A DNA stretch of 64,000 nt from a bacterium (GTDB lineage Bacteria; BMS3Abin14). Positions 1-64,000 of the stretch are shown one piece after another. Position 1 is the first letter of the stretch. Every line of letters starts with the position of its first letter. The stretch spans positions 130,260 through 194,259 of the forward strand of contig CP070719.1 in the NCBI GenBank assembly GCA_020350725.1. Reading direction: 5' to 3'. The notes beneath the pieces were generated by a model. It saw only the letters and a program-made list of their open reading frames with translations. It ran no database searches and was not told the origin of the DNA. Made by a program: the position numbers and the translations under genes.

Positions 1-382
1 ACCACTTCACGCAGGTGGCGATGGGGGTAACGTAGGCGAAGCCCGTGCCCAGTCCGCCCAGAATACCGTAAGAGAAGATCATTCCGCCGGGCGTTTGGCC
101 CATGAAGGCAGCCAGCATACAGCCGGTACCCAGGAGGATACCGCCAACGCTACCAACGAGTCTCGGACCTTTTTTGTCCTGCCAGAAACCGGCGATGATC
201 ATTGCTATGGCGAAAAACGCCACTGAATAGCGGTAGGGCGCGATGCTCTGTGCCTTGTCCCATCCGTGCACGGACTCCAAGGGGCCCCTGACAACGGACC
301 AGGAGTACAGCGCGCCGAGACAAAGCTGCATGACAATCGCAGCCCCGACGAACCGATATCGATTACCGAGATTTTGTTCCAT
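1..382 (-). CDS. OFA-family MFS transporter, N-terminal part (cut by window edge)
   Basis: Reading leftward from the ATG at 382 gives an open frame to the window edge, about 127 residues. It begins MEQNLGNRYRF and continues with hydrophobic segments such as VMQLCLGALYSWSV, AFFAIAMIIAGF and MIFSYGILGGLGTGFAYVTP. The short basic N-terminus, the LGALYSWSV helix, the WQDKKGPR loop and the GLGTGFAYVTP helix fit the oxalate:formate antiporter (OFA) group of inner-membrane major facilitator proteins. The substrate cannot be told from this part and could be a small carboxylate. The ATG has GGAG-like sequence just upstream on the minus strand, and the gap to its right is AT-rich and probably carries the promoter. 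The C-terminal two thirds lie outside the window. Confidence 0.8.
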   Translation of the reverse strand, partial: MEQNLGNRYRFVGAAIVMQLCLGALYSWSVVRGPLESVHGWDKAQSIAPYRYSVAFFAIAMIIAGFWQDKKGPRLVGSVGGILLGTGCMLAAFMGQTPGGMIFSYGILGGLGTGFAYVTPIATCVKW

Positions 383-953
383 TGATTCCTCCAAAATTCT
401 GTGGGAGGGACCTCTTCCCCTCCGGGGTTCATCCCATCACGCTGCCCGGAGCGTCCATCAACTACCCTTGCTCCGGTCTTGTGCCCGGATACCGGGCCGG
501 GGGGGGCGGAACCTGGTGCTCCTCCGGGAGCTTGAGTATCCACCCGTCCCAATGTTCCACTGGCTGTACAGACAGCATGCCCGCCACCGGCGGTTGCCGC
601 CGATGTGGACATTGGTGGTCGGCTCCACCTCCTTTCACAAGGGATTATGTCTTGTGCCCTGGCCCATACCCGCCGGGCCTTACTTTTGAAGAAAGTAAAA
701 CGCTGTTTACAAAACGGAACAGTCTGCCAAAACCGTTTTGCAGGATCATAACATATTGATTTGTATGAGCTATTTTATGTCGAGGGTGAAGGCTCACGGC
801 GTATGTGATGTGAATAATAAAACGTTGTTTTTTATATGTCAAGTAAAATCAAGATCTCTGCCTTGCTCTGCCGGGAGGGAAAAAGTGCCCGAGACGCCAA
901 AAAAATACTGAAAAGAGGTCTGTTCCGAAGGGATGGAGAGGCCGGGAAAGGGG
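383..953. other. Intergenic region upstream of the transporter; AT-rich core
   Basis: No gene is supported in these 571 bases; open frames here are short and compositionally odd. Positions 660-860 are much more AT-rich than the surroundings and include several T and A runs. This is the likely promoter and regulatory region of the minus-strand transporter, but I could not fix a convincing -35/-10 pair. Confidence 0.5.
710..740. promoter_or_regulatory. Inverted repeat, possible operator
   Basis: CAAAACGG at 710-717 is matched by its exact reverse complement CCGTTTTG at 733-740, with a 15-base spacer. It lies in the AT-rich part of the gap upstream of the transporter. A dimeric regulator site is an inference; a weak hairpin is the alternative. 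Confidence 0.35.
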
Positions 954-1862
954 TCAATCGAGGCGTGTCAGACCGAGCTTTCTGGCCAGTGACAGCACGC
1001 CGGTAAAATCCTTCTGCTGCAGGCGGTCACCGATGCGGGGCATGCCGATCGCGCGATAGCAGGGCCTGTACTGTGCCATGATGTTCAGATAGGTATCCGC
1101 TGAGACCTCCTCGGCCAGGAACTTGAGGGTCTCACCGGAGCCTGCGAGGTCGTGGGGGAGGACCAGGTGGCGGACCAGGAGGCCTCTGAGGGCAACACCC
1201 CTGTCATTCAGGACGAGATCGCCGACCTGTCGGTGCATCTCCCGGACAGCCTCCCTGGCCTTTTCGGGATAGTCGTCAGCGTCGGCAAGATCCCGGGCAA
1301 CCCGGGGATCGGAGAATTTCAGGTCGGGCATATAGATGTCGAAGATACCTTCCAGGAGCCGCAGGGTGTCGACCGAATCATATCCCCCCGTATTATAGAC
1401 CAGGGGGACCTTCAGACCCCTTTCCGCCGCGGAAACCAGGGCCTGGACAATGGCGTGGATCTGGTGGGTGGGAGTGACGAAATTGATGTTGTGACATCCT
1501 TGACCCTGAAGGAGGAGCATCAGGTTTGCCAGCTCCTCGACGGTGATCCGCCTGCCGGCACCTTCGTGGCTGATGTCGTAGTTCTGGCAGAAGAGGCATC
1601 CCAGGTTGCAGTTGGTCAGGAAAATGGTGCCTGATCCCCTGCTGCCGGTGAGAGGCGCCTCCTCACCGAAGTGCGCGTGGGCTGAGCTGACAACAGGAGA
1701 AAATCCCGTCCGGCAATAGCCCACGGTTCCCTCCCGGCGCAGGACACCGCACTCCCTCGGGCACAGTCGGCACGGAGAGGCGCCATCGGCCAGGACACCG
1801 GCCCTTTCCTCGAGCTCCTTTCGAGAAAGCTTCAGATATGCGGGAATGAAGTCCTGCGCCAT
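954..1862 (-). CDS. PflX-type radical SAM protein (COG1313-like)
   Basis: About 302 residues. The radical SAM cluster motif is CNLGCLFC (CxxxCxxC), followed by QNYDISH. An N-terminal CRLCPRECG segment gives an extra cysteine pair. Both features are typical of the PflX group, relatives of pyruvate-formate-lyase activase. The reaction is not known. A glycyl-radical enzyme partner is not encoded nearby, so activase function is not supported. I chose the ATG at 1862 because GGGAGGAGC lies directly before it; a TTG at 1892 in the same frame lacks this. The gene stands alone, divergent from the YchF-like gene. An alternative reading is the radical SAM member of the AMMECR1/Memo/RadicalSAM trio, since an AMMECR1 gene lies at 19.7 kb, but the sequence looks closer to PflX. 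Confidence 0.75.
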   Translation of the reverse strand: MAQDFIPAYLKLSRKELEERAGVLADGASPCRLCPRECGVLRREGTVGYCRTGFSPVVSSAHAHFGEEAPLTGSRGSGTIFLTNCNLGCLFCQNYDISHEGAGRRITVEELANLMLLLQGQGCHNINFVTPTHQIHAIVQALVSAAERGLKVPLVYNTGGYDSVDTLRLLEGIFDIYMPDLKFSDPRVARDLADADDYPEKAREAVREMHRQVGDLVLNDRGVALRGLLVRHLVLPHDLAGSGETLKFLAEEVSADTYLNIMAQYRPCYRAIGMPRIGDRLQQKDFTGVLSLARKLGLTRLD

Positions 1863-2016
1863 GCTCCTCCCAGTCTTGTCACCTGCAGGCAAAGGTGCTA
1901 ATTATCCAGTTCACTATAGATCATAACGGAGACAGAAACCAGAAGGCGGAGGGATCGGTCGACGGGTAGGCTTCCGAAAGGTATGGCCGCTTCTGGACGG
2001 GGTAAGGGCAGATCCC

Positions 2017-3069
2017 ATGAAAATCGGTCTGGCGGGCTATTCGGGTTCCGGTGTTACCACCCTTCTCGCCCTGTTCTCTGAAGATGTGGGCCTGAGGGAA
2101 AAACACTCGGGACCCGGGATGCGCTCCATTAAGCTCCAGGATCCCCGGCTGGAGAGCATCGCCCGGATCTATGGCTCCAGGAAATCCACTCCGGTGCACC
2201 TGGATATCATTGAGCTTGGAGATCTCAGGCCGGAGGAGGGCGGAGGCCTCCGCAGGGAGACGGTGGCGCGTGCGGCGGGACTTGATGCCCTGGCAGTGGT
2301 CCTCAGGGGGTTCTCGGCGCCTCTTGCAGCGCAGTGCCGCAAGGGGCTGGACCTCGAGGAGGAGCTGTCATCCCTCAACGTGGAGTTCTGTCTGACCGAC
2401 CTGATCCCGGTGGAAAATCGGCTGGCCAGGCTGGCGAAGGAGGGCAAACTCTCCTCCCCGGAGGGAAAGCTCCTGGACCGGGTCCGAGGGCAACTGGAGG
2501 ACGGGATGCCGGTGAGGGGGATGGAACTGACCAGGGAGGAGGCCCGCAATCTTTCCGGATATCAGTTTCTGACCCACTTTCCCCTGTTCGTCCTGGCCAA
2601 TGTCGGGGAGGAGGGCATACCGGGCGTCTGCTATCCAGAGCTGGTGGAGAAGTGCGCCACGGAGAGGATCGGCTATCTGGAGATGGCCGGGCAGGTGGAG
2701 CTGGAGCTGCTGGAGCTCCCGGAGGAGGAGAGAGGCCCTTTTCTGGAGGACCTCGGTCTCAGGAGCTCCTCGCGGGACAGATTTGTCTCCGGTGTGTTCG
2801 ACCTTCTGGATCTGGTCACTTTCTTTACCGCCAACGAGCGTGAGGTGCGGGGCTGGGCCATTCCGAGGAACACGGCAGCCGTGGTGGCCGCCGGGAAAAT
2901 CCACTCCGACATGGAGCGGGGATTCATCCGGGCGGAGGTCCTGACCTATGAGGACTGCGTCGAGCTCGGAGGTCATGCAGCAGCCCGCGAGTCGGGCAGG
3001 CCGCGGGTTGAGGGAAAGGATTATCAGGTGCAGGACGGTGATATCCTTCAGATCAGATTTAACGTGTGA
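2017..3069 (+). CDS. Divergent YchF/Ola1-like protein with TGS domain
   Basis: 350 residues. The C-terminal half is clearly YchF-like: an NVGEEG segment near residue 198 corresponds to the family's NKxE-position motif, and the last 60 residues (AAGKIHSDMERGFIRAEV, then YEDC and EGKDYQVQDGDI) match the TGS domain. YchF proteins are ribosome-associated ATPases. Here the P-loop reads GYSGSGVTT, with valine in place of the lysine of GxxxxGK[ST], and the expected DxxG motif is replaced by DIIELGDL. Nucleotide hydrolysis is therefore doubtful. AAGGG precedes the ATG. It is probably a paralogue of a canonical ychF elsewhere. hisG follows after 69 bases, perhaps in the same transcript. Confidence 0.8.
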   Translation: MKIGLAGYSGSGVTTLLALFSEDVGLREKHSGPGMRSIKLQDPRLESIARIYGSRKSTPVHLDIIELGDLRPEEGGGLRRETVARAAGLDALAVVLRGFSAPLAAQCRKGLDLEEELSSLNVEFCLTDLIPVENRLARLAKEGKLSSPEGKLLDRVRGQLEDGMPVRGMELTREEARNLSGYQFLTHFPLFVLANVGEEGIPGVCYPELVEKCATERIGYLEMAGQVELELLELPEEERGPFLEDLGLRSSSRDRFVSGVFDLLDLVTFFTANEREVRGWAIPRNTAAVVAAGKIHSDMERGFIRAEVLTYEDCVELGGHAAARESGRPRVEGKDYQVQDGDILQIRFNV

Positions 3070-3138
3070 TCAGTCCTGACGGCGGAGGACCAGGTGCCGG
3101 GCAGCGGGCACCAAACAGACATGGGAGACATGTGACGA

Positions 3139-4041
3139 ATGGCCGACAGACAATCGAATCAGAACAATGGCAGCCGGGTCAAGGTGGGGATCCCCAAAGG
3201 GAGCCTGGAGGACGCGACCATTGAGCTTTTCCGGAGGGCCGGCTGGAGGATCAGCAGGGGGTCACGGAACTACTTCCCATCCGTGGACGATGAAGAGCTC
3301 TCCTTTTCCCTGGTCCGGGCCCAGGAGATGTCCCGCTTCGTGGAAGAGGGGATCCTCGATGCAGGGATCACGGGACGGGACTGGATCCTTGAGAACAGTT
3401 CGGATGTCGTATGGGTCGAGGAGCTGACCTACTCCAAAACCAGCTCGAGACCGGCCAGATGGGTCCTCATCGTTCCGGAGAACAGCCCCTTTGAGTCCAT
3501 AGAGGACCTGGAGGGGAGGCGCATCTCCACCGAGCTGGTCAATTTTACCAGAAAATACTTTGAGGAGAGGAACATCAACGTCAAGGTGGATTACTCCTGG
3601 GGCACCACGGAGGCGAAGGTGGTGGAAGGAATTGCGGATGCAGCCGTTGAGGTCACCGAGACCGGAAGCATCATCCGCGCCCACGGCCTGAAGATCATCC
3701 ACGAATTGATGCAGTCAAAACCGTATCTCATCGCCAACAGGGATGCTTACGGAGTTCCATTCAAGCGAAAGAAGATCGACACTATTTCCCTGCTTCTGAA
3801 AGGGGCGGAAAAGGCCACCGGTATGGTGGGAATCAAGCTGAACGTCCACAAGGACAACCTCGAGAAGGTCGTCTCTATCCTCCCCAGCCTGAACGCCCCT
3901 ACGGTGGCCGGTCTTCACCAGAGCGACTGGTATGCGGTGGAATCCGTCGTCTCGGAGCGGGTGGTCCGGGAGTTGGTCCCACAGCTGCTGGAAAACGGAG
4001 CGGAGGGGATCATCGAGTATCCCCTGAATAAGATCCTCTGA
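3139..4041 (+). CDS. hisG: ATP phosphoribosyltransferase, long form
   Basis: 300 residues. It catalyses the first step of histidine synthesis, joining ATP and PRPP. The start VGIPKGSLEDATIELF and the middle segment VEGIADAAVEVTETGSI, the PRPP-binding region, identify the family. The extra C-terminal domain after about residue 220 (GIKLNVHKDNLEKVVSILP) is the regulatory ACT-like domain of the long, hexameric form, which needs no HisZ and is feedback-inhibited by histidine. GGGAGAC lies upstream of the ATG. No other his genes are in the window, so the pathway is dispersed in this genome. Cytoplasmic. Confidence 0.95.
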   Translation: MADRQSNQNNGSRVKVGIPKGSLEDATIELFRRAGWRISRGSRNYFPSVDDEELSFSLVRAQEMSRFVEEGILDAGITGRDWILENSSDVVWVEELTYSKTSSRPARWVLIVPENSPFESIEDLEGRRISTELVNFTRKYFEERNINVKVDYSWGTTEAKVVEGIADAAVEVTETGSIIRAHGLKIIHELMQSKPYLIANRDAYGVPFKRKKIDTISLLLKGAEKATGMVGIKLNVHKDNLEKVVSILPSLNAPTVAGLHQSDWYAVESVVSERVVRELVPQLLENGAEGIIEYPLNKIL

Positions 4042-4088
4042 GGGTCGATCGACCGTCCATCCGTCCTGATCTTGAAAGGGTCAGGCAT

Positions 4089-4541
4089 GTGATATATGAT
4101 GGTATTGTGAAAAGATTCTCCGATGGCTTGCGTTCTCTGGCCAGGCTCAGCCTGATCATTGCACCCATACTCCCCTGGCTCCTGGGAGCCCCCCCGGCAC
4201 AGGCAAGGAACTCGTACTGGATAAGCACCAGGGACCAGTCATCATGCATCGTCTCGGCGGTCTTCCAGTATGAACCGCGATTCGAGTCCAGGGTCCGGCA
4301 GGAGAGGAAGATCGCGAACAGCATCATCCTGATGGATATCCACACAAAAGACCCCCGCGAGCTCTGCAATCTGCTAACCTTAAGACAGGGACAGTTCCAG
4401 TGGCGACCTCTGATGTGCGTCACCGAGGTCAGGGGGAACATCTACAGGGGCCACCTCATCCTTCCCGAGGAATTCATCCTCGACAGGCCTATCGAGATCA
4501 CCCTTGGTGATCGCGTCATTGAGGCCAGATTCGGCCCCTGA
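4089..4541 (+). CDS. Secreted or membrane-anchored protein of unknown function
   Basis: Up to 150 residues. A basic start and a hydrophobic stretch (LSLIIAPILPWLLGAPP) followed by AQA at about residue 37 look like a signal peptide, so the mature part of about 112 residues would be periplasmic. The mature part has three cysteines and ends in a beta-rich stretch (GHLILPEEFILD, IEITLGDRVIEARF). I recognise no family. The start is uncertain: GTG at 4089 or GTG at 4107. It follows hisG by 47 bases and precedes a glycosyltransferase gene. Confidence 0.55.
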   Translation: MIYDGIVKRFSDGLRSLARLSLIIAPILPWLLGAPPAQARNSYWISTRDQSSCIVSAVFQYEPRFESRVRQERKIANSIILMDIHTKDPRELCNLLTLRQGQFQWRPLMCVTEVRGNIYRGHLILPEEFILDRPIEITLGDRVIEARFGP

Positions 4542-4634
4542 CGGTCTCCAGTTCATCCTCTTCTTGATATAAAGACCCTTAAGGATCGCCGAGTTCCGGC
4601 CGTTAAACCGGCCATCTTTCCGCAGGAGGCTTCA

Positions 4635-5822
4635 ATGGGTGATTTCATGCAACAGGGTCGCGTGGCGACCCTGCATCGCTTTCCCGGCGCCGATCCGGAC
4701 GTTCTCGAAAAAACGATGGGGACAGTGACCGGACAGCGACCATCGGCTCTCATGATTCCCGCCCTGGCCACCGAGATGGACACCCCGGCGCTGGCGGGGA
4801 TCCTCGCGGAGCTGGCCGAAACCGTCTTCATCAAGGAACTGGTCCTGGTGCTGGGAAGGGCTGACCGGGAAGATTACGGCAGGGCGAGGGACTTGGTGAA
4901 GGACCTGCCGATGCGGACCACCGTCGTCTGGCCGGAGGGTCCCCAGTTGGAGGCCGTGTTCCGGAACGTCAGGGAAGCCCTCGACATCGGCGGCCCGGGA
5001 AAGGGAAGGGATGTGTGGGTGGCCATGGGATATCTCCTGGGCCGGGGAGGGATCCACGCCATCGCTCTGCATGACGGCGACATCGTCACCTATTCCAGGG
5101 AGATCCCGGCCCGGCTCCTCCAACCGGTTACCCATCCAGAACTTGACTTCTCCTTCTGCAAGGGATTCTATCCCAGGATCTCGGAGGGGGCCTTCGCCGG
5201 ACGGGTGACCCGCCTTCTTGTCTGGCCTCTGGTGGATGTCCTCAAGGAGGAGAGCCGTTCCCTCATCCTCGAACTGGTGGGGGGAATGAGATACCCATTG
5301 TCCGGGGAGTTCGCCCTCACGTCGGAACTCGCCGCCCGCATTGCCGTCCCGAGAGACTGGGGATTGGAAGTCGGGCTCCTCGCCGCCGTGGCCCGGTCCG
5401 TCTCCCGAAGCGACATCTGCCAGGCCGAGATCTGTGACAACTACGAGCACAAACATCAGAGCCTCTCACCCGATGATGCAAGCCGCGGCCTGAACCGGAT
5501 GGCCGTAGAGGTGACCGAGTCCCTCCTCAGGGAATCGGAACCGGATGAGGGCTGGTGCGAGGACATCCCCCAGCGCTATCTGACGAGGGCCCGGGAGATG
5601 ATCCCCCTTTACAGGGCCGACGCCCGGGCAAACGGCCTGTCCTATGACGAGGGATCCGAGGAACAGGCGGTTCGCACCTTTGCCCAGGCGGTGAGGATCG
5701 CCCAGGCACGGCTGGTCGACAAGCAGAGCCTCCCCCCTCTGCCCATGTGGAGCGAGGCGAATGAACGGATTCCAGGGCTTATGGAGGCGGTAGTGGAGGC
5801 GGTGCGGAGGGAGGAACCCTGA
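4635..5822 (+). CDS. Glucosyl-3-phosphoglycerate-synthase-like glycosyltransferase (GT81-like)
   Basis: 395 residues. The N-terminal half has a nucleotide-sugar-binding fold with LMIPALATEMDTPALAGIL and IALHDGDIVTYSR; the HDGD is a DxD-type metal site. The segment EICDNYEHKHQSLSPDDAS resembles the acceptor region of glucosyl-3-phosphoglycerate synthase (GpgS) and its mannosyl relatives. Such enzymes make the phosphorylated precursor of glucosylglycerate, a compatible solute. The companion phosphatase is not in the window, so the product is inferred from sequence resemblance only. GGAGG stands 5 bases before the ATG. No signal peptide; cytoplasmic. Confidence 0.65.
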   Translation: MGDFMQQGRVATLHRFPGADPDVLEKTMGTVTGQRPSALMIPALATEMDTPALAGILAELAETVFIKELVLVLGRADREDYGRARDLVKDLPMRTTVVWPEGPQLEAVFRNVREALDIGGPGKGRDVWVAMGYLLGRGGIHAIALHDGDIVTYSREIPARLLQPVTHPELDFSFCKGFYPRISEGAFAGRVTRLLVWPLVDVLKEESRSLILELVGGMRYPLSGEFALTSELAARIAVPRDWGLEVGLLAAVARSVSRSDICQAEICDNYEHKHQSLSPDDASRGLNRMAVEVTESLLRESEPDEGWCEDIPQRYLTRAREMIPLYRADARANGLSYDEGSEEQAVRTFAQAVRIAQARLVDKQSLPPLPMWSEANERIPGLMEAVVEAVRREEP

Positions 5823-6067
5823 GGCGAGACCGCACAGGCCGGAACCTCAGAGTCAAGGATAAGGGGCAGGAGGACGCCGGGTCCCGTGTCCAGAGAAAGG
5901 ATCGTCGCACAGACCTCCAGGGGGCGAAGGGACCCCGCCGCCCTTTTTTGACCGTGTTGTCCGGCAGGTGGGATCATAAGGCTGGCTCCTGATTGCCGGT
6001 GCCGGAATGGCATTGAGCTGGATTTCGGCGGGAACGGGCCCGTTCCCGCCCAGGAAGGAGATAAGAG

Positions 6068-6559
6068 GTGGCATCTTTCGATATCGTGAGCCGTGTGGAC
6101 ATGCAGGAGATGGACAACGCCGTCAACAATGCCCGAAAAGAGATACAGACCCGATACGATCTGCGCCAATCCCATTCCGAGATCATTCTGGACCGCAAGG
6201 AGAGAAAGATCAGGATCCTGGCTGAGGACAGAATGAAACTCAAGGCGATCCAGGACATTCTCATCTCCCACGCCGTCCGAAGGAAGATAGACGCCAAGGC
6301 CCTGTTCTTCGGAGAACCCGAGGGGACAGCAAAGGGACATCTCAGGTGTGAAGGAGCGTTCCAGCAGGGGATCGACGGGGAGATGGGCCGCAGGATCGTC
6401 AGGATAATCAAGGATACCAGGCTCAAGGTCCAGGCCGCCGTCCAGGACGACCAGGTAAGGGTGACCGGCAAGAAAATAGACGATCTCCAGGACGTTATCA
6501 CCAGGCTCAAGGAGGAAGACCTCGCGATCCCCCTCCAGTTTGTCAACATGAAGAGCTGA
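6068..6559 (+). CDS. yajQ: YajQ-family nucleotide-binding protein
   Basis: 163 residues, full length for the family. It opens ASFDIVSRVDMQEMDNAVNN and continues with the ferredoxin-like repeats of YajQ (YDLRQSHSEI, AKGHLRCEGAFQQGID, IVRIIKDTRLKVQAAVQDD). YajQ proteins bind nucleotides; a Xanthomonas member binds cyclic di-GMP and acts with a transcription factor. That role here is only an analogy, but PilZ proteins elsewhere in the window make cyclic di-GMP signalling plausible. The start is GTG, with AAGGAG 9 bases upstream. A terminator follows at 6598. Confidence 0.93.
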   Translation: MASFDIVSRVDMQEMDNAVNNARKEIQTRYDLRQSHSEIILDRKERKIRILAEDRMKLKAIQDILISHAVRRKIDAKALFFGEPEGTAKGHLRCEGAFQQGIDGEMGRRIVRIIKDTRLKVQAAVQDDQVRVTGKKIDDLQDVITRLKEEDLAIPLQFVNMKS

Positions 6560-6597
6560 CCACCGGAGTTCCGATCCCGTTGACAGGGGTCAGCGAA

Positions 6598-6621
6598 AAG
6601 GCCCTCCTGACGGAGGGCCTT
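6598..6621. terminator. Bidirectional terminator hairpin between convergent genes
   Basis: A perfect 10-bp stem AAGGCCCTCC / GGAGGGCCTT closes on the loop TGAC. On the minus strand it is followed by TTTTCGC, a short U-run, so it can end the repeat-protein transcript. On the plus strand it lies 39 bases after the yajQ stop and has only a weak U-tract. Confidence 0.75.
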
Positions 6622-6662
6622 GGCAGTGTGGGAGCCAGGAACCTGGAATGAGGAGTTTTACT

Positions 6663-7478
6663 TCAGGACGCTTTGTTCAGAATGCGCTTTAATTCCTTCT
6701 TTCTCTTCCTGAGTTGTCTGATCCTGCCGCTGTCCCTCACGGCAACGGCCTCTGCGATCTGGGTCTTGAGACCCCTTTTCTCGGCCTTGAGCGCATCCAG
6801 ATCATACTTCTCCCTTATCCTAGTCTGGAGCTTGGTGAGCGGTTTTTCCTCCGGGGGCTCCTCCTTCTTAACGGGGGGTGCCTGGGGTGCGGGCGCGGCC
6901 TCGGCCTCCGGTTCGGGCGCGGCCTCAGCCTCCGGTTCGGGGGCGGCCTCGGGTGCGGGTTCGGGCGCGGCCTCGGCCTCCGGTTCGGGGGCGGCCTCGG
7001 GTGCGGGTTCGGGCGCGGCCTCAGCCTCCGGTGCGGGCGCGGCCTCGGGTGCGGGTTCGGGCGCGGCCTCGGCCTCCGGTTCGGGGGCGGCCTCGGGTGC
7101 GGGTTCGGGGGCGGCCTCGGGTGCGGGTTCGGGGGCGGCCTCGGGTGCGGGTTCGGGGGCGGCCTCGGCCTCGGGTTCGGGGGCGGCCTCGGCCTCCGGT
7201 TCGGGCGCGGCCTCGGCCTCCGGTTCGGGCGCGGCCTCAGCCTCCGGTTCGGGCGCGGCCTCGGCCTCCGGTTCGGGCGCGGCCTCGGCCTCGGGTGCGG
7301 GCGCGGCCTCGGCCTCGGGTTCGGGCGCGGCCTCGGCCTCGGGTGCGGGCGCGGCACCGGTCAATGCGTCTATCAGGTCGGCCTTTTTCATTCCGGATAT
7401 GCCCTTGAGGCCCAGATCCCTGGCCATCTCCTTCAACTGGGCCACGGTTTTCTTCTCGAGATCCTTGACATCATCCAT
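6663..7478 (-). CDS. Rho-N/SAP-like domain protein with 20 octapeptide repeats
   Basis: 271 residues in three parts. Residues 1-41 (LEKKTVAQLKEMARDLGLKG, then MKKADLIDAL) form a Rho-N/SAP-like helix-extended-loop-helix that often binds nucleic acid. Residues 42-201 are 20 units of eight residues, AAP[EA]P[EA][AP]E. Residues 202-271 are very basic and helical (LRKRKKELKRILNKAS), also suited to nucleic acid. The order suggests two nucleic-acid-binding ends joined by an extended acidic Pro/Ala linker; the function is unknown. AAAGGAG precedes the ATG. Because of the repeats, all six frames are open across the middle; only this frame has sensible, non-repetitive ends. Repeat number may vary between strains. 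Confidence 0.8.
   Translation of the reverse strand: MDDVKDLEKKTVAQLKEMARDLGLKGISGMKKADLIDALTGAAPAPEAEAAPEPEAEAAPAPEAEAAPEPEAEAAPEPEAEAAPEPEAEAAPEPEAEAAPEPEAEAAPEPAPEAAPEPAPEAAPEPAPEAAPEPEAEAAPEPAPEAAPAPEAEAAPEPAPEAAPEPEAEAAPEPAPEAAPEPEAEAAPEPEAEAAPAPQAPPVKKEEPPEEKPLTKLQTRIREKYDLDALKAEKRGLKTQIAEAVAVRDSGRIRQLRKRKKELKRILNKAS
6876..7355 (-). repeat. 24-bp tandem coding repeat, 20 copies
   Basis: 480 bases of tandem 24-bp units, read on the plus strand as variants of GGTTCGGGCGCGGCCTC with one or two interchangeable codons. Each encodes one octapeptide of the repeat protein. The mix of near-identical neighbours suggests recent expansion by slippage or unequal recombination. Confidence 0.9.
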
Positions 7479-7805
7479 GATGCACTCCTTTCATGGTGCT
7501 TTCGGCCGGACCGTTCCGGTGTCGCCGGCCGTAAAAGAACGTCAATGACTAGCAGATCGGCCCTGAAGAGTCAACCGTATCCCTCGCCGGCTCCCATGCA
7601 CGGTCGAGGTGGACCGGTCAGGGGGCGGATGCCCTCTCCCCGTCACCCCCGGCTCGGTCTCGGCGTGTCCCCATTTTAAGGGATATAGTCCTCCGGGTGG
7701 AGGGCGAAGAATCAGCAGGTGTTCACGGAGCCCGGCGATGTAGCAGGAAAAGCGTGATCTTCCCCACGGATAACGGTTCGCCCGGCCCCTCCGGGTCCTC
7801 CGCGG
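7479..7805. other. Intergenic region with no gene seen
   Basis: These 327 bases lie upstream of the repeat-protein gene and downstream of the tautomerase gene, both on the minus strand. I find no conserved protein, RNA or clear hairpin with a U-run. The part next to 7478 must hold the promoter of the repeat-protein gene, since AAAGGAG directly precedes its ATG. Confidence 0.4.
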
Positions 7806-8048
7806 TCAAGTCACCTCCCCGGGTTGTTGCATCCTGTCTTCCGTCTCCCCCTCCTTCTTCCTTCTCTCGGCGACCGACTCTCCGCCGATCCCCCAGTTGG
7901 CCGTCTCCACCTCATCGATGACGACGACGGTTGTCGCGGGATTCTTGCCCAGGACCTCCTGGAGCAGTTCCGTCACCCCCGCTATGAGCCGGGCCTTTTC
8001 AGCCGATGTCGCTCCCTCTCTGGTGATGCGGATGTTGACGTAGGGCAT
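7806..8048 (-). CDS. Tautomerase-superfamily small protein (4-oxalocrotonate tautomerase-like)
   Basis: 80 residues. After removal of the initiator Met the protein begins PYVNIRITREG, giving the N-terminal proline that is the catalytic base of the 4-oxalocrotonate tautomerase family. The following AEKARLIAGVTELLQEVLGK and TTVVVIDEVETANWGIGGES also fit. Such enzymes are usually 60-80 residues and act as hexamers on keto-enol substrates. The charged tail after residue 60 is slightly longer than usual. No catabolic operon surrounds it, so the substrate is unknown. GGAGG stands upstream of the ATG. It follows the patatin gene by 22 bases and may be cotranscribed. Confidence 0.88.
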   Translation of the reverse strand: MPYVNIRITREGATSAEKARLIAGVTELLQEVLGKNPATTVVVIDEVETANWGIGGESVAERRKKEGETEDRMQQPGEVT

Positions 8049-8070
8049 GGGTGTCCTCCTGACCGGTCTC

Positions 8071-8931
8071 TCATCGTCCCAGCAGCCGTTTCAGTTCCTC
8101 CTTCATCCTCTCCTTGATGGGGGAGGCCTGCTGAAGCACGTGCCGGGCCTTGTGGAAGTCGACGATCCGGATATCCACGATCTCAGGCTCGAGGAGGATG
8201 TCGGGCGGCCGGCGCTTTATCTTCTCGCGAAGGATGGATGCCTGATAGATCTGGAAGGTATTGAACAGGGATTCGGCGAAGGAGGGGGTCAGTTCCTCCG
8301 GGACGGAGCGCCTGCCGGCGACGTTCACGGCCACGGTGATGTCACAGTCGTCCTGAATGACATCGTAGGGGACCGGGTTGACCGTGCCCCCGTCGACGAG
8401 GACGGAATGGTTATGGACGACCGGGGTAAAAATGCCCGGCAGGGCCATACTCGCCTGTACGGCCGGCATCAGTTCTCCCGACTCGAATATTACCTGTTGT
8501 CTCTTCCAAAAGTCTGCCGCAACGACCCGGAGAGGGATCTTGAGCTCGCCGAAGGTGCGTACGCCTATCCTCTGCAGATTAACCTCCATGAAACGGTCGG
8601 TATTGAGAAGACCACCCCTGACCGAAGACGGGTGCAACAGCGTGAACCACTTAAGGATGTTCCTGTTCAGCAGGGCCTCCGTAATGCCCCCCTCCTCGAA
8701 GGGGGTGTTGTCCTCGATGTGTTCCCTGATCTCCCCTGCGGACATCCCCGCAGCGTACAGCATCCCCATCAACGCCCCTGCACTGGTGCCCACGATAATA
8801 TGGGGGATGATGCCCATTTCGTCGAGAACCTCCAGGGCGAAGACGTGGGCAACACCCTTGGCTCCGCCGCCGCCCAGGGCAAGCCCGACCCTTTTGGGGG
8901 ACTCCTTGTCTATCCCTCGCCGGGTGCTCAT
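8071..8931 (-). CDS. Patatin-like phospholipase
   Basis: 286 residues. It carries the complete patatin/RssA signature: the oxyanion-hole loop LALGGGGAKG, the nucleophile motif GTSAG and the catalytic aspartate in VDGGTVNP. It is expected to hydrolyse acyl ester bonds in lipids. No signal peptide is visible. The ATG at 8931 overlaps the hflX stop in an ATGA arrangement and GGGGAGGG stands 6 bases upstream, so translation is probably coupled to hflX. A longer frame extends upstream inside hflX but is only a shadow. The tautomerase gene follows. Confidence 0.92.
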   Translation of the reverse strand: MSTRRGIDKESPKRVGLALGGGGAKGVAHVFALEVLDEMGIIPHIIVGTSAGALMGMLYAAGMSAGEIREHIEDNTPFEEGGITEALLNRNILKWFTLLHPSSVRGGLLNTDRFMEVNLQRIGVRTFGELKIPLRVVAADFWKRQQVIFESGELMPAVQASMALPGIFTPVVHNHSVLVDGGTVNPVPYDVIQDDCDITVAVNVAGRRSVPEELTPSFAESLFNTFQIYQASILREKIKRRPPDILLEPEIVDIRIVDFHKARHVLQQASPIKERMKEELKRLLGR

Positions 8932-10601
8932 GGTCCGCCCTCCCCGAGCCTCTCTCCCGCTCCTGCTCCAGGCGGCCATTGTCCCGAAGGGAGGGGGAGC
9001 CTTGCCTTCATCTCCACCAGGAGGGGCTCCAGGGTCTCTCTGGACGTTGCGCAGACGGCTATTGTCCGGTATCTGTGGACGAGATTTCCCAGGGTCTCGG
9101 GGTCCACGAGGTCTGCCTTGTTGAGAACCAGCATCCTGGGGATATCGAAGAGGCCCATCGACTGAAGGGTTTCCTCCACGGTCTGGATCTGCTCCTGACA
9201 TGCCGGGTGGGAAGCATCGGCCAGGTGGAGGATCATGTCGGCGTCGCCGATCTCCTCGAAGGTCGCCGCGAAGGCCCTTTCCAGTTCGGGAGGCAGATCC
9301 TGGATCAGGCCCACCGTGTCGGTCAGGACGCAGAGATGTCCCTCGGCGGTCGACAGGCGCCGGCTCACCGGGTCCAGAGTGGCGAAAAGCATGTCCTCGG
9401 CGACCTCGCGGCTTCTGGTCAGAGTGTTGACCAGGGTGCTCTTCCCGACGTTCGTGTAGCCCACAATGGACACGATGGGCCGCTCGCTGTCGCCGCGCTT
9501 CCGCCGCCGGGTCTCGCGTTCCCTGCGCAGCTTGGAGAGGCTTCTTTCAAGGGTCTGGATGCGCTGCCGGATGCGCCGCCGGTCGATCTCCAGCTTCGTC
9601 TCACCGGGTCCCCGGGTCCCGATCCCTCCCGCAAGCCGTGACAGGGCCGTGCCCTTCCCGACCAGCCTCGGCAGGAGATACCTGAGCTGGGCCAGTTCCA
9701 CCTGTATCTTTCCGCCCCGGCTCTTCGCGTGTTGGGCGAAGATGTCCAGGATAAGCATGGTTCTATCCACAACCTTCAGCTCCGTGGCGTCGGTGACGGC
9801 CCGCAGCTGGGAGGGGGAGAGCTCGCAGTTGAAGACAAGGGTGTCGGCGCCCTGATCGAGGGCGAGGATCGTGATCTCGCGGAGCTTTCCCTGCCCGATG
9901 ATCGTACGGGGGTCCGGCTTGACCCTCGGCTGGAGAACCGCCTCAGTGACGATCAGGCCAGCCGTCCGGGCGAGCTCCCTCAGCTCCGCCATGCTCTCCT
10001 CGGCACGGTCAACGGAGGAACCGGTCCAGCCGACGAGGAGGGTCCTCTCCTCCCCCTCCGTCGTTCGACCCTTCACCCGCCGGCTCAGGTCCTCTTCGGC
10101 CTGGGAGATGATGAACGGTGCTTCCTTGGGCAGCGCGGAGGGGCCCGGGTAGGTCTCGATGGTCCAGCGGGATCCGTCCGACGGCAGGAGATAGCCGATA
10201 TGTGTTCTTCCCGGCTGCCCGTCCTGGGAGACCTCGATGGCGGCAATGAGGTCCAGGCGGACCAGAATGAGATCGGTGAGATCCTCCCTGCTCAGACCGG
10301 ATGGTTCGAGATGGGTGTGGATGAGCCTGAGACCCCTGAGGTGGCCGGGGCTGAAGCGGTACTTCGTCAGATCGGGAATGTAGACGCTCTTCCGGTCGCC
10401 GACCAGGACAAAATTGATGATACCACGACGGTCGATCAGAAGGCCCAACTGTCTCTTGGTCTCCCGGGACAGGGCGGCCAGGGTTTTCGCCGTCTCCGGG
10501 GGCACGATCTCCTGCGCCCGCGGCTTGATCCTCCTGAGGCGTTCGAGACGTTTGAGCTGAGCCGGCCGGAGCCCGGAAGTCTTTCCCTGGATCAGTGAGA
10601 T
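8928..10601 (-). CDS. hflX: GTPase HflX, extended form, with non-canonical start
   Basis: About 557 residues if started at the ATC at 10601. HflX binds the 50S subunit and rescues or splits stalled ribosomes. G motifs are GYTNVGKST, DTVG and NKAD. The family glycine-rich segment GIGTRGPGETKLEIDRRRI is present. The first 150 residues form the extension found in long HflX proteins. The first GTG is at 10505, but coding homology continues upstream in the same frame (GKTSGLRPAQLKRLERLRR), and an in-frame TAG closes the frame just beyond. Between them there is no ATG, GTG or TTG. AAAGGAG stands 8 bases before ATC (10601), with CTG at 10595 as the other candidate. The patatin gene is coupled downstream. 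Confidence 0.9.
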   Translation of the reverse strand: MSLIQGKTSGLRPAQLKRLERLRRIKPRAQEIVPPETAKTLAALSRETKRQLGLLIDRRGIINFVLVGDRKSVYIPDLTKYRFSPGHLRGLRLIHTHLEPSGLSREDLTDLILVRLDLIAAIEVSQDGQPGRTHIGYLLPSDGSRWTIETYPGPSALPKEAPFIISQAEEDLSRRVKGRTTEGEERTLLVGWTGSSVDRAEESMAELRELARTAGLIVTEAVLQPRVKPDPRTIIGQGKLREITILALDQGADTLVFNCELSPSQLRAVTDATELKVVDRTMLILDIFAQHAKSRGGKIQVELAQLRYLLPRLVGKGTALSRLAGGIGTRGPGETKLEIDRRRIRQRIQTLERSLSKLRRERETRRRKRGDSERPIVSIVGYTNVGKSTLVNTLTRSREVAEDMLFATLDPVSRRLSTAEGHLCVLTDTVGLIQDLPPELERAFAATFEEIGDADMILHLADASHPACQEQIQTVEETLQSMGLFDIPRMLVLNKADLVDPETLGNLVHRYRTIAVCATSRETLEPLLVEMKARLPLPSGQWPPGAGAGERLGEGGP

Positions 10602-10650
10602 GGCGACATCTCCTTTCAGCTATCTGAATGTTAATCCTCCGCGAAGGGCT

Positions 10651-10679
10651 TTGCAAGAACGTGATGGATCGGTTACATT
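10651..10679 (+). promoter_or_regulatory. Sigma70-type promoter, probably giving a leaderless mRNA
   Basis: TTGCAA at 10651-10656 and TACATT at 10674-10679 are separated by 17 bases. Only 8 bases lie between the -10 box and the ATG at 10688, so transcription should begin at or next to the start codon. There is no Shine-Dalgarno sequence. Confidence 0.6.
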
Positions 10680-10687
10680 GACGGCCC

Positions 10688-11869
10688 ATGATCGAGGACA
10701 CGGAAACCGGTGCTCTCCGGGACGGCTGTTATCTGAAACGCCTGGAAGAGCCCGTCATCTACGATGCGGTTAAGGACGCAGTCTACCTGGTGGATGAGGA
10801 GGCCTTCGCCCGGATCCTGGCAATGTCCCAGCAGGGCGTCGCCGACGGCGAGGCCGCCACTCTCCTCCGGAGATCGGGGCTCTTCCAGGGCGGTGCCCGC
10901 CGGAATGCGGCGGTCCTGGCGGGTTGCGCCCCCACGCCCTCGCTGCGCTACCTGGAGGTCCAGGTGACGGCGAGGTGTGACAAGGCCTGCCGTCACTGTT
11001 ATCAGGGCAGCCCCTCGTCCCGGGACATGACGGCGGAAACCCTCGCCCGGATCCTCGACCAGTTCGAGGTGATGCAGGGTCTCAAGGTCATGATCTCCGG
11101 GGGGGAACCCCTCTGCCATCCCCGGTTCACCGATCTGGCGGGGGTCCTGGAGGGGAGGGTCCTGAGGAAGGTCCTGATAACCCACGGGGAGAGAATAGAC
11201 GGCGCAGCGGCCCGATCCCTGAAGATGTTCGAACAGGTCCAGGTATCCCTGGACGGGTGGGGAGGCAGCCATGACAGCCTTCGGGGACCGGGCTCCTTCA
11301 GAAGGGCCGTTGCGGGTATCGAGGCCCTCGCCGCCGAGGGAATACCCATAGGGATCGCCACCATGGTTCACCGTGATAATCTGGGGGACTTCGAGCGGAT
11401 GGCCCGATTTCTGGATGGACTCGACGTCTGCGAGTGGGGTATCGATGTGCCCTGTCCCGCCGGAAGGTGGGGCAGGGAGGAGACGGGGGATCGGCATCTT
11501 ATGAGGGCCATGGTCGGGAGGATGTCATACGCCTTCGGAGGCGGGTTTCACGGCGGCTCGGAGGGCCTGGCCTGCGGTGCCCATCTGATGACGGTATTTC
11601 CCGATGGCTCAGCAGCCAAGTGCGGATTCTTCGCCGACGAGGCTGCCGGCGGAGCGGACCACGACCTCGTCGCCGCCTGGAAGATGGTCTGGCAGATCTC
11701 CCTGGCTGACCTTGCCTGCGACTGTGATCATGTCGAGGAGTGTGCCGGAGGATGCCGCTTCCGCGCCCGGATTCTCACGGGAGATCGTCTTGGGCCCGAT
11801 CCGGTCCAGTGCATGGCCAGAGGCGTTGAGATAAAGGATAGGGCTGGAGGCGGAGGGAAGCCAGGGTGA
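10688..11869 (+). CDS. Radical SAM/SPASM protein with PqqD-like N-terminal region
   Basis: 393 residues. Residues 15-70 (YLKRLEEPVIYDAVKDAVYL, then LLRRSGLF) look like a PqqD/RRE-type peptide-recognition domain. The radical SAM motif CDKACRHCYQG lies at about residue 100, with the SAM-binding ISGGEPL. The C-terminal part has SPASM-type cysteines (CGAHL, CGFFADE, CDCDHVEECAGGC) for additional Fe-S clusters. This architecture is shared with PqqE, NirJ/AhbD and RiPP maturases. The substrate is unknown, and no candidate precursor peptide lies beside it. It is a single gene between divergent hflX and a convergent regulator gene, with its own promoter at 10651. Confidence 0.85.
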   Translation: MIEDTETGALRDGCYLKRLEEPVIYDAVKDAVYLVDEEAFARILAMSQQGVADGEAATLLRRSGLFQGGARRNAAVLAGCAPTPSLRYLEVQVTARCDKACRHCYQGSPSSRDMTAETLARILDQFEVMQGLKVMISGGEPLCHPRFTDLAGVLEGRVLRKVLITHGERIDGAAARSLKMFEQVQVSLDGWGGSHDSLRGPGSFRRAVAGIEALAAEGIPIGIATMVHRDNLGDFERMARFLDGLDVCEWGIDVPCPAGRWGREETGDRHLMRAMVGRMSYAFGGGFHGGSEGLACGAHLMTVFPDGSAAKCGFFADEAAGGADHDLVAAWKMVWQISLADLACDCDHVEECAGGCRFRARILTGDRLGPDPVQCMARGVEIKDRAGGGGKPG

Positions 11870-11894
11870 AGCGGTGTTCGCCACCCGCTTTCAC
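11866..11894. terminator. Imperfect hairpin between convergent genes
   Basis: GTGAAGCGGTG and CCACCCGCTTTCAC pair around the loop TTCG with one or two bulges. The element overlaps the stop codons of both converging genes and could end both transcripts. There is no strong U-run. Confidence 0.35.
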
Positions 11895-12601
11895 GCAAAG
11901 CGGCCGAGGATCCTCGACTTGCTGTCCACATAGGACCCGATGGACTCCCTGTCCTGTCTGTCGAGGGTGAGGAACTCGACGCCTACTCCCTTGGGGCTGT
12001 TGGCGCTGGGCCGTCCCTGCCATCGCACCACGGCCCGGGTGCTGATGGAGGCCTCCACCTGGGGAAGGGAGAACGTCATCTCGAGCTCCTGGCCGGGATC
12101 CGGCGGTGGGGAGAATTCGACAAATGCTCCACCGACGGCGAGGGTGGAGATCCACGACCTGACCGAATCCCCGGATATCATCACCTGGCAGGGCAGGCGA
12201 GTCGATACGCGGGGATTGCTTCTCCTGGCCAGGTTCAGGGCCTCCTCGATAACGGCAAGCAGCGGTTCCCGCTGGAGGGGCTTGGCTATAAAACCGTCAC
12301 AGCCGGCCGCCAGGCATCGCTTCCTCGCCTCGCCCGTCGTCGTCTCGGAGGAGGTCATTATCACCGGGATGCGTCTGGTGTCGGGGTCACTCTTGATCTC
12401 CCGGCACACGGCGTCGCCGTTGATGTCGGGCATGAAAAGGTCGAGGAGAACCAGGTCGGGCCTGTTCGTCCGGACCTTGACCAGGGCCTCCTCGCCCGAT
12501 CGGGCCGTGTCGATAGCGAAGGACTCCCTGTCGAGGAAGCTCTTTTCCAGGTCCAGGAAAAGCTGCACGTCGTCCACCAGCAACAGCCTGATCTTCTTCA
12601 T
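11891..12601 (-). CDS. Response regulator with PilZ output domain
   Basis: 236 residues. The receiver domain occupies residues 1-120: LLLVDD, the phosphoacceptor aspartate in LVLLDLFMPDING, the conserved threonine/serine region MTSSET and the lysine in FIAKPL. A PilZ domain follows (RVSTRLPCQVMI, then GVGVEFLTLD), where cyclic di-GMP would bind via RxxxR and the later small-residue motif. It therefore probably links phosphorelay input to cyclic di-GMP output, for example in motility or surface behaviour. No histidine kinase lies next to it. Cytoplasmic. Divergently transcribed from exbB. Confidence 0.92.
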   Translation of the reverse strand: MKKIRLLLVDDVQLFLDLEKSFLDRESFAIDTARSGEEALVKVRTNRPDLVLLDLFMPDINGDAVCREIKSDPDTRRIPVIMTSSETTTGEARKRCLAAGCDGFIAKPLQREPLLAVIEEALNLARRSNPRVSTRLPCQVMISGDSVRSWISTLAVGGAFVEFSPPPDPGQELEMTFSLPQVEASISTRAVVRWQGRPSANSPKGVGVEFLTLDRQDRESIGSYVDSKSRILGRFA

Positions 12602-12804
12602 CAGTCCGACCTTTCCGGAGCGGGGGGTTTTGGTTACAATAATCCAGGCAGCCCATTTTTCCCCAATTGGGTATGTGGGTCAAGAAAGAGATTGCGGAAC
12701 CGGAGATCCATGACGGGCCCGGCGCGGAAAAACAAGGATCATGGAGTGACGGACATCTCCCAGAGAACTTCCCCGACAACCGACGCCATTCCGGGGAGAA
12801 TGAT

Positions 12805-13422
12805 ATGACCGGTACCTGGCTCGCGTTCCTGACCCGGGGGGGATTTCTCATGATCCCCATCCTGATCTGCTCGGTGATCGGCCTGGCCCTGATCGTCGAC
12901 CGACTCTATGTCTACCGGAAGCTGAACCTGCAGGGCTTCACCATCGGAGAGGAGGTTCGCTCGGCCCTGAGAGCCAACGCCCTGGACGAGGCGATGGCCG
13001 GGCTGGCCGAAGACCCTTCGGCCGGATCCTCCGTCCTCCGGGAAGCCATCGGCGATGCGGTCGAGGGCCGGTCGGGCGGGGTGAGGACGGCCTTTATCCT
13101 GGCCGGCGGGAACCTCGTGCGTGCGATGGAAGAGTCCCTGCGGGGGCTGGCCACCATCGCCGCGATCTCGCCTCTCCTCGGCCTGTTGGGCACGGTCGTA
13201 GGGATGATCAGAGCCTTCATGGAGATCGAGTCACACGGTGCGAGCGTCAGCGCAAGCCTTCTGGCGGGTGGCATCTGGGAAGCGCTTCTGACCACGGCAG
13301 CGGGTCTGACGGTGGCCATACCCTGCCTCCTGTTCCACAATCTTTTCCAGGGTCGCATCGAGTGGGTGGAGGGCCAGCTGTCCCTGCTGGCGGCGGAGCT
13401 GTCGGATGTGGTGGGCGACTGA
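12805..13422 (+). CDS. exbB: MotA/TolQ/ExbB-family proton channel protein
   Basis: 205 residues. Three transmembrane segments are visible: [38 protein letters not shown] and [18 protein letters not shown]. The middle helix carries the family signature [10 protein letters not shown]. With ExbD it would form an inner-membrane, proton-driven motor for TonB-, Tol- or Agl-like work. I start at the ATG at 12805, with GGGGAGAA upstream; an upstream in-frame start at 12667 adds 46 residues of non-conserved sequence. exbD overlaps by 17 bases. No TonB or TolA partner is adjacent, so the process driven is unknown. Confidence 0.92.
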
Positions 13423-13843
13423 GGGATTCAGGCCGCGCAGAAGACGGATGCTCGAGTTGGGGATCACCCCCCTGATCGACATCGTTTTCCTGCTCCTCAT
13501 CTTCTTCATGCTGACTTCCCGCTTCGTCATGCAGGAGGGCATCGAGGTTCACCTCCCCGAAACCGAGAAGGAACACACCCTGCCCTCAGGGGAGGTGAGG
13601 ATCATATACGTGAGGGCGGACGGCTCCCTGAGCTTCGAGGGGAGTCCCTGGACCCTGGCGGCCATCGATCAGTATCTCGCCGGCCGCGGCGGGGAACTCA
13701 GGGAGGTCCCCTTCGAGGTCCGTGCCGATCGAAAGGCCTCGATCCAGTCGGTGGTGTCCCTGATGGAGGTCCTGCGCGAGAGAGGCGTGCAAAGGGTGAC
13801 CCTTGGCACGGTTCGCGCATCCGGTACCGGTCAGGTCCCTTAG
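13406..13843 (+). CDS. exbD: ExbD/TolR-family protein
   Basis: 145 residues. A basic N-terminus ([12 protein letters not shown]) precedes the single transmembrane helix [17 protein letters not shown], whose aspartate is the conserved proton-path residue. The rest is periplasmic and ends in the family's C-terminal fold ([20 protein letters not shown]-like). The start ATG at 13406 lies inside the end of exbB, indicating translational coupling. It is the second half of the ExbBD motor. No tonB follows; the next gene, 184 bases on, is a multihaem cytochrome. A T-run after the stop (13870-13876) has no clear stem. Confidence 0.92.
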
Positions 13844-14027
13844 TTGGGGGTTTCACCGGTGCCTCTGGGTTTTTTTGCGCAGTCGGGTTGAGAGATATAC
13901 CGCAGTGGACGAGGTTTTCCCCGAGGATCGACGGCCCCCGGCAGTCGGGAAAGAGGATCACCCCGATATGCCGTGAAGGGCCTGATAGACAATGGCCCTT
14001 TCCGGGGGGATTCCCTGAGAGGTAAAT

Positions 14028-15365
14028 GTGTTGGAAAAGATCAGACCCATCTTCCTGCTTCTGCCCATCGCCCTGGTTTGTATCCTTGCACCCTCCGCGG
14101 GGTTCGCCCTGCCGGTGTGCGCCGAGTGTCACGGCGAGTGGCTCGAGTCGGCCAAGGTCCGCAAGGTCCTTCACCCCCCCTTTGAGGAGGACGACTGTGT
14201 CTCCTGTCACGACGACCACGGGGACGACGGGCGGCTGGTCCTGGTCGAGGAGGGTACGGCCCTCTGTTTCCAGTGCCACGATGAGCCGGCAGAGGGCTCC
14301 GGGATCCACCCCGTTATCGAAGACGAGGGCTGCCTGGGCTGCCACGATCCGCACGGTTCGGCGAGCCGACCGCTGCTGACGGAGCCTGCCGAGGACCTCT
14401 GCCTGGGCTGTCACGACGACGTCATGGCCGGCGCGGCCCGGCACGAGGCGGCTCTGGACGGCGGCTGCACCGATTGCCACAGCCCCCACGCCTCCCGCCA
14501 CGCGAAGCTCCTCCTGTCCGAGCCGCCCAACCTCTGTCTCGACTGCCACGACGATCCGACGGCAGAGGGCAGGGTGCACGCGGCCGTCGAGGACGAGGGC
14601 TGTCTGTTCTGCCATGGCCCCCACAGCTCAGAGAACAGACGGCTGCTGACGGAGCCTGCCGAGGACCTCTGCCTGGGCTGTCACGACGACGTCATGGCCG
14701 GCGCGGTCCGGCACGAAGCGGCCCTGGACGGCGGCTGCACCGACTGCCACAGCCCCCACGCCTCGGGCCACGCGAAGCTCCTCCTCAGCAAGGTCCCCGA
14801 CCTCTGCACGGACTGTCACGAGGTGGTGGGGCCGCTTGACAGCCACCTGCACACCGCCCTCGCGGACGGCGGCTGCACCGACTGTCACCTTCCCCACGCG
14901 GCAGGCAGACCCAAACTGCTGACCGGCGCCTATAATATGGAGCGGTTTCCCGACGGATTCAGCGAAGGCATGTACGAGCTGTGTTTCCAGTGCCACGACC
15001 CCTCCCTCGTGACCGGGAAGGGGGACCAAGGGGTGACCAATTTCCGGAACGGGCCCAAGAACCTCCACGACGTCCACGTGCAGGGGCAGCTGGTCCCAAA
15101 CAAATACGGCATCGTCAAGCGGGGTAAGGCCAGGTCGTGTTCCGTCTGTCACGATCCCCATGGGTCTTCCCAGCCCTTCGATCTGATCAGGGAGTACAGC
15201 TGCCAGGGTGTCTTCTGTTTTACGATGACCTACCATCCTCTGGAGGATGGGGGCAGGTGTATGGTGGGGTGTCACAAGCCCCAATCCTACCACCGCTCAG
15301 GAAGTGGGGCCGGCGATCGGTCGGCGGAGATCTCAGGGCAGCCCGTCGATCAGAAGCCGGATTGA
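14028..15365 (+). CDS. Periplasmic multihaem cytochrome c, 14 CxxCH plus one CxxxCH
   Basis: 445 residues with a signal peptide (LLLPIALVCILAPSAGFA). I count 14 CxxCH haem-binding motifs, among them CAECH, CVSCH, CFQCH, CLGCH, CTDCH, CLDCH and CSVCH, plus a final CMVGCH with three intervening residues. Motifs come in pairs about 20-40 residues apart, as in the doubled-CxxCH domain family. The protein probably carries electrons in or across the periplasm. A 270-bp internal duplication is described separately. The start is GTG 14028 or TTG 14031, with GAGAGG upstream. Haem attachment would need the ccm operon at 26-31 kb. Neighbours do not show the redox partner. Confidence 0.9.
   Translation: MLEKIRPIFLLLPIALVCILAPSAGFALPVCAECHGEWLESAKVRKVLHPPFEEDDCVSCHDDHGDDGRLVLVEEGTALCFQCHDEPAEGSGIHPVIEDEGCLGCHDPHGSASRPLLTEPAEDLCLGCHDDVMAGAARHEAALDGGCTDCHSPHASRHAKLLLSEPPNLCLDCHDDPTAEGRVHAAVEDEGCLFCHGPHSSENRRLLTEPAEDLCLGCHDDVMAGAVRHEAALDGGCTDCHSPHASGHAKLLLSKVPDLCTDCHEVVGPLDSHLHTALADGGCTDCHLPHAAGRPKLLTGAYNMERFPDGFSEGMYELCFQCHDPSLVTGKGDQGVTNFRNGPKNLHDVHVQGQLVPNKYGIVKRGKARSCSVCHDPHGSSQPFDLIREYSCQGVFCFTMTYHPLEDGGRCMVGCHKPQSYHRSGSGAGDRSAEISGQPVDQKPD
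14372..14785 (+). repeat. Internal duplication in the cytochrome gene
   Basis: 144 bases at 14372-14515 recur at 14642-14785, exactly 270 bases (90 codons) later, with six mismatches. Each copy encodes a CLGCH/CTDCH haem pair. Four of the six differences are single-base changes and two are adjacent, consistent with a fairly recent duplication of two haem-pair modules. Confidence 0.9.
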
Positions 15366-15438
15366 CACGAACGGCACGGAAGTCGCTTTTCAACAGGGGC
15401 CCGTCGGGTCCCTCCAGCCGGGTGCAGAGGCCCCTGGA

Positions 15439-16035
15439 TCACCCCCCGGTCATCCCGATCTCTTCCGCAATCCGATCCCACAGGGCGCCTATGGGTATGG
15501 CAGAGTCCTTTACCGATGTGGGAACGATCCTCTCCCTGGGCTCATCGAGCGTCCTGCTGATCACCTCCAGGGACCGAAGCCGACCGGATCTTGAGAGCTT
15601 GTCGGCCTTTGTCGCCACAACGATGTCCGGGATCCCCCTCTCCTTTATGATCCTGTGAACCGTGATATCGTCCCGGGTGGGGGGATGTCTTATGTCGATG
15701 AGGTGAAGAGCGAGAGCCGGCCCGGGGTGGTTGTCCAGAAAAGCCTCCACGAGATGCTGCCACTGGGAGGTCATCGCCCTCGGTGCACGGGAGAAACCGT
15801 ATCCCGGAAGGTCGACCAGGAGGACAGATCCGTTGACGAGGTAGTAAAAGATCGCCCTCGTCTTGCCGGGTTTCGAGCTTACCTTGACCAGCTTCTTACG
15901 TCCCATCAACGAGGCCAGGAGGGATGACTTCCCCACGTTGGACCGTCCAAAGACAGCGACCTGGGGATAGCCGGGACTGGGGATCTGATCCGGGACGAAT
16001 GCCTGGTCGAAGAGTTCAGCGGACGTGATTTTCAT
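15439..16035 (-). CDS. engB: Ribosome-biogenesis GTPase EngB (YsxC/YihA)
   Basis: 198 residues, the usual length. G motifs are GRSNVGKSS, a TRAIFYY switch, DLPGYGFSRA and TKADKL. EngB is an essential GTPase in 50S subunit assembly in many bacteria. The ATG at 16035 starts the conserved MKITSAELF segment; the longer in-frame extension to 16209 is low-complexity and not conserved. It converges with the cytochrome gene, and the 73 bases between them hold no strong terminator. Confidence 0.95.
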   Translation of the reverse strand: MKITSAELFDQAFVPDQIPSPGYPQVAVFGRSNVGKSSLLASLMGRKKLVKVSSKPGKTRAIFYYLVNGSVLLVDLPGYGFSRAPRAMTSQWQHLVEAFLDNHPGPALALHLIDIRHPPTRDDITVHRIIKERGIPDIVVATKADKLSRSGRLRSLEVISRTLDEPRERIVPTSVKDSAIPIGALWDRIAEEIGMTGG

Positions 16036-16444
16036 GGGGTTCACGTTACACGGAGCCGGAGGGGCCGTCAACCGACGCCGGCAGGCAGAGGGGCAGAGGT
16101 TTGGTGCCGGAGCCGGGAACAAGGAACCGAGTCTCAGAACAGACGATCGCCGGGTGCGGGATTTTCCGGAGATCGGTTGGCTAGGGGGTCGCACACTCAC
16201 CAAATTCATGGTAATGTTTACGAGTTTTCACAAGCTGTCTCAATCTTCCAGAGGCTGATCGAGGGGACGTCGGGCGGCCTGCGGGGGACTTCGTCATCCG
16301 CAGAGCGGCCCGAACCCCCGATTCGGACCGGGGTGGGCGACAGCCGTATCCCGCGGACCTGACATGTCCCCGCCAGGCACCCTGTTCCGGTCCACGGGCA
16401 AGGGGGCCCTGCCGGAGGATCTGACGGAGAGGAGAGAAAAAAGG
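16036..16444. other. Divergent intergenic region between engB and nfnA
   Basis: 409 bases that must hold promoters for engB (minus) and nfnAB (plus). A relatively AT-rich patch lies at 16195-16245. I see no gene and no clear -35/-10 pair. Large open frames crossing it on the minus strand are shadows of the nfn genes. Confidence 0.4.
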
Positions 16445-17275
16445 GTGTATAAGATCAAGGAGAAGGTAAGTCTGGCGCACGACGTTCATTCCATGATCGT
16501 GGAGGCGCCGTACATCGCTAAAAAAGCCCTCCCGGGCCAGTTCGTCATCCTCCGGTACGGCGAAGCGGGAGAGAGGATTCCCCTGACGATCGCCGATTCG
16601 GATCCCGATGACGGTACGATCACCCTTGTTTTCCAGGAGGTGGGGAAAAGCACCATGGTCCTGGGCGGTCTTTCCGCCGGTGATTCCCTTGATGACGTCG
16701 TCGGGCCCCTGGGCGTACCCAGCCACATAGAAAAACTGGGTATGGTCGTGTGTATCGGAGGAGGTATCGGCATAGCCCCGGTCCATCCCGTCGCCCGTGC
16801 CCTGAAGGAGGCGGGAAACAGGGTTGTCTCCATCCTGGGCTCCAGGACCAAGGACCTTCTCATCATGGAGGAGGAAATGGTCAAGGCCAGTACGGAGGTC
16901 CTCCTCTGTACCGACGACGGCAGCTACGGCAAAAAGGGTTTTGTCACCACCGTTCTCGAGGAACTCATTGAAAAGGGAGAACCGATAGACCAGGTGGTCG
17001 CCATCGGACCGGTCCCCATGATGGAAGCGGTCAGCAAACTGACCAAACCCTACGCGATCAAGACGTTGGTAAGTCTCAACCCGATCATGGTGGACGGCAC
17101 AGGCATGTGCGGGGCCTGCCGGGTCACCGTTGGAGGCGAGACAAAATTCGTCTGCGTCGACGGACCGGATTTTGATGGGCACCTGGTGGACTTCAACGAA
17201 CTGAGGCTTCGGCAGAGGATGTACCTCAAGGAGGAACGGGAAGCCATCGAGGCAATAACCTATGTAGGTGCTTAG
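16445..17275 (+). CDS. nfnA: NfnA-like FAD/NAD(P)-binding and [2Fe-2S] subunit
   Basis: 276 residues. It has an N-terminal FAD domain (GQFVILRYGEAGERIPLTIA), an NAD(P) domain (GMVVCIGGGIGIAPVHPVAR) and a C-terminal cysteine cluster (GTGMCGACRVTVGG, then FVCVDGPDFDGHLVDF). This is the small subunit of NADH-dependent ferredoxin:NADP+ oxidoreductase, which couples NADPH oxidation to reduction of NAD+ and ferredoxin by flavin bifurcation. The large subunit nfnB follows after 12 bases. I start at GTG 16445, at the conserved YKIKEK. Close relatives include sulfide dehydrogenase SudB and dihydroorotate dehydrogenase electron-transfer subunits. Confidence 0.9.
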   Translation: MYKIKEKVSLAHDVHSMIVEAPYIAKKALPGQFVILRYGEAGERIPLTIADSDPDDGTITLVFQEVGKSTMVLGGLSAGDSLDDVVGPLGVPSHIEKLGMVVCIGGGIGIAPVHPVARALKEAGNRVVSILGSRTKDLLIMEEEMVKASTEVLLCTDDGSYGKKGFVTTVLEELIEKGEPIDQVVAIGPVPMMEAVSKLTKPYAIKTLVSLNPIMVDGTGMCGACRVTVGGETKFVCVDGPDFDGHLVDFNELRLRQRMYLKEEREAIEAITYVGA

Positions 17276-17287
17276 AGAAGGAGTGCC

Positions 17288-18712
17288 ATGACCGAGAAAA
17301 AGGAAAAGATCCCAAGACAGTCCATGCCGGAGCAGACCCCGGAGGCGAGGAAGAGCAATTTCGAAGAGGTGCCCTACGGATATTCCCCGGAGACGGCCAT
17401 GCTCGAGGCCTCTCGCTGTATCCAGTGCAAGAAGCCGAGGTGTGTGGCGGGTTGCCCTGTGGGCATCGACATCCCGGGGTTCATCAAGGCCATCGAGGAC
17501 GGAGACTTCGCCAGTTCCATCAGGATCCTCAAGGAGAGCAACGCCCTCCCGGCAGTCTGCGGCAGAGTTTGTCCTCAGGAGGATCAATGCGAGGTCCTCT
17601 GCGTGATCGCCGTCAAGGATGAGCCGGTTGCCATCGGCCGGCTGGAGAGGTTCGCCGCAGATTGGGAAATGGAGCAGGAGAAAAAGGAACTGCCCGAGGT
17701 TGCGCCGCCTACGGGCAAGAGAGTAGCGGTGGTCGGTGCCGGTCCGGCCGGTCTGACTGTTGCCGGGGATCTCATCGTAAAGGGGCATGAGGTGACGATC
17801 TACGAGGCCCTTCACAAACCCGGTGGTGTTCTCGTCTACGGTATTCCCGAGTTCAGGCTTCCCAACCAGATCGTGGAATATGAGATCAAGAACCTCGAGA
17901 AACTCGGCGTCAGGATCGAGACCAATGTGGTCATCGGTAAGACGTTTACCGTTGAGGAACTCATGACGGAATTTGGTTACGATACGGTTTTTCTGGGCGT
18001 CGGAGCCGGCCTTCCCTGGTTTATGGGTATCCCGGGAGAGAACCTCAACGGGGTCTATTCCGCCAACGAATACCTGACCCGATCCAATCTCATGTCGGCC
18101 TACCAGTTTCCCAAGTACGATACGCCGGTGAAAAAGGTTCCCAAGGTGGCGACTATCGGCGGAGGGAATGTGGCCATGGATTCGGCCAGAACGGCCCTGA
18201 GAATGGGAGCCGAGTCCATCGTGGTCTACCGGAGATCCAGAAATGAGATGCCCGCCCGCATCGAGGAGATCCACCATGCGGAAGAAGAGGGGATCGAATT
18301 CCACTTCCTGACCAATCCCACCAGGATACTGGGTAACGAGGAGGGTTCGGTGACCGGGATGGAGTGCATTCGCATGGAGTTGGGCGAACCCGACGACTCG
18401 GGCCGCCGTCGGCCGGTGCCGGTAAAGGGTTCCGAGTTCATCCTCGATGTGGATGCCGTCATCGTATCGGTCGGAACGGGGGCCAATCCCCTGCTCACCA
18501 ACGCGACGCCGGGCCTGGAGCTTAACAAGTGGGGATACGTTGTCGTGGACGAGGAGACCGGTGCAACCAGCATCCCAGGGGTCTATGCCGGCGGGGATAT
18601 AGTCCGCGGTGCCGCCACCGTCATCCTGGCCATGGGCGACGGCAGGAAAGCTTCCCAGTCCATGCATTTCTATATGACGGGTGAGGAGCCAGAACCGGTC
18701 TCCGAGGAATAG
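17288..18712 (+). CDS. nfnB: NfnB/GltA-like NADPH-dependent flavoprotein subunit
   Basis: 474 residues. The N-terminal Fe-S domain has CIQCKKPRCVAGCPVGIDIP and CGRVCPQEDQCEVLC. The FAD site VAVVGAGPAGLTVAGDL and the NADPH site ATIGGGNVAMDSARTALRMG follow, and the C-terminus has the second FAD motif GVYAGGDIVRGAATVI. The same fold serves as glutamate synthase small subunit, but the adjacent nfnA makes the bifurcating transhydrogenase NfnAB far more likely. AAGGAG lies 4 bases before the ATG. The pair would balance NADPH, NADH and ferredoxin in an anaerobe. Confidence 0.93.
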   Translation: MTEKKEKIPRQSMPEQTPEARKSNFEEVPYGYSPETAMLEASRCIQCKKPRCVAGCPVGIDIPGFIKAIEDGDFASSIRILKESNALPAVCGRVCPQEDQCEVLCVIAVKDEPVAIGRLERFAADWEMEQEKKELPEVAPPTGKRVAVVGAGPAGLTVAGDLIVKGHEVTIYEALHKPGGVLVYGIPEFRLPNQIVEYEIKNLEKLGVRIETNVVIGKTFTVEELMTEFGYDTVFLGVGAGLPWFMGIPGENLNGVYSANEYLTRSNLMSAYQFPKYDTPVKKVPKVATIGGGNVAMDSARTALRMGAESIVVYRRSRNEMPARIEEIHHAEEEGIEFHFLTNPTRILGNEEGSVTGMECIRMELGEPDDSGRRRPVPVKGSEFILDVDAVIVSVGTGANPLLTNATPGLELNKWGYVVVDEETGATSIPGVYAGGDIVRGAATVILAMGDGRKASQSMHFYMTGEEPEPVSEE

Positions 18713-18715
18713 TCC

Positions 18716-19714
18716 ATGACAGATGACAGCCGTCGCGGTTCCCTGGAGGCGATCAGAGAGCCGGTAAGAAAGGAATGCGCCGACCTCGAGGGGTATTTCC
18801 GCACCTACCTGAAGACGGATGTTTCGGTTATCGACAGGATCTTCGAGCATCTCCTTGACGGAGGGGGGAAACGTTTTCGCCCCCTCCTCGTGCTCCTCAT
18901 AGCATCTTTCCGGGAACAGCCGCTGGACGAGGACGTGTTCCGTCTGGCCGTCTCAGTGGAGTTTATCCACACGGCGACCCTTCTCCACGACGACGTCGTG
19001 GACCAGTCGGACCTGCGACGGGGCAACAGGGTCGCTTACAGGCTGTGGGGAGCCGAGCCGAGCGTGCTCTCGGGAGACTATCTCTACAGCCGGGCATTCT
19101 CCCTCCTGGTGGAGATCGGCCACCTGGGGATCCTCGAAAGCCTCTCCTCCGCCACGACTTCCATGGCCAGGGGAGAGGTCCTTCAGCTGCTTCGTTCCTT
19201 CTCCACGGCCACCAGCAGGGAAGAGTACCTGGAGGTCATCGAGGGCAAGACAGCCAGCCTGATCTCCGCCTCCTGCGTCTCGGCCGGCTATCTTGCCGGT
19301 TTCAACGGCGACAGGATCGAGGCCCTTAGGGGGTTCGGGACCAATCTCGGTTTCAGTTTTCAGATCGTGGACGATATCCTGGATTATTCGGCCGACCTCG
19401 GAGAGCTCGGCAAGGCGATCGGAAAGGACTTCCTCGAGGGCAAAGTCACGCTCCCCGTCATCCTGCTCATCGAGGAGTTGAAGGCGGAGGAGAGAAGGCG
19501 GGTGGCGGACATCTTTCTGAAGAGTTCACCGGATCCGGAAGATTTCCAGTGGGTCCTGTCCCGGATGAAGGATAGGGATATCCTTGACAAGGCGATGGAC
19601 GCGGCCAACCGATACGCGGAACAGGCCCAGGACTCTCTCAGCGCACTTCCCGAGGGTGCTGTGAGGGAAAGCCTCGTGGATCTTGCCCGGTACGTCACCA
19701 GGAGGAGAAAGTGA
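18716..19714 (+). CDS. Long-chain polyprenyl diphosphate synthase
   Basis: 332 residues. Both aspartate-rich motifs are present: [13 protein letters not shown] and [31 protein letters not shown] and the [10 protein letters not shown] segment also fit the family. It condenses isopentenyl diphosphate onto an allylic starter to make the side chain of a quinone (menaquinone or ubiquinone). Length and motif spacing match the all-trans octa/heptaprenyl group (IspB/HepT-like) better than short-chain IspA. It starts 4 bases after nfnB and overlaps the next gene, so the four genes probably form one operon. Confidence 0.9.
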
Positions 19715-20238
19715 TGTCCAAGGGGGAGGACAGAGGCGTTCATGCCACCGTTCTGCTGGCCCGCAGGACGATCGAGGCTTTCGTCCGGGACGGAGTGACG
19801 GTGGAGGCACCGGAAGATCCGGAGATGTCGGACAGAGCCGGTGTCTTCGTGAGCATCAAAAAAGGGGGCCAACTGCGCGGGTGTATAGGGACGCTGGAGC
19901 CTCGGACGGGTTCGGTCGCGGAAGAGGTGGTCCAGAACGCCATAAGCGCCGCCACGCGGGATCCGAGATTCCCTCCGGTGAGTACCGAGGAGCTGGAGGA
20001 GTTGGATATCTCCGTGGATGTCCTGACCCCCCCTCAACCAGTCGGAGACATCTCGGAGCTGGATGCCGGGAAATACGGCGTCATCGTCATGAGCGGGGGA
20101 AGGACCGGCGTCCTTCTCCCGGATCTGCCCGGCATCAAGACGGTCGAGGAGCAGATCGATATCGCCCGACGAAAGGCGGGTATCGCGGAGGACGCCCCCC
20201 TTGAACTGTTGCGCTTTGAGGTGAACCGGTATTCCTAG
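19714..20238 (+). CDS. AMMECR1-domain protein (AmmeMemoRadiSam system protein A-like)
   Basis: 174 residues. The family core [12 protein letters not shown] is present, followed by [15 protein letters not shown] and [15 protein letters not shown]1 proteins are conserved across life; in bacteria they often sit with a Memo-like protein and a radical SAM enzyme, with no firmly established reaction. Here neither partner is adjacent. The ATG at 19714 overlaps the stop of the previous gene (TGATG), with GGAGGAG upstream; a GTG at 19711 is the alternative. Cytoplasmic. Confidence 0.93.
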
Positions 20239-20362
20239 ACCGGGTCAGCACGATGGTCGAGAGCCGGATTCTTGCCCTCCCTCGGCATCCAGGCGCAATC
20301 ATTACGGGGGGGGGCGCCAGTAGGAAGCCCGGAAGGCGGGATACAGGAAGGAGAGGCCGCAT

Positions 20363-20602
20363 ATGGCAAAGGATGTGAGGTGGAAGCTCCTTGTCGCGAC
20401 GCCGGATGATTCGGAGGCCTTCCTCATCAAGCGTCTGCTGGACGGTGAAGAGATACCCTGCCGCATGGAGTGGGACAGGACCTATCCCGGTTCGGAGCAG
20501 GGGGCCCAACGGAGGAAGGTCAGGGTGTACGTTGCCCTTGAGGATTTTGAGGCGAGTCAGGAGATACTCGAGAGCGACGATCGGGAAGACGGTCCCGTTT
20601 AG
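20363..20602 (+). CDS. DUF2007-like small protein
   Basis: 79 residues. It has the pattern of DUF2007 proteins, sometimes called putative signal-transducing proteins: WKLLVATPDDSEAFLIKRLL, then IPCRM, then VYVALEDFEASQEILE. Such proteins have a small ferredoxin-like fold and unknown function. GGAGAGG lies upstream of the ATG. A GC-rich stem (GGCCGG/CCGGCC near 20607-20623) lies after the stop and may end transcription before the convergent gene. Confidence 0.7.
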   Translation: MAKDVRWKLLVATPDDSEAFLIKRLLDGEEIPCRMEWDRTYPGSEQGAQRRKVRVYVALEDFEASQEILESDDREDGPV

Positions 20603-20641
20603 GAAACGGCCGGTTCGGCCGGCCGGGCAGGATGCGACCGG

Positions 20642-21814
20642 CTATCCCGTTTGCTGCCAGCTTTCGACCTTCAGGGTCACTTCCTGGATCTGAGCCGGCG
20701 GATCCACGAGGACGAGCAGGAACGGGATCGAATCTCCCGGTTCTATGGACGAGTTGCTCAGGCTTTTGCCCAGCTCGTTTTCCATGGAGGATCGGATGGA
20801 ATCGATGCTCATGGTGGACAGTTCATCTTCCGAGAGGGAGTTTCCGCAGAAGGAAGACGACTCCGCCAGGATTTTTCCACCGATGCCCTTGAACGTCCCC
20901 ACCACCCGGATAATGCCGATCCTCTGACCGGTGTCGTTGCGTACGAACCCTCTCACGGTAGCCAGACTGACGCCGTCCCTCCTCTTTAGCCCTCCTATCT
21001 GGACATCAAGGATCTTCGGTTGAACCTTCTCAACGGCAGGTCCTTTTCCCGTCATGTCCCGGATCATTTCGGTGGCCTTGGGATAGGCGAAGTAGCCGCC
21101 GGCGCCCAGCACAGCGAGAAAGAGCAAAAGGATCAGGCCCTTGCCGGTTCGTTTTTCGGCCGGGGATGGCCCCTGAAGGGAGGTCGTGGTCAGGCGTCCC
21201 GGCCGGGGAATCTCCGTGGCCGGCGACGGCGTCTCAGGTTCAGGCATGTCCGGTAAAGGGGGGACGGTTGGTTGCGGATCGGCCGAGGCCGTCAGATCCA
21301 GGCCGGACGCCTCGGATAAGGGGCCGGATTCACCCAGGGCAATGTTGCCCCATTCCATTGCACCCTGGCCGGGGCGGTCCCCGGCCGGAGACGGGTCCCC
21401 GGATGGGCCGGGGGCTTCGTCCGCGACGCCGGATCCCGAGAATTCCAGCTCGGTTCGGCCCAGCGGCCCGTTGTCGGTCAAAGGGATATTGCCGTCAGCC
21501 CCATCCTCGACCGGCGGTGGCTCGGGGACAGGTCTCTCCCCGTCAGCGGAAAAGGGACCCTCATGGGGCTGTGGCAAGCCGCTGTCCGGCGTTTCACCGG
21601 TCCTGAGGGGCGGCGAGGCGCTCTCACTTGCAGAGGGAGATGGAAGGATTCCGCCTTCGGCGGCTGACGCGACCCCCCCCTGAACGGGGCTGTCGGGGGG
21701 ATGAACCGTGAAGACGTTCTGGCACTTGGCGCAGCGAACTCTTACCCCCGGTCTCCGGACCTTGTCATCGTCGAGCCGATATTTGGCCTGACACTGGCTG
21801 CACTGGACGATCAA
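20642..21814 (-). CDS. Zinc-ribbon and DUF3426 membrane protein
   Basis: 390 residues. It begins with an MJ0042-type zinc finger, CSQCQAKYRL and CAKC. A long Pro/Glu/Ser-rich linker of about 180 residues follows. One transmembrane helix (GLILLLFLAVLGAGGYFAY) precedes a C-terminal DUF3426 domain (VRGFVRNDTGQRIGIIRVVG, then LVLVDPPAQIQEVTLKV). Topology suggests a cytoplasmic zinc ribbon and a periplasmic beta domain. The start is TTG at 21814, chosen because the zinc finger begins at residue 5 and GGGAG stands 8 bases upstream. Function is unknown; the fold resembles proteins linked to envelope or pilus regulation. Confidence 0.85.
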   Translation of the reverse strand: MIVQCSQCQAKYRLDDDKVRRPGVRVRCAKCQNVFTVHPPDSPVQGGVASAAEGGILPSPSASESASPPLRTGETPDSGLPQPHEGPFSADGERPVPEPPPVEDGADGNIPLTDNGPLGRTELEFSGSGVADEAPGPSGDPSPAGDRPGQGAMEWGNIALGESGPLSEASGLDLTASADPQPTVPPLPDMPEPETPSPATEIPRPGRLTTTSLQGPSPAEKRTGKGLILLLFLAVLGAGGYFAYPKATEMIRDMTGKGPAVEKVQPKILDVQIGGLKRRDGVSLATVRGFVRNDTGQRIGIIRVVGTFKGIGGKILAESSSFCGNSLSEDELSTMSIDSIRSSMENELGKSLSNSSIEPGDSIPFLLVLVDPPAQIQEVTLKVESWQQTG

Positions 21815-21888
21815 TGGTCAGCTCCCATGGATTTCCCTTGAAAAATGGCGGCAATTCCAATATCTCTGGTTATTGAGCGATCACGAAA

Positions 21889-23214
21889 TTGGCAATTATT
21901 ATACAGATTCCCTCAACGGGCATCAACACACAGGAGGCGCAGGCAGCAACCGTGTGTCGAAAAAGACCCCTTATCCCTATCTTTTCCGCTGTCCTGTTCT
22001 GGGTCCTGACAGGACCGGTGCGGGCCGATTACCTCTTTCCCGGATACAACGAGTCCGGCGAACTTCAGCCTCTCGCCACCGTGATCTCCGCCACACCCGA
22101 TCAGCTTTTCCGCACCTGGAAAGTGGGCGGCCTCGACGCCGGCCGGTGGTCCCTCGGGGCTGCGGGAGAACTCTTCAACAGGGTCGGGGAAGAGGCCAAC
22201 GAGGATCTCATCCTCTCCATCACAGGGGCGTACGGTTTCTCGGACCGGTTCCTCCTGGGCACGACGGTCCCGTTCATCATCAGGGACAGGGAATTCAACG
22301 ATTCGGATCTCCTCGACGTCAAGGTGTTCGCGCGGTTCAGGATGTCGGGGGAGAAGGACCGGGGTTTTCGATCGGCGGGGGAGGTGCTTCTGAACCTCCC
22401 CACTGCCGGGGGTCGTCGTCACCATCTCCTGTCCCTGGAGACGAGGGTCCTGGGTTTCAAATGGGCCTTCTCGGCAGGATCCGTACCCCTGGTATGGGGT
22501 GCTAATGTGGGCTACCAGACATATCTTCAGTCGGTGGTGGGTAATGACTCGGACTGGCTTTACGGGGCCTACATCGAGTACGAACTTGCGGCCAGGTGGA
22601 CCGGCGTCCTCGAATTGGCCGGGTCGACCCACGTGCACAAAGCGGCCGGCGACGAGGAAAGGGTCTCGGACGACCACGTGGTTGCCGGGGTGAAGTACCG
22701 TCCGGCGGGAGGCCCCATCTGGGGTGCCGCCCTGGGGAAAGGTGTCGGTGACAGTTACACGGACGCCAGGATCGTCGGGACCATCTCCTGGACGTTCGGC
22801 GAAAGGAGCGCGGAAAAACCGGCGAGGCCTGCCCCCCAGCCCGGCTCGGTGGGCGAAAGGGCCCTTCCCGGCGGGTCGGCCGGAGAGGGGGTCACAAAAG
22901 GGCCGGTGGAAAGGGGTCCCGGGCCCGGCAGGACAGCCAGGATCGAGGTGGCCAACCGGAGCGGCGTGCGGGAGGCAACCGGAAAAGTGGTCCGCCGGCT
23001 TGAGGAAGAGGGGTTTGCCGTCACCGTTGACGACAGAGACCTCTACCAGAGGCAGTCCACCCATATCTACTACGCGGACGGTTTCCTCGAACAGGCATCG
23101 GATGTGGCCAGCATCCTGGGCGGAGTCGGCACAGTTCTCATGCGCCCCTTCTCCGCCGGTCAATCGGACATCCTGGTCGTCATCGGCAGGGACCTCTCCA
23201 CCTGGGGGCCGTGA
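21889..23214 (+). CDS. Exported beta-barrel-like protein with C-terminal LytR_C domain
   Basis: 441 residues from TTG 21889, or 420 from GTG 21952. A signal peptide is visible (LIPIFSAVLFWVLTGPVRA), followed by about 260 residues of alternating strands typical of an outer-membrane barrel (YGAYIEYELAARWTGVLELA, ending in IVGTISWTFG). A Pro/Gly-rich linker leads to a LytR C-terminal-type domain at about residues 350-441 (RIEVANRSGVREATGKVVR, then DILVVIGRDL). LytR_C domains occur in envelope-associated proteins and are thought to bind glycans. Neither start has ideal spacing: AGGAGG at 21932-21937 is 14 bases before the GTG. The nitrilase-family gene follows after one base. Confidence 0.7.
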   Translation: MAIIIQIPSTGINTQEAQAATVCRKRPLIPIFSAVLFWVLTGPVRADYLFPGYNESGELQPLATVISATPDQLFRTWKVGGLDAGRWSLGAAGELFNRVGEEANEDLILSITGAYGFSDRFLLGTTVPFIIRDREFNDSDLLDVKVFARFRMSGEKDRGFRSAGEVLLNLPTAGGRRHHLLSLETRVLGFKWAFSAGSVPLVWGANVGYQTYLQSVVGNDSDWLYGAYIEYELAARWTGVLELAGSTHVHKAAGDEERVSDDHVVAGVKYRPAGGPIWGAALGKGVGDSYTDARIVGTISWTFGERSAEKPARPAPQPGSVGERALPGGSAGEGVTKGPVERGPGPGRTARIEVANRSGVREATGKVVRRLEEEGFAVTVDDRDLYQRQSTHIYYADGFLEQASDVASILGGVGTVLMRPFSAGQSDILVVIGRDLSTWGP

Positions 23215-23215
23215 C

Positions 23216-24019
23216 ATGGAAGAGCCGGCATCCTCCCTCGGCAAACGGATCCACCTCTTCCAGTGGAGGATCATACCGGGCCAGGTGGACGGCAACCTTG
23301 GCCGTGCCGACGATCTCCTCGGGGAATGCCGGCCCCGAGAGGGCGACCTGGTAGTGCTCCCCGAGATGTTCTCCTCGGGGTTTTTTTACCAGGATCTTCC
23401 CCGCATGGCGGACGAAACGGAGAGGGTCCTGGCCTGGATGTCCGAACGTGCCGCCGGATCGGGGTCCGCAATCGTAGGTTCGGTTCCGGTGCACCGGTCC
23501 GGCGGGATCGCCAACTCCATGATCTTCGTGGACGGAACAGGGAGGGTCCAGGGGTCCTATGACAAGGTCCACCTCTTTCCCCTGTCCGGCGAGGACCGGT
23601 CCTTCTCTGAGGGTGATCGCACCGTGTGTGTGCTCTGGAACGGGATCCCGTCCGGTCTGCTCATCTGTTTCGATCTCCGGTACCCCGAGATGGCCAGGAA
23701 GCTGTGCCTGGAAGGGGTGCAGTTGATCCTCGTGTCGGCGCAGTGGCCTGCCAGCCGGATAGGCCACTTCAGGGACCTGGTCCGCGTCCGTGCCATGGAG
23801 AATCAGCTCCTGGTGGCGGCCGCCAATTCCTGCGGGGAGGACGCCGCTGGGCTTCTTCTGGGAGGAAGGAGTAGGGTGGCCGATCCCATGGGAAGGGTGA
23901 TCGGCGAACTGGAAGGGGACGAGGGCATCCTGTCTGTGGCAGTGGATCTCGAGGGGGTGGACAGGACCAGAAAGGAGTTTCCCGTCCTCTCCCTGCGGCG
24001 CCCGGACGTCTATGGATGA
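23216..24019 (+). CDS. Carbon-nitrogen hydrolase (nitrilase superfamily, omega-amidase-like)
   Basis: 267 residues. The catalytic triad is visible: glutamate in LVVLPEMFSSGF, lysine in YDKVHLFP and cysteine in LLICFDLRYPE. The pattern, including FRDLVRVRAMENQLLVAAAN, is closest to the omega-amidase/YafV group, which hydrolyses alpha-ketoglutaramate and similar amides; this is a family-level inference. The start ATG at 23216 follows the previous stop almost directly. An upstream extension in the same frame to 22724 is a shadow of the barrel gene. Cytoplasmic. Confidence 0.9.
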   Translation: MEEPASSLGKRIHLFQWRIIPGQVDGNLGRADDLLGECRPREGDLVVLPEMFSSGFFYQDLPRMADETERVLAWMSERAAGSGSAIVGSVPVHRSGGIANSMIFVDGTGRVQGSYDKVHLFPLSGEDRSFSEGDRTVCVLWNGIPSGLLICFDLRYPEMARKLCLEGVQLILVSAQWPASRIGHFRDLVRVRAMENQLLVAAANSCGEDAAGLLLGGRSRVADPMGRVIGELEGDEGILSVAVDLEGVDRTRKEFPVLSLRRPDVYG

Positions 24020-24140
24020 AACCGCTGCGGCTGACGGTCCCGGGCGCCGGCGACAGGCGGATCGATCCCGCCAGCTGCGCACAGATGCCGGACGGGCTAC
24101 AGTGTATTCGGCAGGATGATCGTCAGGAGAGGCCGGCGGG

Positions 24141-24635
24141 GTGAGAATACTGATCGACGGCTACAACCTTATCAGACATGTCCCAGAGCTCGCCGCCCTG
24201 GAAAGGAAGGATCTGGAGGAGGGCAGGGACCATCTCGTGCGCGAACTGGCCGTCTATCAGGCGTCGAGGGGTCACCGGATCTGGGTCGTCTTCGACGCCG
24301 GAGGGTCCTACCATCTTGGCGACCGGAGTGAGAAGGATCGGGGGGTGCGGGTGATCTATTCGGGCCAGGGACGGTCGGCGGATGAAGTGATAGCCGGTCT
24401 CTGCCGGGAACACCGGGCGGACCTGGTTGTCACCGCTGACAGGGATCTCAGCGGCCGGGCGGAGAGAGAGGGTGTTCCCTCAGTGCCCCCCCAGACCTTC
24501 TGGGAGAAGGTCGAGACGGAAAAATACCGGCGGCTCAAGGGACTCGAGGAGGAAGAGGACCGGGATCCCGACAGACCGCGCAGAAAGCTCCCGAAAAAAG
24601 CCAGGAAAAGGAGGAATCTGATAGACAGGCTGTAG
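24141..24635 (+). CDS. NYN-domain protein, YacP/Rae1-like ribonuclease
   Basis: 164 residues. The start RILIDGYNLIRHVPEL gives the first acidic residue of the PIN/NYN fold; VVFDAGG and LVVTADRDLSGRA give the others. YacP-like NYN proteins include Rae1, a ribosome-associated mRNA endonuclease in Bacillus. The C-terminal tail is strongly basic (RRKLPKKARKRRN), consistent with RNA or ribosome contact. The start is GTG at 24141. It stands alone between the nitrilase-family gene and convergent plsY. Confidence 0.88.
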   Translation: MRILIDGYNLIRHVPELAALERKDLEEGRDHLVRELAVYQASRGHRIWVVFDAGGSYHLGDRSEKDRGVRVIYSGQGRSADEVIAGLCREHRADLVVTADRDLSGRAEREGVPSVPPQTFWEKVETEKYRRLKGLEEEEDRDPDRPRRKLPKKARKRRNLIDRL

Positions 24636-24782
24636 ATCCGGACGGACAGGGTTGTGCGGATGCCGGCCGTCGGAATTCAGAAAGGACGCTGGAAGCACCC
24701 GGGCTGCCTGCAGATACCGTCTCACATTGGCAGACGGATTTTGCCTGATCCGGGTATCCGACCTTCTGGCCATCCTCCGAGG

Positions 24783-25382
24783 CTAGGACCTTTCTTTCCC
24801 GAACGATACCCGTTTTTCCTCCCCCTTGGCCAGCCTGGCGATATTTTCCCGGTGGAGGAGGATGAGCAGAATGCCTGCTCCGAGGCAGAAGATAGTCATG
24901 TGCCCGGTCACCCCCAGGACCACAGAATAGACCGGGGCGAGGATCGCCGATGTGATGGCGCCCGCGGAAGAGTAGCGCGTTACAGAGACCACTGTGATCC
25001 AGGTGGCCACACACATCGCTGCGATAACGGGATTGAGGACGAAAAGCGTTCCTATTGTGGTGGCGACCCCCTTCCCCCCCCGGAACCCGAGGAGGAATGA
25101 AAAATCGTGGCCGACGATTGCGGCTCCGGCAACGAGATAGATCCAGCCGGATCCCTGGGGAAGAAGAAGCCTGGCGGCGACGACGGGCAGGACACCCTTG
25201 AGCAGATCGCCGGCCAGGGTCCAGAGTGCCGCCTTCGGCCCAAGAGTGCGCAGGACGTTTGTCGCCCCGATGTTTCCAGAGCCCTCCGAGCGGGGGTCCG
25301 GTCCTCCCAGCAGCCTGGCCACCACCACCCCTGACGGGACGGATCCCAGGAGATAGGCCAGCACTGTCAGGACGATATTCAT
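24783..25382 (-). CDS. plsY: Glycerol-3-phosphate acyltransferase PlsY
   Basis: 199 residues with about five hydrophobic segments. Family motifs are LLGSVPSG, the SGNIGATNVLR loop, GDLLKGVLPV and FRGGKGVATTIG. PlsY moves an acyl group from acyl-phosphate to glycerol-3-phosphate in the inner membrane, the first step of phospholipid synthesis; its partner PlsX is not in this window. The ATG at 25382 begins the first membrane helix (MNIVLTVLAYLL). The in-frame extension to 25469 is not conserved. Confidence 0.95.
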   Translation of the reverse strand: MNIVLTVLAYLLGSVPSGVVVARLLGGPDPRSEGSGNIGATNVLRTLGPKAALWTLAGDLLKGVLPVVAARLLLPQGSGWIYLVAGAAIVGHDFSFLLGFRGGKGVATTIGTLFVLNPVIAAMCVATWITVVSVTRYSSAGAITSAILAPVYSVVLGVTGHMTIFCLGAGILLILLHRENIARLAKGEEKRVSFGKERS

Positions 25383-25651
25383 GCCCCCATTGGACAGGCG
25401 GAGGCCGGGCCTGTCAAGAGGAAACGGATCCGTCCGGGCAGCCTGGAAACCAGGGAGTCGGGCCGACACCGCCTCCCCCCGGCTGGTTCAATGTTGCGCT
25501 GATGGTGCGGCAAACGCCCCCTTGGTGAGAAAAATATGCGCACAAAGGAGCCTTTCACCTTCGCAACCTGCTGTTTTCAAATAGAATCCTGTCCGTCCGG
25601 CACTGGCACAGAGCTTGCTCTGTAACACTTCTGACCATTTCCCCCAAGACC
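25383..25651. other. Divergent intergenic region upstream of the ccm cluster
   Basis: 269 bases between plsY (minus) and the plus-strand cluster. An inverted repeat ACAGAGC-TT-GCTCTGT lies at 25608-25623 and a TAGAAT box at about 25581. Promoters for plsY and probably for the ccm operon are expected here. No gene is seen. Confidence 0.4.
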
Positions 25652-26011
25652 ATGAGATGCTCAATGATCCCATTCCTGATCGACGGTGACACGGTCGAAT
25701 CACTGCGCGATTTCATGGGGCCGGGGCGCTATCTGCCCTCGCCCCGTCCTGTCCTCTCGACCGGTCCGCCGGGAAGGGATGCCGGCGGGCGCAAGGCCTC
25801 TGTCGTGGTCGATGGTGAGCGGAGGAAGAAGGTGCCGTGCTTCGATCGGACAGGTGGTGACCGTCGGGGCGGATCGGCGGCAGGCGTCCGGGACACGCCC
25901 CGGCGGCGACCGGTCTGCCTGCCGGTCCTCCTTTGGGAAAAGGGCCCGGCCGGGTGTGGGTCGGAGGGAGCGGCACGTCCTGTACCCGGGGCGGAAGGCG
26001 AAGCGCCATGA
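25652..26011 (+). CDS. Doubtful ORF before ccmF
   Basis: Up to 119 residues, perhaps starting at the second Met (MIPFLIDGDTVESLRDFMG). Its TGA overlaps the ccmF ATG in an ATGA arrangement, which is what a real upstream operon member would show. However, residues after about 35 are rich in Gly, Arg and Pro and match nothing I know. It sits where ccmE would be expected but shows no CcmE features: no heme-binding histidine segment and no C-terminal LPDLFREG-like motif. It may be chance, or a decayed or mis-assembled gene. Confidence 0.25.
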   Translation: MRCSMIPFLIDGDTVESLRDFMGPGRYLPSPRPVLSTGPPGRDAGGRKASVVVDGERRKKVPCFDRTGGDRRGGSAAGVRDTPRRRPVCLPVLLWEKGPAGCGSEGAARPVPGAEGEAP

Positions 26012-27984
26012 CCGCCATGGGCTCCTCGGCTCTCCTGGTCGCCTTTCCGGTGGCCGTCTACGGCGCCGCTGTCTCCGCGGCAGGGGGGATCCGGAAGAGG
26101 AACGATCTCGTCAGGAGCGCGGAGGCCGCCGTCTACGTCAACTTCCTTCTCCTGACAGCCGGTTCCCTCGCCCTGCTCTCCGCCTTCCTCGTCAGGGATT
26201 TCTCCGTTAAATACGTCTACGAGTACAGCAGCCTCTCCCTGTCAACCGCCTACTCGATGACGGCCTTCTGGGCAGGCCAGGAGGGGTCCCTGCTCCTCTG
26301 GATGTGGCTGTTGTCCCTCTTCTCGGCTCTGACGGTCTACCGGAACCGCAACAGGAATCGTCACCTCATGCCGTGGGTCAATCACGTCCTCATGGTGAAC
26401 GGGGTCTTTTTTCTTGTCATCCTGAACTTCGTCACCAACCCTTTCACCGTTCTGCCCGGCCCGCCCCCGGCGGACGGATACGGTCTCAACCCCCTTCTCC
26501 AGAACCCGTGGATGATCTGGCATCCGCCGGCCCTCTTCATCGGGTATGTCGGCCTGACGGTACCCTTTGCCTTTGCCCTCGCCACTCTCCTGGCGGGCGG
26601 GGACAGCGATCTCTGGATCAGGCGAACGAGGCTTTGGACTGTCATATCCTGGTTCTTCCTCGGTGTGGGCATCCTCTTGGGTGCCGAATGGGCGTACGTC
26701 GAACTGGGATGGGGAGGGTTCTGGGCCTGGGATCCCGTTGAAAACGCATCACTCATGCCCTGGCTCACCGCCACGGCGTTCCTCCACTCCGCCATGATCC
26801 AGGAGAGACGGGGTATGATGAGGAGGTGGAACCTGTCGCTGGTCGTTGTCACCTATCTCCTGGTCCTTTTCGGAACCTTCATCACCCGAAGCGGGATCAT
26901 CTCCTCGGTCCATGCCTTCGGCAAGAGCAACCTGGGGGCCTTTTTCCTCTGTTTTATGTTCGTCACGTTGGGTTTCAGCTCCACTCTGCTGCTGCGGAAC
27001 TGGAACACCCTTCAGCCGGAGCGTCCCCTGGAGTCGACCCTTTCCCGCGAGAGCGGGTTTCTCTACAACAACCTTGTCCTGACCGCCCTGGCGGTTGCTG
27101 TTCTGTGGGGGACGGTCCTGCCCGTCATGACCGAACTGGTTACGGGAAACAAGGTCGCGGTGGGCCGCGCCTTTTACGACAGGGTCAGCGTTCCCATCGG
27201 CATCCTGCTCCTCGCCCTCATGGGGCTCTGCCCTCTCCTGGGCTGGAAGCGCACCAGCCTCTCCGGCCTGAAGAGGAACCTTCGGACACCCCTCCTTGCC
27301 GGTACCCTGGCCGGTCTTTTTCTGTGGGCAGAGGGTGTCAGGCACGGGGGCGCCCTGTTTGCCATGGCCCTGTCCGCTGTCGTCGTCACGGTGATCCTGC
27401 AGGAGTTCTCTCGGGGGGTCGCAGCCAGAGGAAGGGCGTTCGGAGAGGGCCGCGGGATATCCCTTGTCAGGCTCGTCCTGACCAACCGTCGAAGGTACGG
27501 CGGATATATCATCCATGCAGGCATAGCCCTCATGATTGTCGGTATGAGCGGGGCGCCCATGACCCGGGAAGTTTCCGCTACCCTGCGGCCCAACGACTCG
27601 ATGAAGGTGGGTGACTTCACGCTTCAATATCGACATCTTCGATGGATACCGTCCACCGATCAGCTGGCGGTGACTGCCCGCCTGACGGTATCCAAGCGCG
27701 GCAGGCCTGTGGGAAGCCTGGTCCCGGAGAGACGTTTCTACAGCGGGAGGGAGGATCAGCCGACAAACGAGGTCTCCATACTCTCGACCTGGAAGGAGGA
27801 TCTTTACGTTATCCTCACCGGGTACTATAAGGACGGACGCGCCAGCTTCAGGGTCCTGGTCAATCCGCTGATCGCCTGGTTGTGGGCGGGAGGCGCAGTC
27901 GTTACCAGCGGGACCCTGCTGGCGATCTGGCCCGGTCGGCGGAAGGACCGGTCGATCGGGCAGGCGGACGGAGGTCCATTGTGA
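26008..27984 (+). CDS. ccmF: Cytochrome c haem lyase subunit CcmF
   Basis: 658 residues with about 13-15 membrane helices. The WWD haem-handling motif is WGGFWAWDPVENASLMPWL, and conserved periplasmic histidines occur in IWHPPALFIGYVG. CcmF joins haem to apocytochromes in system I maturation. The ATG at 26008 matches the usual start region; a longer frame from 25933 is not conserved. The last codons overlap the next gene (GTGA). It heads the cluster ccmF-ccmI-like-ccmA-ccmB-ccmC-ccmD-thioredoxin-TPR. Confidence 0.96.
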   Translation: MTAMGSSALLVAFPVAVYGAAVSAAGGIRKRNDLVRSAEAAVYVNFLLLTAGSLALLSAFLVRDFSVKYVYEYSSLSLSTAYSMTAFWAGQEGSLLLWMWLLSLFSALTVYRNRNRNRHLMPWVNHVLMVNGVFFLVILNFVTNPFTVLPGPPPADGYGLNPLLQNPWMIWHPPALFIGYVGLTVPFAFALATLLAGGDSDLWIRRTRLWTVISWFFLGVGILLGAEWAYVELGWGGFWAWDPVENASLMPWLTATAFLHSAMIQERRGMMRRWNLSLVVVTYLLVLFGTFITRSGIISSVHAFGKSNLGAFFLCFMFVTLGFSSTLLLRNWNTLQPERPLESTLSRESGFLYNNLVLTALAVAVLWGTVLPVMTELVTGNKVAVGRAFYDRVSVPIGILLLALMGLCPLLGWKRTSLSGLKRNLRTPLLAGTLAGLFLWAEGVRHGGALFAMALSAVVVTVILQEFSRGVAARGRAFGEGRGISLVRLVLTNRRRYGGYIIHAGIALMIVGMSGAPMTREVSATLRPNDSMKVGDFTLQYRHLRWIPSTDQLAVTARLTVSKRGRPVGSLVPERRFYSGREDQPTNEVSILSTWKEDLYVILTGYYKDGRASFRVLVNPLIAWLWAGGAVVTSGTLLAIWPGRRKDRSIGQADGGPL

Positions 27985-28253
27985 TCACCTGGATCGTCCT
28001 CTTTGTTGTCCTCGCAGCGGTGGCCCTGGCCATGCCCTTCCTCGGCGGTCGTGCCCGGACCTCATCTCGGACAGGGAAGGAAACAGCAGCCGGTGACCAA
28101 GAGTCGGAGCCGGACGCCGTGTCCTCGATTCAACAGTTGGATCTTGACCTCGCAGCGGGTAAACTCTCAGCCGAAGACCACAGAGGTCTGATCGCTGAAT
28201 GGACGGAGCGGCGCGGCCGCATCACGGGTGGAGGCAATGACGGCGTATCTTGA
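27981..28253 (+). CDS. Small CcmI N-terminal-like membrane protein
   Basis: 90 residues. One N-terminal membrane helix (ITWIVLFVVLAAVALAMPFL) is followed by a charged region and the helical pair AVSSIQQLDLDLAAGKLSAEDHRGLIAEW. The 'L-x-L-D-x-x-x-G-K-[IL]-x-x-x-D' pattern is typical of the short N-terminal segment of CcmI/CycH proteins and of the small ORFs found beside ccmF. The start is GTG at 27981, overlapping the ccmF stop. A TPR protein at 31058 may supply the other half of CcmI function. Confidence 0.7.
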   Translation: MITWIVLFVVLAAVALAMPFLGGRARTSSRTGKETAAGDQESEPDAVSSIQQLDLDLAAGKLSAEDHRGLIAEWTERRGRITGGGNDGVS

Positions 28254-28938
28254 GGCAAGGGATGTCACCAAGCGATTCGGTACCATGCATGCCCTGAAGG
28301 GGGTGTCTCTTGACGTGGCCCGGGGAGGGTCCCTTGTGCTGCTCGGACCCAACGGTGCCGGAAAAAGTACCTTCCTGGGCATCCTCGCCGGAAGAATACG
28401 CCCCACCGGTGGCACCGTGTCCTTTGAGGGAGCGCTCCTGCGGAGAAGCGTGGAAGCCCGAAGGCAGACGGGCTATCTCTCCCATTCGCCCTTTCTCTAT
28501 CGGGGATTGACGGCCCGGGAGAACCTGATGCTCTACGCCGACCTGTACAGTGTCCAGCGGTCCGGGGCACGGGTCGACGATCTTCTCCGCCTCATGGATC
28601 TCTGGGAGCGCAGGCATGACAGGGTAGGGGGGTTCTCAAGGGGAATGGAGCAGAGGCTTGCCATCGCCCGATCCCTTCTCCACGACCCTGGCCTTCTCCT
28701 CCTGGACGAACCGTTCAGCGGTCTGGATTATCGATCGAACTCGGTCCTGATGGAGATCCTCATCGATCTGAGGGGTCGGGACCGCACCATGATCATCTCG
28801 ACCCACAACCTCGAAGTCGCCTCGTCGCTCGGAAATGACGTGGCCATCATCGACCGCGGAGTCATCAGATACCGGGGAGCCGTTGTCGAGGATCTGAGGG
28901 ATCTGTACATGGGGCTGGTCGGGGGTGGACAGCGATGA
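28237..28938 (+). CDS. ccmA: Haem exporter ATP-binding protein CcmA
   Basis: 233 residues. Walker A is GPNGAGKST, the signature loop is GFSRGMEQRLAIAR (SRGM in place of the more common SGGQ, as in many CcmA-like transporters), and Walker B is LLLLDEPFSGLD, with the switch histidine in STHN. With CcmB and CcmC it powers release of haem-loaded chaperone in cytochrome c maturation. I start at the ATG at 28237, with GGAGG 3 bases upstream; a GTG at 28228 is possible. It overlaps the preceding gene. Confidence 0.94.
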   Translation: MTAYLEARDVTKRFGTMHALKGVSLDVARGGSLVLLGPNGAGKSTFLGILAGRIRPTGGTVSFEGALLRRSVEARRQTGYLSHSPFLYRGLTARENLMLYADLYSVQRSGARVDDLLRLMDLWERRHDRVGGFSRGMEQRLAIARSLLHDPGLLLLDEPFSGLDYRSNSVLMEILIDLRGRDRTMIISTHNLEVASSLGNDVAIIDRGVIRYRGAVVEDLRDLYMGLVGGGQR

Positions 28939-29603
28939 GGGCGGCTCTGGCGATCACGCGGAAGGACCTGCTGCTGGAGATGCGGGGACGGGAGGTCGTG
29001 GTCATCCTCTTCGTCTTCGCATTCCTCGTCCTTACCCTGTTCTCCCTCTCGGCGTCGCCGGGATCCGAGGCGCTCTCGGAAATGGCCCCGGGGATCCTCT
29101 GGATCACTTTCCTGTTCGCGGGGGTTCTCGGCCTGGGGCGAAATTTCGACAGGGAGCGCGAGAACGACTGTTTCCAAGGGCTCCTTCTGGCTCCGTGTGA
29201 TCCCACCCAGATCTATTGGGGTAAATGTCTGTCGACGCTGATCTTCATGCTCGTGTTCCAGGCCCTTCTCTGGCCCCTCTTCTCAATCCTCTACGGATTC
29301 AGCCCCCTGCGGGGAGGGCATATCGTCTGGACGGCTTTCCTCCTCGGCGACATCGGCTTCGTCGCCCTGGGGGTTCTCCTGTCGGCAATAGCGATCCACA
29401 TACGAAGCAGGGAGATCGTGCTGCCCCTGCTTCTCTTTCCCCTCTGCCTGCCGGTTCTCCTGGGGGGAGTTCAGTGCACCGCGTCGGCCATGGCGGGGGG
29501 TGGCTTCCGGGAGGTCGCCGGATGGCTGGGGAGGCTTGCCGCCTTCGATGTCATCTTCATTTCCCTGGGATCGATTCTGTTTCCGTTCGTGGTGGAGGAG
29601 TGA
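28935..29603 (+). CDS. ccmB: Haem exporter membrane protein CcmB
   Basis: 222 residues with six hydrophobic helices. ITRKDLLLEMRGREVVV at the start and GRNFDRERENDCFQGLLLAP in the first cytoplasmic loop are typical of CcmB. It is the membrane partner of CcmA. The ATG overlaps the ccmA stop in an ATGA arrangement, so the two are translationally coupled. ccmC follows after 41 bases. Confidence 0.95.
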   Translation: MRAALAITRKDLLLEMRGREVVVILFVFAFLVLTLFSLSASPGSEALSEMAPGILWITFLFAGVLGLGRNFDRERENDCFQGLLLAPCDPTQIYWGKCLSTLIFMLVFQALLWPLFSILYGFSPLRGGHIVWTAFLLGDIGFVALGVLLSAIAIHIRSREIVLPLLLFPLCLPVLLGGVQCTASAMAGGGFREVAGWLGRLAAFDVIFISLGSILFPFVVEE

Positions 29604-29644
29604 AAAACGGGATCCGGAACGGATGCTCCGGATCGAGGACGAGG

Positions 29645-30337
29645 ATGGGAATTGCCATGAAAAAGACTCTGGACATATTTTTTCCCGCAGCCGCTCTCGC
29701 TGCCGTCATCTCGGCCTTGGCGGCGGTGTTCCTCTATGCTCCCGTCGAGCGGACCATGGGATTGGTGCAGAAGATCTTCTATTTTCACCTCGGGAGCGCG
29801 GCAGCGGCCTTCCTGGCCTTCACGGTCGTCCTGGTGTCGTCGGTGTTCTATCTGGTTTCCCGGTCGCCACGATGGGATACCGTGGCCCTGGCAGCGGCTG
29901 AGACAGGGGTGCTCTTCTGCACCCTCGTTCTCATCACCGGCCCCCTTTGGGCAAGGCCCGTGTGGGGGAAATGGTGGGTTTGGGACCCGCGTTTGACCAC
30001 GACCCTCATCCTCTGGTTTCTGTACGTCGGGTACATGGTGATCCGGGAGGCCCTGCCGGGGCCGAGGGGCGCCCTTGCCGCCGGGGTCTTCGGCATCCTG
30101 GCTTATGTTGATGTTCCCATCGTCTATTTCTCCATACGCTGGTGGCGGGGAATCCACCCTGTAGTCATCAGGGGCGGGAACGTCGGCCTGGATGCCGGTA
30201 TGATCCCGCCCCTGATCATCAGCCTGGCGGCTTTTGTGCTGCTCCTGGCGGCCCTGACACGGGAGCGTTATAACATCGGGAACCTGGAACTCAGGATCCA
30301 GCAGCTGGAGGTATCTTCCAAGGAGGACACGCCATGA
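29645..30337 (+). CDS. ccmC: Haem handling protein CcmC
   Basis: 230 residues with six membrane helices. The WWD-type motif is WGKWWVWDPRLTTTLILW, and conserved histidines occur in IFYFHLGSAA and in GIHPVVI. CcmC loads haem onto the chaperone CcmE. I use the ATG at 29645, where GAGG lies 6 bases upstream; the ATG at 29657 (MKKTLDIFFPA) is the alternative. The stop overlaps ccmD in an ATGA arrangement. Confidence 0.95.
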   Translation: MGIAMKKTLDIFFPAAALAAVISALAAVFLYAPVERTMGLVQKIFYFHLGSAAAAFLAFTVVLVSSVFYLVSRSPRWDTVALAAAETGVLFCTLVLITGPLWARPVWGKWWVWDPRLTTTLILWFLYVGYMVIREALPGPRGALAAGVFGILAYVDVPIVYFSIRWWRGIHPVVIRGGNVGLDAGMIPPLIISLAAFVLLLAALTRERYNIGNLELRIQQLEVSSKEDTP

Positions 30338-30489
30338 GCAAGCTCGCATACCTTTTCGCGGCATATTCCGCCATATGGGCGGCAGTTCTGATCTACCTGG
30401 TGAGGCTGGGCATGAGGAGGAGGGCCCTGGAGGCAAGGGTCGATTCCCTGGAGCGTGCCGCCGGGAGCCGGCAAGAGGGGGGAATGTGA
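30334..30489 (+). CDS. ccmD: CcmD-like small membrane protein
   Basis: 51 residues. It starts MSKLAYLFAAYSAIWAAVLI, one membrane helix, followed by a basic, helical tail (RLGMRRRALEARVDSLERAA). Size, single helix, conserved aromatic residues at the start and position directly after ccmC match CcmD, which helps release haem-bound CcmE from the CcmABC complex. Both ends overlap neighbours (ATGA with ccmC; the stop TGA overlaps the GTG of the next gene), strongly supporting translation. Confidence 0.85.
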   Translation: MSKLAYLFAAYSAIWAAVLIYLVRLGMRRRALEARVDSLERAAGSRQEGGM

Positions 30490-30977
30490 GGCGTTCACCG
30501 CTTCTGCCCCTCGTCCTGCTTTTTTCGCTCGCCGCCGCCTGCGGCGGCGAGAAGGGGGAAGTTCTCTCGGGAGGGGCTCCGGATTTTCAGCTGCCCTCCG
30601 TCGACGGCACTATCGTGCGCCTGTCGGACCACCAGGGCAAGGTCGTCATCGTTGACTTCTGGGCGACCTGGTGTCCACCGTGCCAGGAGATGATCCCCGT
30701 CCTCTCCGATCTGCACAGACGCTACTCCGAAAAGGGTCTGGTGATCCTGGGAGTGTCGTTGGACAGCGAGGGCCTTGCGGTTCTCGGTCCCTTTGTCCAC
30801 GAGAACCGGATCCCATACAAGGTCCTTCTGGGGAACCGAAAAATATCGGCCGCCTTCGGCGGGGTCTCGACCATCCCGACCCTGTACATCGTCGACCGGT
30901 CTGGAAGACTCGTGCGGAAAATGGTAGGTTACCATTCCGCGGGAGAGATCGAGGAACACCTGCGCAAATATCTGTAG
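30486..30977 (+). CDS. TlpA/ResA-like thioredoxin lipoprotein
   Basis: 163 residues. A signal sequence ends in the lipobox LAAAC, so the protein is probably a lipoprotein facing the periplasm. The thioredoxin-like domain has the active site WATWCPPCQEM and the cis-proline segment VSTIPTLYIVD. It belongs to the AhpC/TSA-TlpA group; in a ccm operon it would reduce the cysteines of apocytochrome CxxCH motifs before haem attachment, as CcmG and ResA do. The start is GTG at 30486, overlapping the ccmD stop. Confidence 0.92.
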   Translation: MRRSPLLPLVLLFSLAAACGGEKGEVLSGGAPDFQLPSVDGTIVRLSDHQGKVVIVDFWATWCPPCQEMIPVLSDLHRRYSEKGLVILGVSLDSEGLAVLGPFVHENRIPYKVLLGNRKISAAFGGVSTIPTLYIVDRSGRLVRKMVGYHSAGEIEEHLRKYL

Positions 30978-31057
30978 AATAGTGGACAAAATGGATCCTC
31001 CCCGCCTGGGAGGATACCGGAACCCTTTTCGATTCAGGTTTTTTTGGGAGGAGATCG

Positions 31058-31615
31058 ATGGGAAACAGGAACACGGTGGTTATCGTCATAGCGGCCCTTT
31101 TTGTCGGCCTCATGGTAGGCCTTCTGGGGCCCAAACTTTTTGGAACCCGTCCGAAAGGGACGACCGTCGTCCCCGCACAGGCTCCCGTTCCGATCCCCGC
31201 GGCCGAGAACACCCTGAAGATCAACGAACTCAAGAGGCTTCTGGAGAGAAATCCCAACGATGTGGGTGTCCTGGTTCAGCTCGGAAACACCTATTTCGAC
31301 AGCAACATGTATCAGGAATCCATTGAAGCCTATGAGAGGGCCCTTGCCCTCCGGCCGGGCAACCCGAACGTGTTGACCGATCTGGGCGTGATGTACCGAA
31401 GAAGCGGGCGGTCCGACGAGGCTATCGCCCGTTTCCGGGAAGCGATGGCGGTCGACCCCAATCACTACCAGAGCCGCATGAACCTGGGCATTGTCCTGTA
31501 CTACGATCTCAACGATATGGACGGCGCAAGAGAGGCCTTCGAGGACTTCCTCCGTCTTGTTCCCTCCGGGCCCCAGGCGGACCAGGTTCGGGGGATGCTC
31601 TCGAGGATGCCTTAA
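31058..31615 (+). CDS. Membrane-anchored TPR protein, CcmI/NrfG-like
   Basis: 185 residues. One N-terminal membrane helix (VVIVIAALFVGLMVGLLGP), a short Pro-rich linker, then about three tetratricopeptide repeats (LVQLGNTYFDSNMYQESIEA, LTDLGVMYRRSGRSDEAIAR, MNLGIVLYYDLNDMDGAREA). Position at the end of the ccm operon suggests the apocytochrome-binding half of CcmI. The start ATG at 31058 is preceded by GGGAGGAG. A strong terminator follows at 31695. Confidence 0.82.
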   Translation: MGNRNTVVIVIAALFVGLMVGLLGPKLFGTRPKGTTVVPAQAPVPIPAAENTLKINELKRLLERNPNDVGVLVQLGNTYFDSNMYQESIEAYERALALRPGNPNVLTDLGVMYRRSGRSDEAIARFREAMAVDPNHYQSRMNLGIVLYYDLNDMDGAREAFEDFLRLVPSGPQADQVRGMLSRMP

Positions 31616-31617
31616 AA

Positions 31618-31689
31618 GCACTACCAAGTACTAAGTGCAAAGTGCTAGGGGCTGAGAACTAATAACTAAGAACCAAGAACTGGGGACTC
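31618..31689. repeat. Degenerate 7-nt tandem repeat, consensus AAGNACT
   Basis: Ten heptads can be read in register: AAGTACT, AAGTGCA, AAGTGCT, AGGGGCT, GAGAACT, AATAACT, AAGAACC, AAGAACT and GGGGACT, with partial units at the edges. It lies between the TPR gene stop and the terminator. Period 7 is kept although the words drift. Similar arrays with other words occur in six further gaps. Confidence 0.8.
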
Positions 31690-31694
31690 AATAG

Positions 31695-31723
31695 AAGCCC
31701 TGCGTCAACGCAGGGCTTTTTTT
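31695..31723 (+). terminator. Rho-independent terminator of the ccm operon
   Basis: A perfect 10-bp stem AAGCCCTGCG / CGCAGGGCTT around the loop TCAA, directly followed by a run of T to 31723. It is 80 bases after the stop of the last operon gene. Confidence 0.92.
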
Positions 31724-31768
31724 ATGAGTTTCCACTTCTTAGCGCTTATCTCTTGGAGCTTGGCGCTG

Positions 31769-32605
31769 CTAATCCTTCCCCTTGCCGGGCGGTGGTTCTC
31801 TGTAGGGCAGGGGGACATACTGGACGGAGGGTCTTCGGGCAGCGGGCTGAGGGAAGAGGGTCATGAAATGAAATACATCCTCCGGTATGCCGGTCGAGAC
31901 CGGCAGGCCGATCTCGCGGGCTTCCTCGAGGGTGATGGGATAATCGTGGGTCCAAATGCCGCCGGTCAAGTTCCGCGCCAGTTTGCGGGCTTCGTTCGCC
32001 GGCATTTTACCGGCAAGAATCGTCTCCACGCAGCGGCGGACCTGTTTTATCGCCTTCCGGCTGATGTCCGCGAGGATGAGGGTCTCGTCATCGACTTTGT
32101 CGATGGGCTTGCTTTCCACAGCCTGGATGATCGAGGCCGCCGGGAACTGCCCAACCTGAGGATCAACGGGGCCGAGAACGGCATTCTCGTCCATGGCGAT
32201 CTCGTCGGCGGACATGGCGACGAGAGCGCCGCCGGACATGGCGTAATGGGGAATGAATACCGTCACCCTGGAAGGGTGATTGAGAAGGGCATGGGCCACC
32301 TGCTCCGCGGCCAGGACAAGTCCTCCGGGTGTGTGAAGGATGATATCGATGGGAATGGAGTCATCAGTCATTTTGATCGCCCGGATGATCTCCTCCGAAT
32401 CCTGAATATCGATGTATCGCATCAGGGGAAATCCGAAAAGGCTCAGGGTCTCCTGACGGTGGATGAGGGCGATCACCCTGGAACCCCTGGAAGCCTCGAT
32501 CCTCCGCATGGTGTTGATCCTCTTTGATTCGAGGATCCTCCTCTGGATCAGAGGTGAGAAGGCCGAGATAATGAAAAGCAGCCAGATGACGTCGAGAAAG
32601 CTCAT
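31769..32605 (-). CDS. Membrane-anchored SppA/ClpP-fold serine protease (SDH_sah family)
   Basis: 278 residues. An N-terminal membrane helix (MSFLDVIWLLFIISAF) is followed by the SDH_sah/SppA-type domain: IDIILHTPGGLVLAAEQVA with the oxyanion glycines and HYAMSGGALVAMSADEI with the candidate nucleophilic serine. Members are poorly characterised, ATP-independent serine proteases of membrane quality control. The ATG at 32605 is preceded by AGGGAA. rpe lies 4 bases upstream, so the two probably share a transcript. The C-terminal tail is Pro-rich and unconserved. Confidence 0.85.
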   Translation of the reverse strand: MSFLDVIWLLFIISAFSPLIQRRILESKRINTMRRIEASRGSRVIALIHRQETLSLFGFPLMRYIDIQDSEEIIRAIKMTDDSIPIDIILHTPGGLVLAAEQVAHALLNHPSRVTVFIPHYAMSGGALVAMSADEIAMDENAVLGPVDPQVGQFPAASIIQAVESKPIDKVDDETLILADISRKAIKQVRRCVETILAGKMPANEARKLARNLTGGIWTHDYPITLEEAREIGLPVSTGIPEDVFHFMTLFPQPAARRPSVQYVPLPYREPPPGKGKD

Positions 32606-32609
32606 TTCC

Positions 32610-33290
32610 CTATTTCCCGCCGTTCCCTGTTCGCATGGCGGCGATGACATCCCGGTAGGCGGCGCTGTGGAAGATGGCCGATCCTGCCACGAGGATGTCC
32701 GCACCGGCCTCGACGGCGTCGCCCGCGTTGCCGGGCCCTATCCCTCCGTCGATCTCGATCAAGATGTCCGCCTTCCGCCGGGCGAGAAAGGCCTTCAGGT
32801 CACGGACCTTTTCCAGGGAGGAGGCAATGAAATTCTGTCCGCCGAAACCGGGATTGACGCTCATGATCAGAACGTAGTCCAGGTCGTCAACTACGTGACG
32901 GAGAGTTTCGATGGGAGTGGCCGGATTAAGAACTGCACCCGCCTTGACGCCCTGCTCGTGGATAAGGGCCAGTGACCGGTGAAGGTGGACGGCAGTCTCC
33001 ACATGGACACTGATCATGTCCGCTCCGGCGTCTGCGAACGCCTTTATGAAGCGATCCGGGTCCGCGATCATCAGGTGACAATCGAAGGGAAGGTCGGTGC
33101 AGCCGCGGAGGGAGGAAACGACCCCCGGCCCGATGGTGATGTTGGGGACGAAATGTCCGTCCATGATATCGAGGTGAATGATATCCGCCCCAGCTTCCTT
33201 GACGGCAATGATCTCGTCACAGAGCCTGCCGAAATCGGCCGACAGCAGGGAAGGAGCGACAAGGACGTTCTTCTTTTTTTTCACAGTCAC
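32610..33290 (-). CDS. rpe: Ribulose-phosphate 3-epimerase
   Basis: 226 residues, the standard length. It interconverts ribulose-5-phosphate and xylulose-5-phosphate in the pentose phosphate pathway. Motifs of the TIM barrel include VAPSLLSADFGRL, LDIMDGHFVPNITIG (metal-binding His and Asp), SVNPGFGGQNFI and IDGGIGPGN. The start is GTG at 33290 with AGAGGAAG upstream. It lies between a PASTA protein gene and the serine protease gene on the same strand. Confidence 0.96.
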   Translation of the reverse strand: MTVKKKKNVLVAPSLLSADFGRLCDEIIAVKEAGADIIHLDIMDGHFVPNITIGPGVVSSLRGCTDLPFDCHLMIADPDRFIKAFADAGADMISVHVETAVHLHRSLALIHEQGVKAGAVLNPATPIETLRHVVDDLDYVLIMSVNPGFGGQNFIASSLEKVRDLKAFLARRKADILIEIDGGIGPGNAGDAVEAGADILVAGSAIFHSAAYRDVIAAMRTGNGGK

Positions 33291-33352
33291 GATCTTCCTC
33301 TCACGATATTCAGGTCAGCCGGAGCCCGTTCGGCCATTGGCGGAAAAAAGTC

Positions 33353-33387
33353 GGTACCTGGTATTAAGTACTTAGTACTAAGTACCA
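33353..33387. repeat. 7-nt tandem repeat, AGTACTA-type
   Basis: Five heptads in register: GGTACCT, GGTATTA, AGTACTT, AGTACTA and AGTACCA. The word is the same as in the array at 31618 (AAGTACT). It includes the palindrome GTACTTAGTACTAAGTAC and is followed by seven T on the plus strand. Confidence 0.75.
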
Positions 33388-33393
33388 TTTTTT

Positions 33394-34350
33394 TCAAGGC
33401 ACTTGCCTCTCCTCGACAAAGGAACCGTCAACATAGACCCTTAAGACACCCGGCTCCGGGATGGTGACGGGAACGATCAGCGAGGTCCCGGGGGGCACGA
33501 CCTCCTCGAACAGGACCGATTCCCTGTCCTGCCCCGCATGAAGAACCAACCTCAGCTGGCGGTCCAGAAGGCCGGGAGGGGCCTCGTAGCTGTAGAGAAC
33601 AACCGGAAGGGAGGACGACCTCCTTCCGGCAATTTTGCTGACCGTGAGGTGGACCGTCTGACCCTGCGTGACCGGACTGCCCGGGGCAGGCTGCAGAGCG
33701 ACGACCGTGCCCGGAGGCAATTCGTCCGACTCGACCTCCAGAAGGCGTCCCGCTCTGAGACCGAGCAGCCTGATGGTGGTCAGAACGTCATCGGCGGGAA
33801 AGCCCGTGAGGTCGGGGAGGACATACGTCAGGCTCCAGCTTCCCTCGCTGAGCAGGAGATTCATCCTCTCGTTCCTGGCCACGAACTGATCAGGTTTGGG
33901 ACTCTGAGCAATGACCGCCCCCGCCTCCACGTCGGGATGATGGACCCGGGACACATGTCCCATCTCGAGACCCGCCTGTGAGATCTGAAGCTCGGCCCGC
34001 CTCAGATTGAGGCCGGTCAGATTGGGGACATGCACGGTGGGAGTCCCTTTGCTGACGACGACCCTGACGATCCGATTGACCCTGGTGCGCACGCCGGGGT
34101 AGGGATCCTGGGAGATGATGTGATCGGGGGGGACGGCGGGGTCGAAACCGGTTGAAGATATCCTCAAACCCAGTGCGTGCTGACTGGTCACCTCGAGGGC
34201 CTCCTGCAGACCGAGGCCGCCGAGGTCAGGGACAGTGACCTCCCCCCCCCGGGTCAGAAAAGTAAAGACAACCCAGGCGCTCAAGGCGGTAGCGAGGACC
34301 ATCGCTGCCGCGAGGGAGATGATCTTTCCAATGAGACCCAGGCGATTCAC
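33394..34350 (-). CDS. Membrane-anchored PASTA-domain protein
   Basis: 318 residues. One membrane helix (SLAAAMVLATALSAWVVFTFL) followed by three PASTA domains beginning VTVPDLGGLGLQEALEV, VHVPNLTGLNLRRAELQ and YVLPDLTGFPADDVLTTI, each about 70 residues, then a C-terminal beta domain of unknown type. PASTA domains bind uncrosslinked peptidoglycan or related muropeptides. No kinase domain is attached. In several deltaproteobacteria such a gene sits between rsmB and rpe, as here. The start is GTG at 34350. Confidence 0.88.
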   Translation of the reverse strand: MNRLGLIGKIISLAAAMVLATALSAWVVFTFLTRGGEVTVPDLGGLGLQEALEVTSQHALGLRISSTGFDPAVPPDHIISQDPYPGVRTRVNRIVRVVVSKGTPTVHVPNLTGLNLRRAELQISQAGLEMGHVSRVHHPDVEAGAVIAQSPKPDQFVARNERMNLLLSEGSWSLTYVLPDLTGFPADDVLTTIRLLGLRAGRLLEVESDELPPGTVVALQPAPGSPVTQGQTVHLTVSKIAGRRSSSLPVVLYSYEAPPGLLDRQLRLVLHAGQDRESVLFEEVVPPGTSLIVPVTIPEPGVLRVYVDGSFVEERQVP

Positions 34351-34432
34351 AGTAAGAAAAGTACCCGATATCCGGTTTCTCGTTCACAGTTTCCGGTCGC
34401 CGGTAGAGACGATCGGTCGACGTGCACCATCG

Positions 34433-34462
34433 TGACCCGGTCCGGTTAACCGGACCGGGTCA
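34433..34462. repeat. 30-bp perfect palindrome
   Basis: TGACCCGGTCCGGTT and its exact reverse complement meet at the centre GTTAAC with no unpaired loop. It lies in the 203-base gap between rsmB and the PASTA gene (both minus). There is no U-run on either side. It could form a cruciform or mRNA hairpin, or bind a symmetric protein. Confidence 0.8.
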
Positions 34463-34553
34463 TGGATCCCCGCCGGTCGGTTTTCAGATCCACAATGGGC
34501 CAAAGTCACCCCGAATCACCAGTTGATATTACCATAAACGCTCTGCCGGGTTT

Positions 34554-35927
34554 TCATGTTTCCTTGACCAGCAGGGCGGCGTAGAAGCCGTCGCAATCGT
34601 GCAGGTGAGGCCATGTCCGCATTTCGCCCCGGGCGGTGAACAGGTCGTCGGGGAGATCCGTCCCCTTCCGGAGGTCCGCCAGAGAGTGGGAACCGCGGGC
34701 CAGGGTGCGGTCCACGACGTCCTCATTCTCCTCCCTGAGGATGGAACAGGTGGTATAGAGCAGCCGTCCGCCGCGGGGCAGGACGGCTGACGCGGCGGAG
34801 ATGAGGTCCTCCTGGATCTGGATCAGCGAGACCACGCCGGCCGCATCCTTTCTCCACTTCCCCTCCGGATGGCGACGGAGGACTCCCGTGCCCGAACACG
34901 GTGCGTCAACCAGGACGCCGTTCACCGGGGCCGTGGAGAGGATCGGCAGGTTCCGGGCGTCGGCCACCACCGCCCGGACACATGTGACGCGAAGCCGGGC
35001 AAGGGATCGTGTCATCATGCGCACCCGGGTGCGGCTGTGATCAACAGCGAGGATCAGGGCGTCGTCCCCGACCAGTTGGGCCAGGTGACCCGCCTTCCCC
35101 CCCGGAGCGGCGCATGCGTCGAGCAACCTCTCACCGGGCTCCGGTCCCAGAAGAGGGGCAATCAACTGGGCTCCTTCGTCCTGGACGGTGCACAGACCAT
35201 TCTGGAAAGGAGGGATGGCAGCCGGTGCCGTTCCGGATCCCAGAATGACGGCATCGGGAGAGAGCCGTCCGGCTCTTGCGGAAACGCCCAGACTGTCCAG
35301 CTTGTCCAGAAGGGATTCGCGGTCGATCCTCAGCGTGTTGGCCCTCATGGTGAGGGGTCCCGGCCGGTTGAGGGCCTGGAGGATCAGCCTGGCCTCGGCC
35401 AGACCCCGGAATTTGACCAGCCTGTCAACCAGCCATCCGGGAGAGGAGGTCACCACCTCCAGGTGGTGCAGCGGATCTTCCCCCGCTTCCGGGACCGGGG
35501 GCAGAGAGGTGGAGGCAGCCCTCCGGAGAACCGCATTGACGAGGGGGGCGAAGCCCTCGAACTCTGAGCGCTTGACTAGATTCACCGTTGCGCCCACCGC
35601 GGCGTGGGCAGGGATCTTGTGGAGGAACAGGAGTTGATAGATTCCCAGGCGGAGTGCCGTGAGGACCGGGATGGGCAGGTCCCGGCCGGGGCGGTCCAGC
35701 AGGTTCAGGATCCAGTGATCGATGATGAGCCGGTGTCTGGGAACGCCCTGGGTGAGTTCCATGATCAGAGCTCTGTCGAGATGAGAGTAGGACGACTCCG
35801 AAAGGGCCCTGTCCCGGAGGCCCTCCAGGGGCCCCTTCCTGCGTTCCCAGTCCGACAGAATGCGCCAGGCAGCCGTTCTGGCCCGGTCAGGATGCCGCCG
35901 TCTGCCCGGCTCTCTCTTTTTCAGCAT
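34554..35927 (-). CDS. rsmB: 16S rRNA (cytosine-967 C5)-methyltransferase RsmB
   Basis: 457 residues. The N-terminal NusB-like domain (AAWRILSDWERRKGPLEGLRD) precedes the methyltransferase domain with the SAM motif DACAAPGGKAGHLAQL. The two catalytic cysteines are in VDAPCSGTGVLRRHPEGKW and LLYTTCSILREEN. It methylates C967 of 16S rRNA. I start at the ATG at 35927, which has AAGGAGG 4 bases upstream; a start at 35954 lacks this. It overlaps the end of the DUF116 gene by 41 bases, so translation is probably coupled. Confidence 0.95.
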   Translation of the reverse strand: MLKKREPGRRRHPDRARTAAWRILSDWERRKGPLEGLRDRALSESSYSHLDRALIMELTQGVPRHRLIIDHWILNLLDRPGRDLPIPVLTALRLGIYQLLFLHKIPAHAAVGATVNLVKRSEFEGFAPLVNAVLRRAASTSLPPVPEAGEDPLHHLEVVTSSPGWLVDRLVKFRGLAEARLILQALNRPGPLTMRANTLRIDRESLLDKLDSLGVSARAGRLSPDAVILGSGTAPAAIPPFQNGLCTVQDEGAQLIAPLLGPEPGERLLDACAAPGGKAGHLAQLVGDDALILAVDHSRTRVRMMTRSLARLRVTCVRAVVADARNLPILSTAPVNGVLVDAPCSGTGVLRRHPEGKWRKDAAGVVSLIQIQEDLISAASAVLPRGGRLLYTTCSILREENEDVVDRTLARGSHSLADLRKGTDLPDDLFTARGEMRTWPHLHDCDGFYAALLVKET

Positions 35928-36726
35928 GGACCTCCTTAGGGAGGAAATGCTCAAGGGCCTCCTTGATCAGGCCGACGTTGACCTGGGTGTTCAGACACGG
36001 GCCCTCGGGTCTGTCGATGAGCACTCCGAGGACGGGTATCGGATAGGTGTCCACGATCCCGCTGGAGAGATCCCTCTCGCAGGCGACACCGACGATAAGC
36101 TCGGGCCTTGTCTCGATCACGACGCGTCTGGCCAGCGTGCCGCCGGTGGCAACGGTCATATCGACGCCGAGCCTTTCAGCGACCTGGGTGAGCTCTGAGA
36201 AATCGCACTGCCCGCACTGTCGGCAGTTGCGCACATCCACCGTAATGCGGTAGGGGCAGATGTCCCTCTGGACGCAGTGGGGCATCAGGATGAGGACGCT
36301 TTTCGGGGGAGACTTGAGGGACTCCGACCGGACCAGTTCGTTGTTGATTCCGATGAAGGATCGGCGGATATCGTCCTTGGGAATTCCAAAAAGGCGGCCG
36401 AGGCCTGTGATGAGAGGAAAGAAATAGCGGACAAGGATGCCCCTAAGTCTCTTGGTCCCCGGCATTTCCCTGCCTCTGATGATCGTCGCCACCAGGACGA
36501 TGACACCGAGGCTGAAAAAGAGGAGGAGGGCCAGAAAAGTCCATCCGATGACCTCCGAGAGGCCCGGTTTCAGGGTTTCGAACCCTCTGTAGGGAACGTA
36601 CCACAGGAGAAGCAGGGTGACGGCGATGATCCCCTCCAGGGCCAGGAGCAGCCCGAGGAAAAGCCTTTTTCGCGGCTTGGCATTCAACTGAGGTGAAGTA
36701 GATGGGTTCACATTCAGGATTCCCAA
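35887..36726 (-). CDS. DUF116 membrane protein
   Basis: 279 residues. Two N-terminal membrane helices (LFLGLLLALEGIIAVTLLLL and IGWTFLALLLFFSLGVIVLV) precede the DUF116 domain with conserved cysteines in LMPHCVQRDICPYRI and NCRQCGQCD, then VACERDLSSGI. The cysteine pattern suggests a metal or Fe-S site. The function is unknown, although the gene is regularly found between fmt and rsmB in this group. The start TTG at 36726 is weakly supported; GTG at 36711 is an alternative. Confidence 0.88.
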   Translation of the reverse strand: MGILNVNPSTSPQLNAKPRKRLFLGLLLALEGIIAVTLLLLWYVPYRGFETLKPGLSEVIGWTFLALLLFFSLGVIVLVATIIRGREMPGTKRLRGILVRYFFPLITGLGRLFGIPKDDIRRSFIGINNELVRSESLKSPPKSVLILMPHCVQRDICPYRITVDVRNCRQCGQCDFSELTQVAERLGVDMTVATGGTLARRVVIETRPELIVGVACERDLSSGIVDTYPIPVLGVLIDRPEGPCLNTQVNVGLIKEALEHFLPKEVHAEKERAGQTAAS

Positions 36727-36766
36727 GGACCTGTAAACTGATGATCAGCACCCAAAAGCCGACTCC

Positions 36767-37696
36767 CTATTTTCCCAAACGATCACCAACGGCGATCCTG
36801 TAGCCCGAGGCATAATCCGAGGCGGTCATCTCCACCTTGCCCTCCGGTTTCAGACGTTCGACCCTGAGGACTCCCCGTCCACAGGCTATCTCGATGCCGT
36901 CTTTCTCCACAGCCACCACGCGGCCGGGCTCCTGACCCGTACCCTCGCCCAGTACACGGGCCGCGACGATCCCGATCCTTTTGCCCCGCCGATGGGTATA
37001 GGTGCCGGGCCAGGGAACGAAGGCCCTCATCCGGTTTGCGATCTCATCGGCCGACAGGGACCAGTCGATGAGCCCGTCCTCCTTTTTGATCAGGGGGGCA
37101 TAGGTGGCAAGAGAGTGATCCTGATCCACAGGATGGAGTTCTCCGCGTGCCATGGCCGGAAGACCTTCCAACAGGATGTCTCCCCCAGCCTGCGCCAGAC
37201 GCAGCCCCAGTTCCGGGGAGGTCTCATCCTGCCGGATCGAGGTCTCGCTCTGGAGGAGAATGGGACCTGTGTCCATCCCCTCATCCATCTGCATGAGGGT
37301 CACCCCCGTGGTTTCGTACCCCCTGGCGATAGCCCACTGAATCGGAGCTGCACCCCTGAGTTCGGGAAGTAAGGAGGCATGGACGTTGACGCACCCCATG
37401 GGAGGTGCTGCCAGGATCGAAGGCGGAAGTATTTTGCCGAAGGCGACGACCACCACGACATCGGGGTCCATGGATCTCAGCAGACCCATGAACTCCGGCG
37501 TGCGGATGCTCTCGGGTGTGTGGACCGGTATCCCTTCCCCTTCCGCCCACGCGGATACGGGGGACGGCTCGACCTTGAGCCCGCGTCCCTTTCTGCGCGG
37601 GGGCTGGGAGATCACGCCAACCAACTGACCGGACTCACGGGACGCCTCGAGGGAAGGGATGGCCAGGGCCGGACTGCCCATGAAAACGATCCGCAT
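36767..37696 (-). CDS. fmt: Methionyl-tRNA formyltransferase
   Basis: 309 residues. It formylates initiator Met-tRNA using 10-formyltetrahydrofolate. Signature residues are NVHASLLPELRGAAPIQWAI and TLMQMDEGMDTGPIL, with the catalytic Asn-His-Asp arrangement. The C-terminal OB-fold domain (FVPWPGTYTHRRGKRIGI) is complete. Its ATG overlaps the def stop as TGATG, so def and fmt are translated together. Confidence 0.97.
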   Translation of the reverse strand: MRIVFMGSPALAIPSLEASRESGQLVGVISQPPRRKGRGLKVEPSPVSAWAEGEGIPVHTPESIRTPEFMGLLRSMDPDVVVVVAFGKILPPSILAAPPMGCVNVHASLLPELRGAAPIQWAIARGYETTGVTLMQMDEGMDTGPILLQSETSIRQDETSPELGLRLAQAGGDILLEGLPAMARGELHPVDQDHSLATYAPLIKKEDGLIDWSLSADEIANRMRAFVPWPGTYTHRRGKRIGIVAARVLGEGTGQEPGRVVAVEKDGIEIACGRGVLRVERLKPEGKVEMTASDYASGYRIAVGDRLGK

Positions 37697-38205
37697 CAGA
37701 CCCCTTGAGCCCTCTGCTTTCTGATCTTCCTCCGGTACAGATCGCGGCGGACGGGTGAAGCATAATCCAGAATGAGCCGGCCCTCGAGATGGTCCATCTC
37801 GTGCTGGACAGCCACCGCGAAAAGGTCCTCTGCCGACAGGTCATTCCAGCGGCCATCCAGATCCTGATAGCGGACACGGATCTTGCGGGCCCTGTCGATC
37901 TCCACGTTCAGCTCGGGTACACTGAGGCAGCCCTCTTCGAAAGAGGTTGATTCAGATTTCTCCTGAATAACCGGATTCAGGAGGACGTGGGGCTCGGGGG
38001 CTCCCACCGGACCGGTGATGTCGATGACCAGCATCCTGATGTTTCGGCCGACCTGGGGCGCGGCAAGGCCGATACCGGGGGCGGCATACATGGTCTCGAC
38101 CATGTCCTCGGCCAGCCTGCAGACATCGTCCGTCCCCGGAACGGCCTCTTCGCACTTCAGCCGCAGGATGGGATCCGGATAGGTCAGGATGGGCAGGACG
38201 GGCAT
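37696..38205 (-). CDS. def: Peptide deformylase
   Basis: 169 residues. The three metal-site motifs are GIGLAAPQVG, EEGCLSVPE (metal-binding Cys) and QHEMDHLEG (the HExxH-type His pair and catalytic Glu). It removes the formyl group from new polypeptides and is the natural partner of fmt, which it overlaps. The upstream gap to priA carries a tandem repeat array. Confidence 0.97.
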   Translation of the reverse strand: MPVLPILTYPDPILRLKCEEAVPGTDDVCRLAEDMVETMYAAPGIGLAAPQVGRNIRMLVIDITGPVGAPEPHVLLNPVIQEKSESTSFEEGCLSVPELNVEIDRARKIRVRYQDLDGRWNDLSAEDLFAVAVQHEMDHLEGRLILDYASPVRRDLYRRKIRKQRAQGV

Positions 38206-38312
38206 AATATCTCCTGGAAGTCATTTAATAAAACGAATGAGGGAGATTCTCCCCCACAGAAATATCATAACGCAGGGAGAATTCAAGTCAATGCGAAGAG
38301 GGCAGGCGAAAC

Positions 38313-38453
38313 TGGAGCATTGGAGATCAGAGTATAAGAAATTAGATTGTTGTCGGTAAGCGGCGAACCAATCGCCTGTTTCTGACCCCTATCCTCCAAT
38401 GCTCCAATCTCTAATGCTCCAATGCTCTAATCTCTAATGCTCTACCCTCAAAC
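38313..38453. repeat. Inverted pair of 7/8-nt repeat blocks (CTCCAAT-type)
   Basis: The right block, 38391-38453, reads CTCCAAT GCTCCAAT CTCTAAT GCTCCAAT GCTCTAAT CTCTAAT GCTCTAC, alternating 7 and 8 bases. The left block has TGGAGCATTGGAG at 38313-38325, the exact reverse complement of CTCCAATGCTCCA at 38394-38406. The arms are 68 bases apart. It fills most of the 261-base gap between priA and def. Confidence 0.75.
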
Positions 38454-38466
38454 CATCGCCCCCTGT

Positions 38467-40632
38467 TCACATCAGGTTATACGGGTCCACCCTGATGTGG
38501 ATCCTGATCCCCGGGGCCCTCTGTGACCGGGCGGCGAGGAAGGCTTTGTTCAGCCGGTTCCGGCTCTCCGCCAGGAAAAGGATATGCCATCGGTGCCTGT
38601 TCCGGATCCGGGGCAGGGGCGCCGGAGCGGGCCCCAGAACACGGGCTCCATGGGACAGGGACGCCTCACGGGCGATGGCGGCGCAGGCTTCCTGCACCCT
38701 TTCCTGGGAGACGCCGTCCACGATGACCCTGCCGAGCCTGCCGAAGGGTGGATACCCGAGGGTCCTTCGGAACTCGGTCTCGGCCCGGTAGAAGGCGGCA
38801 TAATCCCCGGTCAGGGCGGCCGACACGGCGTAATGGTCCGGGGAATAGGATTGGACCAGAACTTTTCCCCTCTTGGATCCCCTCCCCGCCCTGCCGGCCA
38901 CCTGGGTGATGAGCTGAAAGACCCTTTCAGCCGACCGGAAGTCCGGAAGATCCAGAGCCTGCTCCGCATTGATGATCCCCACCAGAGTCACGCCGGGAAA
39001 GTCGTGGCCCTTGGCGAGGATCTGGGTGCCGACGAGGATCTGTATCTCCCCCCTGTCCATCCTGCCGTAGATGGTCTCCAGGGCGCCGCGTTTTTCCATC
39101 ACGTCGCCGTCCAGCCGTTCGATGTTCACCCCCGGCAGAAGGGAACCCAGGACATCCTCCAGGCGCTGGGTCCCCGTTCCCACGGGAGCGATCCTGCGCC
39201 CGCCGCACGAGGGACACAGGTCAGGCGGTCTCTGAAGGTGTCCGCAATAATGGCACAGCATCCCTCTGTCCTGATGGTAGGTGAGGGTCACGCTGCAGTT
39301 AGGGCAACTCAGGGTGTTGTTGCATTCGGAACACAGAAGAAACGGGGCGAAACCTCGTCGATTGAGAAACAGGATCGATTGCTCCCCGCGATCGACGGTC
39401 CTGCCCAGTTCTTCGAGGAGACGAACGGAGAGGAAGGGATCGTCGGGTCTTCTCTGCCCGGGGTCCGCCATGTTCACCACTTCGATCTCGGGCGGTGGTG
39501 AAGGGGTGGCCCGTTCAGGAAGGAGGACAAGGCTGTAACGTCCCGTCTCGGTGTTCCAGAACGATTCCAGGGAAGGGGTGGCTGAGCCGAGGAGAACCGG
39601 TATCCCTTCCAGTTGACCCCTCTTGACAGCGACATCCCTGGCGTTGTAGCTCGGCGACTCCTCCTGACGGTATGACGGGTCGTGCTCCTCATCCACGATG
39701 ATCAGGCCCAGGTCGGTGACGGGTGCGAAGACGGCGGATCTCACTCCCACGGCCAGTTTTGCCCTGCCTGAGGCAAGGGCGTCCCATGCGTCTTTTCTGG
39801 CTGCCGGCGGCAGAGAGCTGTGGAGAATGGCCGTTCCTCCGGGGGCGATGCGGCTGATACGGGAGGTGAGAAGGGGCGTCAGGGCGATCTCGGGTACCAG
39901 GATGAGGACTCCCCGTCCCCTGTCCAGGACCGATCGGGCGGCACGCATATAGATCTCCGTCTTTCCGGAACCCGCCACACCATCGATCAGGCTCACGGAG
40001 AACCCCCCCGACTCGATATGACCCTCTATGGCCTGCAGGGCTCGGTCCTGGTGCTCGGTAAGGTCACTGACCGGTTGTTCATCCCGACTGTAGGCCGGGC
40101 CGGTAACGCCGGCACCGGGAGGGGGCGAAACGGGAAAACAGGCCTCGATGAGGCCTGATTCCTGAGCCTCGTCAATCAGTCTCCGGTCATGGCGCTTTTC
40201 GAGGTAAGAGACCGTCCTCGGTCCCTTGGCCAGGGACCGGAGAAGATCCCCGTGGGGAGCGCCTCCCTCCTCGAGGGCGGCGCGGCCGCCGTCCGTCAAA
40301 CGAAATCTCGTCGTGCCGGAGCGGACGGGAGGCGGGAGCAGCAATCTCATGATCAGGCCGAGAGGTGAGTGATAATAGGACGCCACCCAGCGGGCCAGTT
40401 CGAGATCCACCTCCTTCAGGGGATCCATTTCGGCAAGGGCCTTGATGCTCTTCGCCTGCACCGGTGACTGATCCACAATGTCGGTGACGACCCCCGTGAC
40501 CGTACTGGCCGCGAGGGGGACCAGGACGACGCTGCCCGGGACGATCTGCCGCAGGAGCCGATCCGGGATCAGATAGTGAAAGGTGTCATCGATGGGACGG
40601 GGAACGGCAACCCTGGCGATCGTTCCGCTCAT
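38467..40632 (-). CDS. priA: Primosomal replication restart helicase PriA
   Basis: 721 residues. Helicase motifs are VAGSGKTEIYMRA (Walker A), IIVDEEHDPSYRQ (DEEH) and TQVAGRAGRGSKRG. The inserted zinc-binding region has four cysteine pairs (CSECNNTLSCPNC and CHYCGHLQRPPDLCPSC). PriA reloads the replisome at stalled forks. The start ATG opens the DNA-binding domain (RVAVPRPIDDTFHYLIP). It overlaps the preceding secreted-protein gene in an ATGA arrangement. Confidence 0.96.
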   Translation of the reverse strand: MSGTIARVAVPRPIDDTFHYLIPDRLLRQIVPGSVVLVPLAASTVTGVVTDIVDQSPVQAKSIKALAEMDPLKEVDLELARWVASYYHSPLGLIMRLLLPPPVRSGTTRFRLTDGGRAALEEGGAPHGDLLRSLAKGPRTVSYLEKRHDRRLIDEAQESGLIEACFPVSPPPGAGVTGPAYSRDEQPVSDLTEHQDRALQAIEGHIESGGFSVSLIDGVAGSGKTEIYMRAARSVLDRGRGVLILVPEIALTPLLTSRISRIAPGGTAILHSSLPPAARKDAWDALASGRAKLAVGVRSAVFAPVTDLGLIIVDEEHDPSYRQEESPSYNARDVAVKRGQLEGIPVLLGSATPSLESFWNTETGRYSLVLLPERATPSPPPEIEVVNMADPGQRRPDDPFLSVRLLEELGRTVDRGEQSILFLNRRGFAPFLLCSECNNTLSCPNCSVTLTYHQDRGMLCHYCGHLQRPPDLCPSCGGRRIAPVGTGTQRLEDVLGSLLPGVNIERLDGDVMEKRGALETIYGRMDRGEIQILVGTQILAKGHDFPGVTLVGIINAEQALDLPDFRSAERVFQLITQVAGRAGRGSKRGKVLVQSYSPDHYAVSAALTGDYAAFYRAETEFRRTLGYPPFGRLGRVIVDGVSQERVQEACAAIAREASLSHGARVLGPAPAPLPRIRNRHRWHILFLAESRNRLNKAFLAARSQRAPGIRIHIRVDPYNLM

Positions 40633-41213
40633 GGATGCGCCCTGTCGGGGGGCAGGACCAGCCGTTCAAGGAAAAGGAGTTCGGCGCCGCGATAGACCTC
40701 GGTGGATGAGGGGTAAACGAGCTGGCCCGAGACGGGAACATATTCCAGGAACCGGGATGCTGTCCAGACTCCGTTCCCCTCCAGGACATCCAGGCGCATG
40801 GGCAGGTAATCCTCCTTCCGGAGCCAGAGCCTGACGTTCCTGCCGTCGATGAGATAACAGACGGTCCTGTCCACCCTCGAGAGATCCACTGGTGTGTCGG
40901 CCTGAAACAGGGAGGGGAAGATCCTCTCCGCGGCAGAGGGACCGGTGGAGAGGGCCAGGAGCAGATTGGTCGATGGCGCGCCGGGCAGGAAACCGTCGAC
41001 ATCGTCTGCGGTCACGTCCGCAGGGGGAAAGAGAACCGTCATGTCCTCCCCCATATCCCCCCCGGGATCCTCCAGGCGGATGTCTATCTCCACCGGGTTT
41101 GCCCTGGTCCAGTGAGACGAGTACATCCTGTCCATGAGCTCGGGCGCCGCGGGAAGATAGCCCCATGTGTTTCGGGGGATGAGCAGGAGCAGTATTAAAC
41201 CGAACAGCCTCAT
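40629..41213 (-). CDS. Exported protein of unknown function, possibly LolA/LppX-fold
   Basis: 194 residues with a signal peptide (LFGLILLLLIPRNTWG). The mature part has strands around YLIDGRNVRLWLRKEDYLPM and ASRFLEYVPVSGQLVYPSS, a pattern reminiscent of outer-membrane-lipoprotein-sorting domains, but I cannot confirm the family. The stop overlaps the priA ATG and the start overlaps the upstream gene (ATGA in both cases), so it is part of a tightly packed operon with the HTH protein, the MinD-like ATPase and priA. Confidence 0.65.
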   Translation of the reverse strand: MRLFGLILLLLIPRNTWGYLPAAPELMDRMYSSHWTRANPVEIDIRLEDPGGDMGEDMTVLFPPADVTADDVDGFLPGAPSTNLLLALSTGPSAAERIFPSLFQADTPVDLSRVDRTVCYLIDGRNVRLWLRKEDYLPMRLDVLEGNGVWTASRFLEYVPVSGQLVYPSSTEVYRGAELLFLERLVLPPDRAHP

Positions 41214-41752
41214 GGCTCCGGCACATCTCCCTGCATCAGGGCAATATAACGTGTGGCCAGCTCCTCGGCATCCTCTATCTCCAGGGCCCTGGCGAATTCC
41301 ATGAGAAATCCCCTGAGATAGACGGGCGCGGGAAGCTGACTGTATCTCTCTTCCTCGATGCTCTCGAGGTGAGTGGTCCGGATGCGGGTCCTCTTGGCCA
41401 CCTCCTTCAGTGTCATGCCCAGATCCTCCCTGCAGCGCCTGAGAAAGGGACCGATGTGTCTTTCAGGGATCCCGGTTGTATCCTGGGATACTGTCAGATC
41501 GAAGATGTGGGCGTCATCCGAGTCCGGATCGGGAGGCCGCCGGGAAAGGACTTTCGAGATCCGGAGGTAGGCCCTCTCGATCCTGGTGAGGATCTCCCGT
41601 CGTTCATCCTCGTTCATGAGGGAGTAGGTGGCCAGGGAACCTTCCGAGTAGAGGCCTTTCATCCGCTGGTATGCTTTCTCGGCATCTTCGGCGGTGGTGT
41701 CCGGTTCGATGCCGAGAAGGATATAGTCCTCAGGCTTGGGTACGTTTGTCAT
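41210..41752 (-). CDS. HTH protein with J-domain-like N-terminus
   Basis: 180 residues. Residues 9-70 (YILLGIEPDTTAEDAEKAYQ, then IERAYLRISK) resemble a DnaJ J-domain but lack the HPD tripeptide. Residues 105-170 form a RodZ-like helix-turn-helix (LRRCREDLGMTLKEVAKRTR, then HLESIEEERYSQLPAPVYLR). It may bind DNA or act as an adaptor. The ATG at 41752 lies inside the end of the MinD-like gene (23-base overlap), so the two proteins probably act together. I know no experimentally defined role for this pair. Confidence 0.8.
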   Translation of the reverse strand: MTNVPKPEDYILLGIEPDTTAEDAEKAYQRMKGLYSEGSLATYSLMNEDERREILTRIERAYLRISKVLSRRPPDPDSDDAHIFDLTVSQDTTGIPERHIGPFLRRCREDLGMTLKEVAKRTRIRTTHLESIEEERYSQLPAPVYLRGFLMEFARALEIEDAEELATRYIALMQGDVPEP

Positions 41753-42695
41753 AGCTCGCTTCCTTGCTGAAGAGTAACCGATCAACGATATTGTAGATGG
41801 AGCGGGCAAAGGGGCTGGCAGGATAGGCTTCGAGGATCGGGGTCTTCATCCGGATAGCCTTGCGAACGTGATCATCTTCGTCGATATTGCCCAGGGCCCG
41901 GACCTCGATTCCGAAATAGTCCCTGCAGGCGGTGGAAATGTCCTTTCCCAGATCCTGATCGATCACCTTGGTGGTCTGGTTGATGATGATATTGGGTCTG
42001 AAACGATCGGCCTGGTCTTTGAGCGCCAGGCCGGCCTGGTAGTTGATATCCATGACGTTCTTGATGAGGGTCCGCGGAGACTGGATGCCCCTGGCGATCT
42101 TCTCCTCCATGGCCTTGTCCACGGCCTCTGCGACGCCCGTTTTTTTCGTGGCCTTCTTGAGCTTGCGATAGAATGCGGCCTTGATGAAATGGTAGGCGTT
42201 CTCCACCGACGTAGGCTCGGGGAGGATAACCAGGATCCCCTCGTTTGCCACCAGGAAAAAGTCGAGGATGTTAAAGGCGGTGCCGGCGCCCAGGTCAAGA
42301 AGAATATAGTCGACGTCAAGGGAGAAAAGCTGGCGGATGATCTTCTCCTTCTGGGTGTATTTCGGGTTGGCCATCTCCAGCAGGGCCCTCGAGCCGCTGA
42401 TGAGCCAGAGGTTGCTCACCGGCGTGTTTACCATGATGTCTCTCAGGGAACTTACCTTCTTCTTAAGAAAATCCGTCAGAGTGTAGTCGGGAGAGGGCAT
42501 CCCGATAACCGTGTGCAGATTGGCTCCGCCGAGGTCCACATCCATTGCAACGCAGGACTTTCCCATCTGCGCGAGGCGTATGGCCAGGTTGGCGGTGATG
42601 ATGGATTTTCCCACCCCACCCTTCCCCCCGCCGATGGCCCACACGCAGGGCTGGCTGCCCGGGAGAGGCAGTTGGCTTACGTCGAAAAGCTCCAT
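41730..42695 (-). CDS. MinD/ParA-family ATPase
   Basis: 321 residues. The deviant Walker A motif is GGKGGVGKSIITANLA, with the signature lysine; VDLGGANLHT and YILLDLGAGTAFNILDFFL form the other nucleotide-site segments. Such ATPases position machinery at membranes or on DNA (MinD, FlhG, ParA). The C-terminal amphipathic helix typical of MinD is not obvious. Its partner is the overlapping J-domain/HTH gene. No flagellar or min genes are near, so the cargo is unknown. Confidence 0.9.
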   Translation of the reverse strand: MELFDVSQLPLPGSQPCVWAIGGGKGGVGKSIITANLAIRLAQMGKSCVAMDVDLGGANLHTVIGMPSPDYTLTDFLKKKVSSLRDIMVNTPVSNLWLISGSRALLEMANPKYTQKEKIIRQLFSLDVDYILLDLGAGTAFNILDFFLVANEGILVILPEPTSVENAYHFIKAAFYRKLKKATKKTGVAEAVDKAMEEKIARGIQSPRTLIKNVMDINYQAGLALKDQADRFRPNIIINQTTKVIDQDLGKDISTACRDYFGIEVRALGNIDEDDHVRKAIRMKTPILEAYPASPFARSIYNIVDRLLFSKEASYDKRTQA

Positions 42696-42867
42696 TCGCT
42701 AACCTCTCAGGAAATCACTGTCGGGGATTGTTTCAGACCGTGAGCGCTCGGAGAAAGCATCTCCCTCACACTTGGGACAAAATGCCGGTGGTGCGTGTCT
42801 CCTGAGCCCGACTACGACTCCCATCCGCGTATCATGATCCGGATAATGGACTTTTTCAAGCTCGCCG

Positions 42868-44172
42868 TCATGGATCGTGGGGGTAGAAGACCACTCCCGA
42901 GAGCATCTTCGGGAAGAAGAAGGTCGATTTCTGGGGCATTCTCTCCCTGGCTCCGGTGACCGCGATGAGGTCCGAGATGCCCGTGGGGCGCATGATAATG
43001 AGAACCTGTCCCTGTGAGCGCGCTTTCTCCATGGCCTTTCGAACGTCCTTGAAGTATTCGAGGTTTTCCTGATGGGAGATCTGTTCCGGGGTCATTCCCA
43101 GGCAGTCCATCATCACCATTCTCTCAGCGAGGGTCACATCCAGTTCCCTGACAGGCTGAGGCAGGTCGGGCATCCTGGCCGCGAGGTCCACATCCTCACG
43201 CAGGGTGGCCCTGACCAGTCGGTCTTTAGAGGGATCGTAGAGGATAAACCCCCTCCCAATCCCGTCATCCGGGGCCGAACCGGCCCTGATGGATTCCCCA
43301 TCTTCCGGCTCCACGTCGTCCAGGGCGAAGGATTCTGCGAGGCAGCCGGTGAGACGGGAAAAATCGAACCCATCCAGGCTGTGCAGCAGGCGGTGCGTCG
43401 GCAGTATGGCCAGGCCTGGATCCTCGAGGCCTACCAGAGCCATGGCCACGAACCGGTAGCCCATGTCCGGTCCGGCCTCCCGGTCGGCCAGGGCCATCTC
43501 CTGGGAGTAGGCCAGGGCCGTCTCATACCGGTGGTGACCGTCCGCAATATAGAGGTTTCTGCGGCTGAGCTGCTCCGAGATGGAATCGACGAGCCCGCTG
43601 TCGTCGATGACCCACATGCGCCTTCCGATCCCCTCCCGGTCGGTGATGTCCAGGGCGGGCGGGGAGTCGAACACGCCGCCCAGGGCCGCCTTGATCCCCG
43701 CTGAGTCGCCGTCAAAGAGGGCAAAAACCTGGCTGAGGTTACCCCTGAAGGCCTTCATCAGCCTGAGCCTGTCCTCCTTGGGTCCGCTGTGGGTCCTCTC
43801 GTGAGGATGGATCCTGCCGGAGTCGAGGGATTCCAGCCTGACCCTTCCGATAATGCCCCACCGCCTGCGGGGTGAGGGCTCTCCGGCGAGCTGGAAGGCG
43901 TCCTCGATAAGGTAGAACCGGGGGGCCGGGTCCCGGATCAGGATGCCCTCGGAGAGCCATTGTGCCATGCGGTCGGCCTCCCGCTGATAATCTCCCGGTC
44001 GTCCGGGGGAGGAGCCCAAAATCAGCCTGACGCAGTTGTACGGGTCGGCGTCGAGAAGTTCCTGGTGCTGTTCCGGATCGATAACGTCGTAGGGAGGGGC
44101 GACCACACGGACCATGTCGTGGACGACCAGCGGATTGTATCGGATTCCGGAAAAGGGAAGAATGTCGGGCAC
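42868..44172 (-). CDS. DUF1015-family protein
   Basis: 434 residues, full length for the family. Conserved stretches are VVAPPYDVIDPEQHQELL near the start, GIIGRVRLESLDSGRIHPHE with the HERTH segment, and LYIADGHHRYETALAYSQEM. The histidine-rich motifs suggest a metal site and an enzyme, but no activity is established. No signal peptide. It is transcribed alone, 172 bases away from the MinD-like gene and divergent from the nitroreductase gene. Confidence 0.92.
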   Translation of the reverse strand: MPDILPFSGIRYNPLVVHDMVRVVAPPYDVIDPEQHQELLDADPYNCVRLILGSSPGRPGDYQREADRMAQWLSEGILIRDPAPRFYLIEDAFQLAGEPSPRRRWGIIGRVRLESLDSGRIHPHERTHSGPKEDRLRLMKAFRGNLSQVFALFDGDSAGIKAALGGVFDSPPALDITDREGIGRRMWVIDDSGLVDSISEQLSRRNLYIADGHHRYETALAYSQEMALADREAGPDMGYRFVAMALVGLEDPGLAILPTHRLLHSLDGFDFSRLTGCLAESFALDDVEPEDGESIRAGSAPDDGIGRGFILYDPSKDRLVRATLREDVDLAARMPDLPQPVRELDVTLAERMVMMDCLGMTPEQISHQENLEYFKDVRKAMEKARSQGQVLIIMRPTGISDLIAVTGARERMPQKSTFFFPKMLSGVVFYPHDP

Positions 44173-44240
44173 TTGATGGCCTCCTTGTCGGGAAAATGAA
44201 TGCTAGGATAACATTACCGGGGGTTCTGCTCAAGAGCAGT

Positions 44241-44292
44241 GTGGATGCGGAATGCGGAATGCGGGAGACGGGAGACAGAAGACAGAAGGAGA
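44241..44292. repeat. 7-nt tandem repeat, changing word
   Basis: Heptads in register: GATGCGG, AATGCGG, AATGCGG, GAGACGG, GAGACAG, AAGACAG, AAGGAGA. The word shifts step by step along the array while the period stays 7. It lies between the divergent DUF1015 and nitroreductase genes. Confidence 0.75.
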
Positions 44293-44340
44293 CGTCCTGT
44301 GATAAGAGAGTACTGTCCGAACTGAACACGGGAGGTTCAT

Positions 44341-44850
44341 ATGCATCACATGAGTGGCACGCAGTGGATCAAGAAGCGCAGAAGTCACCGGACATATCGA
44401 TCCGATGTCCCGGCTGAGGACGTCATCCGTGATATCCTGGACTGCGGTAGATTGGCTCCGACGGCACGCAACGTTCAGCCATGGCTTCTGGGTGCGGTAA
44501 CGGATGAAGCGGTTCGCCGTGACATCGCACGCCTGGCCGAGTACGGCCGTTTCATAGCCGATGCTCCGGTGTGTTTTGCGGTCTTCGTCAGGGCTGATGA
44601 GAAATATTTCATGGAGGACGGTTGCGCCGCAACCATGAACATCATCATGGCGGCCACTGTCCACGGCCTGGGCACCTGCTGGGTGGCCGGCCACAAGAAG
44701 GATTATGGCGAGGAGGTGAGGAGGCTGCTTGGCGTCCCGAAGGGCTACACCCTCATCTCGCTGATCGCCGCGGGGTATTCCGACGACCGGCCCTCACCGA
44801 AGAAGAAGCCGCTTGAGGAGGTCACATTCCGGGACCGGTGCGGATCGTGA
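44341..44850 (+). CDS. Nitroreductase-family FMN protein
   Basis: 169 residues. The N-terminal RSHRTYRSDVPAEDVIRDIL and SRLAPTARNVQPW-like segment (GRLAPTARNVQPWLLG) bind FMN; TVHGLGTCWVAGHKKD and LISLIAAGYSD complete the family pattern. It would reduce nitro groups, flavin or a related acceptor with NAD(P)H. Short members of this kind occur in many anaerobes. GGAGG precedes the ATG. Physiological substrate unknown. Confidence 0.93.
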   Translation: MHHMSGTQWIKKRRSHRTYRSDVPAEDVIRDILDCGRLAPTARNVQPWLLGAVTDEAVRRDIARLAEYGRFIADAPVCFAVFVRADEKYFMEDGCAATMNIIMAATVHGLGTCWVAGHKKDYGEEVRRLLGVPKGYTLISLIAAGYSDDRPSPKKKPLEEVTFRDRCGS

Positions 44851-44956
44851 AATCCCGATTCCAGACGTTCCGGTCAGCCCGCATAAAATGAGCAGGTTGT
44901 TCAGGAAGTTCTCTTGAAATTTGGATCTTGACCGGGGAACTGTCAGGAGGCGTCCC

Positions 44957-45274
44957 ATGAAACTTCCCGCTGAAATCAAGAACAACCCAGAGATCAACGT
45001 CCCCGTGGAGGGCATCCGCGGATGGAAAGTGGGCGGGCCCGCGGGCCTTGTCGTCTTCTTCGAGATCGCCCCCGGCACGGTCCTGCCCGAGCACCACCAC
45101 TGCTTCCAGTGGGGGATCGTCATCGACGGATCCATAGAGCTGACCATAGGCGGCGAGACAAAGGTCTACAGAAAGGGGGACAGCTACGTTATGCCCGAGG
45201 GGGAACCCCATTCGGCGGTCATCCGGGACGGCTGTCTGGCCATGGACTACTTCAGCGATCCAGCGAGGTATTAA
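44957..45274 (+). CDS. Single-domain cupin protein
   Basis: 105 residues. The cupin metal-binding motif is PGTVLPEHHHCFQWGIVIDG (three histidines), and the second motif is YVMPEGEPHSAV with another histidine. The beta-barrel size is complete. Such small cupins can be isomerases, dioxygenases or sensor domains; nothing here decides. CAGGAGG lies 6 bases before the ATG at 44957. Confidence 0.9.
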   Translation: MKLPAEIKNNPEINVPVEGIRGWKVGGPAGLVVFFEIAPGTVLPEHHHCFQWGIVIDGSIELTIGGETKVYRKGDSYVMPEGEPHSAVIRDGCLAMDYFSDPARY

Positions 45275-45415
45275 GAGCCGACGCCTCAGAGGGCGCGCCG
45301 GGGCCCCGGGGTAAGTTGCCGTCGCCACTCACCAGGCTCGAGCGCGGGATTTCCGATTCCTGATCCCTACCCGTTCTCCTGACCTTTCCCCTTTTCCCGG
45401 GCTGCGGAGGTGGGT

Positions 45416-45421
45416 TACAAT
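45416..45421 (+). promoter_or_regulatory. -10 box directly upstream of a start codon
   Basis: TACAAT in the context GGGTTACAAT ends 6 bases before the ATG at 45428, which would place the transcription start at the start codon. The -35 region 17 bases upstream reads TTTCCC, a weak match. There is no Shine-Dalgarno at a useful distance (GGAGG is 17 bases upstream). Confidence 0.45.
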
Positions 45422-45427
45422 CGGGTC

Positions 45428-46549
45428 ATGGATGCCCCCCGGTCGCCCCTTTTCCACTTCGCCGACAGCTACCGCGACGCCGATCAGTACTACCTGACCG
45501 GATTTCTGTGCCCCGATCCCTTTGCCGTGCTCCAGACCGGGGCGATGACTGCGATCGTCGTCCCGGACCTTGAGTTCAACAGGGCGAAAAGGGAGACGAA
45601 AGGGCTTCGCGTCCTGCCCCTGTCCCGGTTCCACAGGGGGAACGGCGTGCTCTACGGGGCGGTAACTCACTTTCTCCTCTCTGAGGCCGGCCCGGATATC
45701 CGGGTGCTGCCCTCTCTTCCCGTCGGACTGGCGCGGGCGGTGGAGCAGGCGGGGTTCAACATCGACGTTGACGAAAAGGGGGTCCGGGACAGAAGGCGCG
45801 CGAAGAGCTTGCAGGAGATCGCAGCCATCGAGAAGGTTCAGAGGGTAACCGAGGACGCCATGGAGTACATCCGGGCCACCCTTGCCGGATGCCGGGCAAG
45901 CGGCGGCGTCCTCCAGTACGACGGACGCCCCCTGACCGCGGAGATCCTCCGTTCCCTCGTCGAGGTGTTCCTCCTGGAAAGGGGCATGGAAACGACCGAT
46001 TCCATCGTTGCACCAGGGCAGGGCGGCGCTGATCCGCACTGGCGGGGAGCCGGGGGCCTGGTGAGGAATGTCCCCATCGTTGTGGACCTGTTCCCCAGGG
46101 ACAGGTCCAGCCGGTATCATTCGGACATGAGCCGCACATTTGTTTTGGGCAGGCCGTCTTCGGCCGTCAGGAGGATGCACGAGGCCGTCATTGAGGCTCA
46201 GGACGCAGCCCTGGACAGGCTCAAACCCGGCGTTGCCCTCGCCGACGTCCACCGGGCGGTCTGCGAGGTCTTCAGCCGGCGGGGGTTCGGCGTCCCCTCC
46301 AAAGGGGAGCCTCTGCCCCGGAGGGGTTTCCTTCACGGGACCGGACACGGCCTCGGCCTCGACGTGCACGAGCCGCCCACGGTCTCGGAGAGCAAGGACA
46401 TCCTCATGCCGGGCGACGTGATCACCGTCGAGCCCGGCCTCTACGATCGAAGGGTGGGAGGGATGAGGATCGAGGATGTCGTGGCGGTCACCCCGGACGG
46501 TGAAGTTCGAAACCTGACCAGGTTCGACCGGGTGCTGGAGATCCTGTAA
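45428..46549 (+). CDS. M24-family metallopeptidase (Xaa-Pro aminopeptidase-like)
   Basis: 373 residues. The C-terminal pita-bread domain keeps all five metal ligands: Asp in IVVDLFPRD, Asp in YHSDMSRTF, His in HGTGHGLGLDVHE, Glu in VITVEPGLYD and Glu in GGMRIEDVV. The N-terminal 150 residues form the creatinase-type domain. It should remove N-terminal residues before proline or act as a related dipeptidase. A GTG at 45410 is in frame but overlaps the only GGAGG, so the ATG at 45428, just after a -10 box, is preferred. Cytoplasmic. Confidence 0.92.
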   Translation: MDAPRSPLFHFADSYRDADQYYLTGFLCPDPFAVLQTGAMTAIVVPDLEFNRAKRETKGLRVLPLSRFHRGNGVLYGAVTHFLLSEAGPDIRVLPSLPVGLARAVEQAGFNIDVDEKGVRDRRRAKSLQEIAAIEKVQRVTEDAMEYIRATLAGCRASGGVLQYDGRPLTAEILRSLVEVFLLERGMETTDSIVAPGQGGADPHWRGAGGLVRNVPIVVDLFPRDRSSRYHSDMSRTFVLGRPSSAVRRMHEAVIEAQDAALDRLKPGVALADVHRAVCEVFSRRGFGVPSKGEPLPRRGFLHGTGHGLGLDVHEPPTVSESKDILMPGDVITVEPGLYDRRVGGMRIEDVVAVTPDGEVRNLTRFDRVLEIL

Positions 46550-46639
46550 CCCTCGGGCTGTTGGGGGCAAGGCCAAGGGACCGACCCGGTGAGCGGGGAG
46601 GAGTCCCCTTCCGGGGCCGGAGGTGGGTTCAGCTGGAGC

Positions 46640-46985
46640 TGTCCGGAGCTCCCGGTCTCCCTGCGGTGGGTCCGATCCAGAGCTGACTTGACGAAACGGT
46701 CGATCCGACCCTGAACCTCACGATCGACGTCGATGAACCGAATGCCGACTCCGCCCCCTCCACCCCGCCCGATTCCCGTTTCCCGCAGATCTGTGACGAC
46801 TTCCCCTCTCATCCGTCTCCCCGGTGATCTGCTGCGGCCGGTCATCCCCCGTCGACAAGATCGACGTTCAGGGACTGTCGATTTGGTGTATGGTAATGGG
46901 AATGGCAGGGCCCTCTTTCGATACATCCGGGTACCCTGCCGATGATCCTGACCTGCCCGGCCGCCGGCGCCCCCCGTCGCCGGAG
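46640..46985 (-). pseudogene. Decayed PilZ-domain gene fragment
   Basis: On the minus strand, GEVVTDLRETGIG followed by GGVGIRFIDVDREVQGRIDR has the typical C-terminal pattern of a PilZ domain (GVG[IV]RF[IL]D and a helical end). The expected N-terminal part, with RxxxR and DxSxxG, is missing from this frame. Another minus-strand frame upstream (GQVRIIGRVPGCIERG, then SLNVDLVDGG) could be its displaced beginning, ending at a TGA at about 46844. I infer a frameshifted or eroded PilZ gene; a chance resemblance is possible. Confidence 0.4.
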
Positions 46986-47004
46986 CCGGGAATCAGGAGG
47001 ATTC

Positions 47005-48162
47005 ATGGCGGAGACATCACGCATTCCGGTTTCGCTCGCTCACTGCCGATCCTACGATCCTGCTGAGGTCAGAAGCAGCATAAGGGACCTTCTCGCCCCT
47101 CTCGGGGGAATGGCCTCCTGCGTGTCGCCCGGCCAGCGGGTCCTCCTCAAGCCCAACCTGCTGATGGGTAAGCCGCCCGAGGCGGCAGTGACCACCCATC
47201 CGGAGATCCTTCGGGCGGTGGCAGCGGAGATCAGGGAGGCCGGCGGCCGGGTCTTCCTCGGGGACAGTCCCGGTCTCGGCTCCCTCGAATCCGTGATGAA
47301 AAGATCGGGGGTGGCGGCAGTAGCTGAGGAGATGGGCGTGGGGGTGGTCCCCTTCCAGACGCCCCGGGCGATTTCCGTGCCGGAGGGAGGTGTCTACCGT
47401 TCCCTGGAGGTGGCAGCCGAGGCACTCGATTTCGACGTCATCATCAACCTCCCTAAGCTCAAGACCCACGGTCAGATGACCCTGACCCTGGCTGTTAAAA
47501 ACCTCTTCGGGTTGGTCGTCGGCGCCGCAAAACCCGGGTGGCATCTGACCACGGGCAGCGACCTGAGGATGGCAGATCTGCTCCTGGACATCTACCGGGC
47601 CATTGCGCCTGACCTGAACATCCTGGACGGTGTGTGGGCCATGGAGGGAAACGGACCCGGTTCGGGTCACCCTCGTCCGCTGGGACTTCTGGGTGCCTCC
47701 CCCTCGGCCCTGGGCCTGGACCGGGTGATCGCCTCCCTCCTCGGTGTGGGACCCGATCGTTTCTCTCTCATCCACCGCGCTCGGGCCAGGGGCATGGCGG
47801 AGGCGGATCCGGATCGATTGGAGGTGATCGGCCCGCCGTCCGGAGTGTTCCCGACAAAGGGGTTCAGGCTTCCCGCCTCGATCAAGAAGGTGGACTTCAC
47901 CCTTCCCGCCTGGCTGAGCGGCTCCCTGAGGCATTCCCTGTCCACCTTTCCCGTTCCTGATCGGGAGAGGTGCACCTCCTGCGGGACCTGCGTGGAGATC
48001 TGCCCTGTGGATGCCGTCGCCTTCGGCGGAAGGGGGAGAGTTTCGGTGGACGAGGAGCTCTGTATCAACTGCTTCTGCTGCCAGGAAATGTGTCCGGAGG
48101 GGGCGATCGGGTTGGCTCCAGGCAGACTCCTCAGGCTTCTCAGGCGGATGGGGATGGCCTGA
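47005..48162 (+). CDS. DUF362 protein with C-terminal 4Fe-4S ferredoxin domain
   Basis: 385 residues. The DUF362 domain covers residues 10-290, with RVLLKPNLLMGKPPEAAVTT, IINLPKLKTHGQMTLTLAVK and NILDGVWAMEGNGPGSG. Two 4Fe-4S motifs follow: CTSCGTCVEICPVDAV and CINCFCCQEMCPEGAI. DUF362 proteins are iron-sulfur proteins of unknown function common in anaerobes. AGGAGG lies 4 bases before the ATG at 47005; an earlier in-frame start at 46942 is not conserved. Confidence 0.93.
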   Translation: MAETSRIPVSLAHCRSYDPAEVRSSIRDLLAPLGGMASCVSPGQRVLLKPNLLMGKPPEAAVTTHPEILRAVAAEIREAGGRVFLGDSPGLGSLESVMKRSGVAAVAEEMGVGVVPFQTPRAISVPEGGVYRSLEVAAEALDFDVIINLPKLKTHGQMTLTLAVKNLFGLVVGAAKPGWHLTTGSDLRMADLLLDIYRAIAPDLNILDGVWAMEGNGPGSGHPRPLGLLGASPSALGLDRVIASLLGVGPDRFSLIHRARARGMAEADPDRLEVIGPPSGVFPTKGFRLPASIKKVDFTLPAWLSGSLRHSLSTFPVPDRERCTSCGTCVEICPVDAVAFGGRGRVSVDEELCINCFCCQEMCPEGAIGLAPGRLLRLLRRMGMA

Positions 48163-48221
48163 CGGGCGGAGAAACGAGTCCAGAGGCCAGCGTCCAGAGG
48201 GAGCGATGAACTAGTCTCTTC

Positions 48222-48256
48222 GAATCACGGATCACAAATCACGAATCACTAATCAT
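48222..48256. repeat. 7-nt tandem repeat, GAATCAC-type
   Basis: Five heptads in register: GAATCAC, GGATCAC, AAATCAC, GAATCAC, TAATCAT. It lies between the convergent DUF362 and moaA genes. A CRISPR array is excluded by the unit size. Confidence 0.8.
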
Positions 48257-48305
48257 TGCGATTTCCCAACCGTTAACCCTTTTCCCTCAGGCCTCCGGAC
48301 TGGAA

Positions 48306-49325
48306 TCAGCCGCCAATATGCGACATGGTCCTGGCGCAGGCAGCCAGAGCGCCTCTGGCGGAGATCCTATGGCCGTCGGGTTTCTGCAGGAGGGCCTGCC
48401 TGATCGTCCCCAGGATCTGTTCATCCGATGCCCCACCGCGGATGAGGGGGAGCAGATCTGTCTCGGTGTCCGAGAACAGGCAGGTCCTCAGCTTACCGTC
48501 AGCCGTCAAACGAACGCGGTTGCAGTGGGCACAGAAATGGGAGGAGACGGGGGTGATGAACCCGATCGAGCCCCTGTGGCCGGGTATGCGGTGGAGGACG
48601 GCCGGCCCGGAGCCCTTGCTTTTCCCGACGTGTTCCAACCCTGGATGGGATTTCATGATGCGGCCGATAACCTCATCGGCCGGGACCACCCTGTCCCGAT
48701 TCCAGAATCCGTTCGGGCCCATGGGCATGAACTCGATGAAACGGACCTCGAGGTTACCCTCCCGCGTGAGATCGACAAAGTCCCCAACCTCATCGTCGTT
48801 GAGTCCCCTCATGAGGACCACGTTGACTTTTACCGGTGCAAGGCCCACCCTCTGTGCCTCCTCCAGTCCTTCCAGGACGGAGCCGAGGTTTTCTTTCCTC
48901 CTTTTGTCCGGGGAGTTGGTGATCCACCGGAACCGGTCAGGCTTGAGCGAATCCAGGCTTACGTTTACCCTCAGAAGACCGGCCTCCTTCAGGGCGCGGG
49001 CATGTTCGGCCAGCAGAATGCCGTTGGTCGTCAGGCTCAGGTCTTCGATGCCGGAAGTGCGGGCAAGGGAACCGATGAGCCGGTCGATGTGCTTGCGGAC
49101 AAGGGGCTCTCCTCCCGTCAGTCGAACACTGGTGACGCCGAAAGGGGCCAGGATGGCGGCGACCCTCTCGATCTCCTCATAGGAGAGGACCTGACTGTGG
49201 AGCAGGGAGACGAACTCGGCCGAGGGGGCGCAATATCGGCACCTGAGATTGCAGCGGTCAGTCACCGAGACCCTGATGTAACGGACCGGCCTGCCCTTGC
49301 TGTCTGTGAGGATATTGCCCGGCAT
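48306..49325 (-). CDS. moaA: GTP 3',8-cyclase MoaA
   Basis: 339 residues. The radical SAM cluster is CNLRCRYC, the second C-terminal cluster is CAHCNRVRLTADGKLRTC, and the chain ends in the GG dipeptide (TMSHIGG) that is required in MoaA. It converts GTP to the cyclic intermediate of molybdopterin synthesis, acting before MoaC (encoded at 53.2 kb). The ATG is the natural start. The 576-base upstream region contains no gene. Confidence 0.97.
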   Translation of the reverse strand: MPGNILTDSKGRPVRYIRVSVTDRCNLRCRYCAPSAEFVSLLHSQVLSYEEIERVAAILAPFGVTSVRLTGGEPLVRKHIDRLIGSLARTSGIEDLSLTTNGILLAEHARALKEAGLLRVNVSLDSLKPDRFRWITNSPDKRRKENLGSVLEGLEEAQRVGLAPVKVNVVLMRGLNDDEVGDFVDLTREGNLEVRFIEFMPMGPNGFWNRDRVVPADEVIGRIMKSHPGLEHVGKSKGSGPAVLHRIPGHRGSIGFITPVSSHFCAHCNRVRLTADGKLRTCLFSDTETDLLPLIRGGASDEQILGTIRQALLQKPDGHRISARGALAACARTMSHIGG

Positions 49326-49901
49326 TAAGGATTCGACTCCCCGTATTCCGAATTTTGGTGAAAATGCCCCTCTCAGTGCACCGCGTTTATACCGAGGCGG
49401 CCGCGAAGCTCCGAGGCGCCAAGTGAACTCCCGGAGGTCAGCACCGGGCCCAAAGGAGGGATCGCTCTCTCTCCTCGGGTTTGCGTCTTTATCTGAGAAA
49501 GGGCAAATCGTATAACTTTACGGTCCAGTTCCCAGGGTCCAGCATGCCGCTTTGCGTTCCCCGCGAAAGAAACCGGGCCCGTTTTTGGCGAGCCCGGTCG
49601 ACCATCGACCTCTCCTTTCCAAAACGGGAGGCCCGCCCGTTTCCAGGCGACCCTGTCGGCCGGTTGCCATAGCACGCTGCGGCGTTCCTTAGGCTGGCGG
49701 CTCGGAGAGCAATTCTGTTACCGGCAGCCGCCCCGCAGTTCAGAGGATACAGGGGCAGGCGGTCTAGCTGGTATTATATAATCCAAAGTCCAAAGTCCAA
49801 AGTCCAAAATGAGACATAAGGACATCACAGGTTTCAAAAGATCACCTGAATCAGAGGAAAGTAAACTCCATATTATTGGTTTTTGGGTCTTGGATTCTCC
49901 G
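49326..49901. other. Long intergenic region upstream of moaA
   Basis: 576 bases without a supported gene. It holds a hairpin ACCGGGC (49572-49578) / GCCCGGT (49592-49598) with a 13-base loop and the TCCAAAG repeat array. It must also hold the moaA promoter and could hold a leader element; I looked for a molybdenum-cofactor or cyclic di-GMP riboswitch and found only partial resemblance. Confidence 0.45.
49782..49809. repeat. 7-nt tandem repeat, TCCAAAG
   Basis: Three perfect TCCAAAG units followed by TCCAAAA. It is the most regular of the heptad arrays in the window and lies downstream of the GspE N-domain gene, next to an AT-rich TATTATATAA stretch. Confidence 0.85.
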
Positions 49902-50969
49902 TTACAGCATCAGTATCCGGCTCTTGAGAATGAGGATCTCGAAGGCCACCGAGGCCTTTCTCATCACCCGGACCAGAAATTCGATCTCGTCATCCTCGAG
50001 GCGTCGCTGCCAGGAGAAGCCGATAATGGCCGAAACGGTGTGTTTTCTAAGGACCAGGGGGCAGATGACGACTTCCTGGGGGACGTCCCAGGAAAGATCG
50101 CTCAGCCAGGGATCGGATTCGAATGCCTTCTTGCCGTCCAGGCGTTCTATGGATCTTGACTGCCGGATGGATTCCAGTACCGTTTCGGAGGTTATATCCA
50201 TCGTCCAGATGCCGAATTCCACCGGCGGTGCGATATTGCCCCCCGCCATCCAGCCCAGGGCTGAATTTCCCTTCAGCATGAGCATAAAGACGTCGTCCAT
50301 AACCCGCAGGCCGGCTGTTATGACCGTGTGGGCCACGTCGTCCCGGCTGCCGACAGACCAGAACGATTCGTTGATGTCCGATACATCCAGAGGGTCCAGG
50401 ATCTCCGGCGCCACTTCCGGCAGCTCCTGCGCGCCGGCGGGGATCAGGTGCTCCTCGCTCAATTCGACAAGCTCCTCGACAGGAGGGGCGGGTTCGGAAG
50501 GGGGAGCCAGGGACCGGGATTGGATGTATCGTGCCGCCCGCCTTATGTCATAGAGACGCTCGAGGGAATGGGTGATCCTCAGCTCGCTGGCCACAACCGG
50601 TTTGATGACCCTGTCGGTGCGAAAGCTGACCTCGTCGATGACATCGAGACGGGTAGGGTCCTCCATCGCCAGGGTGATGCGGTGCTTCTCCGCCTTGATG
50701 GGTATGATCCGGTATTTTTCCAGGAGGTCCTTGGGGATCGCGTTCAGGGTCTCCTTCGGGATGTTGTCGAAATGTTCGGCCATTGCGTAGGGGACTTTGT
50801 GCTGGGACGAGAGGATCTTGAGGATCGACTCCTCGGACACGGCACCCATCTCGATCAGATTGGTCCCCAGGCGCCCACCGAAAATGATCTGACGCTGCAG
50901 AGCCTCACTGAGCACCTTTTCGGTGATCAGGCCGCTCTCAACCAGCAGGGTGCCGAAGTTCTTCTTCAT
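49902..50969 (-). CDS. Orphan GspE/MshE N-terminal-domain protein
   Basis: 355 residues. Residues 1-150 match the N-terminal domain of type II secretion/type IV pilus ATPases: FGTLLVESGLITEKVLSEAL, LGTNLIEMGAVSEESIL and LEKYRIIPIKAEKHRITLAM. There is no Walker A and no ATPase domain. Residues 210-355 form another globular domain (DVAHTVITAGLRVMDDVFML, then VVICPLVLRKHTVSAIIGFS) that looks like a GAF-type sensor. MshEN domains can bind cyclic di-GMP, so a regulatory role is plausible. It overlaps the end of tatC by 32 bases, with AAGGAG upstream of its ATG. Confidence 0.85.
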   Translation of the reverse strand: MKKNFGTLLVESGLITEKVLSEALQRQIIFGGRLGTNLIEMGAVSEESILKILSSQHKVPYAMAEHFDNIPKETLNAIPKDLLEKYRIIPIKAEKHRITLAMEDPTRLDVIDEVSFRTDRVIKPVVASELRITHSLERLYDIRRAARYIQSRSLAPPSEPAPPVEELVELSEEHLIPAGAQELPEVAPEILDPLDVSDINESFWSVGSRDDVAHTVITAGLRVMDDVFMLMLKGNSALGWMAGGNIAPPVEFGIWTMDITSETVLESIRQSRSIERLDGKKAFESDPWLSDLSWDVPQEVVICPLVLRKHTVSAIIGFSWQRRLEDDEIEFLVRVMRKASVAFEILILKSRILML

Positions 50970-51714
50970 CCAGCAGATCTCCTTCCCCGTCCGTCAGAGG
51001 CTTTCTTCCGAAGACCCTCGCCACCAGGATGCTGATCTCGAGGAGGATGATCAGGGGGCCGGCCATGAGCAGCTGAGTGATCACGTCAGGCGGCGTCAGG
51101 GCAGCAGAGGCGATAAAGGCGAGAACGATAAAGTAACGGCGGTTCTTTGCCAGTGTGTGATGGGTGATCAACCCGGCTTTGGAAAGAAAATAGGTGATCA
51201 GAGGGAGCTCGAACACCAGGCCGAAGGCGATCAGGAGTTTGCTGGCAAAGGAAAGGTATTCACCCATGGAGGGCATGGCCTTGAGTTTGTCTCCTCCGAA
51301 ACCCATGAGAAATTCAAATCCGTAGGGAAAAACAACAAAATAGCCGAAACCTGAGCCGGTTACGAAAAACAGGGTCGAGAAGATGACGAAAGGCGCCACG
51401 AGCATCTTCTCCTTTTTATACAGTCCGGGTGCGATGAATGCCCAGGTTTGATAGAAGATAACCGGCAGGGCGAGAAAGAAGCCGGCCAGGAAGGACACCT
51501 TGAGGAGGGTGAAGAAGGCCTCCGGCACCCGGGTGAAGATCATCGTGGAATTTTCCGGGAGCGATGCGTAGATGGGGATAGCCAGAAAGTCGTATATCCT
51601 CTCCTTGAAGGCATAGCACGCCAAAAAGCCGATCAGTACGGCGATGAAGCAGATGATCAGCCGCCGCCGAAGCTCCTCGAGATGGGCGGTGAAGGGAAGC
51701 CTCTCGTCAGACAT
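50938..51714 (-). CDS. tatC: Twin-arginine translocase subunit TatC
   Basis: 258 residues with six membrane helices. The start LPFTAHLEELRRRLIICFIA has the conserved glutamate and arginines of the signal-peptide-binding site, and FIAPGLYKKEKMLVAPF is the family motif of the first cytoplasmic loop. TatC receives folded, often cofactor-bearing proteins such as molybdoenzymes. tatB overlaps its start by 8 bases. The C-terminal tail is acidic. Confidence 0.96.
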   Translation of the reverse strand: MSDERLPFTAHLEELRRRLIICFIAVLIGFLACYAFKERIYDFLAIPIYASLPENSTMIFTRVPEAFFTLLKVSFLAGFFLALPVIFYQTWAFIAPGLYKKEKMLVAPFVIFSTLFFVTGSGFGYFVVFPYGFEFLMGFGGDKLKAMPSMGEYLSFASKLLIAFGLVFELPLITYFLSKAGLITHHTLAKNRRYFIVLAFIASAALTPPDVITQLLMAGPLIILLEISILVARVFGRKPLTDGEGDLLDEEELRHPAG

Positions 51715-52087
51715 CCTTGCCTTCGTCTTCGTAATCTCCCCCCTCGATCTCGTCGGGGGAATAGGACAGCGGGGAGGGCTGTTCCGCCGCGACGGGACCG
51801 GCCGTCATCCCGGAAGACTCCTCGACGGGAGGCTCCCCGCCCGGTCCGGCAGCATCCGGTTTCCCTTCCTCATCCGGTATCAGATCGGGGTATTTCTCGG
51901 CGAATTCCTTGCGGCGCTCGAACTCCAGGTCCTTGCGCACGGTCTGCTCCAGATCGTCAGCCGCCTTCTTGAACTCGGCAAAACCCCTGCCCAGGGTCTT
52001 GGCCAGGTCGGGAAGCCTCTTGGGCCCGATGACGATCAGGGCGACAACGAGGATGATCAGAATTTCCTGCATTCCGATGCCAAGCAC
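51707..52087 (-). CDS. tatB: TatA/TatB-type subunit, probably TatB
   Basis: 126 residues. One membrane helix (QEILIILVVALIVIGPKRLP) with the conserved glutamate, the FGPK-like hinge (IGPKRLPDLAKTLGRG) and an amphipathic helix, then a long acidic and Pro-rich tail. The glutamate within the helix start and the long tail favour TatB over TatA. I start at GTG 52087, which has GGAGGAG 9 bases upstream and gives the usual MLGIGMQEI beginning; a GTG at 52105 is also in frame. tatC follows directly. A separate tatA is not in the window. Confidence 0.9.
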   Translation of the reverse strand: MLGIGMQEILIILVVALIVIGPKRLPDLAKTLGRGFAEFKKAADDLEQTVRKDLEFERRKEFAEKYPDLIPDEEGKPDAAGPGGEPPVEESSGMTAGPVAAEQPSPLSYSPDEIEGGDYEDEGKDV

Positions 52088-52224
52088 CGCTACACACTCC
52101 TCCACTCTGATAGAATGTAGATAGATGCCATCATAGTATAGCTGTTTTTCCTGTTAACACTTGGAAATATTTGGTTTTATATGTTATTTACAGAACCCTG
52201 TCAACGAATCCAGGGGGTACGGCA

Positions 52225-53145
52225 ATGGCCATGGAGAGCCTCAAGAGGGAGATCAGACAGCTGCTGCTGGAGCGGCGGGCCGTCATGCTTGCCCACAACT
52301 ATCAGAGGGACGAGATCCAGGAGATCGCCGATCACACCGGTGACTCCCTCGGTCTGTCGCAGATCGCCGCCGAGGCCGATGCCGACGTCATCGTCTTCTG
52401 CGGCGTCCACTTCATGGCCGAGTCCGCTTCGATCCTGTCGCCGGAGAAGACGATACTGCTCCCCCGCATGGAGGCGGGATGCCCCATGGCGGACATGATC
52501 ACTCCCGACGGGGTCAGGGAGATGCGGGAAAGATATCCGGGGGGCGCTGTGGTGGCGTACGTGAACACCTCTGCGGCGGTCAAGGCGGTGAGCGACGTAT
52601 GCTGCACGTCGGGAAATGCGGTTAACGTCGTCATGTCCCTCCCTGCTGACGTCGAACCGGCGATCATGATCCCGGACCAGAATCTCGCCAAGTACGTGGC
52701 GGACCAGGTGGACCGCGAGGTCGTCTGGTGGGACGGATACTGCCCGATCCATCATCAGTACACGGCCCAGGATGTCCTGGAGGTGAAGAGGGCCCATCCC
52801 GACGCCGTGTTCGCGGCCCACCCGGAATGCCGTCCCGAGGTCCTCGCCCTGGCCGATCACATCACCAGTACGTCCGGAATGTACACCTTCGCCCGGGACA
52901 CAGATGCGAAGGTGATCATCGTCGGCACCGAGCAGGGTGTCCTTTATCGGATGAGGAAAGAGAACCCGGCAAAGACATTCATCCCCCTGTCCGAGGACAT
53001 GATCTGCCCCAACATGAAGATCACCACCCTGGAGGATGTCAGGGATGCCCTTGTGACCATGGAGCCCGTGGTCAAAGTGCCGGAGGAGATCCGGGTCAAG
53101 GCCGTGAAGGCGCTGGAAAGAATGCTTGCGGTACCGAGAGACTAG
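52225..53145 (+). CDS. nadA: Quinolinate synthase NadA
   Basis: 306 residues. It joins iminoaspartate and dihydroxyacetone phosphate in NAD synthesis, using one 4Fe-4S cluster. The three cluster cysteines appear in [21 protein letters not shown] and [29 protein letters not shown] near the start is also diagnostic. I start at the ATG at 52225 (a second ATG lies 6 bases on); the frame extends upstream to 52171 without conservation. nadB and nadC are not adjacent. A terminator hairpin follows. Confidence 0.96.
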
Positions 53146-53162
53146 AGGTCAGGAGTCAGGAG
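53146..53162. repeat. Short 7-nt repeat, GGTCAGG/AGTCAGG
   Basis: Two heptads plus edges (AGGTCAGGAGTCAGGAG) directly after the nadA stop. Too short to stand alone, but it fits the period-7 pattern seen in other gaps. Confidence 0.45.
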
Positions 53163-53167
53163 AAGAA

Positions 53168-53188
53168 AAGCCTCCCCTGGGGAGGCTT
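53168..53188. terminator. Bidirectional terminator between nadA and moaC
   Basis: AAGCCTCCCC and GGGGAGGCTT form a nearly loop-less inverted repeat around a single T; the inner pairs would open to make the loop. On the minus strand CTTTTCTT follows, a usable U-tract. It separates the convergent nadA and moaC genes. Confidence 0.75.
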
Positions 53189-53241
53189 CTGGAAAAACCC
53201 TTACACAATCGGGAAAATGATTCTTGGTTCTCTCCCGATTC

Positions 53242-53742
53242 CTAGCCGCTGGCTCCCGGACCCTCTCCGGTTTTCCATTCTCCCGATTTCCCTCCCGATT
53301 TATACACCAGGCGGAGACCGGTGATCACGATCCCCCGCTCCGTGGACTTGAGCATGTCGTAGAGGGTCAGGGCCGCAAGGGACACGGCCGTCATGGCCTC
53401 CATCTCCGCCCCCGTCTTGCCGTGGGTAAGAGCCGTTCCCTCGATCCGGATACCCGGCAGGGATTCGTCAGGAACCAGATCAACGTGCAGGGAGTCAAGG
53501 CCGATGGGGTGGGTAAGGGGAATGAGCTCGGAGGTTTTCTTGCCGCCCATGATGCCGGCGACCCGGGCCACCGCGAGGACGTCGCCCTTTGGAATGGTCT
53601 CCTCGAGGATCGATTTCAGGGTGGTCGCGGACATGATGACCTCGGCACGGGCCTTGGCGATGCGACGAGTAGGCTTCTTTCCGCCCACGTCCACCATCCG
53701 CGCCCTCCCCATCTCGTCCAGGTGGGTGAGGCGTCTGCTCAA
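53242..53742 (-). CDS. moaC: Cyclic pyranopterin monophosphate synthase MoaC
   Basis: 166 residues. The start ARMVDVGGKKPTRRIAKARA, the middle SELIPLTHPIGLD and the active-site region THGKTGAEMEAMTAVSLAAL identify MoaC, which makes cyclic pyranopterin monophosphate from the MoaA product. The start codon is TTG at 53742; GAGGAG, formed by the end of the PilZ gene, stands 9 bases upstream, so translation is likely coupled to that gene. The last 18 residues are unconserved. Confidence 0.95.
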   Translation of the reverse strand: MSRRLTHLDEMGRARMVDVGGKKPTRRIAKARAEVIMSATTLKSILEETIPKGDVLAVARVAGIMGGKKTSELIPLTHPIGLDSLHVDLVPDESLPGIRIEGTALTHGKTGAEMEAMTAVSLAALTLYDMLKSTERGIVITGLRLVYKSGGKSGEWKTGEGPGASG

Positions 53743-53745
53743 GGG

Positions 53746-54087
53746 CTACTCCTCGTCGACGATCTGTGCGATGACCTTCGAGTCCTCCTTCGAGATATCC
53801 TCGAAGGAGATGCCGAGCCCAAAGTGTCCATTTTCGAGCTCCCGCTGATGGACGATCCTGCCCCTGGCGCGGACCACACGGTCTCTTATGCCGAGGGTGA
53901 CCTCTACCTCATCGTTGGTTGAGGGCAGGTTGTTGGGAAGTTCGAGCAGAATGCCGCCCCTGGACAGGTCAAGGGTGCGGCCGACGGACTCCATGTCGGT
54001 GCGACCCTCCTCGTCTTTGTGGGAGAAAGAAACCAGGTTAATGGATTCCAGACGTTTGGGACGATCCTTGAAATCTTTTTTGTTCAA
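53746..54087 (-). CDS. Stand-alone PilZ-domain protein
   Basis: 113 residues. It has RPKRLESINLVSF at the start, the DxSxxG motif as TLDLSRGGILLEL and the C-terminal GLGISFEDISKED. Cyclic di-GMP binding is expected from the arginine cluster and the DLSRGG motif, although the RxxxR spacing is loose (RPKRLE). It is immediately upstream of moaC and likely in one transcript with it, an unusual pairing. The target is unknown. Confidence 0.9.
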   Translation of the reverse strand: MNKKDFKDRPKRLESINLVSFSHKDEEGRTDMESVGRTLDLSRGGILLELPNNLPSTNDEVEVTLGIRDRVVRARGRIVHQRELENGHFGLGISFEDISKEDSKVIAQIVDEE

Positions 54088-54274
54088 TGTATCCCCCTCG
54101 TCAGAAGTGGCCGCAAGAGATCCGTCCTCGTGTCAAGAGGGGTGTCCGGTCAAGGATGTATTCAGACGGTTCCCGGTCCCACGAGTCCCGTTCGATCCGT
54201 CTGTCTTCCATCCCCTCTTCCTGCCGACGGATAACATATTTTCCTAGTATTTGCAAATAGTTTGCCTGTTTTCT

Positions 54275-54303
54275 TTGACTTTTTACCTGGCTTTATTTAT
54301 AAG
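54275..54303 (+). promoter_or_regulatory. Sigma70-type promoter of yjbQ
   Basis: TTGACT at 54275-54280 and TATAAG at 54298-54303 are separated by exactly 17 bases in an AT-rich stretch. The predicted start lies at about 54310, giving a 19-base leader with AAAGAG before the ATG at 54329. Confidence 0.75.
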
Positions 54304-54328
54304 TAAAAAGCTTTCAGAAAGAGTGTAT

Positions 54329-54739
54329 ATGCACAAATTCAGGGTTTCCACCAGACGCCGGGAGGAGCTGCAGGACATCACCTCCGAAGTGGCGCGTGTC
54401 ATAGGCGCTTCGGGCCTTAAGTCAGGGCTCTGCGTCGTCTACTGCCCCCACACCACGGCGGCGCTTACGGTCAACGAGGGTGCCGACCCGGACGTCGCCG
54501 AAGATATCATCTCCGGTCTGGGGCACCTCGTTCCCTCTTCACTGCGATTCAAGCACGCCGAGGGGAATTCGGACGCCCACATCAAGGCCAGCCTCTTCGG
54601 GCCGAGCTTGACCCTCATCGTCGAGGAGGGACGGCCGGTCCTCGGGACGTGGCAGCGCATATTCTTCTGCGAATTCGATGGACCCAGGGAGCGTTCGGTG
54701 TTCGTCCGGACCGTCGCAGGGGGGGCGGGTAAAGAATGA
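54329..54739 (+). CDS. yjbQ: YjbQ-family protein (secondary thiamine-phosphate synthase-like)
   Basis: 136 residues. Family landmarks are CVVYCPHTTAALTVNEGADP, LRFKHAEGNSDAHIKASLFG and GTWQRIFFCEFDGPR, including the histidine cluster that binds metal. Some members can complement thiamine-phosphate synthase mutants, but the main role is unknown. I start at the ATG at 54329, which opens the conserved HKFRVSTRRREEL, rather than 54251. The next gene overlaps its stop in an ATGA arrangement. Confidence 0.93.
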   Translation: MHKFRVSTRRREELQDITSEVARVIGASGLKSGLCVVYCPHTTAALTVNEGADPDVAEDIISGLGHLVPSSLRFKHAEGNSDAHIKASLFGPSLTLIVEEGRPVLGTWQRIFFCEFDGPRERSVFVRTVAGGAGKE

Positions 54740-56697
54740 TAGGTGGAACGTCCCGGCTCGAAGGCTACAGGGACTGTCAGGTCTGCGCCGTGGAGGAAAA
54801 GATGCGTGCGCGGCGGTGCCATTACTGCATCGGACAGCTGGGCCTGCGGGAGTTGATGTACCTGGAGATCAAGAAGCGCCGGAGGAGAAGAGTGGCGCCC
54901 TACCTCTCGGCGCTTGTTCCGGGTCTTGGCCACTGGTATTCGGGAAGACGGTACGTCGGGACTTACTTCTTCCTCATGGCGCCCCTGAGCTTCGGCCTGG
55001 CGATCGCCACCTATCAGAGATGGAACTGGGGCATCGCCGTCATGATCCTGTCCATGGCTCTCGTCTGGCTCATCGCCATGGTGGACTCCAGGAAGGGCCC
55101 TTACTATTTCGCCCCCCCCTGCCAGATCTCCTGTCCGGGTGACGTAGCCTGCTCGAGGTACGTGCATCTGGCCGCCGAGGGAAAGGACCTGGAGGCCCTC
55201 GAGCTGGTGGAGGCCGTCTGCCCCTTCCCGGGGACGATCGGACGTATCTGTCACCACCCCTGTGAAACGGACTGCAACCGGAGCAAGGATGGCGAGGCAG
55301 TCGCCATCTGCGCCTTGAAGCGGTTTGTGGATGACCATTCCCAGAGGTCCTCCAATTTTTACCTCCGGGAGATCGAGAGGGATTCGGTCTCTCTGGGCAA
55401 GAGGGTCGCAGTGGTCGGGGCAGGGCCCAGCGGACTCTCCGCCGCGGTGTTTCTCCGTGTCCTCGGTTTCGATGTGACGCTGTTCGATGCCATGAAAATG
55501 GGTGGAGGGACCCCTACCATGTTCGCGCCGGGATACCGGCTCCCCCGGGCGGTTTACGCCAGGGAGGTCGACAGGATCCTCGAAACCGGCATCGAACAGC
55601 GATTCGGAGAGATCCTCGGCGCGGACTTCACCCTCCAGGACCTGCAGAATGAGGGTTTCTCAGGCGTCTATCTGGCTCTGGGGGCCATGCGATCCGTAAA
55701 GCTGCCCCACACCGGCGACCGGTCCCAGGGTTTTCTGGACGGCCGGGAGTTCCTGGCCGAAGTCATTAAGGGAGACATACAGGAGCTGCCCGGTGACGTA
55801 TTGGTCATAGGGGGCGGCAATGTGGCCATGGACGTAGCCCGGTCGGCCATCCGTTGCCGGGCTGACAACGTGCGGATCATCTGTCTCGAGAAGAGGCCCG
55901 AACCCAGGGAGCGACAGTATCACCACGACGGTAACGAGTGGACCGAGATCAAACCCTTGGAAACCGGGGAGTTCATGCCTGCCTGGCCATGGGAAATAGA
56001 GGACACCGTCGAGGAGGGGGTTGAGATCATCGATTCGGGGGCGACGATCTCATTCGCCGTGGAGGACGGAAGGGTGGTTCAGGCGGAATGCCAGGAAGTC
56101 CTGCGCGTTGACACCGATGATCAGGGTCGGCTCATCCCGGTCCTCAGGGACGGCTCATCCTTTGCCGTTAAAGCGGACTGGGTCATCACCGCCGTCGGTT
56201 CCTCTCCCGATTACACCGCTCTCGGAGGTCCCCCCGCCATGCTTTCCGTCCGGGAAGAAGTCCCCCTGGTCCTCCTTCCGTCCCTGGACGGCATGTCCAT
56301 CCCCGTTCTCGCGGGGGGTGACTTTGTGAGGGGTCCCGCTTCGGTGATCGAAGGCATCAGCGCCGGCCGGGAGGCGGCGATGTACCTGTACCAGAGGATC
56401 ATGGGCGATCCGGACCTGAGCATCCGTTTCCGCCGTCGCATAATCTTCAGGCCCTGGTCCAATTACGCCGACAGCCACGACAGGAGGATGAGACGGAAAC
56501 AGGTCGTCAACGCATCCGGGAGAGCCCGCAAAACCTTTGATGAAGTCTACCTCGGCTTCGAAAAGAGGGTTGCCAGGGAGGAGGCCGACCGCTGCATACG
56601 ATGTGATTGGCCCCTGGTGAGGGAGTCCAAGGTCAGGCGCTATGTCCGGTCCCTGCGGGAGGGAGGTTCCGATGACCGGGAGTCAGCAGGAGGGTAA
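54736..56697 (+). CDS. Membrane-anchored NfnB/GltD-like FAD oxidoreductase (fusion)
   Basis: 653 residues in three parts. Residues 1-50 carry two cysteine pairs (CQVC and CHYC) like a small zinc ribbon. Residues 55-120 form two or three membrane helices with a TM2-like pattern (YLSALVPGLGHWYSGRRYVG, then IAVMILSMALVWLIAMVDS). The rest is an NfnB/glutamate-synthase-small-subunit-like flavoprotein: Fe-S cysteines CQISCPGDVACSRY and CHHPCETDC, FAD site VAVVGAGPSGLSAAVFLRV, NAD(P) site VIGGGNVAMDVARSA and FAD motif VLAGGDFVRGPASV, plus CIRCDWP near the end. It would hold a pyridine-nucleotide oxidoreductase at the membrane; partner and acceptor are unknown. ATGA overlap with yjbQ. Confidence 0.85.
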   Translation: MIGGTSRLEGYRDCQVCAVEEKMRARRCHYCIGQLGLRELMYLEIKKRRRRRVAPYLSALVPGLGHWYSGRRYVGTYFFLMAPLSFGLAIATYQRWNWGIAVMILSMALVWLIAMVDSRKGPYYFAPPCQISCPGDVACSRYVHLAAEGKDLEALELVEAVCPFPGTIGRICHHPCETDCNRSKDGEAVAICALKRFVDDHSQRSSNFYLREIERDSVSLGKRVAVVGAGPSGLSAAVFLRVLGFDVTLFDAMKMGGGTPTMFAPGYRLPRAVYAREVDRILETGIEQRFGEILGADFTLQDLQNEGFSGVYLALGAMRSVKLPHTGDRSQGFLDGREFLAEVIKGDIQELPGDVLVIGGGNVAMDVARSAIRCRADNVRIICLEKRPEPRERQYHHDGNEWTEIKPLETGEFMPAWPWEIEDTVEEGVEIIDSGATISFAVEDGRVVQAECQEVLRVDTDDQGRLIPVLRDGSSFAVKADWVITAVGSSPDYTALGGPPAMLSVREEVPLVLLPSLDGMSIPVLAGGDFVRGPASVIEGISAGREAAMYLYQRIMGDPDLSIRFRRRIIFRPWSNYADSHDRRMRRKQVVNASGRARKTFDEVYLGFEKRVAREEADRCIRCDWPLVRESKVRRYVRSLREGGSDDRESAGG

Positions 56698-56733
56698 CGC
56701 CGCGGGATCACCCCGAGTCACCTTCCGATCGTC

Positions 56734-57036
56734 TCAGATGGGATCCTCGCCGAGGTCTTCCACACTGAGGACACGGTAACATTCCATGCCCTTTCGAGGC
56801 TGGGCGGGGACTGCGGTTATCTCCACCAGGATCTTCCGGCTGGGGTATCGGACCTCAAGCCGGTCTCCCACTCGGACGGATCTGCCCGGCTGCGCCACGC
56901 GGCCGTTGAGTCTGACATATCCGTTTTTACATACTGTAGCGGCCAGAGAGCGCCGCTTGATGAGGCGGGATCGTTTCAGAAAGAGGTCAAGGCGGACACA
57001 CTCCGAGGGGCCGCGATCAGTCTTCGAAGATCTCAA
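56734..57036 (-). CDS. S4-domain RNA-binding protein (RqcP/Hsp15-like)
   Basis: 100 residues. The S4 domain spans VRLDLFLKRSRLIKRRSLAA to NGYVRLNGRVAQPGRSVRVG, and its size matches the RqcP/HslR group that binds stalled large ribosomal subunits. The ribosome-rescue role is known for relatives, not shown here. The start overlaps the end of the foldase gene by 20 bases. It is the last gene of the mfd-foldase-foldase-S4 series. Confidence 0.88.
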   Translation of the reverse strand: MRSSKTDRGPSECVRLDLFLKRSRLIKRRSLAATVCKNGYVRLNGRVAQPGRSVRVGDRLEVRYPSRKILVEITAVPAQPRKGMECYRVLSVEDLGEDPI

Positions 57037-57925
57037 TGAAATACATCCCCCGCAGCTCGTCGATCCAGCTTGCGATGGCCTCCTTCCTCTTCTCCTCGAG
57101 AAGGGCCCGGGTCAGCTGGTCGCGCACGGCATCCAGGGGGGGCGGATCGACGGTGCTCCGGTCCGTCAGATGGATGAGGTGATAGCCCAGGGGTGAGAGC
57201 ACCGGACCGACCATTTCACCCGCCTCGGAGTCGATAACGGCCGCCTCCAGTTCCCTCATGAGCTCCCCCTCGCCAAACGTGCCCAGGACCCCACCCCTGG
57301 AAGCGGTGGAGGTGTCTTCGGACCACTCCATGGCCGCCTCGTCGAAGGGTTTTCCGGCTTTGATCTCCTCCAGGACCCGGACAGCCCGGTCCTTTATGAC
57401 CTCCTGATCGCCGCCGGATGAAGCGTCATCGACCTTGAACAGGATGTGGCTCAGGGTAAATTTGATCCGGCTGCGATAGCGCTCCCTGTAGCCCCTGTCC
57501 AGGTCCTGATCGTCCAGTCTCACCCGCCTCTGGACGGCCTCCGATGCGGCCTTGGACGTTATCAGCTGATCCCGCAGATTGTCCTTGAAGACCTCGAAGC
57601 TCTCTCCCCTCGAAACCAGAACCTCCCTGAATTCCTGGACGGACAGCCCGTTCCGTTCGCTGATCGACGCCAGAACCCTCTCCAGCTCATCGTCCGAAAC
57701 GACGATGTTGTTCTCCTCTGCCCAAACCAGGGCCAGACTCCTTTCGATGAGTCGCTGGAGTGCACCGTCATAGGTCATGTCTGGGCTCTCAGACCTCAGA
57801 GACAGGACCTCGAGATGGGTGATGGGAAGGTGCTGAACACGCGCGACAACCCTGTCGCCGCCGTGAACGGTGACGGGACTGAGGATCACCGCAGCGAGAA
57901 GGGCCGCCGTGAAATGCCGGCACAT
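57017..57925 (-). CDS. SurA/PpiC-type periplasmic foldase (second copy)
   Basis: 302 residues. A signal peptide (FTAALLAAVILSPVTVHG) leads into a SurA N-terminal chaperone region (LITSKAASEAVQRRVRL) and one parvulin domain: KFTLSHILFKVDDASSG, ASRGGVLGTFGEGEL and VGPVLSPLGYHLIHLTD. It should help outer-membrane proteins fold and may isomerise prolyl bonds. Its ATG directly follows the stop of the first foldase gene, so both are translated from one message. The two are clearly paralogues. Confidence 0.92.
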   Translation of the reverse strand: MCRHFTAALLAAVILSPVTVHGGDRVVARVQHLPITHLEVLSLRSESPDMTYDGALQRLIERSLALVWAEENNIVVSDDELERVLASISERNGLSVQEFREVLVSRGESFEVFKDNLRDQLITSKAASEAVQRRVRLDDQDLDRGYRERYRSRIKFTLSHILFKVDDASSGGDQEVIKDRAVRVLEEIKAGKPFDEAAMEWSEDTSTASRGGVLGTFGEGELMRELEAAVIDSEAGEMVGPVLSPLGYHLIHLTDRSTVDPPPLDAVRDQLTRALLEEKRKEAIASWIDELRGMYFIEIFED

Positions 57926-58900
57926 TCAGGACAACTCCCTCAGGTTCTCGGGGTAGACGACGATCTGGGCCTGCTCCTTCAGGGATGTGAGCCACTCGTT
58001 GAAGAAGGACTCCTGGCGTCCCTGGAAGATCCGCTTGCGGATGTCCTCCCGGACCTCCTCCAGGGCTAGGGTGCGCGGCGGGATCCGTTCATCCACCCGG
58101 AAGACATGAAAGCCGTAAGGTGACTGGACGACACGTGTAATGGTCCCGACGCGGTACCGGAAGACGACCTGGTCGAACTCGTCGGGCATCTGTCCCTTGC
58201 CGAAGGTGCCCAGGTCTCCTCCCTGTTCGGCATCGGGGCTCAGCGAATAGAGGCGCGCCAGTTCGGCAAAATCCTCTCCCCGGAGGAGCCTTGACCGCAG
58301 CGCTTTGGCCTCCTCCTCAGTGGCGACCACGATCTGCCGGGCCCTGACCATGAGCGGCTGCTTGAAATCCCCCTTGTTGGCACTGTAGTATTCGGCCACC
58401 TCGTCGTCGCTGACGTGGATAATGCTGTCGATCTCCCTGTCGATGAGCTTGTCTATGAGAAGTTTCTCCTTCCGGTCCTCTTTCCACTCCTCGAGCTTCA
58501 TGCCGATCCTCTCCAGCGCCTCGTTGAGGGTTTCCTTGGGATAATCCTGCTTGAGGTGGTCGATCTCCCGGTTCAGCTCCTCGTCGGTAACGGCCAGCCC
58601 CCTCACCTCAGCTTCCTGGAGAAGGAGTTCCGTCTCGATAAGCTTGTTCAGGAAACTCATCTTCACTTCGTCGGTGGCGCCCGCCGATTTCTCCCTGGGA
58701 AGATTGAATCGGCTTGCGAACCGATCATAGCTTCTGCGGAACGCATCTGCCGTTATGGGCCGACCGTTGACCGAGGCCATCAGCTTGATCTCGGGCTTGA
58801 CCTCCTTCGGGGGGATGACCAGTAGGTCCCCCATGAAGTAGAGACCTGCAACCAGAGCCGCCGCGGTCACAAGCACTGCAGGGATCAGGAGCTTCCTCAT
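57926..58900 (-). CDS. SurA/PpiC-type periplasmic foldase (first copy)
   Basis: 324 residues. An N-terminal hydrophobic segment (LLIPAVLVTAAALVAGLYFM) acts as signal or membrane anchor. The chaperone region includes FLNKLIETELLLQEAEVRG, and the parvulin domain has VRARQIVVATEEEAKALRSR, EQGGDLGTFGKGQMP and VVQSPYGFHVFRVDE. It lies 23 bases after mfd on the same strand, an arrangement seen in other deltaproteobacteria. With the following paralogue it forms an envelope-folding pair. Confidence 0.92.
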   Translation of the reverse strand: MRKLLIPAVLVTAAALVAGLYFMGDLLVIPPKEVKPEIKLMASVNGRPITADAFRRSYDRFASRFNLPREKSAGATDEVKMSFLNKLIETELLLQEAEVRGLAVTDEELNREIDHLKQDYPKETLNEALERIGMKLEEWKEDRKEKLLIDKLIDREIDSIIHVSDDEVAEYYSANKGDFKQPLMVRARQIVVATEEEAKALRSRLLRGEDFAELARLYSLSPDAEQGGDLGTFGKGQMPDEFDQVVFRYRVGTITRVVQSPYGFHVFRVDERIPPRTLALEEVREDIRKRIFQGRQESFFNEWLTSLKEQAQIVVYPENLRELS

Positions 58901-58923
58901 AGAGGCTAGTTAGTATCAGATAG

Positions 58924-61900
58924 TCACAACGACCGCAAGATTTCCTTAAGGTAGGAGATCCTGTCGTCCTTGATCGCCATGCCGGACACGTCGAGCCTGA
59001 GGATGGAAGGGGGCACGAAACGGGTCCGGCTGTCCGAGGAGAGCAGGCCGACAAGCCGGTCGGGAGAGATCCTGGCCCCCGGGTGGAAGGTGAGAAGGTA
59101 ATAGGGGCCGGCGATGTCGATCCTTTCCACCCCCAGATCCCCGGCCAGGATGATAATCTCCATCCTGGTGAAGAGCCCATCGACCTCTGCCGTGAATCGC
59201 CCAAACCGGTCGGCTGTCTCCTCCCTGAGGGCATCGAGTTCCTTCTGGGACCGGGTGTTGGCGAGCCTCTTGTACAGGGTGAGCCGTTCTCCCACGTCGG
59301 GCAGATAGTCCTCCGGCAGCAGGGCCGGGATGTCGAGCTTGACGGACGGTTCGACGGCCCGGTCCGGAGGCTGGCCGGTGGCTTCCCGAACGGCCTGTTC
59401 CAGGAGCTGGGAAAAGAGGTCGAGCCCCACCGCCCCGATGTGGCCGGACTGCTCTTCACCCAGGAGATTGCCTGCCCCTCTTATCTCGAGGTCGTATGCG
59501 GCGAGCTTGAAGCCGGACCCCAGGTCGGTGAGATCGCGGAGGCTGGCCAGGCGCTTCCTGACCTTCTGGGACAGGCTCCCTCCACCCGGAACGAGGAGGT
59601 AGGCGTAGGCCAGCACGGAAGAGCGGCCGACCCGTCCTCTGAGCTGATAGAGCTGAGCCAGTCCGAACCGGTCCGCCCGGCTGACGATCAGCGTGTTGGC
59701 GTTGGCGATATCGAGTCCGGATTCGATGATGGCGGTGCTGATGAGGACGTCGATCTCGCCTTTGAGAAAGGAGACCATAACCTTTTCGAGATCGCGTTCT
59801 CCCATCTGCCCGTGTGCCATTCCGATCCGGGCGTGCGGAACAAGCCTCTGCACCATGTCCCTGAAGGGTCTGATGCTCATGACGCGATTGTGAACGAGGT
59901 AGACCTGTCCGCCCCTCTCGAGTTCCCTGTTGACGGCGTCACGGATGAGGTCCTCATCAAAGGTGCGGATCTCGGTATGAACGGCCTTCCGGTCGGCAGG
60001 GGGGGTATGGATGAGGGAAAGCCCCCTCAACCCGGAGAAGGCCTGGAACAGGGTCCTCGGAATGGGAGTGGCCGACAGGGTGAGGACGTCCATGGTTTCC
60101 TTGATCGCCTTGAGCTTCTCCTTGTGGCGGACGCCGAAACGGTGCTCTTCGTCCACAATAAGAAGGCCGAGGTCCTTGAATGTCACGTCATCGGAAAGCA
60201 GACGGTGGGTCCCGATCACGATGTCGATCCGGCCGCCGGCCAGGTCATCCAGGACCGTTTGCTGTTGGGCCGGACTGACAAAACGGCTGAGCATGGCTAC
60301 CCTGACGGGGAAATCTCCGAGGCGTTCGGCGAAGTTCTGAAAATGCTGTTGGGCCAGAACGGTCGTTGGGACCAGGACGGCCACCTGCTTGCCTCCGAGG
60401 ACGGCCAGGTAAGATGCCCTGAGGGCCACCTCTGTTTTTCCGAAACCGACATCGCCGCAAACCAGCCTGTCCATGGGGACGGGGGAGGACATATCCGTCA
60501 GAACCTCCTCGATGGCACGGCTCTGATCGGGGGTCTCCGTCCAGGGAAAGGACGCCTCGAACTCGGCGAAAAAGTGGTCGGGTTTCGGGAAGGAGTAACC
60601 GGGCGTCGTGCGGCGTTTGGCCGACAGGCTCAGCAGCTCATCGGCCATGAGCCTGAGGGATCTCTTCACCCTGGCCTTGGCCCTTTTCCAGGCAGTCCCG
60701 CCCAGCTTGCTGAGCTGGGGCGGCGTCTCGGATGAGCTCCGATAGCGCTGCACTTTGGCCAGGTCCTCCACCGGGACATAGAGGGAATCCCCGCCGGCGA
60801 AGGACAGATGAAGGTAGTCGTCCTTCGATTCGGCCACCTGCAGCTGTTTCAACCCCATGTAAAGGGCGATACCGTGTTCGACGTGGACGACCGTATCCCC
60901 GTCAAGCAGGGTGCCTATGGGGAGATCCCAGTCACCCAGGCTCACGCCCCGGGAGAACCTCTCCCTGACGGGTCCGAAAAGGTCCGCTTCACTGATAAAG
61001 GTGATCCCGGCGTCAGGGAGGGCAAACCCTTCAGAAAGGCTTCCCTGTATCACCCCTGCTCCCCGACCGGGCTTGAGTATTGCGGATGCATCCATCTTGA
61101 GGACATCGACACCCATACCATCGAGCAGGGAAGACATCCTGTCGAGGGCGGCCGGCGAGCGGGCGGAAAGGACGACCCTTTCCTCGGGCTTCGACTCCAC
61201 CAGAAGGGCCAACTGCGAAAGACGGTCATGACGGGAGGCGGGTCGAGTGGCTGGTCGATCGGGGTCAGGACCCTCATCCGTGCCCGGCCCCGCGCCGGTC
61301 TTCCGAAAACGCTGTGGCGGCCGAAAGGGAGGCAGGCAGCGGATCTCATGGCCTCCGTCCGCCCGGAAGGCGCGAATGTGGATCGCCCTGCTGCGGGAAA
61401 GGGACTGCCAGACCATATCGGGTTGCCCGTAGATGCCCTCGAGGCCCGGGTGTCCCTCCGCGGTCCGGGCAGCGATGGCTGTATGGAAGGCGGCCAGGGA
61501 TTGTCTGATCGCCTCGGGCTCCACGAGGATGAGGGTGTTCACACCGGTCAGGAAGTCCGTGGGATAGAAGGCCCTTCCATAGATGGCGGGGAGGAAAAGG
61601 GAGATGCCCGGAAAATCCATCCCCTCGTCCCACTGGTCAAGGATCCGGGCCCGTTCCCTGGCCGAAAGTCCCATGGCCGAGAGGCAGGACACCATGTTCT
61701 CCCTGCCCCGGGACATGAACTCGGGACTTCGGATCACCTCCGTCACGGGAAGAAACACGGCCGATCCCATCGAGGCGAGGGACCTCTGTGTTTCCGGGTC
61801 GAAGGTTCTTATGGACTGGATCTCGTCACCCCAGAGCTCGATACGAAAGGGGAATTCCTCGGAGGGGCTGAACAGATCGATAATGCCGCCGCGGACGGCC

Positions 61901-62379
61901 ATTTCTCCGGCCTGGGACACAACGGGGACCCTCCGGTATCCCACCGCGGAGAGGTGTCTGAGGAGGGCGTCGCGATCCATGTCGCGTCCGACTTCGGGGG
62001 ACAGGGAACAGGCGGAGAGGGTTTCCGGCGGCAGTGTCGGTTGCATCAGAGCCGGAGCGGCGATGACCGTCGGCGCCGCTCCGGTGGACATGGCCCACAG
62101 CGACCGGATCCGAAGTACGTAATGTTCGACATCGGGTATCATCCATTCGAAGGGAACCCTCTCCGTCGGCGAGAGGTGGAATATCCTCTCCGTCTGCCGG
62201 AAGAAGCGGAGGTCCGAGGCGAACGATCTGGCTGAATCCTCGTCCGGCAGGACAACGACGATCCTGCCCGGATCGGGCAGGCAGGCGCAGAGGTAGGCCG
62301 CGGCGGCCGGGGGGATGCCGTAGACGGAGGAACTGCCTTTGCGTTCGAGGTCCTCGAGGACCCCGTCGAGGGGGATCAT
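58924..62379 (-). CDS. mfd: Transcription-repair coupling factor Mfd
   Basis: 1151 residues, full length. The UvrB-homology module is N-terminal (FSPSEEFPFRIELWGDEIQS), the RNA-polymerase-binding domain follows (VVHVEHGIALYMGLKQLQV, DYLHLSFAGGDSLYVPVEDL), and the RecG-like translocase has VCGDVGFGKTEVALRA, LIVDEEHRFGVRHKEKLK and YQLRGRVGRSS. Mfd removes stalled RNA polymerase at lesions and recruits UvrA. Long open frames on the opposite strand (for example 59083-60735) are shadows. rfaE2 lies 3 bases upstream and the foldases downstream. Confidence 0.97.
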   Translation of the reverse strand: MIPLDGVLEDLERKGSSSVYGIPPAAAAYLCACLPDPGRIVVVLPDEDSARSFASDLRFFRQTERIFHLSPTERVPFEWMIPDVEHYVLRIRSLWAMSTGAAPTVIAAPALMQPTLPPETLSACSLSPEVGRDMDRDALLRHLSAVGYRRVPVVSQAGEMAVRGGIIDLFSPSEEFPFRIELWGDEIQSIRTFDPETQRSLASMGSAVFLPVTEVIRSPEFMSRGRENMVSCLSAMGLSARERARILDQWDEGMDFPGISLFLPAIYGRAFYPTDFLTGVNTLILVEPEAIRQSLAAFHTAIAARTAEGHPGLEGIYGQPDMVWQSLSRSRAIHIRAFRADGGHEIRCLPPFRPPQRFRKTGAGPGTDEGPDPDRPATRPASRHDRLSQLALLVESKPEERVVLSARSPAALDRMSSLLDGMGVDVLKMDASAILKPGRGAGVIQGSLSEGFALPDAGITFISEADLFGPVRERFSRGVSLGDWDLPIGTLLDGDTVVHVEHGIALYMGLKQLQVAESKDDYLHLSFAGGDSLYVPVEDLAKVQRYRSSSETPPQLSKLGGTAWKRAKARVKRSLRLMADELLSLSAKRRTTPGYSFPKPDHFFAEFEASFPWTETPDQSRAIEEVLTDMSSPVPMDRLVCGDVGFGKTEVALRASYLAVLGGKQVAVLVPTTVLAQQHFQNFAERLGDFPVRVAMLSRFVSPAQQQTVLDDLAGGRIDIVIGTHRLLSDDVTFKDLGLLIVDEEHRFGVRHKEKLKAIKETMDVLTLSATPIPRTLFQAFSGLRGLSLIHTPPADRKAVHTEIRTFDEDLIRDAVNRELERGGQVYLVHNRVMSIRPFRDMVQRLVPHARIGMAHGQMGERDLEKVMVSFLKGEIDVLISTAIIESGLDIANANTLIVSRADRFGLAQLYQLRGRVGRSSVLAYAYLLVPGGGSLSQKVRKRLASLRDLTDLGSGFKLAAYDLEIRGAGNLLGEEQSGHIGAVGLDLFSQLLEQAVREATGQPPDRAVEPSVKLDIPALLPEDYLPDVGERLTLYKRLANTRSQKELDALREETADRFGRFTAEVDGLFTRMEIIILAGDLGVERIDIAGPYYLLTFHPGARISPDRLVGLLSSDSRTRFVPPSILRLDVSGMAIKDDRISYLKEILRSL

Positions 62380-62382
62380 CGC

Positions 62383-62868
62383 CTAGGGATCGGTCTCCGT
62401 GATTCGATGGATGAGTTCAGTTGTTGAGAGACCGGTGTGAAAGGGCAGGCTGACGACCTCTCCGCCATGCCTTCTGACGAAGTCGGCGCCCACGATACTC
62501 TCGACCGGCCAGTCTCCTCCCTTGACGAGAAAGTGGGGGACGACGGCCTCAATGAGGGCAAGGGGAGTGGGATCCGAGAAGATGACTACCGCATCGACCC
62601 AGCGAAGGGAGAGGAGGACTTCACCGCGTTCCCCCTCGTTCATGACCGGACGGCCGGGACCCTTGAGCTGCCTTACCGATTCGTCCGCGTTCAATCCCAC
62701 GACAAGGACATCGCCCAGCTGACGGGCTTCGCGGAGATAACGGGTGTGGCCCGGGTGGATGATGTCGAAACATCCGTTGGTGAAAACGATCTGCAGGCCC
62801 GCCTGCCGCCATTCTCCGGCGGCTTCGGCGATGGCCGGCAGGGTGTAGGTTTTGGGTTCGATGGTCAT
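62383..62868 (-). CDS. rfaE2: D-glycero-beta-D-manno-heptose 1-phosphate adenylyltransferase
   Basis: 161 residues. The nucleotidyltransferase motif is FTNGCFDIIHPGHTRYLREA (the HxGH type), followed by VGLNADESVRQLKG and PHFLVKGGDW. It makes ADP-heptose for the LPS core. It is the separate C-terminal half of HldE; the kinase half is not in the window. I start at the ATG at 62868; the in-frame extension to 62928 is not conserved. gmhA, an earlier enzyme of the same pathway, lies just upstream. Confidence 0.93.
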   Translation of the reverse strand: MTIEPKTYTLPAIAEAAGEWRQAGLQIVFTNGCFDIIHPGHTRYLREARQLGDVLVVGLNADESVRQLKGPGRPVMNEGERGEVLLSLRWVDAVVIFSDPTPLALIEAVVPHFLVKGGDWPVESIVGADFVRRHGGEVVSLPFHTGLSTTELIHRITETDP

Positions 62869-63033
62869 GGGATCCGGCACCTCCGCCCGCCGAATTCCGC
62901 TCCGGCGGGACCCACCGGACCCGACCAAGCCGGACCATCCCCGGCCTCGAGAAGACCCCGGACGGCCGGCCCGGACCGATAACCGCCCGGCCCGAATCCA
63001 CCCATTTCGTCAGTGAAGGGCACCGATTTTCGC

Positions 63034-63624
63034 CTATGCGTTGCTGTGGGAAAAGAGCATGATCTCCACGAGCTCCGCGATTATATGGAGGACCAGATGA
63101 TGAACCTCCTGGATCCGGGGAGTGGAACTCTGGGCCACGCTGAGGCAGATGTCACAGAGGTGAACGACCTGGGCGCATTCTCCGCCCGTGAGCCCGATGG
63201 TGAGCATGGACTGGGCGTTGGCCTTTTCCAGGGCGCGGACGATGTTTCCCGATGAACCGCTGGTGGTGATGGCTATCAGAGCGTCCCCCTCCTCACCCAA
63301 CGCCTCAACCTGTCTGCTGAACACCTGGTCGTAGGAGTAGTCGTTGGAGATCGAGGTGAGGATGGAGGTGTCGGTGGTCAGGGCCAGGCACGGGACCGGC
63401 CTCCGTTCCATCAGGAACCGGTTCACGAGTTCAGCGGAGAAATGCTGGGCGTCGGCGGCGCTGCCGCCGTTTCCGGCCACCAGGATCTTGCCACCCTCCT
63501 GGATGGTCTTGACCAGCGATCTCGCCGTCTGGTGAACTCTGGCCGCCTCCGCGAAGCAGAATTCCTCGATGGCGGAGGCACATTCCCGGCCGCGCTGGCG
63601 GATCAGATCTTCAGGGTTTTTCAT
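63034..63624 (-). CDS. gmhA: Sedoheptulose-7-phosphate isomerase GmhA
   Basis: 196 residues. The SIS-domain signature is ILVAGNGGSAADAQHFSAEL, with LTTDTSILTSISNDYSYDQV and AITTSGSSGNIVRALEKA as further conserved segments. It turns sedoheptulose-7-phosphate into D-glycero-D-manno-heptose-7-phosphate, the first step towards ADP-heptose, and so works with rfaE2 next to it. The 165 bases between the two genes are GC-rich and show no clear element. Confidence 0.95.
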   Translation of the reverse strand: MKNPEDLIRQRGRECASAIEEFCFAEAARVHQTARSLVKTIQEGGKILVAGNGGSAADAQHFSAELVNRFLMERRPVPCLALTTDTSILTSISNDYSYDQVFSRQVEALGEEGDALIAITTSGSSGNIVRALEKANAQSMLTIGLTGGECAQVVHLCDICLSVAQSSTPRIQEVHHLVLHIIAELVEIMLFSHSNA

Positions 63625-63639
63625 GGCTGCCGATCCCGC

Positions 63640-64000
63640 CTAATCGCTGCTCATCTGAAACGCGATGCCCTCGAGATCAATGGCGAAATCCACATTCTTC
63701 AGGATGGCTCCCGGGGGCACCTTGATGGTGGTAGGGGTAAAGTTCAGGATCCCCTTGACACCGGCGTCGATGAGGCTGTGAGCCACTTTCAGGGCATTCT
63801 CGGGGCTGACGGCGATGATGCCGATCTTGATGCCGAATTCGGAAACAACCCTCTGCATGTCGTCCATGCCGAACAGGGGGATGTCCTGGAAAGAGCCCAT
63901 CTCGACGAGAATGGGGTCCCTTTCGAAAATGGCTGAGATCTTGAACCCCCTCTTGGCGAGGGAGTCTGTGCCCAGCAGGGCGAAGCCCAGGTTCCCTGCC
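63640..64000 (-). CDS. rex: Redox-sensing repressor Rex, C-terminal part (cut by window edge)
   Basis: About 119 residues are visible, open to the right edge. The frame reads AGNLGFALLGTDSLAKRGFK (NADH-binding Rossmann motif), then SAIFERDPILVEMGSFQDIP and VKGILNFTPTTIKVPPGAIL, all typical of Rex. Rex represses fermentation and respiration genes when NADH is low. The N-terminal winged helix lies beyond the window. A possible internal start at 63900 is an artefact of the cut. Confidence 0.9.
   Translation of the reverse strand, partial: AGNLGFALLGTDSLAKRGFKISAIFERDPILVEMGSFQDIPLFGMDDMQRVVSEFGIKIGIIAVSPENALKVAHSLIDAGVKGILNFTPTTIKVPPGAILKNVDFAIDLEGIAFQMSSD

Follow-up and report, generated by a model that had tools for sequence, protein, structure and literature searches.

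Heptamer arrays of the 64-kb window

The window, i.e. the whole 64-kb stretch of DNA that was analysed, corresponds to positions 130260-194259 of a 2.78 Mb genome, assembled as one scaffold with 100-N gaps. Arrays were located in it by TRF and lag scans, and the scores of inverted arms were compared with those of 200 shuffles. A previous interpretation made from the letters alone (the sequence-only reading) had listed period-7 arrays in seven intergenic gaps, at 31618, 33353, 38391, 44241, 48222, 49782 and 53146, and these were recovered at their positions. The period-7 calls are 31655-31681, 33361-33385, 44245-44288, 48176-48199, 48221-48255, 49782-49808 and 53148-53162. The arrays of this list are real, with two qualifications: the array at 38391 contains both 7-base and 8-base units (TRF on 38394-38444 gives periods 8, 15 and 23), and the one at 53146 has only 2.1 units, which is too short to stand alone. 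The features are as follows:

31616-31690, + strand: left arm, degenerate heptamer array of roughly 10 units, consensus about ACTAAGN, directly after a stop codon
31693-31723, + strand: intrinsic terminator hairpin AGAAGCCCTGCGTCAACGCAGGGCTTTTTTT, between both arms of the 31618 array
31722-31763, - strand: right, inverted arm of the 31618 array (score 14; none of 200 shuffles above 11)
33360-33386, no strand assigned: heptamer array AGTACTA/AAGTACT (inverted match, p = 0.005)
38315-38346, - strand: left, inverted arm GAGCATTGGAGATCAGAGTATAAGAAATTAGA of the 38391 array (score 17; none of 200 shuffles above 13)
38391-38446, + strand: array CTCCAAT(G)/CTCTAAT(G) of mixed 7- and 8-base units, in the gap that separates priA from the next gene
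44241-44290, + strand: array drifting from AATGCGG to GGGAGAC to AGACAGA, in a divergent gap; no inverted arm found
48174-48199, + strand: core module A (GAGTCCAGAGGCCAGCGTCCAG), fragment of a mosaic element
48221-48255, + strand: core module B (AATCACN), fragment of a mosaic element
49780-49810, + strand: array (TCCAAAG)3.9
49876-49896, - strand: inverted arm TTGGTTTTTGGGTCTTGGATT of the 49782 array (score 11, p = 0.005)
53146-53164, + strand: short array GGTCAGGAGTCAGGAG, directly after a stop codon (inverted arm not significant, p = 0.35)

A second arm was detected in four gaps (31618, 33353, 38391 and 49782); in the gaps 44241 and 53146, the shuffle test revealed no significant inverted arm. 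The inverted pair of the 31618 gap spans 31624-31763 and encloses the intrinsic terminator, the fold of 31616-31770 having a z of -6.4. Within the 33360-33386 array, positions 33368-33385 form a perfect palindrome of 18 bp, GTACTTAGTACTAAGTAC, after which comes a T run, and a terminator-like hairpin (53168-53188) lies downstream of the 53146-53164 array. The inverted-repeat arms, present in many arrays, had been overlooked in the sequence-only reading, as had the membership of common words in mosaic elements, a fragment of which occupies 48176-48255.

Two other repeats of the window lie within coding sequence. The first, a 135/270-bp tandem duplication at 14317-14821, is found within a gene and its unit translates to CxxCH haem motifs; judging from this translation, the gene probably encodes a multihaem cytochrome enlarged by internal duplication. 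The second, at 6880-7355, is a 24-bp unit (GCCTCGGGTTCGGGCGCGGCCTCG) repeated about 20 times within an open reading frame.

Genome-wide distribution of the arrays

The genome was sampled as 40 stretches of 20 kb plus the window, i.e. 844 kb of the 2.78 Mb. Some of the 40 stretches were picked by earlier word matches, so that array densities may be somewhat overestimated; the difference between periods should hold, since it is independent of how the stretches were picked. Coding and intergenic sequences were separated using heuristic codon-model gene calls, and the arrays of the 844 kb are distributed by period as follows:

Period 5: 2 coding, 4 intergenic
Period 6: 13 coding, 4 intergenic
Period 7: 5 coding, 275 intergenic
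Period 8: 2 coding, 57 intergenic
Period 9: 7 coding, 1 intergenic
Period 10: 0 coding, 0 intergenic
Period 11: 1 coding, 1 intergenic
Period 13: 0 coding, 1 intergenic

The period-7 intergenic arrays are a real, genome-wide feature. With 275 of the 280 period-7 arrays located between genes, the enrichment of this period over others and its rarity in genes, which the sequence-only reading had set as its own test, are both borne out. Besides 7, an excess is seen only at 8 and at the harmonics of both, the other periods yielding 0-6 intergenic arrays. In Markov-shuffled sequence, each period has about 14 arrays per 400 kb, low-complexity matches included, and 7 is not favoured. Furthermore, the lag scan detected no lag-7 excess in coding sequence, and lag 7 is still about 2.5 times as frequent as adjoining lags in intergenic sequence devoid of called arrays.

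The arrays are also unevenly distributed among gaps, being present in 24 of the 59 convergent gaps (41%) versus 13 of the 67 divergent ones (19%; p = 0.011). Arrays lying at most 30 nt from a stop codon amount to 15.4%, versus 9.0±1.5% expected; the distance test, which compares arrays with expectation, showed no enrichment near start codons.

Word turnover at orthologous gaps

Each of the six relatives for which more than 16 kb was sampled has period-7 arrays, five of them with 14-40 arrays per 100 kb, and the words of the arrays differ between genera. The proposal that the period is conserved and the word is not, first made for the window, holds inside the genome and is still better supported by the comparison of relatives. 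For example, the gap downstream of priA carries the word CTCTAATG in the source genome, TTCTRCR in G006 and G007, AACTTTC in G009, and GTCCAAT and AGTTTCT in G010; G001 and G002 have arrays of other words farther along this gap, ahead of the next gene, and G011 has no array in it.

Gaps were also compared between congeners, whose flanks are roughly 70-92% identical, a divergence at which single mutational events are not visible. In congeners of G007, an array is kept in 12 of the 18 gaps where G007 has one, versus 8 of the 24 where it has none, which is suggestive, although not strong, of array retention at orthologous gaps. The word differs by at least 2 changes in 9 of the 12 gaps that keep an array. 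Gap length is equal within 3 bp in 5 of the 12 (127/126, 298/295, 282/281, 96/95 and 89/89 bp), the word being changed in most of them. Between L164 10613 and L148 6180 (96 and 95 bp), one set of changes distinguishes the units of the two species and recurs in phase throughout the array. Two gap pairs were compared between G001 and G002: one has a changed word, and the other has the same word in a different copy number.

Inverted pairs and possible 3'-end structures

Inverted pairs were scored by sequence matching, a word-level test being too strict. An array was considered as paired if a reverse-complement partner lies within 260 bp and matches it with a score of 12 or more, direct partners and control neighbourhoods being used as controls. 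Among the arrays located outside core modules (G001 and G002 left out), 45 of 108 have an inverted partner, compared with 4 for direct partners and 5 for controls; the two members of such pairs form the arms of large, imperfect hairpins. The numbers of arrays with inverted, direct and control partners, respectively, are:

Private arrays of the source genome: 14, 2 and 3 of 40
G003: 1, 0 and 0 of 4
G005: 10, 1 and 0 of 19
G006: 4, 0 and 0 of 8
G007: 4, 0 and 1 of 19
Loci of other phyla: 12, 1 and 1 of 18

G001 and G002, in which the core word GAGTCCA is abundant, display no excess of inverted pairs (7, 11 and 9 of 34). The pairs listed amount to 86 in all, mosaic pairs included, and some belong to loci beyond the clade, i.e. 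from Acidobacteria (L080), Desulfobacterales (L058), a deltaproteobacterium (L100) and Pseudomonas indica (L082). The match between arms is better within species than across species (p = 0.04), at a divergence that does not resolve single copying events. In Pseudomonas indica, L082:16871-16928 carries an inverted heptamer-like pair (GCAAGCGCCAAGCTACAAG / CTTGTAGCTTGACGCTTGC), which suggests that the inverted heptamer pattern may extend to Gammaproteobacteria.

These pairs are at the heart of the strongest rival explanation, according to which selection maintains the inverted arms as hairpins working in both directions, either to terminate transcription or to protect the 3' ends of mRNA, the sequence being free to drift while the arms pair. 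Such selection would fit the preference of the arrays for convergent gaps and for stop codons rather than starts, the gaps whose words change while their length stays, the intrinsic terminators enclosed by some arm pairs (31618; L150 6732; L010 16366) and the strong folds of several of them (z = -4 to -8). However, several two-arm gaps are no better folded than shuffles (z near 0 for L164 10613, L148 6195 and L149 5020), and RNA folding was dropped as a general rule. Furthermore, the partner of many arrays was not detected, neutral tolerance fits the convergent-gap preference too, and selection for pairing leaves the 7-nt period unexplained. Globally, this explanation is plausible but rather unlikely to be the right one; it may also work alongside a copying process.

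Words and mosaic elements

The 844 kb contain 60 exact-dimer words, about 43 of which are private to one array, the other 17 being common to 2-36 arrays; the idea that each locus has its own word is thus correct for the former and not for the latter. The commonest words, given in one orientation, are GAGTCCA, AATCCAA, AATCACN and GTGAACN. No hidden consensus was found across words, their information (3.52 bits) being compared with 3.48±0.13 bits for shuffled words. A C-Y-R pattern noticed by eye across words was gone when compared with shuffled words, and a periodic purine/pyrimidine rule was rejected as a weak trend only. The longest degenerate array found (155 bp, in L112:16427-16673) has units that vary combinatorially around C-Y-R-A-T-S-N.

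The core words recur across many gaps as modules of dispersed polar mosaic elements of about 0.3-2 kb. Polarity agrees between adjoining modules in 368 cases and is opposite in 16, and the modules follow a preferred order; for example, H precedes C 23 times and follows it once, C precedes D 19 times and follows it 3 times, and D precedes E 7 times and never follows it. Examples of mosaics are L105:18823-19276, L003:2312-3312, L008:8954-11474 and L012:10635-12101. Non-heptamer modules (GTCATTGCGAAC...TGAAGCAATC, GACGCGGGGACGCGG, GGGCGAGGGG, CCACAGAGGACCACAG and CTTCGACAGGCTCAGG) accompany the heptamer modules, and several of the 100-N assembly gaps lie inside or adjoin mosaic elements.

The arrays might be non-autonomous mobile or copied elements that travel in larger dispersed repeats, a new word being due to the arrival of another copy. 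We regard this as unlikely: about 43 of the 60 words are confined to a single array, word sharing among loci of one congeneric genus barely exceeds that among genomes, and no mobilising gene was identified in the gaps. It would nevertheless account for the fixed polarity and preferred module order of the mosaics, for the two core words that each have around a hundred or more genome-wide matches, and for dispersed matches that reach 472 bp at 83%.

Finally, it is highly improbable that the arrays bind a protein touching DNA every 7 bp, like the omega ribbon-helix-helix protein on WATCACW heptads, since the resemblance of core module B (AATCACN) to WATCACW (PMC9499535) and the concentration of mismatches at certain unit positions are set against remaining words that are unrelated and lack a common consensus (which also speaks against the DNA-binding spacing device evoked in the sequence-only reading), the absence of the AATCACN module from the samples of G001-G003 and G005-G011, and the scarcity of arrays in divergent, promoter-bearing gaps, which have the fewest. 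Module B is the only one similar to WATCACW, 45 of its 108 units ending in A or T, and a search for the omega family PF07764 gave no match, in the source genome or in any control genome.

Array dynamics and proposed mechanism

As the congeners are too diverged to be read, the indel spectrum was taken from dispersed copies. Inside arrays, the indels between these copies are of 7 nt in 53 cases, 6 nt in 14 and 8 nt in 14. The identity of units decreases with growing unit distance (0.83, 0.77, 0.75, 0.68 and 0.61), neighbouring units being the most alike. Both this decrease and the 7-nt peak support replication slippage, one of the processes proposed initially.

To the mechanism that we favour, we would grant an even chance: a word-blind process of slippage and template switching, with a preferred 7-nt step, would make and rewrite the intergenic heptamer arrays. 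Slippage would occur within one array by steps of 7 nt, regardless of the word, and template switching would occur between the inverted arrays of one site, both together being the probable motor of the arrays. Template switching between imperfect inverted repeats makes their arms alike and creates hairpins (PMC8604942, PMC8794818). As a 7-nt change would shift the frame in genes, arrays would build up between them. Some arm pairs may act as, or surround, 3'-end or terminator hairpins, and a few words of the source genome would have been further amplified within polar mosaic elements copied among gaps. Copying by 7-nt steps within arrays and between arms would keep the period constant whatever the word, and would yield paired arms as well as copies that differ by entire units, without explaining why the step is 7. 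This mechanism is supported by the exclusive period-7 excess, the arbitrary words, the inverted pairing, the 7-nt differences between copies and the word turnover at orthologous gaps, as well as by the better match of arms within species. A period that persists while words change among species suggests copying with a fixed step and not a single conserved signal.

Three observations count against it. The length-stable gaps with a changed word do so because plain slippage should alter length. Mismatches are clustered by unit position with a ratio of 1.5-1.9, versus 1.1-1.4 in neutral slippage simulations. In AATCACN arrays (L003, L011, L012, L105 and others), adjacent units share their seventh base less often than expected (5/78 vs 15.9), and units two apart often agree in this base (19/48 cases). 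Neighbour alternation was rejected as a general rule, being seen in AATCACN but absent from GTGAACN.

More broadly, it is conceivable, albeit doubtful, that a process widespread in bacteria and acting by a fixed 7-nt step writes inverted heptamer arms at hairpins between genes and rewrites both in concert, so that period and pairing would be inherited and sequence would not. The sole proposal for the number 7 found in the open-licence literature is polymerase-footprint slippage (Mrazek), as reported in PMC4679880 and PMC4692102.

Comparison with known heptamer repeats

Heptamer repeats have hitherto been reported word by word in few genera, their common period having no accepted cause. The statement that no such family had been described was too strong, heptamers of Xanthomonas, Nostoc and Beggiatoaceae and a general bacterial heptamer excess being published (PMC4692102, PMC4679880). 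In Xanthomonas, the heptamer excess, degenerate heptamers, their location close behind the neighbouring gene and inverted pairs are already known (PMC4692102). Many unrelated words of one period in one genome, inverted pairing common across phyla and word replacement at orthologous gaps were not found described in the open-licence literature. A single clade in which one period goes with many unrelated words, with inverted arms and with words that are replaced between congeners at the same gaps makes the period separable from the word; inverted heptamer pairs are also found in Desulfobacterota, Acidobacteriota and one Pseudomonas contig. The question "why 7?" becomes testable, and such words should not be taken for regulator sites.

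The closest system is GGGAATC/GGGANTN of Xanthomonas (Rehm et al. 2015, PMC4692102), which shares heterogeneous 7-base units, a mostly intergenic location (89-93% in Xanthomonas), proximity to the 5'-side neighbouring gene, more frequent occurrence in convergent than in divergent gaps, inverted pairs (70-75 per Xanthomonas genome), and length and sequence that vary among species at the same gaps. However, Xanthomonas has one G-rich, quadruplex-forming word per genome, whereas dozens of unrelated and mostly not G-rich words are found here, where one word also gives way to another at orthologous gaps, unlike in Xanthomonas (PMC4692102). Globally, the 7-nt excess, intergenic location and inverted pairs of the Xanthomonas/Nostoc type are found, but neither a single word per genome (there are 60) nor G-rich units (most words lack GGG).

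The cyanobacterial STRR heptamers and GGGGA(C/T)T of Nostoc similarly include several heptamers per genome, but inverted pairs are rare among the G-rich heptamers of Nostoc (PMC4692102, PMC4476775). The P6b hairpin of Nostoc trnL is also made of heptamers, with two alternative words (TDNGATT and NNTGAGT), one replacing the other, but it is a single site within an intron (PMC4476775). The TAACTGA heptamers of Beggiatoaceae also form short intergenic arrays, about 170 sets per genome, but with a single word, in direct orientation, just upstream of start codons (PMC4679880); TAACTGA is missing from our word lists, and no enrichment was found near starts. In the survey of long simple sequence repeats by Mrazek (2007), as cited in PMC4679880 and PMC4692102, the heptanucleotide is likewise the commonest long unit in most genomes, but long simple repeats were counted, and the citing text does not address degenerate arrays, inverted pairing or word turnover. 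Lastly, Geobacter metallireducens carries dispersed elements (GGACCGG; MTYCTGA), each with four or five heptamers in tandem, which differ from the present arrays by their fixed words, their 15-49 copies and their interpretation as regulatory (PMC2700814).
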